Assembly (NCBI RefSeq): GCF_004402785.1
Contig: NZ_SOFP01000009.1
Location: 62,001 to 126,000, forward strand
From: Cryobacterium algoritolerans
GTDB lineage: Bacteria; Actinomycetota; Actinomycetes; Actinomycetales; Microbacteriaceae
Direction: 5' to 3'
Length of the DNA stretch: 64,000 nt
Shown here: piece after piece, positions 1-64,000 of the stretch
How positions within the stretch are numbered: position 1 is the stretch's first letter
Layout of the letters: each line of letters opens with the position of its first letter
The notes under the pieces: generated by a model
What the model saw: only the letters and a program-made list of their open reading frames with translations
Told to the model about the DNA's origin: nothing
The model's database searches: none
Made by a program: the position numbers and the translations under genes

Positions 1-1251
1 TTCGTGACGGGGAACACTCCGATCACCGCGGCAGATCTCAACCATCTCGAACAGGGTGTCGCGGACGTCGACATCACCAACCCGGCATCTCCGGCCGCAA
101 TCCTGCAATCAGCCACGTATGCAGCACGCACGGCGCTGCTCCCGAGCATCACGCCTAGGCTCATGGCATCTCCCCCGACCGTGCTCGTGACCAATGATAC
201 GAGCGGCGGGACTACGGTCCCCACGCCCAAGACCCTGCCAGGGCAGAGCTACACGTCAATCCTGGCTAACGACCTCACCGCGTACCTTCCGCTGGGGGTG
301 GGCTCGACGCCACCAACACCCGGAAGTTCAACTCTCGGTCCGTACACTGCTGTCTGGTCCCCGTCCAGCGCGGGCAGCCCGCAGATCGTTCGTCCCAGCT
401 TCCTGTTCGATGGAACTATCTTCTCCCTGACTCTTCGCCAGTTCGCTAGCAATCAGTTCCGCATCATGGTTGACGGGGAGTATGTCACGCAGTACCCCGT
501 GACACTGGGCGGTGTGAGTAACAGCTACTCAGAGGTGAAAGCGACTTTCGCCACGCGCGCGGTACGCCGAATCACTGTCGAACTTTGCGGGACAAACGAC
601 CTCTTCCTCGGGATCAACTTTCAGGTCAACGACACGGTTCGCGCTCTTGCCGCCCCGAAGCGGCGGCTCGTGGCGGTCGGGGACTCGTACTTCGGCGGCG
701 GCGGTACACCGCCACTCGGGACGTGTGTCTCGTACATGGCGCAGGCCCTCGGCTTTCAGGACTTCGTGAACGCGGGGGTCGGCTCGACCGGCTGGCTCGC
801 TGCTGGCTCGTACACCAACATTGCGGCCCGCTTACAAACGGACGTGATCGCCCACAACCCAACTGACGTGATCATCGCGCTGGGCCATAACGACACCGGA
901 TTCACAAACGCTGCCATCACCGCGCAGGTGCAAGCCGTCCTCGCATCTATCCGCGCGGCGCTGCCGAATCTCCGATCGCTCGTCGTCACCGGTCCCCTGT
1001 TCGCCGGGGCCACACCGGGCGTCTACGCCGCCATGAGTACCGCCATAGCTGCTGGCTGCGTGGCCTCGGGGGCGACATTCGTGGACACTGTCCCCGTGCC
1101 GATCTTCACTGGTCAGGGTCGGGTCGGTGCAACGACGGGCATTGGCAACAGCGACCTCTACATCACCTCGGACGGCACACATCCCAACGATGCAGGGTCG
1201 GCGTGGCTGGGAGCCTCACTGGCACGCAACATCGCCGCCGCCCTCGTGTAA
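1..1251 (+). CDS. Phage tail/fibre protein with C-terminal SGNH hydrolase domain (5' partial)
   Basis: The frame is open to the left edge, so the gene probably begins upstream; the first in-frame start codon is GTG at 4. Counting from that GTG, the N-terminal 60 residues contain the phage-tail style segment TAADLNHLEQGVADV. Residues about 85-210 look like a beta-rich carrier region. Residues 220-415 are an SGNH/GDSL esterase domain: block I GDSY (226-229), block III GHND (294-297), and a C-terminal block with Asp390 and His393 in SDGTHPND. Tail-associated SGNH domains in actinophages are thought to de-esterify surface polysaccharide; the substrate is not visible here. It is the only recognisable virion gene in the window and marks the end of the late region. 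Confidence 0.8.
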   Translation, partial: FVTGNTPITAADLNHLEQGVADVDITNPASPAAILQSATYAARTALLPSITPRLMASPPTVLVTNDTSGGTTVPTPKTLPGQSYTSILANDLTAYLPLGVGSTPPTPGSSTLGPYTAVWSPSSAGSPQIVRPSFLFDGTIFSLTLRQFASNQFRIMVDGEYVTQYPVTLGGVSNSYSEVKATFATRAVRRITVELCGTNDLFLGINFQVNDTVRALAAPKRRLVAVGDSYFGGGGTPPLGTCVSYMAQALGFQDFVNAGVGSTGWLAAGSYTNIAARLQTDVIAHNPTDVIIALGHNDTGFTNAAITAQVQAVLASIRAALPNLRSLVVTGPLFAGATPGVYAAMSTAIAAGCVASGATFVDTVPVPIFTGQGRVGATTGIGNSDLYITSDGTHPNDAGSAWLGASLARNIAAALV

Positions 1252-1303
1252 CCCCTGCTATCCGACCCAAATAGCAGGATCACCCTGCAGATAGGCACCA
1301 CAA

Positions 1304-1576
1304 ATGACTGATGACCTGCTCAAGCGGGCGAAGAGACAGCGCGCCAGGGCGGCAGAGTCCGCAGCTGCCATGGACGCCGACTGGTACGTCGAGGAAGAAC
1401 GCAAGATAGACTCCCTCGGCCTCACGGAAGCCGAGCGGCAGAAGGCCAAGGCGAACCTCATGGGGGATCTGGTCCGGCGGCACAAGCGCTCGGAGGGCCG
1501 CGCGAAGAGGGACAACACGCCGGCCAAGCTGCTCGAGCGTGACATCAAGTTGAAGGGGTCGAGTCATGGCCGGTAG
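1304..1576 (+). CDS. Small charged phage protein, function unknown
   Basis: A 90-residue protein, rich in Lys, Arg, Glu and Ala, predicted almost entirely helical, with no membrane segment. I do not recognise a family. It is the first of three tightly coupled small genes after the tail gene: its last 11 bases overlap the next gene. The overlap chain and shared direction support real coding. Similar short helical proteins follow tail genes in many actinophages without a known role. Confidence 0.6.
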   Translation: MTDDLLKRAKRQRARAAESAAAMDADWYVEEERKIDSLGLTEAERQKAKANLMGDLVRRHKRSEGRAKRDNTPAKLLERDIKLKGSSHGR

Positions 1577-1874
1577 GTCGAAGAGTCCGGAAGGCCTTCA
1601 GGGTCGCGCGAGCCGTGCCCGGGGGAGCGCTGTGGGTGCGTCAAACCGTGAGGCGCTCGCCTGGCACAAGGAGGAAATGGCGAAGCTCGAGGCGCAGGAG
1701 CTCACGCCCGATGAGCTGCGAGTGGCCACCCGAGCCCTGCTCCTCGCCTTTGGGCATCGTATGGCGAAGGGCGCCCGCCAAGCTAAGTCTCAGAACTCAG
1801 TACAAGCGGTGCTGACCCGCGAGGTGGCAGCGGAGATCGCACGTGAGCACCAGTCGGAGATGCTTCGACCGTGA
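1566..1874 (+). CDS. Small phage protein, function unknown
   Basis: A 102-residue basic protein starting at ATG 1566 inside the end of the previous gene. The first 30 residues are Arg/Ser/Gly-rich and probably disordered; the rest is helical (region around KEEMAKLEAQELTPDELRVA). No family recognised. Its stop overlaps the GTG of the next gene in a GTGA junction, so translation of the trio is probably coupled. Confidence 0.6.
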   Translation: MAGRSKSPEGLQGRASRARGSAVGASNREALAWHKEEMAKLEAQELTPDELRVATRALLLAFGHRMAKGARQAKSQNSVQAVLTREVAAEIAREHQSEMLRP

Positions 1875-2188
1875 GCCGCGGGGGAGTCGTGCGTGAGTGG
1901 CCGGCATCGTCTGACAATGAGGCATGGGCGGCCCTGGCGAATGAGGCGATGCAGTTGGAGACCCTCGGCGCCGACCGTGCTGAGAACGACGCCTGGCTGA
2001 CCACCATACACGCTCTCGTCGCTGAGCACCTCGACTACGTCACCTTCACCGAGCGTCGCATGGCCGCGCTGAAGGCGAGGATCCGGGGGCGGAAGCTCGC
2101 GCAAACAAACCTGCGCTACAAATACGGGATCAAGGAGCGGAGCATTCGGCTCGTGCGTCGTGACACGATGAGGTTCTTGCTGAGGTAA
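1871..2188 (+). CDS. Small phage protein, function unknown
   Basis: A 105-residue protein starting with GTG 1871 (GTGA overlap with the preceding stop). The N-terminal two thirds are acidic and helical; the C-terminal 35 residues are strongly basic (the segment KARIRGRKLAQTNLRYKYG and the Arg-rich tail), which could bind nucleic acid. That is inference from charge only. It is the last gene of the three-gene chain; the 60-bp gap that follows separates it from the DUF6941 operon. Confidence 0.55.
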   Translation: MSRGGVVREWPASSDNEAWAALANEAMQLETLGADRAENDAWLTTIHALVAEHLDYVTFTERRMAALKARIRGRKLAQTNLRYKYGIKERSIRLVRRDTMRFLLR

Positions 2189-2248
2189 ACGCGCCAAAGG
2201 CCACCGTCTCGCCGTCGATCGGTTCGAGCACAGCGATATGCTCCCCAC

Positions 2249-2644
2249 ATGGCTGAACTTGATTATGCATTTCTGGCTGACTACGCGCAGATCGAGGGCG
2301 GAAAGATATCAGCGCTCGGCGCCAGCTACACCCATGCAATTGTCCCGAGCTTCCCGACTGCATGGATTACCACGGTCGCTGGTCGAATCCGCGCCGATGA
2401 GTCCGAGGGGCCGGTGGATCTGGGAATCAAGATCCTCCCTCCGGACAAGTCATACGAGATCGGCGTATCTGGACCGATAGAGCCGGGCCCCGACGTTCGC
2501 CCGTATGATGGGAAGATCGGTCTGCTTTTCACCGTCACCGCGCAAGTGCCGCTGACGTCGCCTGGCCTGTACGAGGTTCTGATCTTCATAGGCGGCGAGC
2601 AGGTGCGGCGTCTGGCATTCAACGTCGAACTTGCGTCGCAGTGA
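2249..2644 (+). CDS. DUF6941 family protein
   Basis: A 131-residue protein that opens with ELDYAFLADYAQIEGGKISALGAS, shown here only by its key residues: the LDYAFLADYA start and the later ALGASYTH. This opening is typical of the DUF6941 family, found in actinobacterial chromosomes, prophages and mobile elements; its biochemical role is not known. The rest alternates predicted strands (IKILPPDKSYEIGVSG, LYEVLIFIGGEQVRRLAFNVEL), suggesting a small beta-sandwich. Its stop overlaps the GTG of the DUF4258 gene (GTGA), so the three genes 2249-3212 form one translationally coupled unit. Confidence 0.7.
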   Translation: MAELDYAFLADYAQIEGGKISALGASYTHAIVPSFPTAWITTVAGRIRADESEGPVDLGIKILPPDKSYEIGVSGPIEPGPDVRPYDGKIGLLFTVTAQVPLTSPGLYEVLIFIGGEQVRRLAFNVELASQ

Positions 2645-2883
2645 GATACCGGGTCACAGCGCACTACCTGATGCGAATGAAGCAACGGAACATTACAACC
2701 GACCAGGTTGACGAAGCACTCGCCAATATCGTGTCTACATGGCCGACTCCTGAGGACTCCACGTGCATTACGGGAAGAACTGCTGGAGGCCGGCTGTTAG
2801 TCATTTGGGTAGTGGGTTCCAAATGGCCACAATCGGATACACTCACGATCAAGAGCACGGCATGGAAGGATGAGGAGCAATGA
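2641..2883 (+). CDS. DUF4258-like small protein, possible toxin-type partner
   Basis: An 80-residue protein starting with GTG 2641. The N-terminus (YRVTAHYLMRMKQRNIT) has the HxxxRMxxRxI pattern of DUF4258 proteins, a RelE/ParE-like fold group often annotated as toxin-like. A central loop holds STCITGRTAGGRLLVIWVV. It overlaps the upstream DUF6941 stop by GTGA and the downstream DUF2283 start by ATGA. DUF4258 next to DUF2283 is a recurrent gene pair suggestive of a toxin-antitoxin or regulatory module; activity here is inferred. Confidence 0.65.
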   Translation: MRYRVTAHYLMRMKQRNITTDQVDEALANIVSTWPTPEDSTCITGRTAGGRLLVIWVVGSKWPQSDTLTIKSTAWKDEEQ

Positions 2884-3212
2884 CAACGTCACGCTTCAAG
2901 GTCTCGATCGACATCGAGGCTAACGCCGCATACATTGCGATGTCCGATGAGCCGGTCGCTTCGACGAAGCATGTCACTGACGTGGTTCTGGTCGACTTGG
3001 ACGCGATGAACGTCGTCGTTGGCATCGAAGTTCTTCGCATCGATGGCGAAATTCCTTTCCAGCGACTCATCGACGAATTCCACGTCCACAGCAAGGACGT
3101 CGAGCTGTTGCGTCTCCTTCGTCCGAACGTCGGAGCGGCTTTCTCCCTTCATCACGGGACCGACGGGGTTGCCGCCCCGGCGCGAAGCGGAGTGCTCGTC
3201 AGCACAAAGTGA
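2880..3212 (+). CDS. DUF2283 family protein, possible antitoxin-type partner
   Basis: A 110-residue protein with the DUF2283 pattern: an N-terminal strand and acidic turn (KVSIDIEANAAYIAMSDEPV), then VVLVDLDAMNVVVGIEVL, where the D-x-D-x-x-x-x-VGIE element is the family signature. ATG 2880 overlaps the DUF4258 stop by ATGA. DUF2283 partners are commonly small acidic proteins encoded beside DUF4258. The last 30 residues are extra relative to the short family members and look disordered. Confidence 0.65.
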   Translation: MTTSRFKVSIDIEANAAYIAMSDEPVASTKHVTDVVLVDLDAMNVVVGIEVLRIDGEIPFQRLIDEFHVHSKDVELLRLLRPNVGAAFSLHHGTDGVAAPARSGVLVSTK

Positions 3213-3240
3213 CGGCCGGACTTGCAGGCAAACTGAGCGA

Positions 3241-3762
3241 CTAAAGGTACGGCGCCCACTTCGCAAACGTCATGCTGAGCACTCGCATGGAGATCTCCAT
3301 GCTGCCGCTCAGGCCGGCGCACTCTGGCGCTGCCGTGGCGTTGCATGAGTCCTGCCAAGCTTGGCCGGCGGCGGCTGCGTCGTGTGCCAGCCCGGCCGTG
3401 GAGGCGTAGAGACCGCTGATCTCCGCGGGAGGTGTGTCCTTGCCCGCCCCGGTACCTAGAGTCATGCTGATTGTGCTCGCGATCATCGAGCCTTCGAGGA
3501 GTTCACCCCGGCACGGCGACGTCGAACCATCCGAACCCGAGCACTGGTCCTTGTCCCACTTCGTCTGCCACCGGTCGAGCGTGTCTTTCTGGCCAGCCAC
3601 GACTGAGTCCCATTGGCTGACGGACGCCTCGGTCGAGTATGGAGTCGGCGTCGCTGTGGCCGCTGCGGGCGCCGAGGGAGTCGAGGTGCACCCGGTGAAT
3701 GCGAGGGCGATGAGACCGGCGAGGATGATGACGGGCGGGCGAGCAAGAGATGGCACTGGCAT
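3241..3762 (-). CDS. Putative secreted lipoprotein of the prophage
   Basis: A 173-residue protein with a basic start, a hydrophobic stretch (VIILAGLIALAFTGC) and a lipobox-like Cys at about residue 25, followed by a Ser/Thr/Pro/Ala linker. The mature part is helical with four further Cys residues that could form two disulfides. It runs opposite to the operon on its right flank and so probably has its own promoter, as expected of a lysogenic-conversion (moron) gene. No family is recognised. Phage lipoproteins sometimes block superinfection; nothing here proves that. Confidence 0.65.
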   Translation of the reverse strand: MPVPSLARPPVIILAGLIALAFTGCTSTPSAPAAATATPTPYSTEASVSQWDSVVAGQKDTLDRWQTKWDKDQCSGSDGSTSPCRGELLEGSMIASTISMTLGTGAGKDTPPAEISGLYASTAGLAHDAAAAGQAWQDSCNATAAPECAGLSGSMEISMRVLSMTFAKWAPYL

Positions 3763-3881
3763 GGTTCCCCCTGGACTGTTAGTCGCAGGCTAGCGCGGAC
3801 CAGTGACGGGTGAGAAGGCGCAGGAGACCCCCAGAGAGGGCGTGATGAAGCTTGGGTGACGCTGGGTCGCTGTGGCCGCGT

Positions 3882-4262
3882 TCAGGCGCTCAGGGCGTCC
3901 ATGCGGTCAGCGAGGGACCGCAGCCACGCCGGGAAGGCCTCGTACTTGTCGGCTGCCGCGCGGAACTCGGCCGCGGTCATCTCGCCGTCGCCAGCGAAGT
4001 GGATTGCCCCCAGGACCGGATCGCCGTTCGTGAACGCTGAGATGTCCGCCTGGACTATGCCGTCGTCGAACGTCTCCGACACGACCTCATGACGCCACTC
4101 CGCGGGGTTCGGGCTGTTGTCGTGCCCGACGCCGCTACATCCCTCGAACTCGCACGGCATTGCCATGGCGGCCTGATCCCAATCGGGACCCCACGCCTTC
4201 GCGAGTCGCCGCCTGGTCTCCGCCGCAGCGTCGTCGTCGGGACTGGCAGTGATCTCGTCCAT
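3882..4262 (-). CDS. Phage hypothetical acidic protein
   Basis: A 126-residue protein. I chose ATG 4262 because AAAAGGAATGCC lies directly upstream; the longer frame to 4352 would run into the region before the divergent helix-turn-helix gene. It is acidic (MDEITASPDDDAAAETRRR start) and has a Cys-x4-Cys pair (MPCEFEGCSG) plus a His that might bind metal. The C-terminal part is helical. No family recognised. Confidence 0.55.
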   Translation of the reverse strand: MDEITASPDDDAAAETRRRLAKAWGPDWDQAAMAMPCEFEGCSGVGHDNSPNPAEWRHEVVSETFDDGIVQADISAFTNGDPVLGAIHFAGDGEMTAAEFRAAADKYEAFPAWLRSLADRMDALSA

Positions 4263-4366
4263 GGCATTCCTTTTGCTTCGCAGGGCCGTTCGGTAGTCTC
4301 CGCGACCAACTCTGAGTCGTGTGGGGCCTGAATGCAAGGCTGTCGGCGTCACCTATGCTGACCGCC

Positions 4367-4687
4367 ATGAGACACGCGGCAAGCCCCGGGGCCCTACTCG
4401 AAGACGCCATCCGACAGATCGTCCGGGAGGAGGTGCGCGCGGCGCTGGCCGACGCGGAGAGAATTCGCGGCGCGACGACGCCAGTCCGGGCACCTCGATT
4501 CGGATCAGGTCCTCAGGCCCTCACGCCGGAAGACGTCAGCGCGAAAACGGGCGTCGCCGTTCAGACCCTCTACAACTGGCGCCACCTCCGCAAGGGCCCT
4601 CGTTCCTTCAAGCTCGGCCGGCTCGTCCGCTACTTCGAATCCGACGTAGACGAATGGATCGCGGCACAGCCTAGAAAGCTGCCCTGA
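4367..4687 (+). CDS. Helix-turn-helix (excisionase-type) DNA-binding protein
   Basis: From ATG 4367 the product has 106 residues. The N-terminus holds a short helix, IRQIVREEVRAAL, and the C-terminal 55 residues are a MerR/Xis-type winged helix: TPEDVSAKTGVAVQTLYNWR followed by LGRLVRYFESDVDEWI. This is the HTH_17 pattern of phage excisionases and small regulators. The start is uncertain: ATG 4355 and GTG 4319 are in frame and none has a strong ribosome site. It is paralogous to the next gene in both the N-terminal helix and the HTH. Confidence 0.7.
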   Translation: MRHAASPGALLEDAIRQIVREEVRAALADAERIRGATTPVRAPRFGSGPQALTPEDVSAKTGVAVQTLYNWRHLRKGPRSFKLGRLVRYFESDVDEWIAAQPRKLP

Positions 4688-4714
4688 GGTGCTCGACCTC
4701 GTAGCGTCTGGACA

Positions 4715-5077
4715 ATGAGTCGACTATCCAATCCCTATCCAGCAACTATCGAATTCCTTATCCGCGAGATGGTGCGTGAGGAAGTTCGGAGCGCGCTGGA
4801 TAGAGAGTGGATACGGATTCTGGATAGAGAGTCGATAAATATCGGACAAGGAATCGTCACTCGCGACCCGCGACAGCTCTACTCGGTTGCGGCTGTCGCC
4901 GACCTCCTCGAGATGTCCAAGGTCTGGGTCTACAAACAGATCAGGGAGGGCAAGCTTCCCGTCGTGGAGTTCGGCGACACACGGCCGCATCAACGGATCC
5001 GCGCGACCGACCTGGAGGACTTCATCAGCGACCACATGGTCCGCCGAGGAGAGAACACGTCGGGGGTTACTCGCTGA
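4715..5077 (+). CDS. Helix-turn-helix (excisionase-type) DNA-binding protein, paralogue of its neighbour
   Basis: A 120-residue protein. Residues 10-28 (IEFLIREMVREEVRSALDR) match the N-terminal helix of the upstream gene, and residues 53-110 are an HTH_17 winged helix (LYSVAAVADLLEMSKVWVYK, then RIRATDLEDFI). One of the pair may be the prophage excisionase and the other a repressor-like regulator; the sequence does not say which. Its first 45 codons contain a symmetrical array of hexamer repeats (see the repeat entry), which could be the binding site of either protein. Confidence 0.7.
   Translation: MSRLSNPYPATIEFLIREMVREEVRSALDREWIRILDRESINIGQGIVTRDPRQLYSVAAVADLLEMSKVWVYKQIREGKLPVVEFGDTRPHQRIRATDLEDFISDHMVRRGENTSGVTR
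4725..4837. repeat. Symmetrical array of TATCSR hexamers, four per orientation
   Basis: TATCCA or a one-base variant occurs at 4725, 4736, 4747 and 4759, and the reverse complement TGGATA/TCGATA at 4797, 4808, 4821 and 4832. Spacing is 11, 11, 12 and then 11, 13, 11 bp, close to one DNA helical turn. Spacings of 11 and 13 are not multiples of three, so the array does not come from a repeated peptide although it lies in a coding region. It looks like a cooperative protein-binding site such as an operator or recombination-directionality arm sites. Confidence 0.6.
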
Positions 5078-5119
5078 GTGAGTACCCTTCGCGCTCACGC
5101 GGCGCCGGCGGCTCGATGA

Positions 5120-5148
5120 CGATGACCTACGCACTACGGAGGTCATCG
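5120..5148. promoter_or_regulatory. 9-bp inverted repeat downstream of the HTH gene (terminator or operator)
   Basis: CGATGACCT (5120-5128) and AGGTCATCG (5140-5148) form a perfect 9-bp stem with an 11-nt loop, 43 bp after the HTH gene. No T-run follows, so a protein site or a factor-dependent terminator are both possible. Just beyond, CGTTCGAC occurs twice 11 bp apart (from 5158 and 5169). The rest of 5078-5367 shows no convincing gene. Confidence 0.4.
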
Positions 5149-5367
5149 ACTCGCGAACGTTCGACAGCCGTTCGACCCGGGCAAGGACGGCGGTGGCAGA
5201 GCCTGACAGGCCGAGCTGGTAGGACTGACGCACCCGCGTACGCCTCACCCGCGTGCGCGTAGGCGTGACCGGGCGCCGTGCTCAGTCCCGCAACGGGTGC
5301 TCTGTGCCTGTCCTGTGGGCTTCTGGGGGACGTGCGAGCTTGCGCATGGTGGGACAAGCTGCGCGGC

Positions 5368-5724
5368 TCAGCGGTACACGCCGTTGTGGTGTCGGGTGAC
5401 GTTGTAGAGGGCGTAGCTGAGTCGCTTCTCTCGTTTCGTGGGCGTCCCGTCGGCTTTCGAGGTCCCGGGGAGTGCGGCGTACCGCTCAAAGAGCTCCTGC
5501 TCTCGGTCTACGCGCTGGGCCCACATGTCGATCTGGTGGCAGCGGGTCGCGTCTGCGGTCATCAGGGTGTTCTCGAAGCCGAGCCCTCGCTCACGGGCGA
5601 TCTTGGAGACCACTCCAGGGGACACGTTGAAGTGTCGGGCGATCTCGTTGCGTCCCCACTTCATCGCGATGTGGTCGCCGATGCTCACCCTAACCTCGGG
5701 GGAGAGCGGGGTTGTCGTCGGCAT
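5368..5724 (-). CDS. Phage helix-turn-helix protein
   Basis: A 118-residue protein with a clear homeodomain-like HTH at residues about 22-46 (KWGRNEIARHFNVSPGVVSK). The remainder is helical and basic and ends in RLSYALYNVTRHHNGVYR. Actinophages encode similar proteins as small regulators or terminase-small-subunit-like proteins; with no terminase beside it, a regulatory role is more likely. Transcription runs toward the HTH pair. Confidence 0.6.
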   Translation of the reverse strand: MPTTTPLSPEVRVSIGDHIAMKWGRNEIARHFNVSPGVVSKIARERGLGFENTLMTADATRCHQIDMWAQRVDREQELFERYAALPGTSKADGTPTKREKRLSYALYNVTRHHNGVYR

Positions 5725-5828
5725 GCCTCCACGCTATCCCGGGCGACCGACATCAGCGGTGCCAATTCGTGTCGGCGCGCACGTCGCTCATCCGCGCCAT
5801 GCTTGCCGCTGGCGTAGCCTGACGACCA

Positions 5829-5881
5829 TGAGCAGAATCTTCGTCCCCAGTACCATTTCAGGGGAGCCCCTAAATTGGTGA
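5829..5881 (+). CDS. Possible 17-codon leader peptide
   Basis: ATG 5829 opens a 17-codon frame (MSRIFVPSTISGEPLNW) whose TGA (5879-5881) overlaps the GTG (5878) of the next gene as GTGA. AGGGGAGCCCCT at the end of the leader can fold on itself, and the AGGGG part is also the likely ribosome site of the downstream gene. Translating the leader could therefore open the downstream site. No ribosome site is obvious for the leader, so it may be chance. Confidence 0.3.
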
Positions 5882-6138
5882 GCGGCTACCTGCCTCCCAA
5901 CGGTGCGCAAATTCAGTACTCGCTCCCGGCCTATCACGGCGCCGCAGATCGGGCAGCGGGGGATCAGCTCGAGCTCTTGCAGCACCTGGAGGATGCGCTG
6001 CGCGCAGGTCTGGAGATCGCCGAGCAGACACGAGCCGATGCTGCTCGATCGGAACGCCATTCGAGGATCATCGCCTGGTGCTCGTTTAGCCTCGCTGTCG
6101 CATCGCTCGCCGCGGCCGTTGTCGCCATCTTCGTCTAG
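5878..6138 (+). CDS. Small phage membrane protein with C-terminal transmembrane helix
   Basis: The product is 86 residues from GTG 5878, preceded by AGGGG at about 12 bp. Residues 1-30 are polar, 30-60 form an amphipathic acidic helix (DQLELLQHLEDALRAGLEIA), and the last 24 residues are one transmembrane helix (IIAWCSFSLAVASLAAAVVA). The layout fits a membrane-anchored phage accessory protein. A single-span holin or superinfection-exclusion protein are options. No family recognised. Confidence 0.5.
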   Translation: MSGYLPPNGAQIQYSLPAYHGAADRAAGDQLELLQHLEDALRAGLEIAEQTRADAARSERHSRIIAWCSFSLAVASLAAAVVAIFV

Positions 6139-6239
6139 TCGTCTGCGCGCCCCTGGCGAGGTGTCCCCCCACCGAAACCCCACAACTCCCCACAATTCAA
6201 ACGTGGTCCAAGAATCGAAGCACCCTCAAAAACGTTGAT

Positions 6240-6313
6240 ATTCCGGGGTTGTGCAGAGTTTCCCGCGTCATTCCGGGGCTGTTTAGCGGGTTCGAATCCC
6301 TCACTTGCCACCC
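6240..6313. other. Prophage attachment site at a duplicated tRNA 3' end
   Basis: GGGTTCGAATCCCTCACTTGCCACCC (6288-6313; longer than shown key parts GGTTCGAATCCC and TTGCCA) is the T-loop and acceptor 3' strand of a tRNA gene, but no 5' half exists nearby. It therefore marks the far edge of an element integrated into a tRNA; the complete tRNA should lie at the other end, beyond position 1. Upstream, ATTCCGGGG(T/C)TGT occurs at 6240 and 6270, exactly 30 bp apart, as expected for integrase arm sites. Confidence 0.7.
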
Positions 6314-6342
6314 ACTCTTTGCGTGTCCCGTAGCGTTGGAGC

Positions 6343-7176
6343 ATGACCGCTCCCGCTTCGACCGAACTGCTCCGCCTGGCCCAGGACGTCGCCCTCGAAG
6401 CCGGTGAGCTCGCCCTGACCCGACGGGCTGCGGGGGTGCATGTCGCGGCCTCCAAGTCATCGCCAGAAGACGTGGTCACGGATGCCGACCGCGAGACCGA
6501 GGCACTTATCCGTCGCCGCCTGGCCGCCGCCAGGCCTCACGACGGATTCTTCGGTGAGGAATCCGCCGCGACACCCGGCAGCTCAGGTCTCACCTGGGTC
6601 ATCGACCCCATCGACGGCACCGTCAACTACCTCTACGGCATCCCGGCCTGGGCGGTCAGCATCGCCGTCGTTGAGGGCAACCCCGACCCGGCGACCTGGA
6701 CGACCCTGGCCGGCGCAGTGCGCAACCCCGCCGCCGACGAGCTCTTCAGTGCGGCGCCCGGGCACGGTGCATTCCTCGGCAAGCACAGGCTGCAGGTTCC
6801 CTCCGGCGTCCCCCTGTCGCTCGCGCTGCTCGGCACCGGTTTCTCCTACCAGGCCGTCCGCCGGGAGCGCCAGGCCGACGTCGTGCGGGGCCTGGTCGGC
6901 CAGGTGCGGGACATCCGCCGGATCGGCTCCGCCGCCCTCGATTTGTGCGGGGTGGCCGCCGGTCGGCTGAACCTCTACTACGAGCGCGGCCTGAACCCCT
7001 GGGATCATGCGGCAGGGGCGTTGGTCGCGCGCGAGGCCGGAGCCAGGGTCGGCGGGTTCGGCGACGACCGGGAGGGAATCGAGCTGCTGATTGCCGGCGC
7101 ACCCGACCTCTACGAGGTGTTTGAACCGATTCTTTCCGCACTCTTCGACCGGCACATGGACGAAGGCGGTCTGTGA
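6343..7176 (+). CDS. suhB: Inositol monophosphatase family phosphatase
   Basis: A 277-residue enzyme with the family metal and catalytic motifs: GEES at about residue 71, WVIDPIDGTVNY at about 86-97, and NPWDHAAGALVAREAG near 222. These bind the Mg ions that hydrolyse inositol-1-phosphate or related sugar phosphates such as histidinol phosphate or NAD(P) breakdown products; the exact substrate is not readable. ATG 6343 follows the att site by 30 bp, so the gene was next to the tRNA before integration. It appears monocistronic, with a terminator-like hairpin downstream. Confidence 0.85.
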   Translation: MTAPASTELLRLAQDVALEAGELALTRRAAGVHVAASKSSPEDVVTDADRETEALIRRRLAAARPHDGFFGEESAATPGSSGLTWVIDPIDGTVNYLYGIPAWAVSIAVVEGNPDPATWTTLAGAVRNPAADELFSAAPGHGAFLGKHRLQVPSGVPLSLALLGTGFSYQAVRRERQADVVRGLVGQVRDIRRIGSAALDLCGVAAGRLNLYYERGLNPWDHAAGALVAREAGARVGGFGDDREGIELLIAGAPDLYEVFEPILSALFDRHMDEGGL

Positions 7177-7281
7177 CGGCGACACGCCGCACGCATCCGC
7201 AGGATCCCGGGCGAGTCGCCACCGGCAGCGCACTGCCGGGAGCCTCCGTCGACAGGCCCCTGCACCCCCGTGTTCGGGTGT

Positions 7282-7300
7282 CATTCGGCCTCGCCGAATG
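7282..7300. terminator. Hairpin after suhB
   Basis: CATTCGGC (7282-7289) pairs perfectly with GCCGAATG (7293-7300) across a CTC loop. It sits 105 bp after the phosphatase stop and before the peptidase gene. No T-run follows, as is common in high-GC actinobacteria. Confidence 0.45.
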
Positions 7301-7404
7301 GGAAATCGGCGGTTCACGGGTTACCCTGTAGTGATTCGTTACTTTGGCGCTGGCCAAGATGACATTCCTGGCCCCCTGTCCAACGCACCGAAAGAACCTC
7401 TCCT

Positions 7405-8880
7405 TTGCCCCCTCGCTTCCCCTCATCGGCTGCCTCTGCGCCCGATGCGAGTGACCCGGCAGGACAGCCCTTCGCAGGAGCGTCGTTGACCCGTCGTGAA
7501 CTGCGCGAGCGTGAGCGTGCGGAGCGGGCGCCAGTGGAGGTTGCCGACGCGCGTCACACGAGCCGTTATGACTCTCGTGTTGTCGCGGCGTCCCTGCCCG
7601 CTGCGCCGGTCGAGCCAGAGCGGGCCCCGGAACCGGCCCCGGCGACCGCGTTCGAGCCAGAGCCGCTCGAACCTGCGCGGGTGTCCAGGCCGCTCGCCGA
7701 GGACCTGGCCGACGCGGACGCGCACCTGCCCGAGCTGGACACGGTCACGATTCCGGACACGGATCGGCTCATCGCGGCCCCCGCGGCATCCGAGGCCCCG
7801 ATGTCCGACCTCGAGCACCTCCAGACGGACGTCTCGCCGGTCACGACCTCGACACCGATCCAGTTTCCCACCCGCGCTCAAGCCCGTGCCAGGCAGGCCG
7901 CAGCGCGCTCCGAGCACTCCACCCTGCAGCCGGCCGCGTCACTCCCCGACCCAGCGCGCCCGGCAGCGACACCCGCTGACGCAGCACGTCCCACAGCAAC
8001 ACTCCGTGAAACGACGCCCGCCGACGCGGCACGCCCCGCAGCGACACTCCCTGAGACGGCCCTGCCCGCGGCATCGTTCGCTGAAGCCCCTCGGCTCCGG
8101 GCGATCGCCATGGCGCCGGCCGCGGCACCGAGGTCACCCCAGACCACCAAGCCGACGAGCCGAATCGCCCGGCGGCTCGCGACGACCGGTGTGACGTTCG
8201 TGGCGATGGCCTTCGTCGCCCTGATGGCCGTCTCCACCTCCCTGCCGGCCGAGGCGCTCCTCTCCTCCGCCGATGTTCAGGCCGCTGCCCACGCGTCCCT
8301 GCGGAAGACCAGTACCGAGCCCGCACAGACGCTCACCATGGACGGCGGCACCGACGTCATCACGGTGCAGCGCGACGGCTACGAATCCAAGACCATCGCC
8401 GAGGTCGCGGCGGCCAGCGGCATCCGGATGGAAGCCACGTTCACCAACAACCCGAACGGCACGATCCAGTGGCCGTTCGCTGTCGGAGTGCACATCGGCG
8501 ACCGGTTCGGCTTCCGCGACTGCGCCGGCTGCTCGTCCAACCACGGCGGCCAGGACTTTAATCCGGGCATCGGCGCCCCGATCCAGGCGATCTCGGACGG
8601 CGTCGTGAGCGTCGCCGAAGACGGTGAAGGCAGTCTCGGCGTGCACATGATCATCGACCACATGATCGACGGCAAGCTCGTGTCGAGCGTCTACGCGCAC
8701 ATGATCCACGGCTCGATGCTGTTCAAGACCGGCGACGTGGTCAAGGTCGGGCAGGTCATCGGCCAGGTCGGGAACACCGGGATGTCGACCGGGCCGCACC
8801 TGCACTTCGAAATCCGCCTCGGCGGCAAGGACGGCACCAAGGTCGACCCGCTCGTCTGGCTCCGCGCCAACACGAATTAG
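7405..8880 (+). CDS. Membrane-anchored M23 peptidase (LytM type)
   Basis: Cell-wall endopeptidase candidate of up to 491 residues. The first 240 residues are Ala/Pro/Thr-rich and disordered, with imperfect repeats around TPADAARPAATLPET. A transmembrane segment follows (VTFVAMAFVALMAVSTSLP, about 262-285), then a linker, then the M23 domain: the zinc motif HGGQDFNPG at about 378 and HLHFEI near 464, with CAGCSSNH before the first metal His as in many Microbacteriaceae homologues. Start is uncertain: TTG 7405 gives the longest form, whereas TTG 7486 has AGGAG five bases upstream and removes 27 residues. It acts outside the membrane on peptidoglycan. Confidence 0.8.
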   Translation: MPPRFPSSAASAPDASDPAGQPFAGASLTRRELRERERAERAPVEVADARHTSRYDSRVVAASLPAAPVEPERAPEPAPATAFEPEPLEPARVSRPLAEDLADADAHLPELDTVTIPDTDRLIAAPAASEAPMSDLEHLQTDVSPVTTSTPIQFPTRAQARARQAAARSEHSTLQPAASLPDPARPAATPADAARPTATLRETTPADAARPAATLPETALPAASFAEAPRLRAIAMAPAAAPRSPQTTKPTSRIARRLATTGVTFVAMAFVALMAVSTSLPAEALLSSADVQAAAHASLRKTSTEPAQTLTMDGGTDVITVQRDGYESKTIAEVAAASGIRMEATFTNNPNGTIQWPFAVGVHIGDRFGFRDCAGCSSNHGGQDFNPGIGAPIQAISDGVVSVAEDGEGSLGVHMIIDHMIDGKLVSSVYAHMIHGSMLFKTGDVVKVGQVIGQVGNTGMSTGPHLHFEIRLGGKDGTKVDPLVWLRANTN

Positions 8881-8963
8881 CATCGCGCCCGTGCGGTTTC
8901 CGGGTTGGCGCCGGGCAGATCAGACGGTGCAGCGGCGCTTCTGAGGGCCCGGGCCGCCTCGGC

Positions 8964-9758
8964 TCAGGCGCGGTCGCGTTCGGGCAGTTCCTCGTCCAGA
9001 CGGGCGCGGCTGATCGCGGTGAGAAACCCCTCGGGCAGCGCGTACTGCGAGAGCCCGGCGATGCTGAAGGTGTCGGTCTCCGCCCGGTCCTCGGGCTCGA
9101 GGGCGACGACCTGGTCGTGCAGGCGTTCCATCTTCACATCGAGGCGATTGGCGACATCCGCCGCTTGTTTCAGGTCGTGCACGAGGTCGACCGGTACCTT
9201 GCCCTGGTACTTGTAGAAGATCTTGTGTTCGAGGCTGGCCCAGAAGTCCATCGCGACGGTGCGGATCTGGATCTCGACCGTGACCGGTTCGACCCGGTCC
9301 GACATAAAGACGGGGATCGCGGCGATGAGGTGCAGGCTCTTGTAGCCGTTGGGCTTCGGCGCCGCGATGTAGTCCTTGACCTCGAGTACGGTGATGTCCT
9401 GCTGGCTCGTGAGCATGTCGAGGATACGGTACGTGTCGGAAATGAAACTGCAGGTGATCCGGATGCCGGCGATGTCCTGGACCTGGGCGCGGATGTCATC
9501 GAGCACGAGCGGGCAGCCCTTGCGGACGGCCTTCTTCAGGATGCCCTCCGGCGACTTGAGCCGGAAGTTCACGTGTTCGATCGGGCTGTAGTCGTGGATC
9601 GAGCTGAACTCTTCCTTGAGGATGTTGATCTTGGTCATCATCTCGTCGGTCGCGAACTTGTACGACATCATGAATCGGGTGAGCTCGGTCTTCAGCTCCC
9701 GGCGCTCGGCGACGCTCCCGGCGGTGTCGAACCCCTTGTCGATGCCGCTGATGGCCAC
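8964..9758 (-). CDS. Small alarmone synthetase (GTP pyrophosphokinase family)
   Basis: A 264-residue RelA/SpoT-type synthetase without hydrolase, TGS or ACT domains, matching the RelQ/RelP length class. Visible motifs: VQDIAGIRITCSF (active-site Asp/Arg region), PKPNGYKSLHL, and VEIQIRTVAMDFWASLEHK with the catalytic Glu-x-Gln pair. It would transfer pyrophosphate from ATP to GDP or GTP to make (p)ppGpp in the cytoplasm. It is transcribed alone and separated from the divergent DUF559 gene by a 59-bp palindromic repeat. Confidence 0.85.
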   Translation of the reverse strand: MAISGIDKGFDTAGSVAERRELKTELTRFMMSYKFATDEMMTKINILKEEFSSIHDYSPIEHVNFRLKSPEGILKKAVRKGCPLVLDDIRAQVQDIAGIRITCSFISDTYRILDMLTSQQDITVLEVKDYIAAPKPNGYKSLHLIAAIPVFMSDRVEPVTVEIQIRTVAMDFWASLEHKIFYKYQGKVPVDLVHDLKQAADVANRLDVKMERLHDQVVALEPEDRAETDTFSIAGLSQYALPEGFLTAISRARLDEELPERDRA

Positions 9759-9880
9759 GTTTACTCCTCCTGCGCGCCCAACGACCGGCGCTGCATGCCG
9801 ATTGTCCCACTCGGGGTTGCGGGTCGGCTGGCAAGGGAACCAGTCGCCCGCTTAGCCACGCTTCGAGGTCCGGCCGCGAA

Positions 9881-9939
9881 TGCAGGATGTGTAGCCAGGG
9901 CGGGGCCGGGTGGGGCCAGCGCCAGCGTGGCATCCTGCA
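9881..9939. repeat. 59-bp palindromic repeat, copy A
   Basis: Begins TGCAGGATG and ends CATCCTGCA, a perfect 9-bp terminal inverted repeat. The interior shares the core GTGGGGCCAG and a similar right half with copy B at 10947-11005; both copies are 59 bp and lie in the same orientation. This resembles a REP-type element. Confidence 0.65.
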
Positions 9940-10048
9940 CGATGCACCCCGCCAGGCAACCCTGCGCTGGGGCTGTTGCCCGGGGGGAAGTGTGCACAGA
10001 TTTAGCGATGGTCGTTGCGGGCGCCACCTAACGCGCCTTCCTGTGACG

Positions 10049-10945
10049 ATGACGGATGCTGCGGTAGCGATCACCCTGCGTGGCGGTGTCGCAAACTATC
10101 GCCAGTTGGTCTCCTCGGGCGTCACTCGCGCCCAGGCCACGTCCGCGCTCCGTTCAGGAGCCATCTGGCGCGTGCGCAACGGCTGGTTCGCGGTGCCGGG
10201 GACGCCCACTGATGTCGCGCGCGCGGCGCGGGTCGGCGGGAGCCTCACCGGGGCATCCGTTGCCCGGCTGCACGGGCTGTGGCTGCTGGCCGACCCGATC
10301 CTGCACGTGCGGGTGGCGCGCACGGCGAGTCGGCTGGCGTCGCCGGAAGATCGGGCAATCAGGCTCGACCCCGCTCGGCACGGCGTCTGCGTGCACTACA
10401 GCACGGCTGCCGGAACCGGGGAGGCCCGTGATCCCCTGGTGCGCGCCCTCGCCGAGATGTTCGCCTGCGGCCAGGGCGATTCCGCCCTGATCGCCCTCGA
10501 CTCCGCGCTCAACCTGGGCGAACTGCGACCGCACCAGCTGGACGATCTGGCCAGGGCAATTGTTCCGCACCGCCGTGCGTTGCTTGCGCTCTGCGACGGT
10601 GGGAGCCAATCGGGGCTGGAGACGCTCGTGCGATTGTTCCTCGTGCGGCAGCGGATCCGGGTGCGGAGCCAGGTTCGGCTGCCCCGGGTCGGTCGGGTCG
10701 ACCTGCTCGTCGGTGATCGGCTCGTACTCGAACTCGACGGCGAGGAGTTTCACACCGGACTCGCATTCGAGGAGGACCGCCGACGAGACTTCGAACTTGT
10801 GCAGCAGGGCTACCTCGTGCTGCGGATCACCTATCGGATGATCATGGAGAACCGCCCGTGGGTGGAGGTGGGCATCCTCGCGCTCGTTCGCGGAGATGAG
10901 CATCGCTGGCGCGCCACCCGGGTTGGGCCGGCCTCCGGAAGGTGA
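10049..10945 (+). CDS. DUF559 / AbiEi-like domain protein (Vsr-type nuclease fold)
   Basis: From ATG 10049 the product has 298 residues; GTG 10043 is the alternative. Residues 1-50 are a helical DNA-binding module like the type IV AbiEi antitoxin N-terminus (NYRQLVSSGVTRAQATSALR, then WRVRNGWFAVPG). The C-terminal 100 residues match DUF559, a Vsr-like PD-(D/E)xK fold: RVDLLVGDRLVLELDGEEFH, then RRRDFELVQQGYLVLRITYR. The acidic cluster Asp...Glu-Leu-Asp-Gly fits a metal site. Function is unknown. It sits exactly between two copies of a 59-bp palindrome, copy B starting two bases after the stop. Confidence 0.7.
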   Translation: MTDAAVAITLRGGVANYRQLVSSGVTRAQATSALRSGAIWRVRNGWFAVPGTPTDVARAARVGGSLTGASVARLHGLWLLADPILHVRVARTASRLASPEDRAIRLDPARHGVCVHYSTAAGTGEARDPLVRALAEMFACGQGDSALIALDSALNLGELRPHQLDDLARAIVPHRRALLALCDGGSQSGLETLVRLFLVRQRIRVRSQVRLPRVGRVDLLVGDRLVLELDGEEFHTGLAFEEDRRRDFELVQQGYLVLRITYRMIMENRPWVEVGILALVRGDEHRWRATRVGPASGR

Positions 10946-10946
10946 A

Positions 10947-11005
10947 TGCAGGATGCGGCGGTAGCGCGAGGCCAGGTGGGGCCAGTGCCTGCGCGGCATC
11001 CTGCA
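10947..11005. repeat. 59-bp palindromic repeat, copy B
   Basis: Same length, orientation, termini (TGCAGGATG / CATCCTGCA) and core (GTGGGGCCAG) as copy A. It begins two bases after the DUF559 stop, so its folded transcript could end that gene's mRNA as well as mark the edge of a mobile unit. Confidence 0.65.
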
Positions 11006-11074
11006 TGCGCGGATGGTGGTGCGGAGGAACCCGGGCCGCCCGGGTGCGACCCGAGCACCCCGGGCGTGAGTGGT

Positions 11075-12826
11075 CTAGGCGCGCAGCCAGGCCGTGGTGT
11101 CGCCGGGCAGGGTGCGCCCGGCAAGCGGTTCGCTGGTCAGGAGCAGCTCCCCGGCCGGCAGCTCGATCGGCTCGGTGCCCGTGTTGGCGACGACGACGAC
11201 TCCTCCGTTCCGGAAATGAACAATCGGGTCGCCGAAGCCGGCCAGCCAGTCCACCGCACCGAGTCCCAGGGCGTGTTCGCGGCGCAGACGCAGCGCGAGC
11301 TTGTACAACTCGAGGGTTGACCCGGGGACGCCCTCCTGCGCGTCGCGGGCGAGCGTGCCCCATTCCGCGGGCTGCGGCAACCAGCTGGCCGAGGTCGGGC
11401 CGAACCCGTAGGAGGGCGCGGCGCTTTCCCACGGCAGGGGCACACGGCAGCCGTCACGGCCGTAGCGTTCGCCGTTGGTGCGGAACCAGGTTGGGTCTTC
11501 CCTGGAGGCGTCCGGAAGGTCGATGACCTCGGGGAGCCCGAGTTCCTCGCCCTGGTACAGGTAGCTGGAGCCCGGCAGGGCGAGCATCAGGGCGGTGGCG
11601 GCGCGGGCACGCTGGAGGCCCACCACCGTGTCGGGCAGGCCCGCCGTTTTGGGGCCGATTCCGTGGCCCTGCAGATTCTCCGCGGTCAGGGCCAGGCGCG
11701 AGGCGTGGCGCACGACATCATGGTTTGAGAGTACCCAGGTGCTCGGTGCGCCGACGGCGCTGAACGCGGTGAGGGAGTCGTCGATCACGCGGCGCAACGT
11801 CGGGCCGCCCCACGGCGTCTCCAGGTAGGCGAAGTTGAAGGCCTGGTGCATCTCGTCTGGGCGCACCCATTCGGCGACATGGCTGAGCGGGTCGACCCAC
11901 GCCTCGGCGGCGAGGATGCGTTCCCCGGGGTACTCGTCAAGCACCAGGCGCCAGTCCCGGTAGATCTCGTGCACTCCGCCCTGCGCCCAGTACGGCGCCG
12001 TCTCGGCCCACTCGGCGATGATGCCCGGTTCTGTCACCGTGGCGCCGCCCATGCTGCCGCCCTCGACAGGAGGGGTGTAGTCGGGTAGGCCGGCCGCCTT
12101 GATCATGCCGTGCGCGACATCCACCCGGAAACCGTCGGCGCCGCGGTCCAGCCAGAACCGCAGCACGCCCCGGAACTGAGCCCGTACCCACGGGTTGTCC
12201 CAGTCGAAGTCCGGCTGGGTGGTGTCGAAGAGGTGCAGGTACCACTGGCCGGGCGTGCCGTCGGGATTCGTGAGGCGGGTCCAGGCGTTGCCGCCGAAGA
12301 CGGATTCCCAGTTGTTCGGCGGGAACTCGCCGTGCTGACCCTTGCCCTCGCGGAAGATGTAGTGCGCCCGCTCGGCGCTGCCCTCCGGGGCCGCGAGCGC
12401 TGCCTGGAACCAGGGGTGCGCGCTCGACGAGTGGTTCGGCACGAGGTCGACGATCACCCGGATGCCCAGCTCATGGGCGGTGTGCTGCAGGGTGTCGAAG
12501 TCGGCGAGGGTGCCGAAGATGGGGTCGACGTCGCAGTAGTCGGCCACGTCGTAGCCGGCGTCGTGCTGGGGAGAGGTGTAGAACGGGGACAGCCAGATGG
12601 CGTCGATCCCGAGGTCGTGGAGGGCAGGGAGGCGCCCGGTGATACCGGCGAGATCACCCATGCCGTCACCATTGGCGTCCGCGAAGGAACGGGGATAGAT
12701 CTGGTAGATCACGGCGGTACGCCACCACTCCGCCGGTGTCCGATCGTGTTCTGTCGGCGCCTCGCCGGTCATGGATGGTTCGACTTCGCGCACGGCGGTG
12801 TGCTCCCTGGCTGATGGTGTGTTCAC
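11075..12826 (-). CDS. GH13 alpha-glucosidase (oligo-1,6/maltose type)
   Basis: Start set at GTG 12826, which has AAGGAAT nine bases upstream; this gives 583 residues, usual for the family. The (beta/alpha)8 barrel shows all conserved regions: DLVPNHSS (region I), DGFRVDVAHG with the nucleophile Asp, ILAAEAWVDP with the acid/base Glu, and VLSNHDVVRH with the transition-state Asp. VIYQIYPRSFADANGDGMGD at the N-terminus is typical of alpha-1,4/1,6-glucosidases acting on short oligosaccharides. No signal peptide, so cytoplasmic. It is divergent from the sugar importer and probably shares its LacI-type control. Confidence 0.88.
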   Translation of the reverse strand: MNTPSAREHTAVREVEPSMTGEAPTEHDRTPAEWWRTAVIYQIYPRSFADANGDGMGDLAGITGRLPALHDLGIDAIWLSPFYTSPQHDAGYDVADYCDVDPIFGTLADFDTLQHTAHELGIRVIVDLVPNHSSSAHPWFQAALAAPEGSAERAHYIFREGKGQHGEFPPNNWESVFGGNAWTRLTNPDGTPGQWYLHLFDTTQPDFDWDNPWVRAQFRGVLRFWLDRGADGFRVDVAHGMIKAAGLPDYTPPVEGGSMGGATVTEPGIIAEWAETAPYWAQGGVHEIYRDWRLVLDEYPGERILAAEAWVDPLSHVAEWVRPDEMHQAFNFAYLETPWGGPTLRRVIDDSLTAFSAVGAPSTWVLSNHDVVRHASRLALTAENLQGHGIGPKTAGLPDTVVGLQRARAATALMLALPGSSYLYQGEELGLPEVIDLPDASREDPTWFRTNGERYGRDGCRVPLPWESAAPSYGFGPTSASWLPQPAEWGTLARDAQEGVPGSTLELYKLALRLRREHALGLGAVDWLAGFGDPIVHFRNGGVVVVANTGTEPIELPAGELLLTSEPLAGRTLPGDTTAWLRA

Positions 12827-12926
12827 GGCTGCTGATTCCTTACGACGGGGTGTGCTGGTGCGCCTCAGGAACGTGCTGCGGTGGCGCACGCCACTCGTCA
12901 AGCTTTCCACAGAACCAGCAATTAAT

Positions 12927-12938
12927 GAAAGCGTTTCC
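12927..12938. promoter_or_regulatory. LacI-type operator (GAAAGCGTTTCC)
   Basis: A near-palindrome of the LacI/MalR type located 100 bp upstream of the alpha-glucosidase start and 215 bp before the binding-protein gene. It probably represses the leftward gene. No LacI-family regulator is encoded in the window, so it must act in trans. Confidence 0.5.
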
Positions 12939-13030
12939 AGTCCGGGGCATATTTCGTGGTCCGGTACGGCCGACTACTCGGTTCTAAATCTCATCAACTG
13001 GCCCGAGAGATCACAAAATGTACCGTCGTC

Positions 13031-13072
13031 TTGCGGAATTCTGAATGGCTTGCTATAACTGGAAGCGCTTGC
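13031..13072 (+). promoter_or_regulatory. Promoter and operator of the sugar importer operon
   Basis: TTGCGG (13031-13036) and TATAAC (13054-13059) are 17 bp apart, a good vegetative promoter. Directly after the -10 lies GGAAGCGCTTGC (13061-13072), a LacI-type palindrome centred on the start point, so repressor binding would block initiation. This predicts induction by maltodextrin-like sugars. Confidence 0.55.
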
Positions 13073-13152
13073 ACAAAAGCTTCAGGGAGATTGTCCTCTC
13101 GCCACTGCGCGATGGGATCTTGATCCCACTCACACAGATGAAAGGCACACCA

Positions 13153-14418
13153 ATGAAGGTGACCAAACGGTCCTGGCTGGGCATCGCCGCGGTAACGGTC
13201 GCGGCTCTCTCGGCCGCTACGCTGACCGGCTGCTCCTCCCCGGCCAGCAGCGGCAGCGACCTGACCAAGAGCGGCAACAGCACGCTCACCCTGTGGGTCG
13301 ACACCCAGCGCGCTCCCGCGCTCAAGACCGTCGCCGCGCAGTTCAAGAAAGACACCGGCGTAACGGTGAAGCTGGTCGTCAAGGACTTCGCCACGGTCGA
13401 CCAGGACTTCATCAGCCAGGTTCCGACCGGCAAGGGCCCCGACATGATCGTCAGCCCCCACGACAAGCTCGGCGCATACGTCAAGAACGGCGTCGTAGCT
13501 CCGCTTGAGCTCGGTGACAAGGCGGCCGCCTTCGCCAAGGTCGCCGTCCAGGCCGTCACCTACGATGGAACGGTCTACGGGCTCCCGTACTCGATCGAGA
13601 ACGTGGCGCTCCTGCGCAACACGGCCCTCGCGCCGAAGGTTGCGACCACCTTCGACGGGGTCATCGCCAACGGCAAGGCGGCAGTGGCCGCCAACAGCGC
13701 AACGGTGAAGTACCCGTTCCTCCTCGGGCTGGACCCCAAGCAGGGCGACCCATACCACATGTACCCCTTCCAGACCTCGTTCGGATCATCCGTCTTCGCC
13801 CAGAACAGCGACGGCACCTACGACCCGAGCAAGCTCACCCTGGGCGATGACGCGGGCCTGAAGTTCGCCGCGGCCGTCAAGCAGTGGGGTGTGGACGGCA
13901 TCCTGAACCCGAACATCACGGGTGACATCGCCATTGACGCGTTCAAGAAGGGCGAGTCGGCGTACTACCTGACGGGCCCCTGGAACGTGCCGGCCATCAA
14001 GGACGCAGGCATCAAGTACGCCATCGACGCACTGCCCTCCGCCGGTGGCCAGGAGGCGAAGCCGTTCCTCGGTGTCAATGCCTTCTTCATCAGCGCGAAG
14101 AGCACGAACAAGATCGCGGCAACGAAGTTCCTGGTTGACTACCTTGGCACCGATGCCGTGCAGGAAGAGCTGTACAAGGTCGGCGGACGCCCGCCGGCAC
14201 TGACAAGCGCCTACGACACCATTGCCAAGACGGATGCCGACGTCAAGTCGTTCGGTGACATCGGCCTGACCGGCGTTCCCATGCCTGCAATCCCCGAGAT
14301 GGCCTCGGTCTGGGCAGACTGGGGCTCCGCCGAGCTGCAGCTGATCAAGGGCGACGGTGAACCCACCAGCGTCTGGACAACGGCCACGACCAACGTTGCA
14401 GCAAAGATCAAGGGCTAA
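13153..14418 (+). CDS. malE: Maltodextrin-type ABC transporter substrate-binding lipoprotein
   Basis: Start ATG 13153 (AAAGG eight bases upstream) gives 421 residues. The signal MKVTKRSWLGIAAVTVAALS ends in a lipobox, LTGC, so the protein is lipid-anchored outside the membrane. The mature part is an extracellular solute-binding family 1 protein (STLTLWVDTQRAPALKTVAA start, then YGLPYSIENVALLRN and YYLTGPWNVPAIKDAG), matching maltose/maltodextrin-binding proteins. It is the first gene of malE-malF-malG-GH13. A very strong hairpin separates it from malF, which would let it be made in excess. Confidence 0.88.
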   Translation: MKVTKRSWLGIAAVTVAALSAATLTGCSSPASSGSDLTKSGNSTLTLWVDTQRAPALKTVAAQFKKDTGVTVKLVVKDFATVDQDFISQVPTGKGPDMIVSPHDKLGAYVKNGVVAPLELGDKAAAFAKVAVQAVTYDGTVYGLPYSIENVALLRNTALAPKVATTFDGVIANGKAAVAANSATVKYPFLLGLDPKQGDPYHMYPFQTSFGSSVFAQNSDGTYDPSKLTLGDDAGLKFAAAVKQWGVDGILNPNITGDIAIDAFKKGESAYYLTGPWNVPAIKDAGIKYAIDALPSAGGQEAKPFLGVNAFFISAKSTNKIAATKFLVDYLGTDAVQEELYKVGGRPPALTSAYDTIAKTDADVKSFGDIGLTGVPMPAIPEMASVWADWGSAELQLIKGDGEPTSVWTTATTNVAAKIKG

Positions 14419-14431
14419 CACCCTTCCCGCG

Positions 14432-14473
14432 GGCCAGATCGGAACCGGCGCGTGCGCCGGTTCCGATCTGGCC
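14432..14473. terminator. 20-bp perfect hairpin between malE and malF
   Basis: The arm 14432-14451 (starts GGCCAGATCGG, ends GGCGC) is complementary over 20 bases to 14454-14473. No T-run follows, so it more likely acts as a partial terminator or 3'-end stabiliser for malE mRNA, analogous in position to the palindromes found between binding-protein and permease genes in other importers. Confidence 0.6.
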
Positions 14474-14594
14474 GCAACGGGGTCGATGGGCCCGGCGCTA
14501 CGCCGCGTCCATCGCAAACCCCAGTCGAAGCGGTTCTCCGTTCGGAGCCCTAACCCGGCGCAGCACTTTCAGTACTGAGGAGCACAACCAGACC

Positions 14595-16229
14595 ATGGCA
14601 GCCGACGGCAAGAGCCGAGCAGAGACGCTCGTGCGAAAGAGGCCCACGAAGTCCCTCCCTCGCGAGCGGGGGCAGAGGCCGGAACGCCTCAGGAGCGAGA
14701 TGACCGCACTGCTGGTCAAGATCGTCCTGCTGGGCATCCTCGATGCGCTCGCGGTCTACGCTCTGTTCATCATGCTCGGACTGCACCAGTGGGTGCCGTT
14801 GGCCGCAACGGTGCTTATCACCGGCCTGGTCAACTGGATCTATCTCGGCAGGGGAAAGCGGCTTCCGGCGAAGTACCTGACTCCCGGGGTCATTTTCCTG
14901 CTCATCTTCCAGGTCTTCGTGGTGCTGTTCAGCGGCTACATCGCCTTCACGAACTACAGCGACGGGCACAACAGCACGAAGGAAGATGCCGTCAGCAGCA
15001 TCATCCAGGTCGCGGAGAAACGCGTCGCCGATTCACCCGCCTATCAACTCACCATCCTTGACAACGGCGGCGCCTATTCCTTCTTGGTCACCGACCCGGA
15101 CGGCGCGGTCAAGATCGGCTCGGCCGACCAGCCACTGAAGGTCGTCCCGAACGCCACCCTCGACTCGACGGGGAAGGCCATCGGGCTCAACGGTTATACG
15201 ACCCTCAACCTGTCCCAGATCCTCGCCAACCAGAGTGCCATCACTGCCGTTCGGGTCCCGCTCTCCGACGACCCGAGCGCGGGGGCACTGCACACCGATG
15301 ACGCCAGCGCGGCCTACGTCTATCGGTCTGACCTGCAATACGACGCCAAGGCAGACACCTTCGCCGACAGCAATAACGTCGTCTACGTCAACTCCGGCCG
15401 TGGCTCGTTCGCCACGGCGGATGGCGCGAAAACCCTCAGCCCCGGCTGGAAGGTCGACGTCGGTATCGACAACTTCGTCAAAGCGTTCACCAATCAACAG
15501 CTGAGCGGTCCGCTGTGGCGCGTCATTCTTTGGACATTCACCTTCGCAATCCTGTCGGTGCTGACCACCTTTGCACTCGGTCTGTTCCTGGCAATCGTGC
15601 TCAACCACCCACGGCTGAGGGGCAAGAAGTTCTACCGCGTCCTGGTGATTCTGCCCTACGCATTCCCCGCGTTCCTGTCCGGCCTGGTCTGGGCCGGCTT
15701 GTTGAATCCGCAATTCGGTTTCGTCAACCAGGTAATTTTCGGCGGCGCGCATATTCCGTGGCTCACCGACCCCATGCTGGCGCGATTCAGTGTGCTCCTG
15801 GTCAACCTCTGGCTGGGTTACCCGTACATGTTCCTGGTCTGCACGGGGGCCCTGCAGTCTTTGCCGGAGGAACTCGAAGAGGCGGCCCGCGTCGATGGTG
15901 CGAATCCGTGGCGGGTCTTCAGGTCGATCAAGCTGCCACTGCTGCTGGTCTCGGTCGCGCCACTTCTGATCGCGTCCTTCGCGTTCAACTTCAACAACTT
16001 CAACGTGATCTACATGCTCACCAAGGGCTGGCCGCGTTTCACCGACACGACCTTCGACATCGGCTCAACGGACCTGCTGATCACAATGGTGTACAAGGTT
16101 GCCTTCGGACAGGGCGGTGCGCGCGACTACGGGCTGGCCAGTGCGCTGTCGATCCTGATCTTCATCCTGGTCGCCGCCATCTCGATCATCGCGTTCAGAC
16201 GGACCAAGGCCCTTGAGGAGATCAACTGA
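14595..16229 (+). CDS. malF: Sugar ABC transporter permease, MalF type
   Basis: A 544-residue membrane protein with eight predicted spans. A large extracytoplasmic loop of about 190 residues after the third span (from YIAFTNYSDGHNSTKED to the FVKAF segment) is the MalF P2-loop hallmark. The cytoplasmic EAA loop reads EELEEAARVDGANPWRVFRS, the contact site for the ATPase. ATG 14595 follows AGGAG at 12 bases. The cluster encodes no ATPase, so a shared MsiK-type subunit elsewhere is needed. Confidence 0.88.
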   Translation: MAADGKSRAETLVRKRPTKSLPRERGQRPERLRSEMTALLVKIVLLGILDALAVYALFIMLGLHQWVPLAATVLITGLVNWIYLGRGKRLPAKYLTPGVIFLLIFQVFVVLFSGYIAFTNYSDGHNSTKEDAVSSIIQVAEKRVADSPAYQLTILDNGGAYSFLVTDPDGAVKIGSADQPLKVVPNATLDSTGKAIGLNGYTTLNLSQILANQSAITAVRVPLSDDPSAGALHTDDASAAYVYRSDLQYDAKADTFADSNNVVYVNSGRGSFATADGAKTLSPGWKVDVGIDNFVKAFTNQQLSGPLWRVILWTFTFAILSVLTTFALGLFLAIVLNHPRLRGKKFYRVLVILPYAFPAFLSGLVWAGLLNPQFGFVNQVIFGGAHIPWLTDPMLARFSVLLVNLWLGYPYMFLVCTGALQSLPEELEEAARVDGANPWRVFRSIKLPLLLVSVAPLLIASFAFNFNNFNVIYMLTKGWPRFTDTTFDIGSTDLLITMVYKVAFGQGGARDYGLASALSILIFILVAAISIIAFRRTKALEEIN

Positions 16230-16230
16230 G

Positions 16231-17166
16231 ATGGTCACTACCGCTCCCACCACGACCGACGCCCACACCAGCGGGAACCTGCCCGTCCCCGTCGCCATGA
16301 CCAAACGACCGTTCAGCTTCCGCCGGTGGTTCCGCGACACGGGCTGGCGACACCTCATCGGCGTGATCATGGCGATCTTCGCCGTGTTTCCCCTCCTCTA
16401 CGTGCTCAGCGCCTCATTCAACCCGGGTGGCTCCCTCGTGGGCTCGAATGCCCTCTTCACGAAGATCGATCTGCAGAACTACGTAAACCTGTTCACGAAT
16501 CCGGACCAGCCGTTTGCGATGTGGTTCCTGAATACGATTCTCATCGGGGTGGTCACCTCGGTCAGCACCGTTTTCCTGGGTGCCCTGGCCGCATATGCCT
16601 TCTCGCGGATGCGTTTCCGTGGGCGCCGCGCCGGGCTCCTCTCGCTCATGCTGATCCAGATGTTCCCCCAATACCTGGCAGTCGTCGCGATCTTCTTGCT
16701 CTTGTCCGCCATCTCCAACGTGTTCCCGATCCTCGGCCTCGGCAGCCAGCTGGGCCTGATCCTCGTCTACCTGGGTGGGGCGCTGGGTGTCAACACGTAC
16801 CTCATGTACGGCTTCTTCAGCACGGTCCCGGTCTCGATCGACGAAGCAGCCAAGCTCGACGGCGCGAGCCACGTGCAGATCTTCTTCACGATCATCCTGC
16901 GCCTGGTCGCGCCGATCCTCGCGGTGGTTGGTCTCCTGTCGTTCATCGCGACGACCGGGGAATACGTCATCGCGAGCATCGTGCTGACCGACCCGAGCAC
17001 CCAGACGCTGGCTGTGGGGCTGTACTCGTTCGTGTCGCAGGCGTTCTCGAACAACTGGAGTATCTTCGCTGCGGGCGCCGTGCTGGCGGCCGTGCCGGTC
17101 ATGGCGGTGTTCCTCGCCCTGCAGAAATACATCGTAGGCGGGCTGATCTCCGGATCCGTGAAGTAG
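16231..17166 (+). CDS. malG: Sugar ABC transporter permease, MalG type
   Basis: Start ATG 16231, one base after the malF stop codon, gives 311 residues; GAGGAG at the end of malF is the ribosome site. Six spans are predicted, with the EAA loop VPVSIDEAAKLDGASHVQIF before the fifth. MalG is the partner of MalF in the type I importer; spacing indicates translational coupling and equimolar production. Confidence 0.88.
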   Translation: MVTTAPTTTDAHTSGNLPVPVAMTKRPFSFRRWFRDTGWRHLIGVIMAIFAVFPLLYVLSASFNPGGSLVGSNALFTKIDLQNYVNLFTNPDQPFAMWFLNTILIGVVTSVSTVFLGALAAYAFSRMRFRGRRAGLLSLMLIQMFPQYLAVVAIFLLLSAISNVFPILGLGSQLGLILVYLGGALGVNTYLMYGFFSTVPVSIDEAAKLDGASHVQIFFTIILRLVAPILAVVGLLSFIATTGEYVIASIVLTDPSTQTLAVGLYSFVSQAFSNNWSIFAAGAVLAAVPVMAVFLALQKYIVGGLISGSVK

Positions 17167-17172
17167 TACGGC

Positions 17173-19044
17173 ATGCGCGCGCAGGACGAGTCTCCGCGTC
17201 TGCTGCCCCACCACGACGGCTCTCCGCTCCACGTCTCCACGCCGAACCCTGGGTTGGGCGAGAGCGTCAGGGTGCGGTTGCGCGTCCCGGAGTCGTTCGG
17301 AACCGTGGCGACCGTCTACGCCAGGTCCAACCCCGATAAGGAGCCGAGATTCGACGCGGCCCGGCTCCTCGGCACCGCGGACGGCTGGCAGTGGTGGGAA
17401 GCGGCGATCCTGGTGGAAAACCCGGTGCACGGCTACCGGTTCCTGATCGACCTGGACGACGGGACCCACTGGTGGCTGAACGCCACCGGCCTGTCCTGCA
17501 TCGAGACCCTTGACACCGAGGACTTCAAGCTGCTCGCCTACCCGGCGGCGCCCGACTGGGCCACCTCCAGCGTGATCTACCAGATCTTCCCCGACCGGTT
17601 CGGGCGCTCCCCGGCCGCCGACGCCAGGGAAACTCCCGAGTGGGCCAGCCCCGCGAACTGGGACGACCCGGTAGATCAGGTCGGCCCAGGTCGCTCACAC
17701 CAGTTCTACGGCGGCGACCTCGACGGCATCATCCTGCACCTCGACCACCTGCAGCGGCTCGGCGTCACACTGCTCTATCTCACTCCGGTCTTCCCGGCCG
17801 GGTCGAACCACCGCTACGACGCCTCCAGCTTCGGCGAGGTCGACGAGGCGCTCGGCGGCGACGCCGCGCTGGTGCGACTGGTCGAGGCCGCCCACGACCG
17901 GGGATTCAAGGTGATCGGCGACCTGACCTCCAACCACTCCGGCGACCGACACGAGTGGTTCAGGGCAGCGCATTTCGCCCCGGATGCCGCCGAGAGCTCC
18001 TTCTACTACTGGCTCGACGCCGAGCACGGCACCTACACCTCCTGGTTCGGCGTGCCGACCCTGCCCAAGTTCAACTGGTCATCCGCCGAGCTTCGCAGCC
18101 GCTTCATCGAGGGGGAGGGTTCCGTGGTCGCAAAGTGGCTACAGGCGCCGTACCACCTGGACGGTTGGCGGATCGACGTGGCCAACATGACCGGCCGCCT
18201 CGCGGGAGAGGACCTGAACGCCGATGTGCGGCAGACCATCCGCCGCACCATGGTCGAGGCCAACCCCGACACGCTCCTGCTGGGGGAGTCGACCAACGAT
18301 GCGTCGGCCGACTTCCAGGGCGACGGCTGGCACGGCGCCATGACCTATACGAACTTCACCCGGCCGCTCTGGAGCTGGCTGTCGCGGCCGGGCAGCCCGT
18401 CCTCGTCGTTCTTCGGCCTGCCGTACGCCACGATCCCGCAGTACGACGGGCGCCAGTTCGTCGCCACTCACCAACGATTCGTCGCCGGCTTCCCGTGGCG
18501 CACCCGGCTGGCCACGATGAATGCCCTCGACACCCACGACACGCCCCGGTTCCGCACCCACGCGATCGACGGTGGGGTGCCGGTGGCCTTTGGAATGTCG
18601 GTGACGCTTCCCGGCATCCCGATGGTCTTCGCCGGCGACGAATTCGACCTGATCGGAGTCGATGGGGAGCACTCCCGTACCCCGATCCCGTGGTCGAGCG
18701 TGGACGAACCGCGGGTTGCGGGCACGATCGACCTCTACTCGGCGCTGATCCACCTGCGCACGGCGCACCCCGCGTTGAGCGAGGGCGGGATGCGCTGGCT
18801 GCACGTGGGCGGCGATGTGCTCGCCTATGTGCGCGAAACCGCGGGGGAATCGGTGCTGCTGGTGGCGGCCCGCGCGGCCGGGGAGGCCGGGATCCCCGGC
18901 TGGGCGGTGGCGGGAGCAGAGGCCGCCACGCGGCTCTTCGGGGACGCCGACCTGAGAGTGGAGGCGGGCGGCATCCGCTTCACTGCGAACGGCCCGTCGT
19001 TCACGGCGTGGGCCCTTCCGGGGGTTCGGGCGCCCGTCGGCTGA
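17173..19044 (+). CDS. GH13 alpha-amylase family enzyme (neopullulanase/maltogenic type)
   Basis: A 623-residue enzyme with an N-terminal beta domain (about 1-125, like CBM34 or the N domain of maltogenic amylases) followed by the GH13 barrel. Catalytic residues are present: DGWRIDVANM (nucleophile Asp), LLLGESTND (acid/base Glu), ALDTHDTPR (third Asp). Region I is DLTSNHSGDRHEWF, a variant of the usual DVVxNH. No signal peptide, so it works inside on imported oligosaccharides. It starts seven bases after malG and is the last gene of the operon. Confidence 0.85.
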   Translation: MRAQDESPRLLPHHDGSPLHVSTPNPGLGESVRVRLRVPESFGTVATVYARSNPDKEPRFDAARLLGTADGWQWWEAAILVENPVHGYRFLIDLDDGTHWWLNATGLSCIETLDTEDFKLLAYPAAPDWATSSVIYQIFPDRFGRSPAADARETPEWASPANWDDPVDQVGPGRSHQFYGGDLDGIILHLDHLQRLGVTLLYLTPVFPAGSNHRYDASSFGEVDEALGGDAALVRLVEAAHDRGFKVIGDLTSNHSGDRHEWFRAAHFAPDAAESSFYYWLDAEHGTYTSWFGVPTLPKFNWSSAELRSRFIEGEGSVVAKWLQAPYHLDGWRIDVANMTGRLAGEDLNADVRQTIRRTMVEANPDTLLLGESTNDASADFQGDGWHGAMTYTNFTRPLWSWLSRPGSPSSSFFGLPYATIPQYDGRQFVATHQRFVAGFPWRTRLATMNALDTHDTPRFRTHAIDGGVPVAFGMSVTLPGIPMVFAGDEFDLIGVDGEHSRTPIPWSSVDEPRVAGTIDLYSALIHLRTAHPALSEGGMRWLHVGGDVLAYVRETAGESVLLVAARAAGEAGIPGWAVAGAEAATRLFGDADLRVEAGGIRFTANGPSFTAWALPGVRAPVG

Positions 19045-19130
19045 GCGCGGTCAACGGGCGTGCGGAGTTGGTGATAATCTTTACCGGTTGCCGAAAAACA
19101 AAGGCTCAGCTTCTGCCCAACGGAAGCTTT

Positions 19131-19202
<72 letters not shown>

Positions 19203-19235
19203 CAGGCTTGGAAGCTCTTGCAGCCGACAGGCCGT

Positions 19236-19312
19236 GGCGGGGTAGCTCAGTTGGTTAGAGCACACGGCTCATAATCGTGGTGTCGCGGGTTCAATTCCCG
19301 CTCCCGCTACCA
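19236..19312 (+). tRNA. tRNA-Met (anticodon CAT)
   Basis: The acceptor GGCGGGG pairs with TCCCGCT (two G-U pairs), the anticodon loop CTCATAA gives CAT, the T stem is GCGGG/CCCGC around TTCAATT, and CCA is encoded. The weak first acceptor pair is G-U rather than the C-A mismatch of an initiator, so elongator is favoured. Its 3' part is duplicated at 27991-28017, marking the site of the neighbouring island. Confidence 0.93.
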
Positions 19313-19320
19313 GAACATAC

Positions 19321-19359
19321 GGCGAAGGCCCGGCATCCAGAGGATGCCGGGCCTTCGCC
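19321..19359. terminator. Long bidirectional terminator after tRNA-Met
   Basis: An 18-bp perfect stem (19321-19338 with 19342-19359, loop AGA; GGCGAAGGCCCGG arm). It ends the tRNA operon and, in the other direction, the leftward UbiB remnant and probably the nuo-like operon. Confidence 0.75.
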
Positions 19360-19363
19360 GCTC

Positions 19364-19435
19364 TCATTTTCTACTGCGTGTCACGATCGAGCCGACGAAC
19401 GCCGAGACCAGCAGAACAACGGATCCGGCGCCCTC
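19364..19435 (-). pseudogene. 3' fragment of a UbiB-family gene (last 22 codons)
   Basis: Reading leftward to the TGA at 19364-19366, the frame gives GAGSVVLLVSAFVGSIVTRS plus Arg-Lys. The intact UbiB gene at 28068 ends GTGSVVLLVSALVDSIVTRS plus Arg-Asn. The two are homologous but not identical, so this fragment is a diverged second copy of the gene end. Beyond 19435 similarity stops. It shows that the island arrived with, or was built from, DNA of the same locus in another lineage. Confidence 0.8.
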
Positions 19436-19525
19436 AATGGTCCATCTCGCACGAGACCAGCGAGGGATGGGTCCCGCTTCCTGATGCTGTGATCGCCGAC
19501 GTGACCGGACGCGCCACAACTCACT

Positions 19526-20956
19526 TCACCCGGAGAGCGGCATACCGAACGCGGCGAGCACGGGACCGGCGGCGATCCCGATGATGAGCACCGCAATCGC
19601 ACCGACGACAGCGGCCCGAGAAGCAGCTGGGTGTCGAGGCGCAGGTGCGCGAACATCCGTCTTACCCCGTGCGAACATCGGTGCGAGCCAGCGGAGGTAG
19701 TAGAACAGGCTCGCGACGGTGTTGATCGCCGCGACGACGACGAGCCAGGCTAGGCCGCCGTCCCATGCCGCGGTGAAGGTGGTGAGCTTGCCGACGAACA
19801 CAGCGGTCGGTGGGGTGCCGACGAGTCCGAGCAGGCTCACGAGGAGAGCTCCAGCGAGCCACGGGTGCGCTGCCGAGGCGCCGCGGTAGTCCTCGATCGA
19901 GCGGCGCGTCGGCAGTGCGGCGATGACCGCGAAGGCGGTGATGTTCGATGCCGTGTAGCCCGCGAGGTAGAGCAGTAGTGACGGCAGGGCGAGATCGGCA
20001 TTGCCCGCAACAGCGACGGGCAGCAGCAGATAGCCCACCTGGCTCACCGTCGACCAACCCAGCAGCCGCCGAACGTCAGTCTGCCAGAAGGCCGCGAGAT
20101 TGCCGAGGGTCATGCTCGCGGTGGCGAGGATGGCGACGAGCAGGGGCCAGTCGACAGCGCCTGGTTCAGCCCCGCGGGGAAGCAGCTCGAAGAAGCGATA
20201 CGCGGCGACGAGCGCACCCAACTTGGGAATCGACGTGAGGAACGCCGCGACCGCGGTCCCGGATGCCTGCGTCGCGTCGGGCACCCAGAAGTGGCCTGGT
20301 ACCCCGCCTGCCTTGAACATGAGCCCGGCCATTACCCCAAGGATTCCGGCGAGGACCGCCGCGGGCGGCGCGGTGCCGAGCGTCGATCGGAGTTCGGAGT
20401 AGGACGTGCTCCCGCCGATCCCGAACAGGATCGTGACGCCGAGCAGCAGCGCGATGCCCATGAGCGCGCCGATCAGGTAGGTCTTGAGGGCGGCCTCGGC
20501 CGCACCGGGCGACCTGCTCATTCCGACCAGGGCATAGAGCGGGACACTCGCGAGCAGATAGCCTGCGGCAAGCACCAGGAGATCGTTGGCTCCCGCCATC
20601 GCGATCGCACCGAGCGCGGAGAGCATCAGGAGAGAGTACGTCTCGCTCTCCCTGGGGCTCCCAGCGAGTTCCTCGGCGCCCAACGCGAGAACGAGGATCG
20701 TGGCGAGCGGGATGATGATCCGAACGGCCCCGGTCGCGACATCCACCGCGAGGCCGCCCTCGAAGATGGTCATCGCGGGGGCGGTCATGCCGATCGCTGC
20801 CGCCCCGGCGGCTAGCAGTAGGGCGGCGATTGCGAGAAACCGCGTCACCACCTGCTGATCGCGGGGAAGGAACGACCCCGAAAGCAGCACGATCACCGCA
20901 CCCGTCAGAACGAGGATCTCCGGCAGTAGCGCGAGGGTATCCCGTTGCATGTTCAC
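19526..20956 (-). CDS. nuoN: NuoN-like antiporter subunit of the reduced complex I-like operon
   Basis: 476 residues from GTG 20956 (ATG 20950 is the alternative), eight bases after nuoM. It has 13-14 predicted spans of the proton_antipo_M family. The key half-channel Lys is kept in FKAGGVPGHFWVPDATQ, matching the NuoN signature FKxGxxPFHxWxPD, with Gly replacing the usual Phe. A second conserved region reads TSIPKLGALVAAYR. It is the last gene of the leftward operon. In complex I, NuoN is the antiporter-like subunit nearest the quinone module; here that module is absent. Confidence 0.85.
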   Translation of the reverse strand: MNMQRDTLALLPEILVLTGAVIVLLSGSFLPRDQQVVTRFLAIAALLLAAGAAAIGMTAPAMTIFEGGLAVDVATGAVRIIIPLATILVLALGAEELAGSPRESETYSLLMLSALGAIAMAGANDLLVLAAGYLLASVPLYALVGMSRSPGAAEAALKTYLIGALMGIALLLGVTILFGIGGSTSYSELRSTLGTAPPAAVLAGILGVMAGLMFKAGGVPGHFWVPDATQASGTAVAAFLTSIPKLGALVAAYRFFELLPRGAEPGAVDWPLLVAILATASMTLGNLAAFWQTDVRRLLGWSTVSQVGYLLLPVAVAGNADLALPSLLLYLAGYTASNITAFAVIAALPTRRSIEDYRGASAAHPWLAGALLVSLLGLVGTPPTAVFVGKLTTFTAAWDGGLAWLVVVAAINTVASLFYYLRWLAPMFARGKTDVRAPAPRHPAASRAAVVGAIAVLIIGIAAGPVLAAFGMPLSG

Positions 20957-20963
20957 GAGGGCG

Positions 20964-22454
20964 CTACCTGCTGACGAGGTCGACGACGACGGATGACGCG
21001 GGCTCGACGACATCCAGCAGGAATCGCGGCACGATCCCGATGATCACGGCGAGGAGCAGGAGGGTTGCGATGGCAAGGATCTCCCACCGGTCGAGGTCGC
21101 GGAATCCGCGGGACAGTCCCCGTGTCTCGCCCGTGAGCATCCGTTGCAGGGCGCGCAGGAACAGCGCGGCAGTGATCAGAATGCCCGGGAGAGCGAGCGC
21201 GGTCCAGGGGACGGGCCCGATGCTGCCCGCGAAGATCTGGAACTCGGCGATGAAACCGCTGAAACCGGGGAGCCCGAGGGAGGCGAACGCCGCGACCGCG
21301 AAGAAGGCGGCGTAGCGCGGCGCCGGGGCCGCGAGTCCGCCGTAGGAGCCGATGTCGTAGCTGCCTGTGCGGTCAAAGAGCACCCCCGCGAGGAGAAAGA
21401 GGGCGCCCGTGATAAGCCCGTGGCTCACCATCTGCACGACGGCGCCGGTGATCGCGACCTCCCTCGCCTGAGCCGCGCTGTCGGTGACGACGCCCGCCGC
21501 GCCGACCGCGAGGATCACGTAGCCCATGTGATTGACCGAGGTGTAGGCGATCATCCGTTTGACGTCGGTCTGGGCGAGCGCGACGAGTGCTCCGTAGAGC
21601 ACCGAGATGATGCCGATCACGACGATGAGCCACGCCCATTCTCGCCAGGCGTCCGGCAGCAGGGGCATGGCGATGCGAACGAAACCGTAGGTGCCCATCT
21701 TGAGCATGATGCTCGCCAGCACGACCGAACCGATCGCCGGAGCATCCGTGTGGGCGGGCGGCAGCCAGGTGTGGAACGGAAAGGTCGGCGTCTTGATCGC
21801 GAGCCCGATGAAGACAGCGGCGAGCACGAGGCCGCCGATGACCGGCTCGTCGCCGAAGGGAGGGGATGCCGCGAGCAGGGCCATGTCGAAGGTCTTCGCC
21901 GCCGAACCCAGGTAGAGGCCGATGAACCCCACGAGCAGCGCCAGCGAGCCGAGGAAGGTGTAGAGGAAGAACTTCAGTGCCGACCGGGCCGCGTTGCCGT
22001 GCCCCCAACCGGCGATCACGAAGTACATGCCGACGATCGAGAGGTCGAAGAACACGAAGAAGAGGATGAGGTCCTGCGCCGCGAAGACACCGAGGCTCGA
22101 CGTCTGGAGGAAGAGGAAGAGGGCAGCCTGCGAGCGGGGCCGGTCGGTGTGGCGTAGCGCGAAGACGGCGCAGACGACGAAGATGAGCGAGGTGAGCGCG
22201 ACGAGCGGCAGCGACAGGCCGTCTACGCCGAGGTGATAGGTGCTGCCGACGTTCGGGATCCACGGCAGCTGCTCCTCGAAGGCCAGGTTCCCCGCACCCG
22301 GGTCGCGGTAGGCCAGCCACATGCCGACCACCAGGACGAGGTCGAGGAGCGTGACGACAAGCCAGATCCAGCGGGCCGCGGCATCCGTGATGCGGGGCAT
22401 CGCTGCGAGCACGATCGCGGCGAGCACGGGGAGGAAGACGACAAGGCTGAGCAT
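20964..22454 (-). CDS. nuoM: NuoM-like antiporter subunit with Glu-to-Asp change
   Basis: A 496-residue, about 14-span protein. The half-channel Lys221 is kept in GLAIKTPTFPFHTWLPPAHT, whose family form is AIKxPxFPFHTWLPDAHTEAP. The essential TM5 Glu (FFxFFE...PMYF in most NuoM) is Asp137 here: LFFVFFDLSIVGMYFVIAGW. The usual LPDAHTEAP has become LPPAHTDAP. The acid is thus conserved in charge but shortened, which may alter coupling. It lies between nuoL and nuoN with short gaps, in canonical order. Confidence 0.88.
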   Translation of the reverse strand: MLSLVVFLPVLAAIVLAAMPRITDAAARWIWLVVTLLDLVLVVGMWLAYRDPGAGNLAFEEQLPWIPNVGSTYHLGVDGLSLPLVALTSLIFVVCAVFALRHTDRPRSQAALFLFLQTSSLGVFAAQDLILFFVFFDLSIVGMYFVIAGWGHGNAARSALKFFLYTFLGSLALLVGFIGLYLGSAAKTFDMALLAASPPFGDEPVIGGLVLAAVFIGLAIKTPTFPFHTWLPPAHTDAPAIGSVVLASIMLKMGTYGFVRIAMPLLPDAWREWAWLIVVIGIISVLYGALVALAQTDVKRMIAYTSVNHMGYVILAVGAAGVVTDSAAQAREVAITGAVVQMVSHGLITGALFLLAGVLFDRTGSYDIGSYGGLAAPAPRYAAFFAVAAFASLGLPGFSGFIAEFQIFAGSIGPVPWTALALPGILITAALFLRALQRMLTGETRGLSRGFRDLDRWEILAIATLLLLAVIIGIVPRFLLDVVEPASSVVVDLVSR

Positions 22455-22457
22455 GGG

Positions 22458-24389
22458 TTACCTCACGAGAAGGATCAGGACGAAGACGGCCGCGACGGCG
22501 ATCGCGATCTGGGCGTAGTACTGGTGGATCTGGCCGGTCTGGGGGCGCCTCGCCAGCGTGCCGAGGCGTCGCAGCTGCCGCGCGAGGCCCTCGACGGCGC
22601 CATCGACGCCCCGGTCGTCGGCGCGCGCCGCGCGCGAACCCGCGAAAGTGCCGGCTCGCGCCGTCGCCTCGACAGCGGCGTCGAGCCGGACGTCGTCGAA
22701 CCGCCCGAGCCGACGTGCGCCGGTAACGCCGCCGCGCGCCAGCCGATGTAGGCCACGGTCGAGGATGCCATCGTCGAATCTTGCGAGCGACTCGCTGAGC
22801 GCGAGCGTCGGTCGAACGAGGACGAGGTGGACGGCCTTCTCCAAACCCAGCCAGTTCGCCGCCCAGGCCGGCTGCGGCAGACCTCTTCGGAGCCCGAACG
22901 CGACGAGGGCGAGCACCGCGAGCGCGAGCACCGCCGAACCGACGAGCTCGAGCATGCCAGGTGTCGCGGTGCCGGTCTCCCCGAGCATCGCCTTCAGCGG
23001 CTGGCTCACCGGGGGCAGCGCCAGGATTCCGAGTAGTGCCGCGCCGGCCGCGAGCGCGATGAGCGGGATGCGTTCCCACCGGCCGATGCGCCGTGTGCCG
23101 GGCTGCTCGGCGTCGTAACCAGCTTCGGTCGCGGCATCCGCTCTCCCCCAGACGAGGAAGAGCACCTTGCCGGAGTAGATCGCGGAGAGCGCCGCCGCGG
23201 TGAGGCCCACGATGTACAACACGGGGTTTGTCTTCAGGGCGACGGCAAGCAGTTCGTCTTTGAGCGCCCAGAGCGACAGCGGCGCGACACCGGCGAGCGA
23301 CAGCGTGCCGACAGTGAACAGCACGCCGACGAGCGGCCACCGCCGAGCGGCGCCGCGGAGCGCCGAAAGCTGTTTGGTGCCGAGGGCGGCGAGCCACGCG
23401 CCCGCGACGAGGAAGAGCAGCGCCTTGGTGGAGGCGTGCGCGACGAGATAGCCCGCACCGCCCGCGATCGATCCGACCCCCGCGGCGAGCACGACGAAGC
23501 CCATTTGGGCCGCGGTCGACGCCGCGAGCAGCTGCTTGAGGTCGCGTTGAGCCACCGCAACCGCTCCGAGCAAGAGCGCGGTGATTGCTCCGATCCACGC
23601 CACGGTCATAGCCGCCCAGCTCGTCGCCTCCAACAGCGGTGCCACGCGGAGGAGCAAGTATCCGCCCATCGCAACCATCGCGGCCGAGTGCAGCAGCGCA
23701 CTGACCGTGCTCGGACCTTCCATCGCGCGTGACAGCCAGGAGCTGAACGGTAGTTGCGCGGCCTTGCCGAGGGCGGCGGTGATGATGCCGGCAGCGATGA
23801 CGTCTCGCCAGGGCGAGGATGCGGCGGACAGGTCGGCGAGCTCCGGCCCTGCACCGCCGATCAGGGCGGCGCCCGCGGCGAGGTAGAGGCCGAGATCGCC
23901 CGCCCTTGTCATAGTGAAGGCGACGAGTCCCGCCTGCACCCGCCGGTCATCCCGCCATTGGAAGCCGATCAGCGCCCAGGACATGGCCCCCATGATCTCC
24001 CAAGCGAACAACAGTGTCGGGAGCGTCGTCGCGGTCACGGTCACCGCGACGGCGGCGGCGAAGACCAGCATGAGGCCGTGAAAGCGTTCCGGTGACTCCG
24101 TTTCCTCAGTGGCCGCAAAGCCCAGCACGAGTAGGGTCACGATCGCGACGGCGGGAAGCACCAAGGCGGAGAGCCCGTCGACAGCCAGCCCAATCGGCGC
24201 GCCGGCGATGAAGGGCATCTCCAGTACGGGGCGGGTGACGGTGACGACCACGGCGAGCGCGGCTGTGACCGTCGCGGCCGTGAGCGAGACCGGGATCGCG
24301 GCTGCGCGTGCACGTGGCCCGACGAGGCAGAGCGAGATTCCGGATGCCGCGGGCAGCAGCACCAGGAGAGCGAGGTAGAGCCCGCTCAT
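22458..24389 (-). CDS. nuoL: NuoL-like antiporter subunit with repeated C-terminal arm
   Basis: Start ATG 24389 overlaps the nuoK stop (ATGA) and gives 643 residues. TM5 Glu is kept (LLFAWEIMGAMSWALIGF) and TM7 Lys is kept (AALGKAAQLPFSSWLSRAME). The C-terminus ends as in NuoL (VDGAVEGLARQLRRLGTLAR, then QTGQIHQYYAQIAI and a final span), consistent with the lateral helix that straps the membrane arm. The lateral part contains three related blocks: LARFDDGILDRGLHRLARG, LGRFDDVRLDAAVEATARA and RADDRGVDGAVEGLARQ. Confidence 0.88.
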   Translation of the reverse strand: MSGLYLALLVLLPAASGISLCLVGPRARAAAIPVSLTAATVTAALAVVVTVTRPVLEMPFIAGAPIGLAVDGLSALVLPAVAIVTLLVLGFAATEETESPERFHGLMLVFAAAVAVTVTATTLPTLLFAWEIMGAMSWALIGFQWRDDRRVQAGLVAFTMTRAGDLGLYLAAGAALIGGAGPELADLSAASSPWRDVIAAGIITAALGKAAQLPFSSWLSRAMEGPSTVSALLHSAAMVAMGGYLLLRVAPLLEATSWAAMTVAWIGAITALLLGAVAVAQRDLKQLLAASTAAQMGFVVLAAGVGSIAGGAGYLVAHASTKALLFLVAGAWLAALGTKQLSALRGAARRWPLVGVLFTVGTLSLAGVAPLSLWALKDELLAVALKTNPVLYIVGLTAAALSAIYSGKVLFLVWGRADAATEAGYDAEQPGTRRIGRWERIPLIALAAGAALLGILALPPVSQPLKAMLGETGTATPGMLELVGSAVLALAVLALVAFGLRRGLPQPAWAANWLGLEKAVHLVLVRPTLALSESLARFDDGILDRGLHRLARGGVTGARRLGRFDDVRLDAAVEATARAGTFAGSRAARADDRGVDGAVEGLARQLRRLGTLARRPQTGQIHQYYAQIAIAVAAVFVLILLVR

Positions 24390-24688
24390 CCGGAGAGGTC
24401 CGTCGCCGAGTCGGTCATGTCTGATCCGCGGGAACGGTGCAGAAGGGTGGCGACGGCGAAGCCCATCGCCATCTCCACCGTCATCGCGGCAATGACGATG
24501 AGCAGCAGCACCTGGCCGTCCGGGGCGGGCGCGAGGAACCACCAGAAGGCGCCGACGGCGAGGATGACCCCGTTCAGCATGAGTTCCAGCCCCATCATGA
24601 CCATCACGATGACCTGTTGAGAGAGGGCGCCGTACAGGCCCACGCTGAAGAGTGCGGCCGCGACCAGAAGAACGGCTTGGAGTGTCAT
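24386..24688 (-). CDS. nuoK: NuoK-like subunit
   Basis: A 100-residue, three-span protein. Both membrane acids needed for proton transfer are present: Glu34 in MGLELMLNGV and Glu71 in MTVEMAMGFAVA. The loop before span 3 keeps DGQVLLL. Its ATG overlaps the nuoJ stop (ATGA) and its stop overlaps the nuoL start (ATGA). The strong conservation argues that ion translocation is still under selection. Confidence 0.88.
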   Translation of the reverse strand: MTLQAVLLVAAALFSVGLYGALSQQVIVMVMMGLELMLNGVILAVGAFWWFLAPAPDGQVLLLIVIAAMTVEMAMGFAVATLLHRSRGSDMTDSATDLSG

Positions 24689-25248
24689 CGGCCGAGCCCT
24701 CCCCGCATCGGATCGGTCGGCGGTCGGCGTTTCAGGTCGTCGCCCCAGCGGTCATAACGCCCGCGCGGGTTGGCGATCACAAGCCCGGCAATGATCGTGG
24801 CGAACAGCACGGGGCTGATGGTGAGCATCGCGAGCATCTTGGGCCCCATGATCGCGTGCCCGAGCGAGGCGGTGAGGTCAGCCGCGGGTGCACCGACGCG
24901 GGCGGGCCACGGGATGAGCAGCGCTCCCGCGGCCAGCAGCACGAAGGTTCCCACCGCCAGAACCGCCGACCCGCGTTTGTTGTGGGTCATGTCCATCGGC
25001 ATGAGGGCCGGATTCATTCCCATATACATCACCATGTATACGACCATGATCGCCATCTCCATGACCATCATGAGAATCGTGATGATGCCGATGTACTCGA
25101 GGCCGACTATCACGAGCATGATTCCGACGGCGATGAACGAGATCGCGAGCGCGTAGGTTGCCCGTGCCATGGAGTCGACCGCGAAGACGGTGGCACCGGA
25201 TGCAACGGCCACGACCGCGAGCGCCCAGAACAGGATGTCGATCAGCAT
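24685..25248 (-). CDS. nuoJ: NuoJ-like subunit with a Met-rich segment
   Basis: 187 residues from ATG 25248, two bases after the nuoH stop, with GGGGAG in the end of nuoH as ribosome site. Five spans are predicted. The third span and following loop (residues 60-87) hold twelve Met residues in 28, including EMAIMVVYMVMYMGMNP and MPMDMTHNK, replacing the usual QIIVYVGAIMVLFLFVVMM type sequence of NuoJ. TM3 of NuoJ is the helix that switches between alpha and pi forms in complex I. Met clusters of this kind can bind Cu(I), but that is only an inference. Confidence 0.82.
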   Translation of the reverse strand: MLIDILFWALAVVAVASGATVFAVDSMARATYALAISFIAVGIMLVIVGLEYIGIITILMMVMEMAIMVVYMVMYMGMNPALMPMDMTHNKRGSAVLAVGTFVLLAAGALLIPWPARVGAPAADLTASLGHAIMGPKMLAMLTISPVLFATIIAGLVIANPRGRYDRWGDDLKRRPPTDPMRGGLGR

Positions 25249-25250
25249 CC

Positions 25251-26186
25251 TCAGCTCCCCACGACGATGATCGCAACGACGAGTACCTGCAGGAGCGCCG
25301 CAGGCAACACGATGATCCAGGCCACCTCGGCGAACCGGTCTGGGCGGATCGTCGGCACCCGGTGACGGATCGCGACGAACGTAGCCAGCACGAGCGCAGT
25401 CTTGCCGAGCGTCCAGAGCCAGTCGGGCAGCAGCGGACCGCCTCCGCCGCCGAGGAAGAGCGGCACGGCGAACGCGGCACCCGCGGTGAGCACCGCGTAG
25501 CGGCCGGTGAGGATGAGCAGTCGGTCGACGCCCGAGACATCGGTGAGGAAACCGCCGGCAATGTCCCGCCCGACCGCGGTGGCGTATGGTCCCCAACTCG
25601 AGAAGGCGATGACGCTGCCGCAGAAGATGACGAAGGCGACCGGCATCCAGATCACGAACCACAGGTTCTGCTGGGCCGCGACCACGTCTCCGACCCGGAG
25701 GCTACGCGCGGCGACCGCCGGCGTGATCAGCGCGAACATCAGCGGCAGTTCATACGAGACGGCGAGCGAGAGGAAACGGTAGCCCCCCACGAGCGCGTGC
25801 GCGCTGTTCGCCCCCCAGCCGATGAGCCAGAACAGCGCCCAGATCATGACGTCCATCGTGTTGAACCAGACGACGCCCACGTCGAGGTCGGCGAGGGTCC
25901 ACGGCCCGAGCGGAATGACCAGGATCTTCAGAATAGCGACGACCACGAGGCCGCCGGCACCGATCCGCCACAGCAGCACATCGGCCGCGACGGTGACCTG
26001 TCGTCGCTGTCTCAGCAGCCGGGCCACCTGGGCGAGCGGGGCACTCGCTCCGGAGCGGAACGGGCGCCCGACCGAGCGGGCCACGAGAGCCCCGTTCAGC
26101 CCGGCGCCCGCGAGCGCGAACAGCAGGAGGGCCAGCGGCGCCAGAACTGCCCATGCCGGGCTGACCTGCACGATGGGCTCAGTCAT
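25251..26186 (-). CDS. nuoH: NuoH-like subunit lacking the quinone-chamber acidic motif
   Basis: Start ATG 26186 overlaps the preceding stop by eight bases; 311 residues, 8 spans. The family segment VSYELPLMFALITPAV is intact, and WTLGKTALVLATFVAIRHRVP matches the conserved Lys/Arg helix. The cytoplasmic loop that in NuoH reads like PFDLPEAExELVAGFxxEYSG is replaced by AFSSWGPYATAVGRDIAGGF and LTDVSGVDR. The Glu residues lining the quinone-reactive chamber are therefore missing, which fits the absence of NuoB, NuoD and NuoI from the operon. Confidence 0.83.
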   Translation of the reverse strand: MTEPIVQVSPAWAVLAPLALLLFALAGAGLNGALVARSVGRPFRSGASAPLAQVARLLRQRRQVTVAADVLLWRIGAGGLVVVAILKILVIPLGPWTLADLDVGVVWFNTMDVMIWALFWLIGWGANSAHALVGGYRFLSLAVSYELPLMFALITPAVAARSLRVGDVVAAQQNLWFVIWMPVAFVIFCGSVIAFSSWGPYATAVGRDIAGGFLTDVSGVDRLLILTGRYAVLTAGAAFAVPLFLGGGGGPLLPDWLWTLGKTALVLATFVAIRHRVPTIRPDRFAEVAWIIVLPAALLQVLVVAIIVVGS

Positions 26187-27369
26187 GAGTGCGTTCGTGC
26201 GTTTGGGCGAGTGCGGCGGTGTCGAGACCGAGGCCGGCAATGAGCAGGCGAGCCGTTCCGAGATCCGTTCCACGGAGCAGTTCCGGCAGGGCTTCGAGCG
26301 CGTCCTGCGCCTCCCGTACCGGGTCGGAGTCGCCCGCTGCGGGCGATTGCCTCCCAGAGGACGTTCCGGCCAGGACCGCAGCCTCCCGCAGCCAGCCGAT
26401 CAGGCGATGACGGATGTCGACGGCCGCTTGGTCATCCGGAGTCGCGGTACCCGTGTTCGTGCCTGCGCCCAGGCCGATCTCTCCGAGCGAGATCCCCTTG
26501 AGCGACCACCGCAGCAGCACGGAGCGCTCGGCGCGTCGGCGCAGCCGATCGAGTGCCGCGGCGTGATCGGTGCTGTCCGCTCCCCGACGTGCGTCATCGC
26601 GCAACCGGCGTGCGTTCTGCGCGGCGGTCTGCCATCCGGCGAGCGCGAGCAGGTTCGAGGCGTCATCGCAGAGTCGGATGATGCGCCTACGTCCACGCGT
26701 GACATCCGTCACCGCTTTCTCCGACACCTCCTTCGGTGCCGACGCCGCCTCGAGCAATCGGGCCCCAGCGCTCACGATCACGTCGCCCTGCAGCACGCAA
26801 TCCACCACGAGGCCGGCCGGCCAGTGGGGCAGGACCGGGCCGAGCGAAACGTTCAGAACGTCCATCTCGAGTCCGTCGCGGTCGTCGCCTCCGCCGGCGA
26901 GTGGGATGCCGCCGGGAGTCGGCATGTCCATGCCGCCGTGGTCCATGTCCCCGTGGTCCATGTCCTCGTGCGACATGCTTTCGTGCTCGCCGGTGTTAGG
27001 TCTCGGATCCTCGGCAGCAACGGGCCGAGACCTCGCCCGTGCGTCCTCGCGCTGCCAGGAATCATCGACGAGATGCGCCACAGCGGCATCGAGCAGTGCC
27101 GACAGCGCGACCGGGGTGGTCACGCTCACACGGGTTCGTGGTCCGGGCAGCTGATTCCACAGGAGATCGGATGCCGCTCCGAGTACTTCGCCCGGCAACC
27201 CGCACACGGCGAGCAGGTCGGCGTCGGCCGGCGAGAGCGCGACTCTCCAGCCACGCCGGTCCAGCTCGGCCTCGAGCAGCATCCGCGATTCGTCCCAGCC
27301 CGGCACTCCCACGATGAGAACATGCACGCTCTTGGAGGCCCACCGGGCGAGCATTGAGGTCACACCCAT
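26179..27369 (-). CDS. Degenerate NuoB/NuoD-like fusion with Met/His-rich linker
   Basis: 396 residues from ATG 27369, which overlaps the nuoA stop by 10 bp. Residues 14-90 look like a stripped NuoB: VHVLIVGVPGWDESRMLL, then ADADLLAVCGLPGEVLGAAS and LWNQLPGPRTRVSVTTP resemble NuoB's ADVMIVAGT...MPEPKWVIS, but the four cluster-N2 cysteines are absent. Residues 128-149 are Met/His-rich (SMSHEDMDHGDMDHGGMDMP). Residues 165-205 (LEMDVLNVSLGPVLPHWPAG, then LVVDCVLQGDVIVSAG) resemble the N-terminal sheet of NuoD/49-kDa without its quinone-binding His/Tyr regions. The rest is helical. It is the only soluble-looking gene in the operon and sits where the redox subunits would be. The homology is judged by eye and moderate. 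Confidence 0.65.
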   Translation of the reverse strand: MGVTSMLARWASKSVHVLIVGVPGWDESRMLLEAELDRRGWRVALSPADADLLAVCGLPGEVLGAASDLLWNQLPGPRTRVSVTTPVALSALLDAAVAHLVDDSWQREDARARSRPVAAEDPRPNTGEHESMSHEDMDHGDMDHGGMDMPTPGGIPLAGGGDDRDGLEMDVLNVSLGPVLPHWPAGLVVDCVLQGDVIVSAGARLLEAASAPKEVSEKAVTDVTRGRRRIIRLCDDASNLLALAGWQTAAQNARRLRDDARRGADSTDHAAALDRLRRRAERSVLLRWSLKGISLGEIGLGAGTNTGTATPDDQAAVDIRHRLIGWLREAAVLAGTSSGRQSPAAGDSDPVREAQDALEALPELLRGTDLGTARLLIAGLGLDTAALAQTHERTHD

Positions 27370-27710
27370 CTCAGCGATCCTTCTCGCCAGGCCCAGACGA
27401 CGCCCACCATGAGCAGCCCGAGGAAGACGAACATCTCGACGATCGCGTTGGGACCCTCGCTCGCCACGACGACCGCCCAGGGGTACATGAACAACATCTC
27501 GACGTCGAAGGCGAGGAAGATGATGGTGAGCGGATACCAGCGGGCGTGGAACCGGGAGAGCGCGTGCTCCTGCGGCATCCACCCGGACAGATAGGGTGTG
27601 GTCGTAAGCGGCTCCGGGGACACCGACGTTGCCCGCGCGACGAGGTAGAGCAGGCCGATTCCGGCCAGCGCCATGCCGAGGATGACTGCGACGCTGACGT
27701 ATGCCGACAT
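27360..27710 (-). CDS. nuoA: NuoA-like subunit lacking the signature cysteine
   Basis: 116 residues, three spans. The conserved acidic turn FDVEMLFMYPWAV (family FDxExxFLxPW) is present. The TM1-2 loop, normally YECGxxP, is YLSGWMP here, so the Cys that marks the quinone-site loop is Ser42. ATG 27710 has a strong AGGAGGTCGA site. It is the first gene of the eight-gene operon (27710 down to 19526). Confidence 0.85.
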   Translation of the reverse strand: MSAYVSVAVILGMALAGIGLLYLVARATSVSPEPLTTTPYLSGWMPQEHALSRFHARWYPLTIIFLAFDVEMLFMYPWAVVVASEGPNAIVEMFVFLGLLMVGVVWAWREGSLRWV

Positions 27711-27737
27711 TCGACCTCCTCGTTACCGCGCTCGTTC

Positions 27738-27767
27738 AGGGCACATTATCAGTTGTCTTGGTACCAA
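27738..27767 (-). promoter_or_regulatory. Possible promoter/operator of the nuo-like operon
   Basis: Upstream of nuoA, on the minus strand, TGATAATG resembles an extended -10. Next to it is the perfect 10-bp palindrome TTGGTACCAA (27758-27767), where a -35-proximal operator would lie. No good -35 hexamer is visible, suggesting activator dependence. The remaining 27768-27990 shows no gene. Confidence 0.35.
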
Positions 27768-27990
27768 CGGGGGCATATTCATCATCGCAACCGTCGGCTC
27801 GTCCAGGCAGAAGGCGTTGACCCCCTGGAGGAGGCGCCGCAGCGTAGGCTCCGGGAACCGCGCAAACCCAGCGGAGTCGTCTGCGAGCTCGCAGAGGCAT
27901 TTCGGTTGCCCGACATGAATGAATCTGGCCTGGGAATTGCCCCATGAGCACCCCCTGGGAATCGGGTTTCAGCGGTCAGCTGCTCCGGAT

Positions 27991-28137
27991 TGTCGCCAAT
28001 CCCGCTCCCGCTACCAGAACGTACGACGAAGGCCCGGCATCCAGAGGATGCCGGGCCTTTCTCGTTGTCAGTTGCGACTGCGGGTCACGATCGAGTCGAC
28101 TAACGCCGAGACCAGCAGAACAACGGATCCGGTGCCC
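27991..28137. repeat. Right flanking direct repeat of the nuo-like island
   Basis: Contains a decayed tRNA-Met 3' end (TGTCGC, CAAT, then the exact block from 28000), the same terminator palindrome (28029-28059) and the end of the intact UbiB gene. It aligns with 19281-19435. Here the tRNA part has lost bases inside the T arm, so this copy is not a functional tRNA. Confidence 0.75.
28029..28059. terminator. Terminator after the UbiB-family gene
   Basis: AAGGCCCGGCATCC pairs perfectly with GGATGCCGGGCCTT around an AGA loop, nine bases past the stop of the leftward gene; AA/TT tracts lie at both edges, so it can act in both directions. Confidence 0.7.
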
Positions 28138-29888
28138 AGGCTGAACCCGGCCGTCACCGTGCTGATGACCCCCGGATCCGCCGGCGCCGGCGTGGTCAGG
28201 TAGACGAGCGACATCACCCCGGCCGTGGCGCCGACCACTGCGAGGAGGCTCTGCCTGACCAGGCCCGTGAGAAGGCGCCGGTCGGACGTGTCCGCAAGCA
28301 GCCGTACGTTGACGTTCAACTTGCCGGTCTCAAGAGCGAGCCCGATCTGGTCGACTCGCCGGGGAAGGCGCCGCACGCTCGGGAGCAGGGCCAACAGCTC
28401 GGTGGTCAGGAGTTCGCGCACGTTGGCGGGTGCCATCTGGTCCCGGATCTGCGCGCCGGCCAGCTTCCGGGATTCCTCGAGCAGGTCGAACTCGGGCATC
28501 GTGCTCCGCAGGGTGCCCTCGAGCACGGCGAACGCCCGCGCCGCCGCCACGAACTCGGCGGGGATCCCCACCCCGTAGCGCGTGAGGATGGCGACCAGGA
28601 CATCCACGGTGAGCACGCTGACGCGCGCGCCCGGCCCCAGCTCGAAGGTCATGAACGCGCTCAGCTCCCGGCGGAAGGCCTTCTCGTCCACCCCCTCACG
28701 CAGGGGCGCCAGGGCCAGCAGACCATCGGCGATGAGCTGCGTGTCCGACTGGAGGTAGGCGATCAGCAGTTCCTGGATCGTCTCCCGCAGCTGCAGGTCG
28801 AGCCGGCCCACCGAACCGAAATCGACCAGGGCGGGGGTACCGTCCGCCAGCAGCATGATATTGCCCGGGTGCAGGTCCGCGTGGAAGACGCCGTCGAATA
28901 CGATCTGGCGCACGAAGGCGCTCAGCACGATGCGCATGGCCTCGCCGAGATCGACCCGGGGCGCACCCGGCATGGTGTTCAGCGCACTGAACGTCTCGCC
29001 TTCGAGATACCCCATGACCAGCACCCGGTCAGTGGACAGGGCCTCGAACAGTGCGGGAAAGCGCAGTTCGCCGGGACGCGGCCCCCTGGACTGCAGCGCG
29101 CGCATGGCCTGGAGGTTACGCGCCTCCAGCCGGAAATCGAGCTGACGCACGAGGTCGGCCGCGTAGTCCTCGGCAACGGCCCTGACGCCGAGGACCCGCG
29201 CCTGCGGGGACGTGAGGCTGAGCACGTTCGTCACCCGCAGGGCGATGGCGACGTCGCGCCGCAACTCAGGGACGATGCCGGGGCGCTGCACCTTGACAGC
29301 CACGACGGTGCCGTTCGTCAGGGTCGCCCGGTGCACCTGGCCGATGGATGCCGCGGCGATCGGCTCGGGGTCGAAGGCGGAGAAGATGCCGGCGAGGGGT
29401 CCGCCGAACTCGACCTCGAGCATCCTCTCGACGGCGTCCCACGGGGCCGGTTTCACGCTGTGCTGCAGCCGGGACAGGGCTGTGACGAATTCGGCGGGGA
29501 GGAAGTCCGACCGGGTTGAGAGCAGCTGTCCCATCTTGACGAAGGCTCCGCCGGCTTCCTCCAACGCCCGCCGCAGACCCTCGGCCTGCACCGCGCGAAC
29601 GGATGCCCCACTCGGGTTCGTCGAGAAATCGAGCCTGCGGATCGGCAGCAGCCCGTTCTTCCGGGCGATTCGCACGAGCTCGGCGAAGCGCCAGCCGCGT
29701 TGCAGGAGGGGCCGCGGGGGAGCCGGGCGGCTCCGCTCCGCGGCCAGCGTCAGTTTCGGAACAGTGATTCCCCGTGCGCCGTCCACCGTGTCAACTCTCG
29801 TGTCGTCCATCGTGATCCGCGTGCCCGCGGTCCACCCATCCGTCGCCGTGCGTACCCGGCCGGGAGGCACGAGACCGAACACCAGCAT
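28068..29888 (-). CDS. UbiB/ABC1/AarF-family atypical kinase
   Basis: Up to 606 residues. Family motifs are present: the KxGQ motif in AFVKMGQLLSTRSDFLP, the Ala-rich loop AAASIGQVHRA, the VAIK-like VAVKVQRPG, the catalytic DGVFHADLHPGN and the metal-binding LVDFGSVG. Two hydrophobic helices close the C-terminus. These proteins bind ATP and support isoprenoid quinone biosynthesis or lipid handling at the membrane. The start is unclear: ATG 29888 is the longest and ATG 29810 removes 26 unconserved residues; neither has a clear ribosome site. A diverged copy of its last 22 codons lies at 19364-19435. Confidence 0.82.
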   Translation of the reverse strand: MLVFGLVPPGRVRTATDGWTAGTRITMDDTRVDTVDGARGITVPKLTLAAERSRPAPPRPLLQRGWRFAELVRIARKNGLLPIRRLDFSTNPSGASVRAVQAEGLRRALEEAGGAFVKMGQLLSTRSDFLPAEFVTALSRLQHSVKPAPWDAVERMLEVEFGGPLAGIFSAFDPEPIAAASIGQVHRATLTNGTVVAVKVQRPGIVPELRRDVAIALRVTNVLSLTSPQARVLGVRAVAEDYAADLVRQLDFRLEARNLQAMRALQSRGPRPGELRFPALFEALSTDRVLVMGYLEGETFSALNTMPGAPRVDLGEAMRIVLSAFVRQIVFDGVFHADLHPGNIMLLADGTPALVDFGSVGRLDLQLRETIQELLIAYLQSDTQLIADGLLALAPLREGVDEKAFRRELSAFMTFELGPGARVSVLTVDVLVAILTRYGVGIPAEFVAAARAFAVLEGTLRSTMPEFDLLEESRKLAGAQIRDQMAPANVRELLTTELLALLPSVRRLPRRVDQIGLALETGKLNVNVRLLADTSDRRLLTGLVRQSLLAVVGATAGVMSLVYLTTPAPADPGVISTVTAGFSLGTGSVVLLVSALVDSIVTRSRN

Positions 29889-29990
29889 GCCCGCTCAGGA
29901 TGGGAGGCGGATGCGAGCGTGCCGGGGCTGCGGAAGCCTTTCCCCTGCGGGAATGCCGGATAGGGTTTCCGGCCACTGCTCGTCGGCGAC

Positions 29991-30400
29991 CTACGGGCGG
30001 GCGCGGAACACCGCCGTGGCGACGACCAGGTCCTCCCAGGACATGCCGGAGCTCGTGAACGCGCGCGGCCGGCCCAGGTCGACCGCCGTCTCCCCGGTCA
30101 CGATGGAGCGGAGCGGCACGAGCGAGCCTGCGTCGATGACACCCTCCACGATCGGGATGAGCACGTCTCCTCGTTCCCTGAGGGCGACCGACGGGTCCTC
30201 GACGACTATCTGCGCGCGGGCGAGGAGGACCGAGGGCAGCTCTCGGGCGTCGGGTTCGTGCGATCCGACGGCGAGCGTGCAGGAGTCGACCGGCACCAGG
30301 GCGCCGTCGAAGAGCGGAGTGCGCGCGGTCGTCGCGCAGACGATCAGCTGGGCATCGCGCACGTCAGCGGCCGTCCCGACGTGCGCTGCCTGCCCGGACT
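29991..30400 (-). pseudogene. Ornithine cyclodeaminase/mu-crystallin family, C-terminal remnant
   Basis: Only the C-terminal 120-130 residues survive: AADVRDAQLIVCATTARTPL, then GSHEPDARELPSVLL and SGMSWEDLVVATAVF are the NAD-binding and closing motifs of the ornithine cyclodeaminase family. The N-terminal half, including substrate-binding residues, is missing, and homology ends near 30400 where insertion-sequence-like DNA begins. No start with a ribosome site is visible. Probably truncated by a transposon event. Confidence 0.7.
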
Positions 30401-30435
30401 GCCTTATCCTGAATCCACCGATCGGGATTGGGATC

Positions 30436-30579
30436 TAACGGCTGGCTGACAAATGGTTGAGCGTCCCCACGGACAAGGGCGCGAACGCCGGCCTGAAGGT
30501 CGCCTCGCTGGTCGCCGGGATGCTCGCCGGCGCGGACGCCATCGATGATATGGCCGTGTTGCGCCACGGAGATTTCTGA
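30436..30579 (+). pseudogene. Transposase fragment (IS1380-like)
   Basis: The open stretch encodes about 46 residues including ADKWLSVPTDKGANAGLKVA, then SLVAGMLAGADAIDDMAVLR and a premature TGA at 30577. This is the N-terminal pattern of IS1380-family transposases (KxNxGxKxxxLVAGMxAGADSIDDxxxLR). An in-frame TAA lies immediately upstream and the catalytic DDE region is absent. It abuts the truncated cyclodeaminase and explains its loss. CCGGACTGCC words occur on both sides and may be relics of the ends. Confidence 0.7.
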
Positions 30580-30668
30580 GCCGGCCACTGCCCGGACTGC
30601 CCGGATGGGATTAAGCTGCCGGTGTCCGAGGAGGTTCCTCGGCAGTAATGCAAAGTGAGGTCGCAATC

Positions 30669-30830
30669 ATGAACCTGTTACTGGTCATCGTCGCAATCGT
30701 GGCCGTCGTGCTTCTCCTCACCGGCGGTTTCGTGCAATCCCTTCAATTCCTGCTCTGGGTCGGCGTCGTGCTTCTCGTCATCGCCGTGATCATGTTCCTG
30801 GTCCGGTCGATTTCGGGCCGCCGCACCTGA
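30669..30830 (+). CDS. Small hydrophobic two-span membrane protein
   Basis: 53 residues from ATG 30669 with GAGGT about nine bases upstream. Two hydrophobic helices (NLLLVIVAIVAVVLLLTGG and LLWVGVVLLVIAVIMFLVRS) are joined by a short turn, with a basic C-terminus. Short proteins of this type are common and often stress-related in actinobacteria; no role is assigned. The 5' region carries a perfect hairpin, CCGAGGA-GGT-TCCTCGG (30626-30642), that could control its mRNA. Confidence 0.6.
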   Translation: MNLLLVIVAIVAVVLLLTGGFVQSLQFLLWVGVVLLVIAVIMFLVRSISGRRT

Positions 30831-31034
30831 CGACGACCCCGGGTCGGCACCAACGAGGTCCGCACCCGCGAGAGGTCCGCCCGGCCGCGGGTGGCCCTGT
30901 CGCTGTGCGGAGCGCTAACCGGCAGGTCCGACCGGCAACCTGATTCGCACGGGATGATTGTGAACGCACCATCGGGGAAACCTACACTGAGCCAACCGAG
31001 CTGATTGCTCGCGGATCAGGGGAGATAAGACCGA

Positions 31035-31931
31035 ATGGCTGAAACCACCCGTGTTGTCGTCGTCGGCGACGCACTCATCGACGAACTTCGCGACGCAGAC
31101 TCCCTGCTCGAATTCCCCGGCGGCGCGGCCCTGAACGTGGCGGTCGGCCTCGCCGTGCTCGGCGTTCCGACGACCCTGATCGCCATGGTCGGCGACGACT
31201 CCGACGGTGCGGTGCTCCGTGACTTCCTCGCCGCGCACGACGTCACCCTGGTCGCCACCCCTGGCCCGCACGGTAGTTCCCGCGCCACCTCGGACCGCAC
31301 GGACGGCGAGCCGCGGTATGCGTTCAACGAGGCCGCGAGGAAGCGCCGGATCGAGTTCGGCGCCGCGGAACGCGCCGCCCTCGACGCCGCACGGCTGGTT
31401 GTCGTCAGCTGCTTCCCGTTCGACGACACGGCCCAGACGGATGCCCTCCTCGCCGCGGTCACGGGCCCGGAGGGGCGCCTGGTGATCGACCCGAACCCGC
31501 GAGCCGGCATGCTCGCCGACCGCGATGCGTTCGTGCGCAACTTCGAGCGCGCCGCCGCCCGCAGCCTGCTGACCAAGGTCGGCGACGAAGACGCCGAGCT
31601 GCTCTACGGCAGCACCCTGGCCGAGCTGCGGGCACGGCTCGTAGCCGCCGGAACCCACCACGTGCTGGCGACCGCCGGCCGCGACGGGGCGACGATAGAA
31701 ACCGATGACGGCCTGCTCGTGAACGAACCGATCAGAGCGTTGCCCGGTGCCGTGGTCGACACGATGGGCGCGGGTGACGCGACCCTGGCCTCCAGCGTTC
31801 AGTCGTTCCTGACCAGGGGCGTGCCCACGGATGCCGCGGGCTGGCGGCGCCTGCTGGCCGACGCCATGCGCATCGCGGCCGCCACCTGCCGCGAGGAGGG
31901 TGCCCTGCTGCGGGTGCCGCCGGTCGTCTGA
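31035..31931 (+). CDS. PfkB-family carbohydrate kinase (fructokinase-like)
   Basis: A 298-residue ribokinase-fold enzyme. The N-terminal substrate motif GGAALNVAVGLAVLG and the C-terminal signature VDTMGAGDATLASS, with the catalytic Asp, are intact; GDALIDELRD opens the protein. It would phosphorylate a sugar or nucleoside with ATP in the cytoplasm; fructose is the commonest substrate for this subgroup but is not proved. Transcribed alone. Confidence 0.82.
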   Translation: MAETTRVVVVGDALIDELRDADSLLEFPGGAALNVAVGLAVLGVPTTLIAMVGDDSDGAVLRDFLAAHDVTLVATPGPHGSSRATSDRTDGEPRYAFNEAARKRRIEFGAAERAALDAARLVVVSCFPFDDTAQTDALLAAVTGPEGRLVIDPNPRAGMLADRDAFVRNFERAAARSLLTKVGDEDAELLYGSTLAELRARLVAAGTHHVLATAGRDGATIETDDGLLVNEPIRALPGAVVDTMGAGDATLASSVQSFLTRGVPTDAAGWRRLLADAMRIAAATCREEGALLRVPPVV

Positions 31932-32378
31932 CGCCGGGTCGCTCGTCTGGAGTGCCGGATTTCCGGAGCTGGAGCTGGAGCCGGAGCCGGAGCCGGTGGC
32001 GTGGCTGGCCAGCCGAGTAGGTCCGAACATTTGGTTCTCGGATCGAAGCGGTTCCATTTTCTTCATAGTGGAACGCCCCGGAGCGGGCTCAACAATTCTG
32101 AACGGACGCTTTTTGTATTCCACAGGTTCGGTTCACGAGGAATTTTCGAAGGCCGGGTAGGGATGCGATTTCCGGTACGGTCGCGGCACGGGCATCGGAT
32201 ACGTGTCCATCTCGAGGGCCAAGCGGGATCTCGATCGTCAGCTCGACGCCATGGCCCCAGGACTCACGGCCTTGCTCAGACGCAATTGCTCCTCGAATCG
32301 TCTCTTGGCGAGATCGTTGGGCTGTAGAGAGGCATGGTCGCCGGTGCGCGAGAGAATTGATGAGCTTGGTGAAAGGCT
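31932..32378. other. 447-bp stretch without a supported gene
   Basis: Contains a GAGC(T/C)G hexamer repeated five times (31966-31995) and lower-GC DNA around 32020-32160. One + strand frame reads sensibly for about 45 residues (VGPNIWFSDRSGSIFFIVER and GRFLYSTGSVHEEF) to a stop at 32158-32160, which may be a relic of a lost gene. I recognise no family and see no ribosome site. Confidence 0.35.
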
Positions 32379-33782
32379 CTAGAGCATGGAGCTGAGGTCA
32401 GATCCGACGGTCGGGTATGCAGCTGTGGCGGACTTGAGTTGGCGAGTGGTGAGTCCGAGCTTGATGGCCAGGCCGAAGGTGTTGACCAGTTCGCCGTATT
32501 CAGGCCCGAGCAGATGCGCCCCGACGATGCGGTCATTCGATCTGTCGATGAGGATTTTGGCGGCGGCCGTGCTCTCGCCGATCCGGTAGTTGGAGTACCA
32601 ACTGCTGGTGTCGGAGTAGCGGATTTCTAGGTCGATGCCCTGCTCGGTGGCCTCGGATTCGAGCATGCCCACGCGGACGAGCTCGGGGATGGTAAAGACA
32701 GCGGTTGGAATACCGGTGTAGTCAGGCGTGATGGTGGTGCCCTTGATCATATTGGACGCGGCAACCGTAGCTTCGGCGACCGCGATTGGCGTCAGAGGCA
32801 TGCCGGCGGTGTCTGCGGAGTCGCCGGCCGCCCACACTGCCGGGTTCGACGTGCTCTGAAGGTGTCCTCTCACACGCACCCCCCGATCGCTCCATTCCAC
32901 ACCGGCTGCTTCTAGGCCAAGTGCGGCAAGGTCGGAGACCCGTCCCGCGCCGTGGACCACGAGGTCGACTTCTACTATTTCGTTGACGCCGGCGTGTTCA
33001 AGGGTGACTTGGAAAGTCTCGTTGGTCCGCTCGACAGCCGCGATATGGGTGCGGCGGCGCAGGTCAATACCGACCTCACGACCGCGGTCGAGCAGTAGTT
33101 CGACGAGATCCGGGTCGAAGCACTTCAGTGGGCGTGCCCCGCGGTCGATGATCACCGCGGTGCTTCCCGCGCGGGCGACGAGGTGTGCGAACTCGAAGGA
33201 GATAAAGCCGCCCCCAACGAACAGGATCCGCGCGGGCAGGACATCAAGTTGAAGGAACTCGGTGCTATCGATGAGGTGCTCGCAACCGGGGAAGTCCAGT
33301 GGTCGTGGTCTCGCTCCGGTCGCGATCAGGAAGCGTTCGGCCTGATGCCGGGTGCCGTCGATATCGATCTGGTGTGTTCCGACGAATCGTGCGTGCCCGT
33401 GGAGCGTATCGATGCCGGCGCGGTCGAGGCCAGCTTCCATGCGCTCGGGGACGAGGTCGGTGAAGCCGTGCTTGTGCGTCATGATGTCCGACCAGTTCAT
33501 CGCCAGCCCTGCATCATCGATGCCCTTGCCTCTCATGAGGCGGGCGCTGTCGATGATCTCAGCGCCACGACGCAGAATCTTCTTGGGGTCACAGCCCCGC
33601 AACGCGCACGTCCCGCCGTAGGGAAGGGAGTCCACGATGGCGACTCGCCAGCCATTGGCGGCACACTTGTTTGCGGCGGCGTTGCCAGCCATGCCAGCGC
33701 CGATGACGATCAGATCGTAAGTCCCGCCCACGAGCGGTTCTGCGGAAGAAATCGGCGCACCGCTGGTGACCCGGTTATACAC
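32379..33782 (-). CDS. MerA/glutathione-reductase-like flavoprotein with altered active site
   Basis: 467 residues from GTG 33782, which overlaps the upstream thioredoxin-like stop by eight bases. Features of the class I pyridine nucleotide-disulfide reductases are present: FAD motif DLIVIGAGMAGNAAA, redox pair GGTCALRGCDPKK, NAD(P) motif ILFVGGGFISFEFA, and ATG-like GARPRPLDFPG. Two oddities stand out: the CxxxxC interior is ALRG instead of VNVG, and the C-terminal His-Glu dyad (HxHPTxSE) is replaced by AAYPTVGSDLSSML. The reaction is therefore uncertain. It forms an operon with the thioredoxin-like gene under the MerR promoter. Confidence 0.8.
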   Translation of the reverse strand: MYNRVTSGAPISSAEPLVGGTYDLIVIGAGMAGNAAANKCAANGWRVAIVDSLPYGGTCALRGCDPKKILRRGAEIIDSARLMRGKGIDDAGLAMNWSDIMTHKHGFTDLVPERMEAGLDRAGIDTLHGHARFVGTHQIDIDGTRHQAERFLIATGARPRPLDFPGCEHLIDSTEFLQLDVLPARILFVGGGFISFEFAHLVARAGSTAVIIDRGARPLKCFDPDLVELLLDRGREVGIDLRRRTHIAAVERTNETFQVTLEHAGVNEIVEVDLVVHGAGRVSDLAALGLEAAGVEWSDRGVRVRGHLQSTSNPAVWAAGDSADTAGMPLTPIAVAEATVAASNMIKGTTITPDYTGIPTAVFTIPELVRVGMLESEATEQGIDLEIRYSDTSSWYSNYRIGESTAAAKILIDRSNDRIVGAHLLGPEYGELVNTFGLAIKLGLTTRQLKSATAAYPTVGSDLSSML

Positions 33783-34074
33783 CGGCGAGGACCGTGCGTA
33801 GTTGCTCAAGCGTCGGTGCACCCTCGTACCCGTTCGGTGTCGGGTACCGACGGCAGGTCAACCCCGCCTGCGAACCGGGCTCGGCGAACACATCGACGCC
33901 GTCTACGTGGATGCTCGGGGAGCCGAGAAAGCCGACGCGGTCTGCCTGCTCGGGTGTTTCGACCAACTCGTGCCTCACCTTGATTTCAGGACGTTCGCTC
34001 GTAAGCAGGTTCAATCGCTCGTCCGCGACCTTCCAGTTCGGGCACGCAGTGAAGTAGAGAAGTGTTACATCCAT
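33775..34074 (-). CDS. Thioredoxin-like small protein of the MerR-controlled operon
   Basis: About 99 residues from ATG 34074; GTG 34083 is in frame but lies in the -10 region. The sequence DVTLLYFTACPNWKVADERL has a single Cys in CPNW, and LGSPSIHVDGVDVF carries the thioredoxin-fold cis-Pro. A second Cys occurs in GLTCRRYPTPNGY. This small family is common in actinobacteria beside metal or organomercury genes. The predicted -10 (34082-34087) puts the transcript start at or next to the ATG, so the mRNA may be leaderless. Confidence 0.7.
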   Translation of the reverse strand: MDVTLLYFTACPNWKVADERLNLLTSERPEIKVRHELVETPEQADRVGFLGSPSIHVDGVDVFAEPGSQAGLTCRRYPTPNGYEGAPTLEQLRTVLAGV

Positions 34075-34081
34075 AGAAGTC

Positions 34082-34113
34082 ACTGTAAACCTTGATCTGA
34101 GCTATAAGGTCAA
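34082..34113 (-). promoter_or_regulatory. MerR-type promoter and operator
   Basis: On the minus strand TTGACC (34108-34113) and TACAGT (34082-34087) are separated by 20 bp, longer than the vegetative optimum, as MerR-activated promoters require. The spacer contains the dyad ACCTT (34089-34093) and AAGGT (34106-34110). It drives the thioredoxin-like and flavoprotein genes and overlaps the start region of merR. Confidence 0.65.
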
Positions 34114-34130
34114 GCGCGTAACATGAGGGC

Positions 34131-34577
34131 ATGCGTATCGGAGAAGTGGCTTCAGCGGTGGGTCTGTCCACCCAGACCATTCGCTTCTACGAGCGCAGTG
34201 GTCTGCTTCCTCGACCTCGGCGGGACCCGAACGACTACCGTACCTATGACGCCGCGATCCTCAGCCGACTCCAGTTCATCCGCAGCGGACAAGGTGCGGG
34301 GCTCACCCTGCTAGAAATCGCCGCCATACTCGAACTACGCAGTGAAGGTGTCAAGCCCTGCACCCACGTCCGTGAGCTGCTTTCAACCAAGCTCATCGAG
34401 GTTCGGACACGTCAAGAGGAGCTCGCCGCCCTGGAAAGAGAACTGGAGGGCCTCATCAGCCGTGGTCAGCAGCTCGATCCCGCGCATTGCATGGACGCCG
34501 AGATCTGTCACATCATTGTGCCCACACACGACGCTGCGAACCCCGAGCTGGCCGATGCTCTCGTCGCGAGACCCTAG
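34131..34577 (+). CDS. MerR-family metal-responsive regulator
   Basis: A 148-residue regulator with an N-terminal winged helix (RIGEVASAVGLSTQTIRFYE, then RRDPNDYRTYD), a long dimerisation helix, and cysteines at positions matching MerR/ZntR effector sites: KPCTHVREL before the helix and HCMDAEICHI at the C-terminus. Three cysteines plus His suggest a thiophilic or divalent metal effector. It is divergent from its likely target operon, with 56 bp between them. Confidence 0.82.
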   Translation: MRIGEVASAVGLSTQTIRFYERSGLLPRPRRDPNDYRTYDAAILSRLQFIRSGQGAGLTLLEIAAILELRSEGVKPCTHVRELLSTKLIEVRTRQEELAALERELEGLISRGQQLDPAHCMDAEICHIIVPTHDAANPELADALVARP

Positions 34578-34626
34578 GGAAGCAAGACGTCTCATCGCCG
34601 CTACATTCCGTCGCGGCACTGGGCTT

Positions 34627-35120
34627 TCAGATCATGGGCGCGTTTGACGCTGCCATGGTGATTTCGCGCCGTCCTGCTTTGGGCCCGTGGGAGGCCGCCA
34701 CGGCCATGCCGGCGCGAGTTCGTTCGGAGAGTTGGTCACGTTCGAGCTGGGCGAACGCGGACATGATGGTGACCATGGCCCGGGCCATGGCGCCGCCCAG
34801 TTCGCTGTCCGGGTCGGTGGCAATGCCGTCGCGCAGGGAGCGGAACTTGATGCCACGGTCTGTGAAGCCGTTCAGCAGTGCCAGCAGGTGACGGGTGTTG
34901 CGTCCCAACCTGTCCAGTTTCCCCACCGCGACCTGGTCGCCTCGGCTGAGGCGGTCGAGCATTTTGTCTAGTTCGGGACGACTGATCTTGGTCCCGCTGT
35001 TTCCTGGGTCGCGGTAGATCCGTTCGCAGCCGACGGTTTGACGTTTCCGGATCTGCGGCTCTGTGTTCTGATCCGCCGTGTCTGCACCTTCGCCTGGGAG
35101 CCACACCATTAGGGGATGGG
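34627..35120 (-). pseudogene. Serine recombinase/resolvase remnant
   Basis: The core of a small resolvase is clear: IYRDPGNSGTKISRPELDKM, then GDQVAVGKLDRLGRNTRHLL, and RAMVTIMSAFAQLERDQLSE. The N-terminal motif YARVSTxDQ, which carries the catalytic Ser, is corrupted (frame and residue loss just before ADQNTEPQIR), and the C-terminal helix-turn-helix is missing after GRREIT. It cannot be active. It marks an old transposon, perhaps the carrier of the MerR cluster. Confidence 0.7.
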
Positions 35121-35269
35121 GGCATTCGTGATGAGTGCCCAGCAGCTCTGGTGAAGACGGCGCCACAGGACGCGGCCTTCGCCAGTGGGGAGGTGTTCGA
35201 CGTAGTTCGACGAGAGCGCCAATTGGTCCCGAGCCCATCAACCCGGACTTCGCACGCTGAGGGATCCCC

Positions 35270-35286
35270 TTTCCGGCGCCCGGAAA
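35270..35286. terminator. Hairpin after the 35347-36039 gene
   Basis: TTTCCGG and CCGGAAA form a 7-bp stem with a CGC loop. It lies 60 bp past the stop of the leftward hypothetical gene. The remaining 35121-35346 shows no gene. Confidence 0.35.
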
Positions 35287-35346
35287 CGAAGTTGCTCGGG
35301 CACGCAGACGGTTGGGGTGTCAGGGGGCGCTTGTGTCTGGTGTTGT

Positions 35347-36039
35347 TCAGTCCCCGTTGATGATTTCAATGGGGAATATGGGCGTGGGGCTGATCGTGGC
35401 GACGACCTCGAAGCTGTCTCCGTTGACGGTATTGATGGGGACGAGGGTGATGTTCAGGGTGGTCAGGTTGGCGCGGGGGATGCTGGTCAGCGCTTTGACG
35501 GCGGCTGCCCCTATCTCCCCAGAGATATCGGCCGTATTAAGTGCCCCGGAGGCCACTCTGAGCGTGGACCGGAATGTGAGGACGTCAGGTTCGCTCGCGG
35601 CAGGAGTCCGGGCGCGGAGGGCTTCGGTCGCGGCCTGCTGGGCGGCCCGCACGGCCTGCGCGGCCTCGATGAGACTATCGTGGACGACGTCTGAGAACGG
35701 GGACACCAAGACGCTGCCAGTCGGACCAGGTTTGGCTGCTGCAAGCCCCCGGGCGTCGCGTTCTTGGCGCTCGGTGGCAGCGAGTGGCGTGTCACTTTCG
35801 AAGGGGGCCTCGTCGGACGCGGCGGCCTCGGTCCGTGCTGTCTGGTCGGCGAGCCACCTGCGGAAGCTCTCGACCTGGACTTCTGCGCGCCATCGTTCAT
35901 TGGCTGCGGCGAGGCGCTCGCTCGCGGTCGGGGGCTCGACACCTAACCGTGAGGCGAGGGTCGTGAGTGCCGGGCCGAGGATGGCGACGGCTTCGTTGAT
36001 CGTGGTGACGAGCTCGGGGATCGTGCGCGTCTCAGTCAT
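35347..36039 (-). CDS. Hypothetical protein, function unknown
   Basis: 230 residues from ATG 36039, preceded by AGGGGCACT. The N-terminal half is helical and charged (about residues 5-70 could be a coiled coil: TINEAVAILGPALTTLASRL). A second helical region precedes a C-terminal strand-rich domain (ADISGEIGAAAVKALTSIPR, then TTLNITLVPINTVNGDSFEV). No signal peptide and no family recognised. It lies between two broken genes but has an intact frame, good codon use and a ribosome site, so it is probably real. Confidence 0.55.
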   Translation of the reverse strand: MTETRTIPELVTTINEAVAILGPALTTLASRLGVEPPTASERLAAANERWRAEVQVESFRRWLADQTARTEAAASDEAPFESDTPLAATERQERDARGLAAAKPGPTGSVLVSPFSDVVHDSLIEAAQAVRAAQQAATEALRARTPAASEPDVLTFRSTLRVASGALNTADISGEIGAAAVKALTSIPRANLTTLNITLVPINTVNGDSFEVVATISPTPIFPIEIINGD

Positions 36040-36191
36040 AGTGCCCCTATAATTTCGGCGGTTCGGCGGGTTTGCCTTGGTGCGTTGGTGCGATCGGGTT
36101 GCTGGCATCATACCCAGTAGGGCGGGTTGCGGGGCGGCTTCTCCGTGCACGCGCATGCGGTGCGGTAGAGGCTGATTACTCCTCGCCCTCG

Positions 36192-36777
36192 AGCCGTGGA
36201 GCTCAGTGGCATCCATGGAGGGGATCTTCGCAAAATCGTCACGGATGCGCTCGCCACCGAACGGATGCAGCCCCATTCCGACGATGGCAGTGTCAGCGGC
36301 GACCTCGCGCCCAAAGATCTCGAAGACGCAGATCTCCGCCGATCGGTCGGGCTGGTCTTCGAAGCCGATCATCCACAACGCGACCAAGCAATTCGGATCA
36401 GCGTTCGCGGCGAACCGCGCTTCGATGATGCCGGACAGCGGCGTGTAGAGACGCTGCTCATGTTGGGCCTCGCTGACCCGCAACCCTGACGCGAAATGAT
36501 GTTGGCCGATGTCGCTGCCGACGGGTCCGGAGAACACCCCAGTCCGGAGATTGGACACCCGCAGGCCGCCATTGTGTTCCGTTGACCATGGAGGCTGGTC
36601 CGACTCGATCAGCAATCGGAACCTGCCATTCCGTTGCTCGGAGCACGCCGCGGAAGGCGCGCGGCTACTCCACTGGGGAAGGTACGTCGGAAGCCATCGG
36701 GAACGGTCGAGATCGTCACCCTCGAAGTCGTCGACGAAGTCCAGTGCAGCTTGCAGTCTCGACATCTCAGAAATCAC
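36192..36777 (-). pseudogene. GH16-like (concanavalin-fold) protein, C-terminally truncated
   Basis: Begins near 36777 or 36765 with ISEMSRLQAALDFVDDFEGD and continues with YLPQWSSRAPSAACSEQRN, VFSGPVGSDIGQHHFASGLR and RSAEICVFEIFGREVAADTA. This is the pattern of a beta-glucanase-like family whose members carry an EICVFEIFG active-site strand. Homology stops after DATELH near 36192, and the next codons run into unrelated frame, so the last third with the carbohydrate-binding strands is missing. Probably non-functional. Confidence 0.6.
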
Positions 36778-36779
36778 AT

Positions 36780-37540
36780 GGCTGCTCCTGCGCGGGCCGG
36801 AGGATTCGACCGCTGCCTGATTGCGCCTTTCTTTGATCGGTGCCGGTCCGGTGTGGGGTTTGCGGTGTTCGTTCCGGTCGCGGCACCGGGCGAATCCGGC
36901 GCGCGGCTTGAGTGAGTCCAGAGTGCTCGTTGGTGCCGGTGTCGACCAGTGCCGAGACTGCTTTGGCGGAGCGGGTGTCGTAGGTGGCGCGGTGGGGTGC
37001 CGGCACTGGTTTTGGGGGGTCGGTCTCGGTGTGCCAACACAGGGTGCCGCGGGTGTCGGTGTTGTCCCAGCCGAGGCCCCCGGTGCCGCCGTGACGGGCG
37101 AACACCGCGGGACCCATCGCCGTCGCCAGGGCCTTTCGGACCCGGACGTTGCTGTTGCCGATGGAGATCTTCCGGGACACAGGCCAGTGCTGACCGACCG
37201 CCTGCACATGCCCGCGCCGTTCCAGCTCCGTGGTCGACGCGGGAACCTGCAGGCCGGTCGTCGGGGTGGGGACCCCGCGCGGCCCGGCCCGTCCCGGGCA
37301 CCCCGCGTCCTCTTCCACGGCGGCCGTCAGGGTGTCACACCTGGCTTCGGTCCTGGTCTCGGTGGTGGGGACGACGTCGTCGGGGGTCTGTTCTGATCGG
37401 CGTGTCCGCTTGGCGCGTTCAGCGGGAGGCGCCGTCGGGGTCGGGAGCGGTGTCACCGTGGCCGGAGGGAGCGCATCGAGCGGGTCCGCCGACGAGCGGT
37501 CCGGGTGCGAACCTCAGGGAGGTGCGTGGGCCGCGCAGGC
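36780..37540. other. 760-bp GC-rich stretch without a supported gene
   Basis: Long frames exist on both strands because of high GC, but none has a ribosome site, a recognisable family or convincing codon bias. The minus-strand frame 37456-36767 has a short coherent part (QHWPVSRKISIGNSNVRVRK) that might be a relic. I see no RNA gene here. Confidence 0.3.
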
Positions 37541-37543
37541 AAC

Positions 37544-38293
37544 TCAGGCGTCGACGAGCTCGAGAGTGGGTCGCTTCGGCGGCCGTCCGTCGCCGGACGA
37601 GCGTCCGGTGAGGCGGCGCCCGATCCACGGCAGCACGTATTCGCGGTAGTACGCGGCGGTGCTCTGCACCCGCTCGGCGGCGGCGGCCTCGACCTCGTCC
37701 CATTTGGCGGGCACAGGCACGCCGAGCGCGTCCAGCACGTTGGAGGCGACCCGCGTGTGCCCGAGGGCATTCAGGTGCAGCTTGTCGACCGACCAGAAAC
37801 GACCTTCGGCGAGTAGCGCGTCTGCCCAATTGTCGACCAGGGTGACCCCCGGGCGCACGAACGCGTCGTGGGCGGCCTCGGCAAGCCGGTCGCCGCGCCG
37901 CTGCATGACCGCTCCCATCGGCAGGTGCCGTGACGGGTTCCCGCCGCTGAGCACGAGCACATGCGCGCCGCTGTCGAGGGCGCGCTCGACGACCTGGCCC
38001 ATCAGGTCGATGACGTACGAAATCTCGACCCGCGGCCGCATCAGATCGTTGCCGCCGCCGCAGAGGGACAGCAGGTCGGGGGTCTGGGCCAGGGCCGGTT
38101 CCAGCTGCTCGGCCACGATCGGGCCGAGCAGACGCCCGCGCACGGCGAGGTTCGCGTAGGAGACCGGGGCATCGGATGCCGCGGCGAGGCCGAGCGCGAC
38201 CAGGTCGGCCCAGCCGCGAAGCTGGCCGCCCTGCAACTCGTCGCCGACACCCTCGGTGAAACTGTCGCCGATCGCGACGTAACGCTGGAACAT
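37544..38293 (-). CDS. SGNH/GDSL hydrolase
   Basis: A 249-residue cytoplasmic-looking esterase of the SGNH fold. Block I is AIGDSFTEGVGDE with the catalytic Ser, block III GGGNDLMRP, and the final His lies in DKLHLNALGHTRVA. No signal peptide. Members hydrolyse acyl esters of lipids or carbohydrates; the substrate is not visible. The 5' region is an 18-bp tandem repeat directly upstream. Confidence 0.8.
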   Translation of the reverse strand: MFQRYVAIGDSFTEGVGDELQGGQLRGWADLVALGLAAASDAPVSYANLAVRGRLLGPIVAEQLEPALAQTPDLLSLCGGGNDLMRPRVEISYVIDLMGQVVERALDSGAHVLVLSGGNPSRHLPMGAVMQRRGDRLAEAAHDAFVRPGVTLVDNWADALLAEGRFWSVDKLHLNALGHTRVASNVLDALGVPVPAKWDEVEAAAAERVQSTAAYYREYVLPWIGRRLTGRSSGDGRPPKRPTLELVDA

Positions 38294-38310
38294 TAGGATC
38301 CCCTCACCCC

Positions 38311-38400
38311 ACGAAAGCCCGGCAGCCCACGAAAGCCCGGCAGCCCACGAAAGCCCGGCAGCCCACGAAAGCCCGGCAGCCCACGAAAGCCCGGCAGCCC
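38311..38400. repeat. Five perfect copies of an 18-bp tandem repeat
   Basis: The unit ACGAAAGCCCGGCAGCCC occurs five times without a mismatch (38311-38400). It lies 18 bp upstream of the SGNH hydrolase start on that gene's 5' side and directly after a terminator. Perfect copies imply recent expansion. Confidence 0.95.
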
Positions 38401-38433
38401 GCCCCTGCCCGGATGCGGCATCCGGGCAGGGGC
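38401..38433. terminator. 15-bp terminator hairpin after the HEAT-repeat gene
   Basis: GCCCCTGCCCGGATG (38401-38415) pairs perfectly with CATCCGGGCAGGGGC (38419-38433) with a CGG loop, five bases after the stop of the leftward gene. Confidence 0.75.
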
Positions 38434-38437
38434 GATG

Positions 38438-39049
38438 CTACTCGCCGTCGTCATGCGTGTGCCGGGTGCCGTGGGTCTGTTCGACGCCCTGGCTCTGGTC
38501 CTTCGGTAGGTTCCAGCGACCGGAGAGCACGTCCCTGGCCTGCTGGGCGGCGCGACGAACCTCTTTGTCAGGGTCGCGCAGGCGCTGCACGATCGTGGCG
38601 AGGTGGTCGGCGGTGCCCTGCGCGGCGAGAGCGTGCAGGGCGGCGGCGCGCACGCGCGGCACCTCGTCGGTGGTGAGGCGCACGAGCTTGGGGGCAACCT
38701 GGAGGTCGCGCAGCAGGATCACCCGCGCGCACATCTCGCGCACCCGCCAGGCCTGGTTGTTCAGGCCGACCACGACATAGGGCGCGGCGGCCTCGCTCCA
38801 GACGTAGAGCAGGGCGCGGGCGCCCCACAACTCCGGCCAGTACAGGGCGGGGGCGCCCTCGAGGATGCCCAGGGCGTGGCGTCCGCCGGCGTAGAGCAGG
38901 TAGTCCTTGCCCGCGTTCTTGGCGCGGAGCAGTGCGATGGAGTTGTCGATCACCGTTTGTTCGCCATAGTGCTCGACGGCCGCGTGGATACGCTCCGCCG
39001 TCGGCAGGTCGATGGGAAGGTCGGGGTGGGGATCTAATTTGTTATGCAT
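38438..39049 (-). CDS. HEAT-repeat-containing protein
   Basis: 203 residues. Residues 75-170 are alpha-helical repeats of the PBS-lyase/HEAT type: REMCARVILLRDLQVAPKLV, then VPRVRAAALHALAAQGTADH and DPDKEVRRAAQQARDVL. Such arrays are protein-interaction scaffolds. The N-terminal part holds a helical region with GKDYLLYAGGRHALG. No catalytic motif. Function unknown. Confidence 0.65.
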   Translation of the reverse strand: MHNKLDPHPDLPIDLPTAERIHAAVEHYGEQTVIDNSIALLRAKNAGKDYLLYAGGRHALGILEGAPALYWPELWGARALLYVWSEAAAPYVVVGLNNQAWRVREMCARVILLRDLQVAPKLVRLTTDEVPRVRAAALHALAAQGTADHLATIVQRLRDPDKEVRRAAQQARDVLSGRWNLPKDQSQGVEQTHGTRHTHDDGE

Positions 39050-39121
39050 GGCACTGCCAAAACTACCAAGCGCGCGGGGTGCAGGCCAATGCCGGGTTCA
39101 GGGGGCTGGGGCGGTTGCGGC

Positions 39122-39586
39122 TCAGGGGGCCGCGTCTCCGCTCGGAAAGGACCGTTCGAACCCGGTTGCCCGGTCGTAGATGCCGTAGTTGCCGATCTCC
39201 CGGTAGCCGAGGCGGCGGTAGAGCGCGAGCGCCTCCGGCTGGGCGTAGCCGGTCTCCAGCCGCACGTGCCGGTAGCCGAGTTCGCGGGCCAGCTCCTCGA
39301 GGGCCGCGAGCACCGTGGACGCGTGGCCGGCCCGCCGGTAGCCGGGATTGGTCCACATTCGTTTGACCTCACAGGTAGCCTCGCCGAGGCGACGGATGCC
39401 GCCGCCGGCCACGGTGTTCGCGCCGTCGAGCAGCACAATGAACCCGCCGTCCGGCGGATCGAAGGCGTCAGCCTCCACGTCGTGCACCGAGTCGCCGTCA
39501 CCATAGCGTTCCTCGTACTCGCGGCTGAGATCGGCGAGGAGAGGGGCGACCTCGGGGTCGGCCAGGCGTACGCGTGCGAGTTTCAC
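39122..39586 (-). CDS. GNAT-family N-acetyltransferase
   Basis: 154 residues from GTG 39586; GGGGG lies just upstream, and a longer frame to 39652 would overlap the divergent dehydratase gene. The GNAT acetyl-CoA site is RMWTNPGYRRAGHASTVLAA, followed by the family helix YAQPEALALYRRLGYREIGN. It transfers an acetyl group to an unknown amine. Confidence 0.75.
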   Translation of the reverse strand: MKLARVRLADPEVAPLLADLSREYEERYGDGDSVHDVEADAFDPPDGGFIVLLDGANTVAGGGIRRLGEATCEVKRMWTNPGYRRAGHASTVLAALEELARELGYRHVRLETGYAQPEALALYRRLGYREIGNYGIYDRATGFERSFPSGDAAP

Positions 39587-39641
39587 ATCCCCCAGTCTGC
39601 CCGATCGGACCGCTTCCCCCCGCGACCGGTAAACTCCTCCT

Positions 39642-40088
39642 GTGTCTGTCAACCCCGAACTGCAGGGCCGGGTCTTCCCGCCGGTCGCCCCCTATCTCGT
39701 CGGCCGGGAGAAGGTGCGCGAGTTCGCGCGCGCCGTCTTCGCGACCAACCCGATCAACCACGACCCGGAGGCCGCGCGCGCAGCCGGCTACGCGGACGTC
39801 GTCGCCCCGCCCACGTTCGCGGTGGTCGTGCAGGAGGCAACCCTGGCCCAACTGCTGGCAGAACCGGATGCCGGCATCGACTTCAGCCGGGTTGTCCACG
39901 GCGACCAGCGGTTCAGCTTCAGCCGCCCGATCGTCGCCGGCGACGAGCTCACGGCCACGTTGACCGTGGCGAGCGTGAAAAGCCTCGGCGGCCACTCGAT
40001 GGTGACGGCCGAGTCCCGCGTCGTCGACGCGACCGGCGCCCACGTCGTGACCGCGACCTCCACCCTTGTCGTCAGGGGAGACGAATGA
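39642..40088 (+). CDS. (3R)-hydroxyacyl dehydratase subunit A-like (HadA/FAS1-type MaoC)
   Basis: 148 residues from GTG 39642. It has the N-terminal hot-dog fold of the HadA type: GRVFPPVAPYLVGREKVREF, then YADVVAPPTFAVV and VVHGDQRFSFSRPIVAGDEL. The following MaoC-type gene supplies the catalytic half; the two overlap by ATGA and should form a heterodimer acting on 3-hydroxyacyl-ACP in fatty acid synthesis. Confidence 0.8.
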   Translation: MSVNPELQGRVFPPVAPYLVGREKVREFARAVFATNPINHDPEAARAAGYADVVAPPTFAVVVQEATLAQLLAEPDAGIDFSRVVHGDQRFSFSRPIVAGDELTATLTVASVKSLGGHSMVTAESRVVDATGAHVVTATSTLVVRGDE

Positions 40089-40543
40089 GCATCATCAGTG
40101 CCACGCCCTGCCTCGAAGACCTGGTCGTCGGCGCCGTCGTCGCCGAAGCGAGCTTCCCGCTGACGCGCGATTCCCTCGTGCGCTACGCCGGGGCATCCGG
40201 GGACTTCAACCCCATCCACTACCGCGACGATGCGGCCGTCTCCGTCGGGCTGCCCGGCGTGCTCGCGCACGGCATGCTCACGATGGGCTTCGCCGTGCAG
40301 CCGGTCGTTGATTGGGCGGGCGACCCCGGCCGCATCGTCGACTACCAGGTGCGCTTCACCCGTCCGGTGCTCATTGACCCGGCCGACGGCGCAGTCGTGA
40401 CGCTTGTCGCCAAGGTCGGCGCGATCGACGCGGATGCCGGCATCGTGCGCATCGATCTCACCGCGACGTTCAACGAGACAACCGTGCTCGGCAAGGCGCA
40501 GGCGCGCGTCCGCCTGGCCGCCGCGCCGCTCAGCGAGGCCTGA
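40085..40543 (+). CDS. (3R)-hydroxyacyl dehydratase subunit B-like (MaoC)
   Basis: 152 residues from ATG 40085. The hydratase 2 motif with catalytic Asp and His is present: YAGASGDFNPIHYRDD, followed by GLPGVLAHGMLTMG. It pairs with the upstream HadA-like protein. The stop codon lies inside the 12-bp repeats that precede murB. Confidence 0.82.
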   Translation: MSIISATPCLEDLVVGAVVAEASFPLTRDSLVRYAGASGDFNPIHYRDDAAVSVGLPGVLAHGMLTMGFAVQPVVDWAGDPGRIVDYQVRFTRPVLIDPADGAVVTLVAKVGAIDADAGIVRIDLTATFNETTVLGKAQARVRLAAAPLSEA

Positions 40544-40547
40544 TTCC

Positions 40548-41735
40548 GTGCCTGATTCCGTGCCTGATTCCGGAGGTCTCGCCGGGCCGCTTCCGCGGTT
40601 CGCCGACCTGACGACCATGCGCGTGGGGGGGTTGCCGGCGCGACTGCTCTCCCCGGCCACCGAGCAGGAGCTCGTCGATGCCGCCCTCACAACGTGGGGC
40701 TCCGGGGACGAGTGGATGCTGCTCGGCGGCGGCTCGAACACGGTCGTCTCCGACGACGGTTTCGACGGCACCGTGATCCGGGTGCTCACCCGTGGCGTGA
40801 CGGTGCTGGAGCCCGGCGTGGGCAACGCCGTGGCGGCGGACCGGGTGCGGCTGCGCGTTCAGGCCGGCGAGTCGTGGGACGACCTCGTCGCCCACACGGT
40901 CGCGCGCGGCTGGTCGGGCCTTGAGGCGCTCTCCGGCATCCCCGGTTCGACGGGGGCCGCCCCGGTGCAGAACATCGGCGCCTACGGCCAGGAGCTCTCC
41001 GACAGCCTGGTCGCGATCGACTTCCTCGACTACGAGACCGGCATTCGCCACCGGATAGAGGCGGCCGAGCTCGAGCTCGGCTACCGAACCTCCGCGCTCA
41101 AGCAGGGGCGGCGCGGCCTCGTTCTCGTGGTCGAACTGGAGCTGCACGACACGCAGGCCGAGGCATCCGTGCTCGGCAGTGCACTCAGCCAGCCGGTCGC
41201 CTACCCGCAGCTGGCGGGGGCGCTGGGAGTGCAGGTCGGCGACCGGGTTCCGCTGGGCGTGCTGCGGGCATCCGTGCTTGCCCTGCGCGGCGCCAAGGGG
41301 ATGGTGCTCGACGCCGGCGACCCCGACACGAACAGTGCCGGGTCGTTTTTCACCAACCCGATCGTCTCGCTGGCCTTCTCACGCACGATGCCGGATGCGG
41401 CGCCTCGCTGGCCGCTCTCCGACCCAGAGCTGCCCGACAGGGTCATCCCTCTCGACGAGTACTACGGGGTCGGTCCGATCGAGGATGCCACGCCTGTGCG
41501 GCTCGTCAAGCTCAGCGCCGCCTGGCTGATCGAGAACTCCGGGATCTCGCGCGGCTTCCGACTGCCGGGGTCGCGTGCGGCGATCTCCAGCAAGCACACC
41601 CTCGCGCTCACCAACACCGGCGGGGCGACCGCGGACGAGATCGGCCAGCTCGCCCGCTTCGTGCAGGGCCGGGTGCAGTCGGAATTCGGCGTGATCCTGC
41701 AGCCGGAGCCGATGCTCGTCGGCCTGAGCCTCTAG
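40548..41735 (+). CDS. murB: UDP-N-acetylmuramate dehydrogenase
   Basis: 395 residues from GTG 40548, with GAGG nine bases upstream. It catalyses the NADPH-dependent reduction of UDP-GlcNAc-enolpyruvate to UDP-MurNAc in the cytoplasm. FAD-binding motifs are LLGGGSNTVVSDDGF and SGIPGSTGAAPVQNIGAYGQ; the catalytic Ser lies in SAGSFFTNPIVS, and the closing HTLALTNTGGATADEI is intact. The start region contains GTGCCTGATTCC in tandem, so two in-frame GTG codons (40548 and 40560) are available and the N-terminus reads VPDSVPDS. Confidence 0.9.
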   Translation: MPDSVPDSGGLAGPLPRFADLTTMRVGGLPARLLSPATEQELVDAALTTWGSGDEWMLLGGGSNTVVSDDGFDGTVIRVLTRGVTVLEPGVGNAVAADRVRLRVQAGESWDDLVAHTVARGWSGLEALSGIPGSTGAAPVQNIGAYGQELSDSLVAIDFLDYETGIRHRIEAAELELGYRTSALKQGRRGLVLVVELELHDTQAEASVLGSALSQPVAYPQLAGALGVQVGDRVPLGVLRASVLALRGAKGMVLDAGDPDTNSAGSFFTNPIVSLAFSRTMPDAAPRWPLSDPELPDRVIPLDEYYGVGPIEDATPVRLVKLSAAWLIENSGISRGFRLPGSRAAISSKHTLALTNTGGATADEIGQLARFVQGRVQSEFGVILQPEPMLVGLSL

Positions 41736-41897
41736 CCCGCCCGCTCTGTAGCCCCCGGATCGTCGTCGCGCCAAATCCTGCTCGCGGCGCAGGGTGGGGA
41801 AGCGGGCGCACGTTCTACCCCGCGCCGGGTTCCCGAAGGTGCGCCGCGAGTCACTTTGCTCTGTCGGGCGGCTGCCCCTCAGTACGGTCCGGAGCGC

Positions 41898-42779
41898 TCA
41901 GGTGTCCTTCCGGATCCACCGGAACGTCACCCGGCTGAGCACAAGCCCGACCGCGAGCCAGATGCCCAGGTTGAGCGCTACCAACGGGAAGTCCCACGTG
42001 CCGGACTGCTCCAGTGCGGCGAAGCTCTCGGGCAGGAACACCCCGCGCATGCCCTGTGCCATCCACTTGAGCGGGAACAGGCCGGCCACGTTCTGCATCC
42101 ACTCCGGCAACACGTAGAACTGCAGGTAGACGCCTGAGATGAACTGGAGGATCAGCACGATCGGGATCACCACGGCGGTGGCGCTCTTGCCGGAGCGGGG
42201 AAGGGCCGAGAGCGCAATGCCGAGGAAGGCGCAGGTGATCACGCCGAACAGGAAGACCCAGGCGAAGGTCAGCCACTTGCCCGGTTCGGTCGGCAGGTCG
42301 ATGCCGAGCGCGAACCGGGCAACCAGGATCAGCAGCGCCGCCTGGATCGTCGCGGTCACCAGCACCTCGCCGATCTTGCCCATGAAGTAGCTCAGCGGCG
42401 AGAGGGGGGTTCCGCCGAGCCGTTTCAGGGTGCCGTCGCTCTTCTCCCCGGCGATGTCGACGGCGAGGTTCTGCACTCCCGACAGCAGCATTCCCGCGGC
42501 CAGCATCCCCGGCAGGTAGTACGCGCCGACGGTGATGCCGCCGGTGCCGTCGGGGTTCGTGCCGATGTTCCCTGCCGCGCCGAACGCCGCAGTGAAGATG
42601 CCGAGCATGATGAACGGGAACAGGAAGGTGAAGAAGACGCTGTCGGGGCTGCGGAAGTAGACCCGGGTCTCGTAGATCACCCGGGACGCGCCGAGTCGCA
42701 GGATGCCGCCCAGCCCGCCGAGAGACTGGTCGCCGGTGGTGGTGGTGCGGTCGCCGGCGGTGGCGCTACCGGCGCTCAT
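41898..42779 (-). CDS. ABC-2 type transporter permease
   Basis: 293 residues, six predicted spans, with a soluble N-terminus. The ABC-2 signature region GEKSDGTLKRLGGTPLSPLS, which contacts the ATPase, follows span 2. Its ATG overlaps the ATPase stop (ATGA). The pair would export a drug or lipid-like compound. The 41736-41897 gap after murB shows no gene. Confidence 0.85.
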   Translation of the reverse strand: MSAGSATAGDRTTTTGDQSLGGLGGILRLGASRVIYETRVYFRSPDSVFFTFLFPFIMLGIFTAAFGAAGNIGTNPDGTGGITVGAYYLPGMLAAGMLLSGVQNLAVDIAGEKSDGTLKRLGGTPLSPLSYFMGKIGEVLVTATIQAALLILVARFALGIDLPTEPGKWLTFAWVFLFGVITCAFLGIALSALPRSGKSATAVVIPIVLILQFISGVYLQFYVLPEWMQNVAGLFPLKWMAQGMRGVFLPESFAALEQSGTWDFPLVALNLGIWLAVGLVLSRVTFRWIRKDT

Positions 42780-43714
42780 GCGAGCACCTCCTCATCGCTG
42801 GTGGCGCCCACAGGGCCGGCGGTGGTGCTGTTCCCGTTTTCGTTGTTGTCTGCGTTTCCGTTCGTGCGGTGGTCGCGGACGAGGCCCAGGTAGACGGCTT
42901 CCAGGCTCGGCCGGATCACTTCGAGGTCGGCCGGTTCCCCGCCGGCTGCGGCCAGCCCGGCCACGATGCGGGCCGGCTCCTCTGTGCGCACCTCGTGCAG
43001 TGCCCCGCCGGCATCCCGCCAGCGCACCAGCGGCACCCGGGCCTCCGCTCCGCCGATCTCGGCGATGGTGCCGATGTCGATGAGCCGGCCGTCGTTGATC
43101 ACCCCGGCGCGGTCGCCCAGTTGGGCCGCCTCGTCGAGGTAGTGGGTGGTGAGCAGGATGGTCGTGCCCTCCGCCTTGAGCCGGCGCACCAGGTCCCAGA
43201 ACTGGTGCCGTGCCTCGGGGTCGAAGCCCGTGGTCGGTTCGTCCAGGAATAGAAGCTCCGGCCGGCCGATGATGCCGAGGGCAACATCCACGCGGCGTCG
43301 CTGCCCGCCGGACAGCCTGCTGATGCGGGTCTTCGCCTTCGACGCGAGGCCGACCGCGTCGATCACCTCGGAGACCCGGCGCGGGTTCGGGTAGAGCCCC
43401 GCGAAGTGGTTGAGCTGCTCGGTCACGGTGACGTTGCCGCTCTCGCCGGTGGACTGGAGCACGATCCCGAGGCGGGCCTTCCAGGCCCGGCCGGCCCGTT
43501 GGGGGTCGACGCCGAGCACGCTCACCTCGCCGGAACTGCGGTCGCGGTAGCCCTCGAGGATCTCGATCGCGGTGCTCTTGCCGGCCCCGTTTGGGCCGAG
43601 CAGCGCGAATGTCTCGCCGGCACTGATGTCGAAGCTGATGCCGCCGAGGGCCTCAAAACTTCCGTAGGACTTGTGCAGGTCGCGCACACGCACGACCGGG
43701 GATGAGGATTCCAT
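42776..43714 (-). CDS. ABC transporter ATP-binding protein
   Basis: 312 residues from ATG 43714. Walker A GPNGAGKST, Q-loop LQSTGESG, signature RLSGGQRRRVD, Walker B LLFLDEPTTGFD and switch His in LLTTHYLDEA are all intact. It has the drug-exporter (DrrA) layout, with a 90-residue C-terminal extension ending in an Asn/Gly/Thr-rich tail. It works with the downstream permease. Confidence 0.88.
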   Translation of the reverse strand: MESSSPVVRVRDLHKSYGSFEALGGISFDISAGETFALLGPNGAGKSTAIEILEGYRDRSSGEVSVLGVDPQRAGRAWKARLGIVLQSTGESGNVTVTEQLNHFAGLYPNPRRVSEVIDAVGLASKAKTRISRLSGGQRRRVDVALGIIGRPELLFLDEPTTGFDPEARHQFWDLVRRLKAEGTTILLTTHYLDEAAQLGDRAGVINDGRLIDIGTIAEIGGAEARVPLVRWRDAGGALHEVRTEEPARIVAGLAAAGGEPADLEVIRPSLEAVYLGLVRDHRTNGNADNNENGNSTTAGPVGATSDEEVLA

Positions 43715-43806
43715 ACCAGTAGGGTCCCACTCCTGACCGGCCCGCGAAAGCACCGCCTGCCCAACCGCGCATCCACCGGTCGACGGATGCCCCGCGCCCC
43801 TCAGCC

Positions 43807-43864
43807 GCGAGAGTGCACTTTTCGCCCCCTCACGGTCCGGAGGGGGCGAAAAGTGCACTCTCGC
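43807..43864. repeat. 58-bp perfect palindromic repeat, copy 1
   Basis: A 25-base arm starting GCGAGAGTGCACTTTTCG is repeated in reverse complement after an 8-base loop (ACGGTCCG). It lies between aspC and the ABC ATPase gene. A second family member, in inverted orientation, is at 62501-62559; 30 consecutive bases are shared. Confidence 0.9.
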
Positions 43865-43957
43865 CCCTCGCCGGGGCGACTTGAGGCGAGCGCGGTGGGG
43901 GGAGGCGGCGGTGGGGGGAGGTGGCGGGAGCCGAGGGTGGCGGGAGGGGAGCGGGGG

Positions 43958-45184
43958 CTAGGAGAAGAGGTGCTGGAGGCGCTGGACGCCCTCGAGGAGT
44001 TGGGCGTCACCGAGCGCGCACGAGAAACGTAGGTAGCCGCTCGGGCCGAATGCCTCGCCGGGAACCGCGGCCACCTCGACCTGGTCGAGGATGAGGTCGG
44101 CGAGCTCGAGCGACGTCGTCGGTGTGACGCCGCGCCAGGTGCGGCCGAGCAGGCCGGTGACGTCAGGGTAGACGTAGAACGCGCCCTGCGGCGTTGGGGT
44201 CACCATGCCGGGGATTTTGTTCAGTTCGGCGACGATGACCTTGCGGCGACGGTCGAAGGCATCCCGCATGGCGAGTGCGGCATCCTGCGGACCGGTGAGG
44301 GCGGCGATGCCGGCGCGCTGGGAGATGTTCGACACGTTCGAGGAGAGGTGCGACTGCAGGTTGGCGGCGGCTGTCATGGCATCCTGCGGGCCCACCATCC
44401 AGCCGAGCCTCCAGCCGGTCATCGCGTAGGTCTTGGCGACGCCGTTGACCAGGATGGTGCGGTCTGCCAGTGCAGGCACGGCCTCCACGATCGACACGGC
44501 CCGCTGGGCCGTCGCTTGTCCTGAGCCCGTCGCGGGGTAGGTGAGGTTCTGGTAGATCTCATCACTGATGATCCACAGGCCGTGTTCCTCGGCCCACTCG
44601 CCGATGGCCTTCGTCTGCTCAGGGGAGTAGACCGCGCCGGTGGGGTTGGACGGCGACACGAAGAGCAGCACCTTGGTGCGCGGGGTGCGCGCGGCCTCAA
44701 GCTGCTCGACCGTGACGAGATAGTCCTGGTCGGCGCCGGCGAAGACGTCGACCTGTACGCCGCCGGCCAGGCGGATCGCCTCGGGGTAGGTGGTCCAGTA
44801 GGGCGTGGGAACGATGACCTCGTCGCCCGGGTCGAGCAGCGTGGCGAAGGCCTGGTAGACCGCCTGCTTGCCGCCGTTGGTGACGACCACCTGACTGGGC
44901 GAGATTGCCAGGCCGCTGTCTCGGAGGGTCTTGGCTGCGATGGCCTCGCGCAGGTCAGGCAGCCCGGCCGCGGGGGTGTATCGGTGGTTCTTCGGGTCCC
45001 GCACCGCGAGGAGCGCCGCCTCGACGATGTGCGGAGGCGTGGGGAAGTCAGGCTCGCCCGCGGCGAAACTGATCACCGGCCGGCCGGCCGCCTGCAGCGC
45101 CTTGGCCTTGCCGTCCACCTTGAGGGTCGCCGACTCCGCGATGGAGCCGATTCGGGTAGAGATTCGCTTGAGTTCGTGAGCCAC
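43958..45184 (-). CDS. aspC: Class I/II aspartate aminotransferase
   Basis: 408 residues from GTG 45184. This PLP enzyme interconverts aspartate and 2-oxoglutarate with oxaloacetate and glutamate. The PLP Lys lies in [16 protein letters not shown], the phosphate-binding region in [15 protein letters not shown], the conserved Asp in [13 protein letters not shown], and the C-terminal Arg in [11 protein letters not shown]. It precedes tRNA-Trp/secE in opposite orientation, a conserved actinobacterial order. Confidence 0.88.
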
Positions 45185-45406
45185 GCTTCGAGCATACGGG
45201 GGCAGGCCACCCCGGCGAAGGTGCGGGGGCGTGATTCTCGCCACCGGCCGGCACCCCGGGGGCCCCGGCTTTACTCTCGTCCCGGAGTGACCTAGACTTG
45301 ATCGAGGTAGTTGAATTCTGCCATCCTTTTTTGCGCCCTTTTCGATGTGTCCGTTCGGACTCGTCCAAAAGCCGTGACAGGAACTGGCGCTCAGGATTCT
45401 CTCCAT

Positions 45407-45479
45407 AGGGTGGTGGCTCAATTGGTAGAGCAGCGGTCTCCAAAACCGCAGGTTGCAGGTTCGAGTCCTGTCCGCCCTG
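45407..45479 (+). tRNA. tRNA-Trp (anticodon CCA)
   Basis: The acceptor AGGGTGG pairs with CCGCCCT, the discriminator is G, the anticodon loop CTCCAAA gives CCA, and the T loop is TTCGAGT. It lies 43 bp upstream of secE and may be cotranscribed with it. Confidence 0.95.
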
Positions 45480-45521
45480 CAAGTCGGTGGCATTCCGTCG
45501 GCCCATGAAAGGTGTGAACAG

Positions 45522-45797
45522 GTGGCCCGAAAAGTTGTCGACGAACCCAGTGAGGAAATCGTCGCAAGCGCGAGAATGGCGCGCGATTCCAAGCGCAGCC
45601 CGTTCGCTCGGATGACCCTGTTCATCAAGCAGGTCATGGCTGAGCTCCGCAAGGTCGTCACGCCGACCCGCAAGGAACTCCTGAGCTACACGGGTGTCGT
45701 GCTGGTCTTCGTGGTGATCATGATGGCCCTGGTTTCCGCACTCGACTGGGTGTTCGCGCTCGTCGTGACATATGTGTTCGGAACGCCAAGCGGCTGA
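45522..45797 (+). CDS. secE: Preprotein translocase subunit SecE
   Basis: 91 residues from GTG 45522, with AAAGGTG ten bases upstream. A single C-terminal membrane span ([20 protein letters not shown]) follows the conserved amphipathic segment [20 protein letters not shown]. It clamps SecY in the Sec translocon. The order secE-nusG-rplK-rplA is the standard bacterial arrangement. Confidence 0.93.
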
Positions 45798-45891
45798 ACG
45801 GATGCCGCCCAGGCGGCTCCCGCAAGGATTCATGGCAACGCTGAACGGGTCACGCTTTCGTGCCCAGGCAATAGATAAGGATTGAGATTTA

Positions 45892-46848
45892 GTGACTGAG
45901 ACGAATCACGACGATGTCGACTGGGCCACCGCCGCCGAACAGTCCTCAGACGAAGACGAGGCGCAGGAGGGCAACACCCTCGCCGCCGAAGAAGACTCCG
46001 TCGAGGCCGCCGAGCAGGCAGCCGTGCACGTGTTCGACCCGAACGTCGGCGTCGAAGACAACCTCGACGCCGCGCTCGACGCGCTCGCCGAATCGGTCGA
46101 CCCCGAGGCCGACGCACTCGTCGACGACGCCCTCGACATCGACTCCGACGACGAAGCGGATGCGTCCGCCGAGGCCGTGCAGGACGAAGAGGCAACCGAG
46201 GCCGCCGAGGCCGAGGAAGCCGTCGACGAGGACCCGTACGCGGAGTTCCGCAAGGAACTGCGCTTCCAGCCGGGCAAGTGGTTCGTCATCCACTCCTACG
46301 CCGGCTTCGAACGCCGCGTGAAGTCGAACATCGAGAACCGCAAGCAGTCGATGGCCATGGAAGATTTCATCTACCAGGTCGAGGTTCCGATGGAAGACGT
46401 CGTCGAGATCAAGAACGGCCAACGCAAGATGGTCACTCGCGTGCGCATCCCCGGCTACGTGCTGGTGCGGATGGACCTCAACGAAGACAGCTGGTCCGTG
46501 GTTCGGCACACCCCCGGCGTCACCGGCTTCGTCGGCAACGCCCACAACCCGACCCCGCTCCGCTTCGAAGAGGCTTTCGGCATGCTGAAGAGCCTCGTCG
46601 AGATTCAGGAAGTCCCCACAGCGAAGTCCGGCGGCGGCCACGGTGGCAAGGTTCCGACCCGCGCCCTCCCTGCCGAGATCGACTATGAGATCGGCGAGAC
46701 CATCACGATCAAGGAAGGCTCCTTCGCGGGCCTGCCCGGATCAATCAGTGAGATCAAGGCGGAGAGCGGCAAGCTCATCGTGCTGGTGTCCCTGTTCGAG
46801 CGCGAGACCCCGGTCGAGCTCAGCTTCGACCAGGTCACCAAGCTCTAA
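45892..46848 (+). CDS. nusG: Transcription termination/antitermination protein NusG
   Basis: 318 residues from GTG 45892. The NGN domain begins near residue 125 ([20 protein letters not shown]) and includes [20 protein letters not shown]; the C-terminal KOW domain has [20 protein letters not shown]. The first 120 residues are an acidic, disordered Asp/Glu/Ala-rich extension typical of actinobacterial NusG. It binds RNA polymerase and couples it to Rho or ribosomal S10. Confidence 0.93.
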
Positions 46849-46932
46849 AAAGTTTCCAGTTCACCGGGGCCCGTCCGGGCCACCGGGAGAGCGGCCCTCG
46901 CGGCTGCTCGTCATCATAAAGAAGGAAGAACA

Positions 46933-47364
46933 ATGGCACCGAAGAAGAAGGTAACTGGTCTGATCAAGCTGCAGATCAAGGCCGGCGCCGCCAACCCCGC
47001 ACCGCCCATCGGGCCGGCGCTTGGTCAGCACGGCGTCAACATCATGGAATTCTGCAAGGCCTACAACGCCCAGACGGAATCCCAGCGCGGCAACGTCATC
47101 CCGGTGGAAATCACCGTCTACGACGACCGTTCATTCACTTTCATCCTGAAGACCCCGCCCGCGGCGGAGCTCATCAAGAAGGCTGCCGGCGTGGCCAAGG
47201 GCAGTGGCACCCCGCACACCGTCAAGGTTGCGAAGCTCACCAAGGCCCAGGTCCGCGAGATCGCCGAAGCGAAGATGGTTGACCTCAACGCCAACGACCT
47301 CGACGCCGCGTCGAAGATCATCGCCGGCACCGCCCGCTCCATGGGCATCACGGTTGAGGCCTGA
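46933..47364 (+). CDS. rplK: 50S ribosomal protein L11
   Basis: 143 residues. Conserved L11 sequence: [40 protein letters not shown] and the C-terminal RNA-binding part [10 protein letters not shown]. It binds the GTPase-associated centre of 23S rRNA. AAGGAAG lies just before the ATG. Confidence 0.97.
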
Positions 47365-47456
47365 GCCTAAACCCCCGGCATCCCGCCACCCAGCAGTTCG
47401 TGGAAGAGCCAGCCAGGCTCGCACCACACTCTCAAATTTTTGTACAGGAGATTCAA

Positions 47457-48146
47457 ATGGCACAGAAGTCAAAAGCCTACCGGGCCGCGGCCGAAAAGAT
47501 CGAAGCCGACAAGTTCTACACCCCCGTTGAGGCCGTCACGCTGGCCCGCGAGACCGGTTCGGCGAACTTCAACTCGACCGTTGAGGTTGCCCTCAAGCTC
47601 GGCGTCGACCCGCGCAAGGCGGACCAGATGGTGCGTGGAACCGTTATTCTTCCTCACGGAACCGGCCGCACCGCCCGCGTCATCGTCTTCGCAACCGGCC
47701 CGGCCGCCGACGCTGCAATCGCAGCCGGCGCCGACGAGGTTGGTGGCGACGAGCTCATCGAAAAGGTGGCCGCCGGCTACACCTCGTTCGACTCCGCCGT
47801 CTCGACCCCGGAGCTCATGGGCAAGGTGGGCCGTCTCGGAAAGGTGCTCGGCCCGCGTGGCCTCATGCCGAACCCGAAGACCGGCACCGTGACGCCCGAC
47901 GTCGCGAAGGCCGTGTCCGACATCAAGGGCGGAAAGATTGAATTCCGCGTTGACAAGCACGCCAACGTGCAGTTCGTCGTCGGCAAGGCATCCTTCAGTG
48001 CCGAGCAGCTCAATGAGAACATCGCCGCAGCGCTCGAGGAGATCGTGCGCCTCAAGCCCAGCTCGTCGAAGGGCCGTTACATCATGAAGGGCGCCGTGTC
48101 GACAACGTTCGGCCCCGGCATCCCGCTCGATGTGAACAGCATCTAG
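47457..48146 (+). CDS. rplA: 50S ribosomal protein L1
   Basis: 229 residues from ATG 47457. L1 motifs include [12 protein letters not shown]-like [39 protein letters not shown] and [20 protein letters not shown]. It forms the L1 stalk and commonly represses its own operon by binding the mRNA. A terminator follows. Confidence 0.97.
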
Positions 48147-48161
48147 GCAACTGCACCACCA

Positions 48162-48191
48162 CGAAGGGCCCGTCGCGAGACGGGCCCTTCG
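48162..48191 (+). terminator. Terminator of the rplK-rplA operon
   Basis: CGAAGGGCCCGTC pairs with GACGGGCCCTTCG around a GCGA loop, followed by TTCGTTCGG. It lies 15 bp past the rplA stop. Confidence 0.8.
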
Positions 48192-48210
48192 TTCGTTCGG
48201 AACGCTCTGT

Positions 48211-49737
48211 TCAGTGGGTGACGGATGTCGACCGCGCGTTGTCGGGGTGGGCGCGAAGCATCGCGGCCACGGCGATCGCGTCGCCCTCCGGCTGGTGCGA
48301 GGCACTGTGCGGCTTGGCGATCAACAGGTAGAGCAGCCCGCTGCCCATCACGACGAAGAGTCCGATCAGCACGATCCAGTCGTCGAGGAACACCCCGGTC
48401 GTGCCCGGCCTGGCCAGCAGCACCATCGCGAAGATCCCATAGGCAAGGGCGATCACGTTGATCACGAGGCCGAACCGGCCCAGGTTGAACGGCCCGGCGG
48501 GACGCCAGCCCTTGATCCGCTGCCGAAGGGCGGCGAGCACCACTGCCTGGAATGCCACGTAGATGCCGATCACCGCGAATGCCGTGATCCTGACCAGCAG
48601 GGTGGTGCCGCCCACGTAGATCAGGAGGCAGAGCAGCAGAGGGATCGTGCAGGCCACGATCAGGGCGTTCACCGGTACCGCGGTGCGGGTTGACACCCGG
48701 GAGAGCCAGGTGTGGCCGGGGAGCATTCCGTCCCGCGCGAAGGAGAAGAGGAGCCGGCTGGCGGCAGCCTGCAGGCTCAACACGCAGGACAGGAAGGCGG
48801 TGAGCGCGACCACGAGGAAGATCTTCGCGCCGACCGAGCCGAGCGAGGCGTCGAGGATCGCGGGGATCGGGTCGATGTCCTTCCCGTTCACGATGGCCTG
48901 AAGGTCGGGGGCGGCCAGGACGTAGCCGCCGAACGAGAACAGTGCGGAGACCCCGCCGACGAGGATGGTCAGGATCATCGCGCGCGGGATGCCCCTGGCC
49001 GGGTTCTCGACCTCCTCCGCCACGTCTCCGCAGGCCTCGAAGCCGTAGAACAGGAAAAGCCCGGCGAGGGCCGCGCCGAGGAATGCGGCGGCGTAACTTC
49101 CGTTGCCCTGCACGCCCATGCTGTCGAAGAAGGCGCTGAACTCCTGCTTCCGTTGGAAGATCAAGAGGTAGAGGCCGAGCCCGACGACGCCCACGAGTTC
49201 GGCGGCAAGCCCGATCCGGGCCACCCGGCCCAGGGTCTTCGTGCCGGAGAAGTTCAAGCCGAAGGCGACAACAAGGAAGAGCACCGACAGTCCCAGGGTG
49301 ACCTCGTTGGTCACCGGGGCGTTGATCAGATTGGCGAGGAAGCCGGTGCCGAACTCGGCGACAGCGGTGATGGTCACGATCATCGCCCAGACGTAGACCC
49401 AGGCCGCCATCCAGGCGTAGCGCTTGCCCCAGAGCCTGCGGGTCCAGGGGTAGATCCCGCCGGCGATCGGGTACTGCGAGACGACCTCACCGAAGACGAG
49501 CGCGACCAGCAACTGGCCGCTGCCGACGATGATCAGCCAGAAGATCGAGGGCGGCCCGCCCGTGCTCAGGGCGAGCGCGAACAGCGAATACACGCCGACG
49601 AGCGGCGAGAGGTAGGTGAAGCCGAGGGCGAAGTTGGCCCAGAGGCCCATGGAGCGATGGAAGGAGTTCTCGTAGCCGAGGGCTTTGAGGTGCTCGCTGT
49701 CGCCGAGCCCCTTCTGCGGGGACGGGTTGTCGTTCAT
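48211..49737 (-). CDS. APC-superfamily amino acid/polyamine permease
   Basis: 508 residues from ATG 49737, with GGAAAGGTC upstream. Twelve spans are predicted; the first holds the APC substrate motif (FALGFTYLSPLVGVYSLFAL) and the region GFEACGDVAEEVENPARGIP is typical of the GABA/choline/amine permease subgroup. It imports an amino acid or amine with protons. The aldehyde dehydrogenase and GntR/Cache genes nearby suggest an amine such as GABA or putrescine (inference). Confidence 0.83.
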   Translation of the reverse strand: MNDNPSPQKGLGDSEHLKALGYENSFHRSMGLWANFALGFTYLSPLVGVYSLFALALSTGGPPSIFWLIIVGSGQLLVALVFGEVVSQYPIAGGIYPWTRRLWGKRYAWMAAWVYVWAMIVTITAVAEFGTGFLANLINAPVTNEVTLGLSVLFLVVAFGLNFSGTKTLGRVARIGLAAELVGVVGLGLYLLIFQRKQEFSAFFDSMGVQGNGSYAAAFLGAALAGLFLFYGFEACGDVAEEVENPARGIPRAMILTILVGGVSALFSFGGYVLAAPDLQAIVNGKDIDPIPAILDASLGSVGAKIFLVVALTAFLSCVLSLQAAASRLLFSFARDGMLPGHTWLSRVSTRTAVPVNALIVACTIPLLLCLLIYVGGTTLLVRITAFAVIGIYVAFQAVVLAALRQRIKGWRPAGPFNLGRFGLVINVIALAYGIFAMVLLARPGTTGVFLDDWIVLIGLFVVMGSGLLYLLIAKPHSASHQPEGDAIAVAAMLRAHPDNARSTSVTH

Positions 49738-49934
49738 GATGACCTTTCCGATCAAGCCGGAGGGACGAGCGACCACCCACCTGGCCGCGACACCTCACTG
49801 TGTGTGCTCAACATACTGGACCGGGAACACCAAAAGGTATAGAACCGAATGATTTACTTTCTTCGGCGTGTTGAACCCGCGCACGGCGGGCGAGCGTGGT
49901 GGTCGAGCTCGTCGAGACCCGGCCGGATCGACGG

Positions 49935-50312
49935 CTACGGGTCGTGGCGCGGCTCGTGGCTGATCAGCCCGACCGTGTTGCCCTCGCTGTCTCGGATGAA
50001 TGCCAGCCACTCGTCGGTGCCGGCCGGACCGAGCGAGTCATCGGTGTGGCTGAAGATGATGTGCGGCGGGTCGACGATCTCCACCTGCAGCCCGCGGAGG
50101 CGCTCGACCGCCGCCGCCACATCGTCGACCTGCAGGTAGACGAGGGCGGAGGCCGCCGCCCGCTCGAGCAGCAGACGGGACCGGCCCACGTTGAAGAAGA
50201 GCAGGCCGGGGGGATCGAACCTTGCGGCCGGCGGGCCCCCGAGTAGGAGCTCATAGAAGGCCGACGCCCGGTCGAGGTCGTCGGCGTGCTGGGCAACCTG
50301 CAGAATCTCCAT
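49935..50312 (-). CDS. VOC/glyoxalase-fold protein
   Basis: 125 residues from ATG 50312, with GGAGG upstream. The two beta-alpha-beta-beta-beta repeats of the vicinal oxygen chelate fold are visible: ILQVAQHADDLDRASAFYEL and LVYLQVDDVAAAVERLRGLQ, ending in FIRDSEGNTVGLISHEP with the metal-side Glu region. Substrate unknown. It sits just downstream of the aldehyde dehydrogenase on the same strand. Confidence 0.75.
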   Translation of the reverse strand: MEILQVAQHADDLDRASAFYELLLGGPPAARFDPPGLLFFNVGRSRLLLERAAASALVYLQVDDVAAAVERLRGLQVEIVDPPHIIFSHTDDSLGPAGTDEWLAFIRDSEGNTVGLISHEPRHDP

Positions 50313-50372
50313 GGTGTCCTCCACCACGATCATCCGTTGACAGGGCGGCCCTGTCCACCCCGGACTCGTGCG

Positions 50373-51806
50373 TCAGCCGATATAGCTCATCACGTGTTTG
50401 ATCCGGGTGTAGTCCTCGAGCCCGTACATCGAGAGGTCCTTGCCGTAACCGGAGTGTTTGAACCCGCCGTGCGGCATCTCGGCGACGAGCGGAATGTGCG
50501 TGTTGATCCAGACGCAGCCGAAGGAGAGCCGTTTGGCCGTACGCATCGCGGTGGCGTGGTCCCTGGTCCAGACCGAGGAGGCAAGGCCATACTGCACGTC
50601 GTTCGCCCAGGCGAGCGCCTCTGCCTCGTCGGTGAACTTCTGCGCGGTGATCACCGGGCCGAAAAACTCCTCCTGCACGGCCTCGTCGGCCTGGCGCAGG
50701 TTGGCGACGATGGTCGCCTCGTGAAAGTAGCCCACGCGGCCCTGGCGGTGCCCGCCGAGGACGATCTCGGCGTGGTCGGGCAGTCGGTCGATCACGGCCT
50801 CGATCCTGGCGAGGTGGTCGGCGCTGGAGAGGGCGCCGAAGAGGATACCCTCTTCGCGCGGTCCGCCGGTGCGGGCGTTCTTCCTTGCATGGGCGGCCAG
50901 GGCGGCGACAAACTCGTCGTGGATGCCCTCCTGGACGAGCAGCCGGGTGGCAGCGGTGCAATCCTGGCCGCCGTTGTAGAACGCGGCCGCGGTGATCCCC
51001 TCGACTGCGGCCTGGATATCGGCGTCGTTGAACACGATCACCGGGGCCTTGCCGCCCAGCTCGAGGTGCACGCGCTTGAGGTCAAGGGCCGCGGTGCCGG
51101 CGACCTCCATGCCGGCGCGCACCGAACCGGTGATCGAGACCATCTGCGGCGTGCGGTCGGTGACGAGGGCGCGGCCGGTCTCACGGTTGCCGGCCACGAC
51201 GTTGAAGGTTCCGGCGGGCAGGAACTCAGCGGCGATCTCGGCCAGCAGCAGGGTGGACACCGGGGTTGAGTCGGAGGGTTTGAGCACGACCGTATTGCCG
51301 GCCGCGAGGGCAGGGGCGATCTTCCAGATCGCCATCATCATCGGGTAGTTCCACGGGGTGACCTGGCCGATCACGCCGATCGGCTCCCGCCGCACCATCG
51401 AGGTGTGGTCCTTGAGGTACTCCCCGGCCGCCTTGCCTTCGAGTACGCGTGCGGCCCCCGCGAAGAACCGCACCTGGTCGATCATCACCTCGACCTCGTC
51501 GGCGACGATTCCGGCGCGCGGCTTGCCCGTGTTCTCGCTTTCCACGTCGGCGATCTCCTCGGTGCGGGCCTCAAGGGCGTCGGCGAACCGCAGCAGTGCC
51601 AGCTGGCGCTCGCCCGGGGTCGTCTCGCCCCAGGTCTCGAAGGCCGTGGCCGCCGCGCCGAACGCGGCCGCGACATCCGCTTCGGTGGAGACGGGCGTCT
51701 GTGCGTAGATCTCTTCGGTGGCGGGGTTGATGATGTCGAGCCGGTCAGTGCCGGCGGAGTCGACATGCTGTCCGTTGACGAAGTTGCGGAGTTCGCGGAT
51801 GGGCAT
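50373..51806 (-). CDS. Aldehyde dehydrogenase (aminobutyraldehyde-type)
   Basis: 477 residues from ATG 51806, with AAAGG upstream. The NAD-dependent ALDH motifs are intact: VTPWNYPMMMAIWKIAPALA, SITGSVRAGMEV, catalytic Glu in HLELGGKAPVIVF, and nucleophile Cys in YNGGQDCTAATRLLV. GQDC rather than GQxC-T variants and the overall pattern favour 4-aminobutyraldehyde or betaine-aldehyde dehydrogenases. It would oxidise an amine-derived aldehyde; the neighbouring permease and regulator fit that. Confidence 0.85.
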   Translation of the reverse strand: MPIRELRNFVNGQHVDSAGTDRLDIINPATEEIYAQTPVSTEADVAAAFGAAATAFETWGETTPGERQLALLRFADALEARTEEIADVESENTGKPRAGIVADEVEVMIDQVRFFAGAARVLEGKAAGEYLKDHTSMVRREPIGVIGQVTPWNYPMMMAIWKIAPALAAGNTVVLKPSDSTPVSTLLLAEIAAEFLPAGTFNVVAGNRETGRALVTDRTPQMVSITGSVRAGMEVAGTAALDLKRVHLELGGKAPVIVFNDADIQAAVEGITAAAFYNGGQDCTAATRLLVQEGIHDEFVAALAAHARKNARTGGPREEGILFGALSSADHLARIEAVIDRLPDHAEIVLGGHRQGRVGYFHEATIVANLRQADEAVQEEFFGPVITAQKFTDEAEALAWANDVQYGLASSVWTRDHATAMRTAKRLSFGCVWINTHIPLVAEMPHGGFKHSGYGKDLSMYGLEDYTRIKHVMSYIG

Positions 51807-51913
51807 GGCCGGCCTTTCGGGAGTGTGGCGAGCACGGCAGTTCTGCCGTGTCGCCCGCGAGCCGGGCGGCTCGCCGTTCACGACGTTACCGTAAATCATC
51901 TGGAATGCAATGT

Positions 51914-52729
51914 TTAAATTGCGGCCAGGGCGATGCGGGTTGCGATGAGGAACGGGGTGCCGGGGCAGGGGAGCAGATCGTAGCCGTCGGCCGGATGCCG
52001 CCGGTTCGGCAGGATGTCGCCGGCCGGGAGCGTTGGCTCGGTCGAGATCACGACGCGGCCGGACTGGTTGACGAGCACGACCGGCCCCGCCAGGGCGAGG
52101 AAATGCGGCAGCAGCACCTGCTCCAGGCGCTTCACGTAGATGTCGGCACCGACGACCCCGATCATCCGCTCGCCCAGCCGCACCGGCTTGGTGAGGGTGA
52201 TGATGTAGTCGCAGGTGCAGAGCTGGTCGACGTAGGGGCCGGTCACGTGGGTCTGGTTGGTGGCCGCCGGCACCGCGTACCACTCGAGTTCGCGGAAGTC
52301 CCGAAGGTACTCGGTGTGCACCCGGGTGGCCAGGTCGAGCCGGCTGGCACCGCTCGTGTTGCCCAGCAGTGGATTCGACGCGAGCGGGCCGAGCCACCAG
52401 GCGAAGTGCGCGTCGCGGCCGTTCACGTATTGTGGGGCGGCGATGAAGCCCGCGCCGATCAGGAGGGATTCGGCGGCCGACGGGGTGTCTGCGGCGGGAG
52501 AGTCTGCAGAGGCGAGCAGCGCGGGCACCACGAGGGATTCCACGAGGATGTCGAGGTCGGCCCGGTCGGGAACGGCTGCGGCGATCTGGTCGCGCCAGTC
52601 GTCGAGGGTGCGGAACACCCGCGCGAAGATGTCGCCGACCTCGGTCGCGCAGCTGACATAGGTGGTCCGCCCGGCCGGTCGCGCCGTGGGCCTGGCCGTC
52701 TCAGGCGTCGTCGACGATGGCATCATCAC
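51914..52729 (-). CDS. Cache/PDC-type sensor domain protein without an output domain
   Basis: 271 residues. The region from about 75 to 265 has the PDC/Cache pattern: the middle includes VRLGERMIGVVGADIYVKRL and the end VVLVNQSGRVVISTEPTLPA. Unlike chemoreceptors it has no signal peptide, no membrane span and no output domain, so it probably senses a ligand in the cytoplasm. Its 5' end overlaps the GntR gene by 29 bp, so the two are coupled and may work together. Confidence 0.7.
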   Translation of the reverse strand: MMMPSSTTPETARPTARPAGRTTYVSCATEVGDIFARVFRTLDDWRDQIAAAVPDRADLDILVESLVVPALLASADSPAADTPSAAESLLIGAGFIAAPQYVNGRDAHFAWWLGPLASNPLLGNTSGASRLDLATRVHTEYLRDFRELEWYAVPAATNQTHVTGPYVDQLCTCDYIITLTKPVRLGERMIGVVGADIYVKRLEQVLLPHFLALAGPVVLVNQSGRVVISTEPTLPAGDILPNRRHPADGYDLLPCPGTPFLIATRIALAAI

Positions 52730-53477
52730 GGCGTCCTCCTCGCTCGATCCGGGCCTTCATGGTGAGGAGCCACTCGCCGAGCAATCGCACCTGATCGGCA
52801 ACAAGGGTGCGGGCTGCCTGGCCGTCGCCGTGGGTGATGGCCAGGGCGATCCGGCCGTTCAGCCCGGTGACCTGGGCGCGGGTGTCGGGGTCGCCGAGCC
52901 CGAGGAGGAGCAGGGGACCGAATTCGGCCTGGAGGCGGATTTGCTCGCGCACGAGCCGCGGGGACTGGCTGAGCACGGCGAGCTCGAGGTAGAAGCCGCC
53001 CGCGTTGGTTCGGGCGCGCGCGGTGGTCGAGAAGTCGGCGTGGAGCAGCCAGGCGTCCAGCCGTTCGGCATCGACGGCGGATGCGCGGAGGGCGGCTCGT
53101 TCGGCGCAGCCTTCGGCGATCGTGGAGAAGTAGACGGCCAGGTCCGAGAGCTCGACCTGGGCGAGGCCGCGCAGCCGGGACTGCAGCAGGGAGCCGGGCG
53201 GAGCATCCGCCTTGATCACGAAGCTGCCGCCGCCGCGCCCGCGCCGGGTCTCGACCAGGCCGGCGTCGCGTAGGATGACCAGGCCCTCGCGCACCGTGAT
53301 CAGGGCAACGCCGAAGCGGCGGGCCAGTTCCTGCTCGCTCGGGAGGCGCTCGCCCGGGGTGAGCAAGCCGAGGATGATGGCGTCGGTGAGGCGGCGCGCG
53401 ACCTGCTCGGCGCGGCCGGCCTCAATGAGCTGCGCGAAGATCGCTTCCCGGGCACCGGGTCGCAGCTGAGCCTTCAT
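52701..53477 (-). CDS. GntR/FadR-family transcriptional regulator
   Basis: 258 residues. The N-terminal winged helix (LTPGERLPSEQELARRFGVA, then TVREGLVILRDAGLVETRRG) is followed by an FCD-type helical effector domain. It is the first gene of a leftward set with the Cache protein, aldehyde dehydrogenase and VOC protein, and is the likely local regulator of amine catabolism. The 53478-53735 gap to the divergent acyl-CoA dehydrogenase holds no gene. Confidence 0.82.
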   Translation of the reverse strand: MKAQLRPGAREAIFAQLIEAGRAEQVARRLTDAIILGLLTPGERLPSEQELARRFGVALITVREGLVILRDAGLVETRRGRGGGSFVIKADAPPGSLLQSRLRGLAQVELSDLAVYFSTIAEGCAERAALRASAVDAERLDAWLLHADFSTTARARTNAGGFYLELAVLSQSPRLVREQIRLQAEFGPLLLLGLGDPDTRAQVTGLNGRIALAITHGDGQAARTLVADQVRLLGEWLLTMKARIERGGRRDDAIVDDA

Positions 53478-53735
53478 AGGCCCAATCTAGCCGACACCCA
53501 GCCGGGTGGCGGGAAGTTAATCATGCGATATAGGATCACACCAAGTCCGACCATCGCCGCTGCCCGGTGATCCGTCGTGGACCCGGGAACGAGGTGGGCG
53601 AGTGCTGCACGAGGCGCACGAGGCGCACGAGGCCCACGGACACAACGGCCCGTTGGACGGGGTGCGGGTCGCCGAGGCCCAGGACCGACCCCGGCTCCCC
53701 AGACCCCGTTCCGTTGACCTCAGTAAAGGACACTC

Positions 53736-54932
53736 GTGACCGCCTCAGGCCGCCCCACCCCGCTCGTCCACAGCCCCCTCGTGGACACCGTCTTCGCCCT
53801 GGACGACCTGCTCGAGGTCGACGAGATCGGCTGGGCGCGCAAGGCCCGCGCGTTCGCGACCAACCGCATCCTGCCCACCATCGAGCAGGACTTCGAGGAC
53901 AAGCGCTTCCGGGTGGAGCTGGTCGCCGAACTCGGCGCAGCGGGCTTCCTCGGCATGCACCTCGACGGGTACGGCTGCGCCGGCGCGGGGGCGGTGAGCT
54001 ACGGCCTGGTCTGCCTGGAACTGGAGGCCGCCGACAGCGGCTGGCGCACCTTCGTGTCCGTGCAGGGCTCGCTCGCGATGTCCGCCATCCACAAGTACGG
54101 CACCCAGGAGCAGAAGCTGCGATGGCTGCCCGGGATGGCCGCGGGCGAGCTCGTCGGCTGTTTCGCGCTCACCGAGCCCACCGGCGGCAGCGACCCGGCG
54201 GCGATGAAGACCACGGCCCGAAGGGACGGCGACGACTGGGTGCTCGACGGCTGCAAGCGCTGGATCGGCCTGGCCAGCATCGCCGACATCGCGGTGGTCT
54301 GGGCAATGACGGACGAGGGTGTGCGCGGCTTCCTCGTGCCGACCGGAACGCCGGGGTTCACGGCGACGCCGATCGACAACAAGCTCTCGATGCGCGCGTC
54401 GATCCAGTGTGACGTCGAGTTCGACGCCGTGCGCGTGCCGGGCGACGCGATCCTGCCCGGCGCCCGTGGGCTCTCCGGGCCGTTCGGTTGCCTGAACGAG
54501 GCTCGCTTCGGCATCGTCTGGGGAGCGATGGGCGCCGCCCGCAGCTGCCTGGACGCGGCGATCGGGCGCTCGCAGACTCGCGAGGTGTTCGGCAAACCGA
54601 TCGGCGCCACCCAGCTCATCCAGGCCAAGCTGGCTGACATGCTCGTCGAGTATGAGAAGGGCGTGCTGCTCGCCCTGCACCTCGGCCGGCTGAAGGAACG
54701 CGGAACGCTGACCCCGGCGCAGATCAGTGTCGGCAAGCTCAACAGTGTGCGCGAGGCGATCCTGATCGCACGCGAGGCGCGCACGATCCTCGGCGGCGAT
54801 GGAATCACCAGTGAGTTCCCGGTGATGCGCCACATGGCGAACCTCGAATCCGTGCGTACCTATGAGGGCACGGATGAGATCCATCAGCTCGTGCTGGGTC
54901 GGGCGTTGACGGGTCTGGACGCGTTTGCCTGA
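53736..54932 (+). CDS. Acyl-CoA dehydrogenase (glutaryl-CoA dehydrogenase type)
   Basis: 398 residues from GTG 53736. FAD and substrate motifs include CFALTEPTGGSDPAAMKTTA, KRWIGLASIADIAVVWA and QTREVFGKPIGATQLIQAKL, and the catalytic Glu is in RTYEGTDEIHQLVLGRALTG. The sequence layout matches the glutaryl-CoA dehydrogenase branch (lysine/tryptophan degradation), though medium-chain substrates are possible. It is divergent from the GntR gene. Confidence 0.85.
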   Translation: MTASGRPTPLVHSPLVDTVFALDDLLEVDEIGWARKARAFATNRILPTIEQDFEDKRFRVELVAELGAAGFLGMHLDGYGCAGAGAVSYGLVCLELEAADSGWRTFVSVQGSLAMSAIHKYGTQEQKLRWLPGMAAGELVGCFALTEPTGGSDPAAMKTTARRDGDDWVLDGCKRWIGLASIADIAVVWAMTDEGVRGFLVPTGTPGFTATPIDNKLSMRASIQCDVEFDAVRVPGDAILPGARGLSGPFGCLNEARFGIVWGAMGAARSCLDAAIGRSQTREVFGKPIGATQLIQAKLADMLVEYEKGVLLALHLGRLKERGTLTPAQISVGKLNSVREAILIAREARTILGGDGITSEFPVMRHMANLESVRTYEGTDEIHQLVLGRALTGLDAFA

Positions 54933-55003
54933 GGAGCGGGCATGACCACGCCGCGGCCGACCAGGGCGGGCGGCCGGCTCGTACCCGGTCGGGCCTGACC
55001 CGG

Positions 55004-55025
55004 GAAACCGGAGGTACCCGGTTTC
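55004..55025. terminator. Hairpin after the acyl-CoA dehydrogenase gene
   Basis: GAAACCGG and CCGGTTTC form an 8-bp stem with an AGGTAC loop, 72 bp after the stop. It may also lie in the 5' region of the next GntR gene. Confidence 0.5.
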
Positions 55026-55082
55026 GGTTGTGCCATAGTGAGGTTCTAGCATTGTGCGACTTGGGGGCGACTTGGGGGCGAC

Positions 55083-55739
55083 GTGGCGGTGACGGGGGGT
55101 CAGGCCACGTACGCGACCCTGCGCGGACGCATCCTCTCCGGCGACCTGCCGGCCAACGCGACCCTGCGCGAGGCCGCGCTGGCCGAGGGACTCGGGGTCA
55201 GTCGGACTCCCGTGCGCGAGGCCCTGCGCCGGCTCGACGAGGCCGGCCTGGTCGAATTCGTGCCCAATCGTGGGGCGACCGTCGTCGCCTGGACCGCCGA
55301 TGCGCTCCGGGAGACGTACTTCCTCCGGGCGACCCTGGAGAGCCGGGCGGCCGGGCTCGCGGCGGCGCTGATCGGGTCGGCAGACCTCGAGCGGCTCGCG
55401 GTGCTGATCGAGCAGATGGAGGAGTTCGTGCGGGCGAGCGACGACGCGGGGATCTCACGGCTCAGCGAGCTCAACGCCGAGTTCCACCACATCGTCGTGG
55501 CCGCGTCCCAGAGCAGCCAGCTGATCGCGCTCGCCGCATCCGTCACCCGGGTTCCCATGATGAGCAGCTACTTCCGCCGTGACGGGGGGCACTTCCGGGC
55601 GGTCAGCAACCACCACCATCGCGACATTCTCACCGCCCTGGGTTCTGGCGACACGCTCTGGGCCGAGGTCGCGATGCGCTCGCACATCCTCGCAGCGCGG
55701 AATTCGGTCGCGCCGACGGTCGCCGACGTCGACCGGTAG
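55083..55739 (+). CDS. GntR-family regulator with FCD domain
   Basis: 218 residues from GTG 55083. The winged helix is GLGVSRTPVREALRRLDEAG with NRGATVVAW after it; the FCD domain carries the metal-binding pattern NAEFHHIVV, SNHHHRDIL and RSHILAAR. It responds to a carboxylate or acyl ligand. The upstream DNA repeats GCGACTTGGGG twice just before the start, a possible own operator. Confidence 0.8.
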   Translation: MAVTGGQATYATLRGRILSGDLPANATLREAALAEGLGVSRTPVREALRRLDEAGLVEFVPNRGATVVAWTADALRETYFLRATLESRAAGLAAALIGSADLERLAVLIEQMEEFVRASDDAGISRLSELNAEFHHIVVAASQSSQLIALAASVTRVPMMSSYFRRDGGHFRAVSNHHHRDILTALGSGDTLWAEVAMRSHILAARNSVAPTVADVDR

Positions 55740-55764
55740 CCGCGACCGCCGAGGGGTGACCCGC

Positions 55765-56490
55765 TCAGGTTCGCCCGAGCAGGGCCCTGGTCAACGGATG
55801 CTGCGGTGCGGCCAGGATCTCGGCCGTCGAACCCTGTTCCACGATGCGTCCGGCGTCGAGCACGGCCACCCGGTCGCAGACCGATGCGACGACCGAGAAG
55901 TCAGCCGAGCCGATGATGACGGTGCGCCCCGCGCGACGCGCGGCAAGGAACGCCAGGACGGCCGTCTGGTCTGCGGGCTCCCGCTCGCTCAACTGATCAT
56001 CGAAACCGAGCAATTCCGGATCGTCCGCCGGCGCGTGCGACGAAGCCCGGACCGAGGCAAGGAGGCCGCCGGCCCGGCGCTCGGCCCGGCGCTCGGCCCG
56101 GCGTCCGACCGCGACACCCGGTGTCGCGGCGGCCAGGAGTGACCCCAGTCTCGGCCAGTGAGTGCGGCCGAACCAACGCCGACGCCGACCGACCAGCTCG
56201 CGACCGTTGAACAGGATCGAACCGGAGTGGATCACGGCCGGTGGCGCGAGCATTCCGGCGATCACGAGGGTGAGTTCAGAGCGGCCGGATTCCGTGTCGC
56301 CGACCAGGCCGAGCGTCTCGCCGTGACCGACGGAGAGGGAGAACCCCTCGTCCGGCCATGGATCCGCGCCGCCGGTCAGCGAAAGCCGCAGGCCGCGCAC
56401 GTCGAGCAGCGCCGAGGCGCGGAAGCCATGGGACGGAACGGGGTCGTCGCAGGGTCGTCGCAGGGTCGCGGCTCCTCGTGAGAGGCTCAT
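55765..56490 (-). CDS. Degenerate oligopeptide-type ABC ATPase
   Basis: 241 residues. The N-terminal part follows DppD/OppD ATPases (LLDVRGLRLSLTGG start, then GETLGLVGDTESGRSELTLV), but Walker A has Arg in place of the essential Lys. The LSGGQ signature and Walker B are gone; where they should be there is an insertion made of RRAERRAERRAG from a 12-bp tandem repeat. The C-terminus (VASVCDRVAVLDAGRIVEQG, then AAPQHPLTRALLGRT) is family-like. No permease or binding protein is nearby. It may be a decaying gene or a non-hydrolysing relic. Confidence 0.55.
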   Translation of the reverse strand: MSLSRGAATLRRPCDDPVPSHGFRASALLDVRGLRLSLTGGADPWPDEGFSLSVGHGETLGLVGDTESGRSELTLVIAGMLAPPAVIHSGSILFNGRELVGRRRRWFGRTHWPRLGSLLAAATPGVAVGRRAERRAERRAGGLLASVRASSHAPADDPELLGFDDQLSEREPADQTAVLAFLAARRAGRTVIIGSADFSVVASVCDRVAVLDAGRIVEQGSTAEILAAPQHPLTRALLGRT

Positions 56491-56785
56491 TCGATGTCCC
56501 CCACGCGGGCTGCAGCGAGTTCACGGCGGCGCCTTCGGGTTGGACTGCGGGTGGGTGTGCGGCCGGGTCGTGCGGGGCCGCCGTGCCGCGGGCCGTGAGG
56601 AGGCTCTACGAGAGAAGAAGGACGAACAGATTCGGGTGGCGTCACTGTATGCAATCAAGGCGCCCGGCGGGGCGGAAAGGCCGGGAATTACGGCGTTTGG
56701 ACCCGAACCGGGGGAGTGGTTGTATGCAGCTTTGATGACATGTTCGGGAAACATTCCGGCAACACACGGCGGCTACGCTCCCAGC

Positions 56786-57507
56786 ATGGTTGACCTGTTC
56801 ACGGGCTATGGCGCTACCGCGGCACTTCGGGCCAAACCTGGTGCTCCCGGCGCCCGGGACGAGATGTTCCCTGACCTCTTCTCGCTCACACCGGTCGAAG
56901 CCCGCGCTGCGTGGCTACGGCCCTCCGGCCGCCGTGCACGACGGGGTCATCCCGGCGGCGCCCGGTCGGGGACTACCCGAACAAGCGGCTCCGGGCCCTC
57001 CGCGCCTCCGCCCCGGCCGGGACGGACGACCCCAACGTGGTGGTGCTCACCCCCGGCGTGTTCAACTCGGCCTACTTCGAGCACACCCCGCTGGCTCGGC
57101 TGATGGGCGTCGACAAGCTCGGCGAGGTCGTGGTCGAGCCCGTCGATGACTCGGGCGGTCAGGGGATCCTGGTGGGGCCGGCGGCATCCGCGGCCGAACT
57201 GGAGAACCTGTGGAAGCAACTCGTCCGAGCCCCCCGCGGCCGGATAGCCCAGCCCGTTGCGCAACTGTCAACCACCCCCACCTTCGTCGCTGACGGCCTG
57301 TGCCCGCGGCACGCCGACCTGCGCCCGTTCGCCGTGAACGATGGCACCGACGTTGGTGTGCTGCCCGGCCTCCTCACCCGGGTCGCGCTGGCGGAGGGCG
57401 AACTCGTCGTCAACTCCAGCCAGGGCAAACCGTTCAAGGACAACGAACACCAGCAACAGCAGGCGTGTGCGCGACCTGTAGGGGAGAGGAAGGTCCAGGA
57501 ATGTTGA
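56786..57507 (+). pseudogene. Circularly permuted ATP-grasp protein, broken
   Basis: The N-terminus begins at ATG 56786 (MVDLFTGYGATAALRAKPGA), but homology breaks near 56950 and a C-terminal part continues in another frame: [58 protein letters not shown] and [10 protein letters not shown]. The family is about 480-500 residues; here most of the middle, including ATP-grasp residues and the VEGRDL-type segment, is deleted. The last codons run into the start of the alpha-E gene. Confidence 0.7.
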
Positions 57508-58430
57508 GCCGTATCGCGGAAAGCCTGTTCTGGATCGGACGCTACATTGAGCGCAGCGACGGCACGGCCAGGATCCTGGACGCGCACCTGCAGCTTCTGC
57601 TCGAAGACCCGTGGATCGAGGAGAGCATCGCCTGCAAGTCGTTGTTGCACCTGATGGGTAGCGACGTTCCGCCCGACCGGCTGCTCACCCGCACGGATGT
57701 GCTCGCGACGCTGGCCGTGGACCGCGCGCATCCGGCCTCGATCGCCTACTCGGTCAAGGCGGCCAGGGAGAACGCGCGGCGGGCCAGGGAGATCGTGCCC
57801 ACCGAACTGTGGGAGTGCCTGAACACGACCAGCGCCAGGATGCCGCGCAAGGTGGCGAGCGAGAAAACCCATGACTTCTTCGGCTGGGTGCGCGAACGCG
57901 CCGCGCTCGCCGTGGGAATCGTGGAGTCCGGGGTCAGCCGTGACGAGGCCTGGCACTTCTTCAACCTCGGCCGCAGCCTCGAGCAGGCGGACATGACCGC
58001 CCGGCTGCTGGCAACCCGGTCGTTGACCGAGACGAGCGGGCCGTCCTGGACCAGGATCCTGCGCTCCTGCGGCGCCTACGAATCGTACCTGCGCACCTAC
58101 CCCGGCGTGCCGTCGGCGCGGAATGCGGCTGAGTTCCTGCTGCTGGACCGGTTGTTCCCGCGGTCGATCGTGTTCTCCGTGTCCCGGGCCGAGCAGTGCC
58201 TGCGCGAGATGGAGCCTCGCACGGACCGGGTCGGCGTGTCCGATCGGGCGCAACGGGTGCTGGGGCAGATCCGCAGCCAGCTCGAGTACCGGCCGATCAT
58301 GGACATCCTCAATGATCTGCCGCACCAGATGGACATCGTGCAGGAGGCCACGAGCACGGCCTCGGAGGCCATCGGCGAACGGTACTTCCCGACCAGCATC
58401 GTGCCGACCTGGACAGGGGAAGTCTCGTGA
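57501..58430 (+). CDS. Alpha-E domain protein (DUF403)
   Basis: 309 residues, apparently intact, from ATG 57501 with GGAAGGTCCAGGA upstream. It begins [20 protein letters not shown], the alpha-E signature, and includes [20 protein letters not shown]. These all-helical proteins are normally encoded between a circularly permuted ATP-grasp protein and a transglutaminase-like protease and are thought to belong to a peptide-ligating or peptide-tagging system. Both neighbours are broken here, so its role is doubtful. Confidence 0.82.
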
Positions 58431-58966
58431 ATCGGCTCCGGATCCGGAACCGCACCGGCTACCGTTCACCGGGGCGAGGTGGTTGCCTCCTGCAACGAGG
58501 CCAGGATGCTGCCGGTCAGCTCCCCCCGAGCAAAACCGGTGTTGTACTCCAACCTCGAGATCTCCTCGGTGTCGAGCAACCGCCCCTGCGTCGACCACTG
58601 GGGCACCCAGTTCTCGTCGTTCGAGGTGCTCACCCTCGCTCGGCGCGCTCCGGTCGGTCGGTATCCCCGCCCGCTACGTGTCGGGATACCTGCACCCCCG
58701 GCCGGATGCCGGGATCGGCGTGACCGTGACAGTGAGACCGTGACCGTGACCGGCGAGTCCCACTCCTGGGTCGAGTGGCTCTGCGGCGACTGGCGCGGCT
58801 TCGACCTGACCAACTCGATTGGATCGGCGACCGCCATGGCTCGGTCTGCCGCGGCCGCGACGTGCCGCCGCTCCGCGGCGTGTTCGCCGGCCCGTTCGCC
58901 GGCCCGTTCGCCGGCCCGTTCGGCTCCGAACTCTTCGTCAGGGTGGAGATCACCCGGGACCCCTGA
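58427..58966 (+). pseudogene. Transglutaminase-like protein, frameshifted
   Basis: Family segments occur in order but in three frames: [15 protein letters not shown], then VVASCNEARMLPVSSPRAKP and WGTQFSSFEVL, then RSVGIPARYVSGYLHPRPDA, then SHSWVEWLCGDWRGFDLTNS, and the end GRDVPPLRGVF...ELFVRVEITRDP. The central region between FEVL and the Cys-containing RSVGIPARYVSGY motif is deleted. The end has a 12-bp repeat (TTCGCCGGCCCG x3) giving FAGPFAGPFAGP. Not functional. Confidence 0.72.
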
Positions 58967-59074
58967 CCCGGCATCCCAGAGGCTGCGCCGCCTGACCCTC
59001 ACCGTTCCGGTCGAGGGTGCCCGTCCGGCCGGGCCCACTCGACGGGAACGGGGATCCTGGGCGGCCGGCCGGTG

Positions 59075-60565
59075 TCAGTGCGTGGGGGAGTGGGACTCGA
59101 GGAACTGGTACACCTCGGTCTGGTCGACGCCGGGGAAGGTGCCGGTGGGCAGCGCGGCGAGAAGGCTCGTCGGGGTGCGCGCGGCCGGCCAGGACTGGCC
59201 GGCCCAGCGGGTGGCCAGGTCGTCGGGGGCGCGGCGGCAGCACGACTCATCGGGGCAGCGGGACACGGCCCGGTTGGTGGTCTCACGGCCGCGGAACCAC
59301 TTCACATGGTCGAACGGTACCCCGACGCTCACCGAGTACTCGCCCTCCTTCGCCTTCTCGATCCGCGAGGTGCACCAGAAGGTGCCGCTCGGGGTATCCG
59401 TGTACTGGTACCAGGGGCTGAACCGGTCCGGCACGTCGAACACGGTCCGCGCGGTCCAGCTCCGGCAGACGGTCGTGCCCTCGACCGCGCCGAGGGCGTC
59501 GCTCGGGAAACGCACCGAGTCGTTCTCATATGCCTTGATGATCGTGCCGGACTCGTGCACCTTCATGAAGTGCACGGGGATGCCCAGCCGCGCCGTGGCG
59601 AGGTTCGTGAACCGGTGCGCGGCCGTCTCGTACGACACGGAGAAGGCGTCACGCAGGTCCTCCATCGAGATACGCCGGAGGTTCTTCGCCTCGGTCAGCA
59701 GCCGCACGGTGTCCTTCTCCGGCAGCAGGATGGCCGCGGTCAGGTAGTTCGTCTCCACCCGTTGGCGGAGAAAATCCGCGTAGTTTCCGGGTTCGTCGTG
59801 GCCGCAGAGCAGGCTCGCGAATGCCTGCAGGATAGGGGTGCGTGAGTCCCGCGAGGCGGACTGGGCGGTCGGCAGGTAGATCCGGCCGTTCCGCTTGTCG
59901 GTGACGGACCGGGTCGAATGCGGCAGGTCGCCGACGTAGTGCAGCGAGAATCCAAGGTGTGTGGCCATGTCGGCGACCACCTGGTGCGACACGGGCCCGC
60001 CGGAGTGGCCGACCGCGGCGAGGAGCTCCAGTGCCTGCTCTTCGAGTTCCGGGAAGTAGTTGTCCCGCGCGCGCATGGTCGCGCGCAGCTGAGCATTGGC
60101 CCGCCTGGCTTCCTCGGGGGTGGCCGCCCGTTCGCGATGCAGCCGCTCGATCTCATGGTGCAGGGTGAGAATCGTCTGCAGCGTGTCGTCGCTGGTTGCC
60201 CGGCTGACCCGGATTTTCGCCAATCCGAGCGCCGTGAAGACCGGGCCGCGCTGGGCGCGTTCGACAGCAATCTCCAGGGCGGCCCGCTCGGAGGGAGCCT
60301 CTGGTTTCAGGAGGTCGTCGACCGTGGTGCCGAGGACGGTGGCGATGGTGCGCAGCATTGACAGGCGCGGCTCCCGGTTGCCGTTCTCAATCATCGAGAC
60401 CTGTGATGGGGCCCGGTCGATGGCCGCGGCGAGGCTGTCGAGGGTCATCTTCCTGTTCGTGCGCAGCTCACGGATGCGCCGCCCGAGCGTCAGGGCGTCC
60501 AGCCCATGTTCGGCCGGCTGGGGCGCGGAGAGGGAGGAACGAAGGAGCGGATCGGCGTTGACCAT
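59075..60565 (-). CDS. ramB: RamB-type regulator of acetate metabolism (XRE HTH + peptidase-like domain)
   Basis: 496 residues. Residues 25-88 are an XRE helix-turn-helix (LGRRIRELRTNRKMTLDSLA, then QVSMIENGNREPRLSMLRTI). The middle includes an ImmA/IrrE-like domain (LDPVSHQ-type VSHQVVADMATHLGFSLHYV, then QAFASLLCGHDEPGNYADFL) without a clear HExxH. The C-terminal short-chain-fatty-acid regulator domain contains Cys residues (SRCPDESCCRR). This is the RamB/ScfR architecture known to control glyoxylate-cycle and acetate genes in corynebacteria and mycobacteria. It is divergent from malate synthase, its expected target. Confidence 0.83.
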   Translation of the reverse strand: MVNADPLLRSSLSAPQPAEHGLDALTLGRRIRELRTNRKMTLDSLAAAIDRAPSQVSMIENGNREPRLSMLRTIATVLGTTVDDLLKPEAPSERAALEIAVERAQRGPVFTALGLAKIRVSRATSDDTLQTILTLHHEIERLHRERAATPEEARRANAQLRATMRARDNYFPELEEQALELLAAVGHSGGPVSHQVVADMATHLGFSLHYVGDLPHSTRSVTDKRNGRIYLPTAQSASRDSRTPILQAFASLLCGHDEPGNYADFLRQRVETNYLTAAILLPEKDTVRLLTEAKNLRRISMEDLRDAFSVSYETAAHRFTNLATARLGIPVHFMKVHESGTIIKAYENDSVRFPSDALGAVEGTTVCRSWTARTVFDVPDRFSPWYQYTDTPSGTFWCTSRIEKAKEGEYSVSVGVPFDHVKWFRGRETTNRAVSRCPDESCCRRAPDDLATRWAGQSWPAARTPTSLLAALPTGTFPGVDQTEVYQFLESHSPTH

Positions 60566-60596
60566 GGTTCATCGTCACACGGGCCAGAAGTTCACG

Positions 60597-60627
60597 CAAG
60601 CAGAAGAAGTGATTTTCTTCTGTTGCC
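60597..60627. promoter_or_regulatory. Palindromic operator between ramB and aceB
   Basis: CAGAAGAA (60601-60608) and TTCTTCTG (60615-60622) are perfect arms around GTGATT, and GCAA/TTGC extends the symmetry outward with one extra base on the left. It lies 36 bp before ramB and 86 bp before aceB, so one protein, probably RamB, could control both genes. Confidence 0.6.
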
Positions 60628-60707
60628 TGGAAGGGCCTGCGGGGTATCCAGCCGGCGCAGAGTTGGTGCACAGGCACGCAACGAAGCGAACCCAAGGAGA
60701 CCAGACC

Positions 60708-62417
<1,710 letters not shown>

Positions 62418-62500
62418 CACCCGCCCCACCGCTTTCCTCCCACCGCTTTCCTCCTTCCTCCTTCCGCTTTCCGCTTTCCGCTCTTCGCTCTTCGCTCTTA

Positions 62501-62559
62501 GCGAGAGTGCACTTTTGGCCGCTTCGACTACCGTGAGGGGGCGAAAAGTGCACTCTCGC
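62501..62559. repeat. 59-bp palindromic repeat, copy 2
   Basis: GCGAGAGTGCACTTTT (62501-62516) and AAAAGTGCACTCTCGC (62544-62559) are perfect arms. The right 30 bases equal the reverse complement of copy 1 at 43807, so the copies are inverted relative to each other. A pyrimidine-rich tract with CGCTTTC and CGCTCTT repeats (about 62430-62498) lies just before it. Confidence 0.85.
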
Positions 62560-62622
62560 GGACTGTGGGGGCGGCGGCGGGGGCGGACAACGGGGGATGC
62601 GGCGGGTCGGTAGTGTGGAGCG

Positions 62623-63150
62623 ATGATCACGATACGACGGGCGACCGGGGTGGATGCCGCGGCGCTGGCCGAGCTGGCCGAAGCCACCTTCCGGCTGGCA
62701 ACGCCCGCCCACACCACGGCCAAGGCGGTGGCCGAATTCCTCCGCGATATGCTCGCCGAGTCCAACTTCGCCGGCTATCTGGCCGACCCGGCCCGGGTCG
62801 TCCTCGTCGCCGAGGAAGACGGTGCCCTGCAGGGCTACACCATGCTCGTCTTCGGTGATCCGACGGATGCCGACGCCGGGGCCGCCATCCGCATCCGCCC
62901 CACCGCGGAGCTCAGCAAATGTTATCTGCGCGAGGAAACCCACGGGCGCGGAGTCGCAGCGTCGCTGATGTCGGCGACGTTGGATGCGGCCAGGGCGCGC
63001 GGCGCGGTCGGCAGCTGGCTCGGCGTGAACCAGGAGAACGGGCGTGCCATCCGTTTCTATCAGAAGCACGGCTTCGTCAAGGTCGGCGTGAAACGCTTCC
63101 TCGTCGGCGGGCAGTATGAGGACGACTTCGTGCTGGAGCGGGCCCTCTAG
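62623..63150 (+). CDS. GNAT-family N-acetyltransferase
   Basis: 175 residues from ATG 62623. The acetyl-CoA-binding segment is ELSKCYLREETHGRGVAASL, and LGVNQENGRAIRFYQKHGFV is the conserved motif B of the RimI-like group. The ending RFLVGGQYEDDFVLERAL is common in this subfamily. Acetyl acceptor unknown. It lies between a palindrome and a tandem repeat and so is probably transcribed alone. Confidence 0.8.
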   Translation: MITIRRATGVDAAALAELAEATFRLATPAHTTAKAVAEFLRDMLAESNFAGYLADPARVVLVAEEDGALQGYTMLVFGDPTDADAGAAIRIRPTAELSKCYLREETHGRGVAASLMSATLDAARARGAVGSWLGVNQENGRAIRFYQKHGFVKVGVKRFLVGGQYEDDFVLERAL

Positions 63151-63154
63151 ACCT

Positions 63155-63258
63155 GACCGTTAGGCCTAACCGGCAGGCCTAACGGGCAGGCACAACGGGC
63201 AGGCCTAACGGGCAGGCCTAACGGGCAGGCATAACCGGCGGGCTTGACCGGCGGGCCG
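63155..63258. repeat. Eight copies of a 13-bp tandem repeat
   Basis: Units of the form AACGGGCAGGCCT follow each other without gaps from 63155 to 63258 with one to four substitutions each; the middle two are identical. It fills the space between the convergent GNAT and photolyase genes. Confidence 0.9.
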
Positions 63259-63285
63259 TCTGCGCCCGACCGGCCTGGTCGCGGC

Positions 63286-64000
63286 CTAAGCGGGGTCCGG
63301 GGCGTGGGAGGCGCGGGCCGCGAGCGCCTGGTCCTTCGCACCCTTGATCTTCTCGTAGGCAGCCAGGGCCGCCCGTCTCGTCTGGCCGAGGTCGACGATC
63401 GGTGCCGGGTAGGCATCCGTGCCCCACTCGGGAACGTGCTCGCGGACGTATTCGCCCCGGGGGTCGAACTTCTTCGCCTGCAGCTCGGGATTGAAGACTC
63501 GGAAGTAGGGTGCGGCGTCGGCGCCGGAGCCGGCCACCCACTGCCAGCCGAACGGGTTGCTGGCCGCGTCGGCATCGACGAGCGTGTCCCAGAACCAGGC
63601 TTCGCCCACCCGCCAGTCGACCAGAAGGTTCTTGATCAGGAACGACGCTGCGACCATCCGCACCCGGTTGTGCATGCTGCCGGTGCGCCAGAGCTCGCGC
63701 ATGCCGGCGTCGACCAAGGGGAAGCCGGTGCGCCCACGCTGCCACGCTCGGAGGGCCCGCTCGTCGAGCGGCGGCCACGGGAAGGCGTCGAACTCCGGTC
63801 TCAGGTTGACGCTGGCCAGGTCGGGCGCGTTGAAGAGTACGTGGTAGCTGAACTCACGCCAGCCGACCTCGGTGAGGAATCGCGTTGCGCTTGCCTGGGC
63901 TCGGCCGGTCAGGCCGATCCGGGCCAACTCGGTCGCATGCCAGATCTGGAATGGACTGATCTCGCCCCAACGCAGGTGTGGCGACAGCCGAGAGGTGGCC
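63286..64000 (-). CDS. phrB: Deoxyribodipyrimidine photolyase, C-terminal part (cut by window edge)
   Basis: 238 residues of the FAD-binding domain are present; the frame stays open to the window end (PHLRWGEISPFQIWHATELA upstream). Motifs: VGWREFSYHVLFNAPDL, TGFPLVDAGMRELWRTGSMH, NRVRMVAASFLIKNLLVDWR, and NPFGWQWVAGSGADAAPYFR with the Asp/Trp electron-transfer region. It repairs UV-induced pyrimidine dimers with light. The antenna-binding N-terminal domain lies outside. Confidence 0.9.
   Translation of the reverse strand, partial: ATSRLSPHLRWGEISPFQIWHATELARIGLTGRAQASATRFLTEVGWREFSYHVLFNAPDLASVNLRPEFDAFPWPPLDERALRAWQRGRTGFPLVDAGMRELWRTGSMHNRVRMVAASFLIKNLLVDWRVGEAWFWDTLVDADAASNPFGWQWVAGSGADAAPYFRVFNPELQAKKFDPRGEYVREHVPEWGTDAYPAPIVDLGQTRRAALAAYEKIKGAKDQALAARASHAPDPA

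Follow-up and report, generated by a model that had tools for sequence, protein, structure and literature searches.

Within the window (the whole 64 kb stretch of DNA analysed in this work) lies an operon of eight genes, all on the minus strand and each abutting or overlapping its neighbour, in the order nuoA-X-H-J-K-L-M-N. The nuoA homologue (27360..27710; 116 aa; Oxidored_q4, E 5.1e-26) is followed by X (26179..27369; 396 aa) and by homologues of nuoH (25251..26186; NADHdh, E 4.7e-43), nuoJ (24685..25248), nuoK (24386..24688), nuoL (22458..24389), nuoM (20964..22454; TIGR01972, E 4.2e-147) and nuoN (19526..20956, with an alternative ATG start at 20950). The mechanical 467-aa open reading frame of X is too long, its start being likely at 27369. 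All homologues other than X match their Pfam families above cut-off (E 1.9e-9 to 1.2e-63), which, together with the coordinates, confirms the canonical order and near-touching genes given in the preliminary description. Pfam finds no NADH module among the eight genes, and the operon contains no C, E, F, G or I subunit.

The operon is carried by a cassette flanked by two 138-nt direct repeats that are 90% identical, both on the plus strand. The first (19296..19433) begins in the 3′ end of a tRNA-Met gene (19236..19312, plus strand; ARAGORN and Rfam), which is the integration point, and the second (28000..28137) extends into the 3′ end of an ABC1-kinase gene, its first 17 bases being found exactly twice in the window. 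The cassette is missing from 5/5 other members of the genus tested, and this absence, with the repeats at tRNA-Met, supports the earlier suggestion that the operon was acquired.

Ancestry of the fusion protein

Judged by profile comparisons, X is a degenerate NuoB-NuoD fusion, made of a NuoB remnant, a His/Met-rich linker and a truncated NuoD remnant. In hhalign its residues 42-78 match NuoB (prob 93, E 3.5e-7), and T. thermophilus NuoB is the top match of a PDB profile search (E 1.8e-6), the X-NuoB alignment spanning just 37-49 residues between the ligand motifs. The matches to NuoD are weak (E 0.083 and 0.12, at aa 174-203 and 358-382), colinear and not significant alone. The significant link to NuoD comes from the divergent X only, 10 of 18 of which were scanned: Complex1_49kDa is found in 10/10 (best E 4.1e-17), and Oxidored_q6 stays below its cut-off. 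Between the two halves lies either the His/Met-rich linker (aa 129-150; 26920..26985, minus strand; HESMSHEDMDHGDMDHGGMDMP, read from the sequence) or, in the Rubrobacter/Rhodobacterales branch, a heavy-metal-binding domain, PF19335 being detected at the linker position in 7/10 of the scanned divergent X (best E 2.1e-27). No useful Pfam or NCBIfam family was found in the window's X, nor any useful Pfam family in 35 X of the order (Actinomycetales). An AlphaFold model of X from three sequences was poor (pLDDT 44.5).

The redox and quinone motifs of the two ancestors are almost wholly lost. The 4Fe4S ligand motifs are absent from the window's X, which has no CxxC; CPP occurs in 0/53 X, and the single CC (in L150) sits upstream of the likely start. 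In NuoB, the CPP/CC positions supply the cysteines that bind the terminal 4Fe4S cluster. The quinone-pocket motif GPQHPSTHG is missing too, being replaced by GPVLPHWPAG in the window and by GPLFPGLPGG in the heavy-metal-domain branch, and GPxHP is present in only one of 53 X (L151). The previous statement that the operon has no redox subunits stands as regards the NADH module and has to be amended as regards X, whose ancestors were redox subunits. The same description had pointed to the fusion protein as a possible partner; X is indeed the key one, and its descent from NuoB and NuoD had been missed.

Residues of the membrane arm

Relay residues are kept in NuoL (E131, K209, H234, K285, K377), NuoM (K221, K252, H345, E404, with Asp137 at the canonical Glu) and NuoK (E35, E72), and mostly in NuoN (K215, K245 and K390, with Leu134 at a position that is Glu in the chloroplast subunit aligned to it). 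This agrees with what had been noticed for the Glu and Lys of NuoL and for Lys221 of NuoM; the two conserved glutamates of NuoK had been misnumbered as 34 and 71, and the conservation reported for NuoN holds for its lysines but not at position 134. The acidic loop of NuoH is reduced, Ala202 replacing the canonical Asp and an acid remaining at Asp208, and a canonical Glu is replaced by Arg229 (Arg in 56/57).

The family also bears a methionine signature. NuoJ has invariant M27, M60, M61, M65, M68, M72, M76, M78, M85, M87, M138, H89 and E64 in 73/73 family sequences, not all of them independent, as opposed to nine canonical NuoJ from the same genomes, which have none of the 11 Met or the His. 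The grouping of the TM3 methionines on one helix face is marginal (random p 0.05). In NuoA, H55, M72 and M75 are family-specific (57/57, and 16/16 plasmid sequences, versus 0/10 canonical), as are M29 and M69 in NuoK. By a rough threshold, which 1/9 canonical NuoD also reaches, 47/57 loci carry a putative metal-binding stretch in X or NuoJ, and in the other 10/57 X has no dense run of His/Met and NuoJ no tail rich in His; the 57 include L055, L056, L072 and L080, some of whose X reads are incomplete. Methionine-rich helices and metal-binding tails would fit a sensor too.

Distribution, missing subunits and selection

The order A-X-H-J-K-L-M-N is found in 39/43 loci of the Actinomycetales, the window included (among the 43, L002 ends at a contig edge, and L050, L071 and L080 have frame breaks or an insertion), in 18/18 divergent loci elsewhere in the phylum, as far as contigs extend, and in 8/8 of the Rubrobacter and Pseudomonadota plasmid regions inspected. 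Clusters with this arrangement thus do recur, as had been anticipated: the Actinomycetales have 38 besides the window's, and the rest of the phylum 18, the latter being fetched from the longer X matches of the phylum search. Plasmids of Actinomycetota, Alphaproteobacteria and Gammaproteobacteria carry the operon, and the viewed plasmid records annotate its genes as subunits of NADH-quinone oxidoreductase or proton-conducting transporters. In a NuoM tree the family separates from canonical complex I as a single clade (62 versus 11 sequences; FastTree local support 0.945, for one gene and one method). Six genomes of the order (G637, G433, G393, G419, G332 and G354) have X pieces outside the long-region set, and the X alignment (A2) and X HMM exclude L055, L056, L072 and L080 because of repeat expansion, N runs or a broken frame. 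A Bacillus locus (L004) was dropped, its alignment to X being confined to the His/Met linker; the weak matches in G014, G022 and G086 were not counted as X, nor were many 43-83 matches, which, where checked (G425), represent a NuoB gene beside nuoA. The titles and abstract openings of the literature matches listed, a set with most subscription journals outside its scope, do not report this complex.

The possibility that the missing subunits are encoded elsewhere was rejected on the strength of searches for NuoB, NuoD and NuoF. The host genome (87 contigs totalling 3.7 Mb; completeness 100) has no match to NuoF (PF01512), and its single matches to NuoB (PF01058) and NuoD (PF00346) are both on contig C77, in a separate cluster labelled Hyf-like by eye from its open reading frames. 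Among 37 operon-bearing genomes, 24 have no match to the NuoD family, three have weaker matches only (the two neighbourhoods viewed, in G000 and G227, are not canonical nuo clusters), and ten have a strong match, belonging to a separate canonical cluster in the nine fetched. The claim that the operon is neither an NADH nor a formate dehydrogenase is supported.

Selection on the operon genes is mostly purifying, the outcome for which the preliminary description had proposed to look in related clusters: dN/dS between the window and L044 is 0.04-0.28, and between the window and L002 0.06-0.35. The X pair of L066 and L069 gives dN/dS of 1.2 at very low dS. Broken copies exist, as in a Pseudarthrobacter plasmid with a shortened X followed by IS3, and the operon is partially annotated on plasmids of Ornithinimicrobium, Rhodococcus oxybenzonivorans and Streptomyces.

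Copper genes around the operon

Copper genes adjoin 25/37 loci of the order and 11/18 divergent loci, as compared to 1/20 windows drawn at random and 0/9 loci with canonical nuo genes (Fisher p versus random windows 3.7e-6 and 2.9e-4, respectively). The first proportion is partly selected, since the queries were picked from genes seen near the operon, which makes the second the cleaner test. Many of these neighbours belong to efflux or metal response (heavy-metal P-type ATPases, CsoR- or CueR-type regulators, CusA-type RND), and others are multicopper oxidases, DUF305 proteins and cupredoxins. In Rubrobacter tropicus and on Curtobacterium pC1a, genes of a heavy-metal ATPase and a chaperone lead into nuoA on the same strand, and in R. 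tropicus a CsoR-type gene is in that run as well. The copper genes searched for do not occur in the window's 64 kb, nor in 12/37 and 7/18 relatives (within stretches of 7.7 to 21 kb), and 6/12 viewed actinobacterial plasmid matches likewise have none.

Discussion

The loss of the electron-carrying parts, the gain of metal-binding parts and the frequent company of copper resistance genes make it probable that the operon encodes a pump for metal and not an enzyme of respiration. The operon had been regarded as an ion pump or antiporter, which is consistent with the retention of most ion-path residues; that view overlooked the His/Met linker, the heavy-metal domain, the methionines of NuoJ, NuoK and NuoA and the copper neighbourhood, all of which favour metal handling over generic ion pumping. 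The interpretation towards which we lean, at slightly better than even chances, is that a complex I membrane arm and its NuoB/NuoD remnants act as an exporter of a soft metal driven by the proton motive force, with Cu(I) as the likeliest substrate and Ag(I) as a possible one.

Such an exporter might work as follows. X would be in the cytosol, where NuoB and NuoD would otherwise form their interface and quinone chamber, and its His/Met/Cys region would bind cytosolic Cu(I), perhaps delivered by CopZ-type chaperones. The metal would then enter the former E-channel and pass the methionines of NuoJ TM3, NuoK and NuoA and the new Glu64 of NuoJ, whilst inward H+ movement through the antiporter-like L, M and N would power the outward movement of Cu.

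The same metal features and copper neighbourhood, as well as the retained relay residues, would also be expected of a metal-gated or metal-sensing proton channel or pump, in which copper binding to X and to the methionine cluster switches H+ flow through L, M and N (e.g., for dumping or protecting the proton motive force under metal stress) and no metal is carried across. We consider this unlikely, though worth keeping in mind, as the invariant methionines extend along NuoJ TM3 into K and A and do not form a single obvious site. An ordinary Mrp-like Na+/K+:H+ antiporter, with incidental metal features, would account for the conserved relay residues of L and M, and Mrp, which belongs to this superfamily, is itself non-redox (PMC7419157, PMC9568556). 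Such an antiporter seems improbable nonetheless, because it leaves the conservation of methionines in 73/73 sequences, the PF19335 domain of X and the copper neighbourhood unexplained, and because NuoH, NuoA and X, retained here, are not known from Mrp. A copper importer feeding cuproenzymes would fit the neighbouring multicopper oxidases, DUF305 proteins and cupredoxins; it appears a shade less probable still, given the many efflux or metal-response neighbours and the presumably cytosolic position of the metal-binding part. A redox machine passing electrons from Cu(I) oxidation to quinone via the X/NuoH interface would suit the copper context and the ancestry of X in a quinone-reducing core, and is very improbable in view of the missing NuoB cysteine motifs, the near absence of GPxHP, the reduced acidic loop of NuoH and the Arg for Glu at 229. 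That the operon is a functionless, decaying relic of complex I, as a truncated, fast-evolving X (the L066/L069 pair) and some broken copies (on plasmids and in L050, L071 and L080) might indicate, is scarcely credible and already disfavoured by open reading frames and residues that do not vary from phylum to phylum, plasmid carriage and the low dN/dS against L044 and L002.

Whether a Cu(I)/Ag(I) exporter of this kind would constitute an undescribed class of metal pump, with redox-free complex I coupling, a heavy-metal-binding region borne by the NuoB-NuoD fusion, an E-channel remade into a thioether-lined path for these metals, and dispersal through Actinomycetota and Pseudomonadota by plasmids and a tRNA-anchored island within copper resistance, seems to us evenly poised. 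There is still debate over how chemistry at the NuoB/NuoD/NuoH interface of complex I is coupled to the movement of ions far from it, and if a metal input has replaced the quinone and Fe-S chemistry, as it seems, coupling would be separable from redox, and the E-channel and antiporter steps could be tested alone. The operon may, in addition, be a part of copper resistance that is mobile and has gone unrecognised, and its current annotations on plasmids can mislead respiratory reconstructions.

The system resembles complex I (NDH-1) in the homology and canonical order of A, H, J, K, L, M and N, in the relay of L, M and K, and in the origin of X from NuoB and NuoD. It differs in lacking C, E, F, G and I, in an X devoid of NuoB cysteine motifs and, nearly always, of the quinone-pocket motif, and carrying a metal-binding insert instead, and in the reduced acidic loop of NuoH and the methionine set of NuoJ, NuoK and NuoA. 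Mrp consists of NuoL/M/N-like and NuoK/J-like subunits, and its gene set is not known to include homologues of NuoH, NuoA, NuoB and NuoD; it is likewise a non-redox assembly that would use the proton motive force, whereas the operon described here retains NuoH, NuoA and the NuoB-NuoD remnant, and has the metal signature. Group 4 [NiFe] hydrogenases and their relatives (Hyf, Mbh, Ehr) also belong to the complex I superfamily and have a NuoB/NuoD-like core on a membrane arm, but the operon has no NuoC or NuoI partner and the window's X no CxxC, and neither NiFe cysteine pairs nor a NuoI-type ferredoxin is found among the eight genes. Finally, PF19335 occurs in Cu/Ag efflux P-type ATPases and in CusB, with which the family shares this domain, His/Met-rich tails and, in many relatives, the same genomic islands; yet it has neither an ATPase nor an RND fold, and would draw its energy from a complex I-type membrane arm.

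Results

All eight genes lie where the preliminary description had placed them, on the minus strand and with neighbours overlapping or touching, and Pfam matched each of NuoA, H, J, K, L, M and N among the window proteins and no family for X, the product of the second gene. A whole-genome search of the host found no NuoF, and its single NuoB-family and single NuoD-family matches both fall on contig C77, in a cluster judged Hyf-like by eye, with an antiporter-like ORF of its own; from gene order, these two genes probably belong to another complex. This cluster (C77 18000-30577; L006, L001, L005) looks like a second unusual complex of the complex I family, and its large-subunit ORF, read by eye, has no NiFe CGxC pair. 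Among 37 operon genomes the NuoD family has no match in 24, only weaker ones in three and strong ones in 10, and the nine strong loci fetched of these 10 are all canonical nuo clusters.

The eight-gene operon is a conserved module. Genome searches with three X proteins (E<=0.001) matched 21/299 family and 48/396 order genomes, some matches being linker-only or true NuoB, and the order A-X-H-J-K-L-M-N was found in 39 of the 43 loci examined, window included (L002 ends with its contig; a local frame break, stop or insertion disturbs L050, L071 and L080; L049 is almost the same sequence as L050). The others are a canonical-type cluster (L083) and three loci in which X is short and only a NuoH-like gene comes after it (L058-L060). 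These three come from one genus of the window's family, their X is about 280 aa without linker, CopA-/CsoR-type genes adjoin, and they are possibly a reduced form of the module. Across the phylum a 35-sequence X profile matched 173/396 genomes, many among the matches listed being a NuoB segment only; the 18 longer matches fetched (the divergent set) all have the operon up to contig limits, which cut L148, L151, L155 and L158.

Plasmids carry it too. The window's X retrieved 16 records, and among the 12 viewed, from actinobacteria, the whole operon is annotated in eight (two of these with X in pieces), IS3 follows a shortened X in H15, and H11, H14 and H16 are partial. A divergent X retrieved 37 records; 12 of the 20 listed bear the annotation heavy metal-binding domain-containing protein (Rubrobacter, Roseovarius, Sulfitobacter, Paracoccus, Nitratireductor, Thioclava), the others listed being matches to hydrogenases or copper ATPases. 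Searching with NuoJ brought in Halomonas and Acuticoccus as well. All eight Rubrobacter/Pseudomonadota regions viewed have the whole operon, with X apparently split in one; the Rubrobacter tropicus plasmid and L157 represent one locus.

Values of dN/dS for the window were 0.04-0.28 against L044 (eight genes) and 0.06-0.35 against L002 (six genes), X being the fastest-evolving gene. Near-identical pairs give unstable ratios: X 1.2 and NuoH 0.63 (L066/L069), X 0.55 and an interrupted NuoH 0.50 (L067/L071), and X 0.52, with repeat trouble (L055/L056).

The window's cassette was acquired. It is flanked by a 138-bp direct repeat with 90% identical copies (19296-19433 and 28000-28137), the first starting inside a tRNA-Met gene (19236-19312), at its 3' end, and the second running into the ABC1/UbiB-family kinase gene beside the island (28068-29888), whose 3' end the repeat duplicates; between the copies no integrase gene could be recognised. 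In the same-genus genome G1070, the counterparts of the window sequence to the left of 19310 and to the right of 28074, at about 81% identity, are separated by 342 bp, which is the empty site. X is absent from all five other same-genus genomes in the family search, and a close copy occurs in L002, a Cryobacterium MAG that may or may not share the window's genus.

The N-terminal part of X aligns with NuoB: hhalign gives a probability of 93 and E 3.5e-7, with 35% identity across 37 columns. A profile search of the PDB gave 43 distinct sequences at E<=10; the name or the context of the entry marks 40 as NuoB/PSST/MbhJ, with T. thermophilus Nqo6 the best (E 1.8e-6), and three are XPA, over a different stretch. 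For the C-terminal part the match to NuoD is weak (E 0.083 and 0.12) but colinear, covering the first strands and the last segment. The NuoB-NuoD origin is settled because divergent X, alignable along the window's X, match Complex1_49kDa above cut-off in all 10 scanned of the 18 (E 1.2e-7 to 4.1e-17); Oxidored_q6 was seen in 7/10, below its cut-off, and heavy-metal-binding domain PF19335 in 7/10 (best 2.1e-27). NuoB's cysteine motifs are absent from X, and NuoD's GPxHP occurs in 1/53 (L151), motifs that we take to be redox and quinone sites. Separately, L119 and L120 (G299, G521) match Complex1_49kDa strongly (E 8e-48 and 2e-45), with no nuo neighbour found by phmmer.

Between its two halves X has a variable His/Met-rich stretch or, in the Rubrobacter/Rhodobacterales branch, the CxMHP...CPxCGM domain. 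At a rough threshold of 8 His/Met per 30 residues, X passes in 40/57 loci (seven with CxMHPE); several members without the linker have a His tail on NuoJ instead, and adding such tails brings the count to 47/57, with 10/57 failing. Canonical NuoB reaches 3-5 and NuoD 5-8, one NuoD being at the threshold. In L055 and L056 the linker has grown to very long MDHSGMDHST-type repeats, which suggests slippage-driven length change.

The membrane arm itself has been rebuilt. NuoJ M27, M60, M61, M65, M68, M72, M76, M78, M85, M87, M138, H89 and E64 are identical in 73/73 sequences (39 order-set, 18 divergent, 14 plasmid and two further, not all independent), whereas canonical NuoJ of the same genomes (n=9) has A, V, Y, V/I, L, V, V, V, V/T/I, T and V/F at the Met sites, R/K/T at H89 and, in the three counted, Ala at position 64. 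Likewise, NuoK M29 and M69 and NuoA H55, M72 and M75 occur in 73/73 family against 0/10 canonical sequences; NuoK M31 is Ile in the five Rhodobacterales sequences.

Wherever the letter is present, NuoL E131, K209, H234, K285 and K377, NuoM K221, K252, H345 and E404 (one Asp), NuoK E35 and E72 (Asp in 4/57) and NuoN K245 and K390 are kept; NuoN K215 is found in 42/52. NuoM position 137 is D for E in 48/53, and NuoN position 134 is Leu (or Val, Phe) in 52/52 where the aligned chloroplast subunit, on which this comparison rests in a set without canonical NuoN, has Glu. NuoH has Arg for canonical Glu at position 229 in 56/57; the order set lacks its canonical Asp 202, which 11/18 divergent loci keep, and position 208 is acidic in 56/57: the acidic loop is reduced, not lost. 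In a NuoM tree 62 family sequences group apart from 11 that are canonical or Hyf-like (support 0.945), and the family includes a heavy-metal-domain clade of nine and a clade of 10 holding the NuoJ-tail members, some of this latter clade being tailless (support 1.0 each).

At least one copper gene (CopA, HMA, CsoR, multicopper oxidase or DUF305 queries, E<1e-8) adjoins 25/37 operon and 11/18 divergent loci, compared with 1/20 random windows of the same genomes (Fisher p 3.7e-6 and 2.9e-4) and 0/9 canonical nuo loci (p 2.7e-4 for 25/37). The queries were picked from genes near the operon, which makes the divergent loci the fairer comparison. Heavy-metal or copper genes also accompany 6/12 actinobacterial and 7/8 Rubrobacter/Pseudomonadota plasmid regions viewed: in one, a heavy-metal ATPase, CsoR-type regulator and copper chaperone lead into nuoA; another has CueR, an ATPase, copper oxidase and cupredoxin, and a further one CusA-type RND, copper oxidase and CopB. 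The window has no copper gene of the queried kinds in its 64 kb, and the host's DUF305 genes are on other contigs. On a Sulfitobacter dubius plasmid (L172 6585-7808) an additional proton-conducting transporter subunit stands alone next to a heavy-metal P-type ATPase.

Discussion

The tie of this complex to metal handling is well supported; we infer its placement, its transport activity and substrate, and the direction and coupling of that transport. No report of it was found in the literature searched, a limited negative drawn from listings, starts of abstracts and passages. The main rival explanation is a metal-gated proton device. The function we favour is a Cu(I)/Ag(I) exporter driven by the proton-motive force, as suggested jointly by the loss of redox motifs, the metal-binding parts, the E-channel methionines, the largely kept proton relay and the frequent company of copper genes. 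In such an exporter the metal-binding parts would sit on the input side and the invariant methionines within what was, in complex I, the E-channel.
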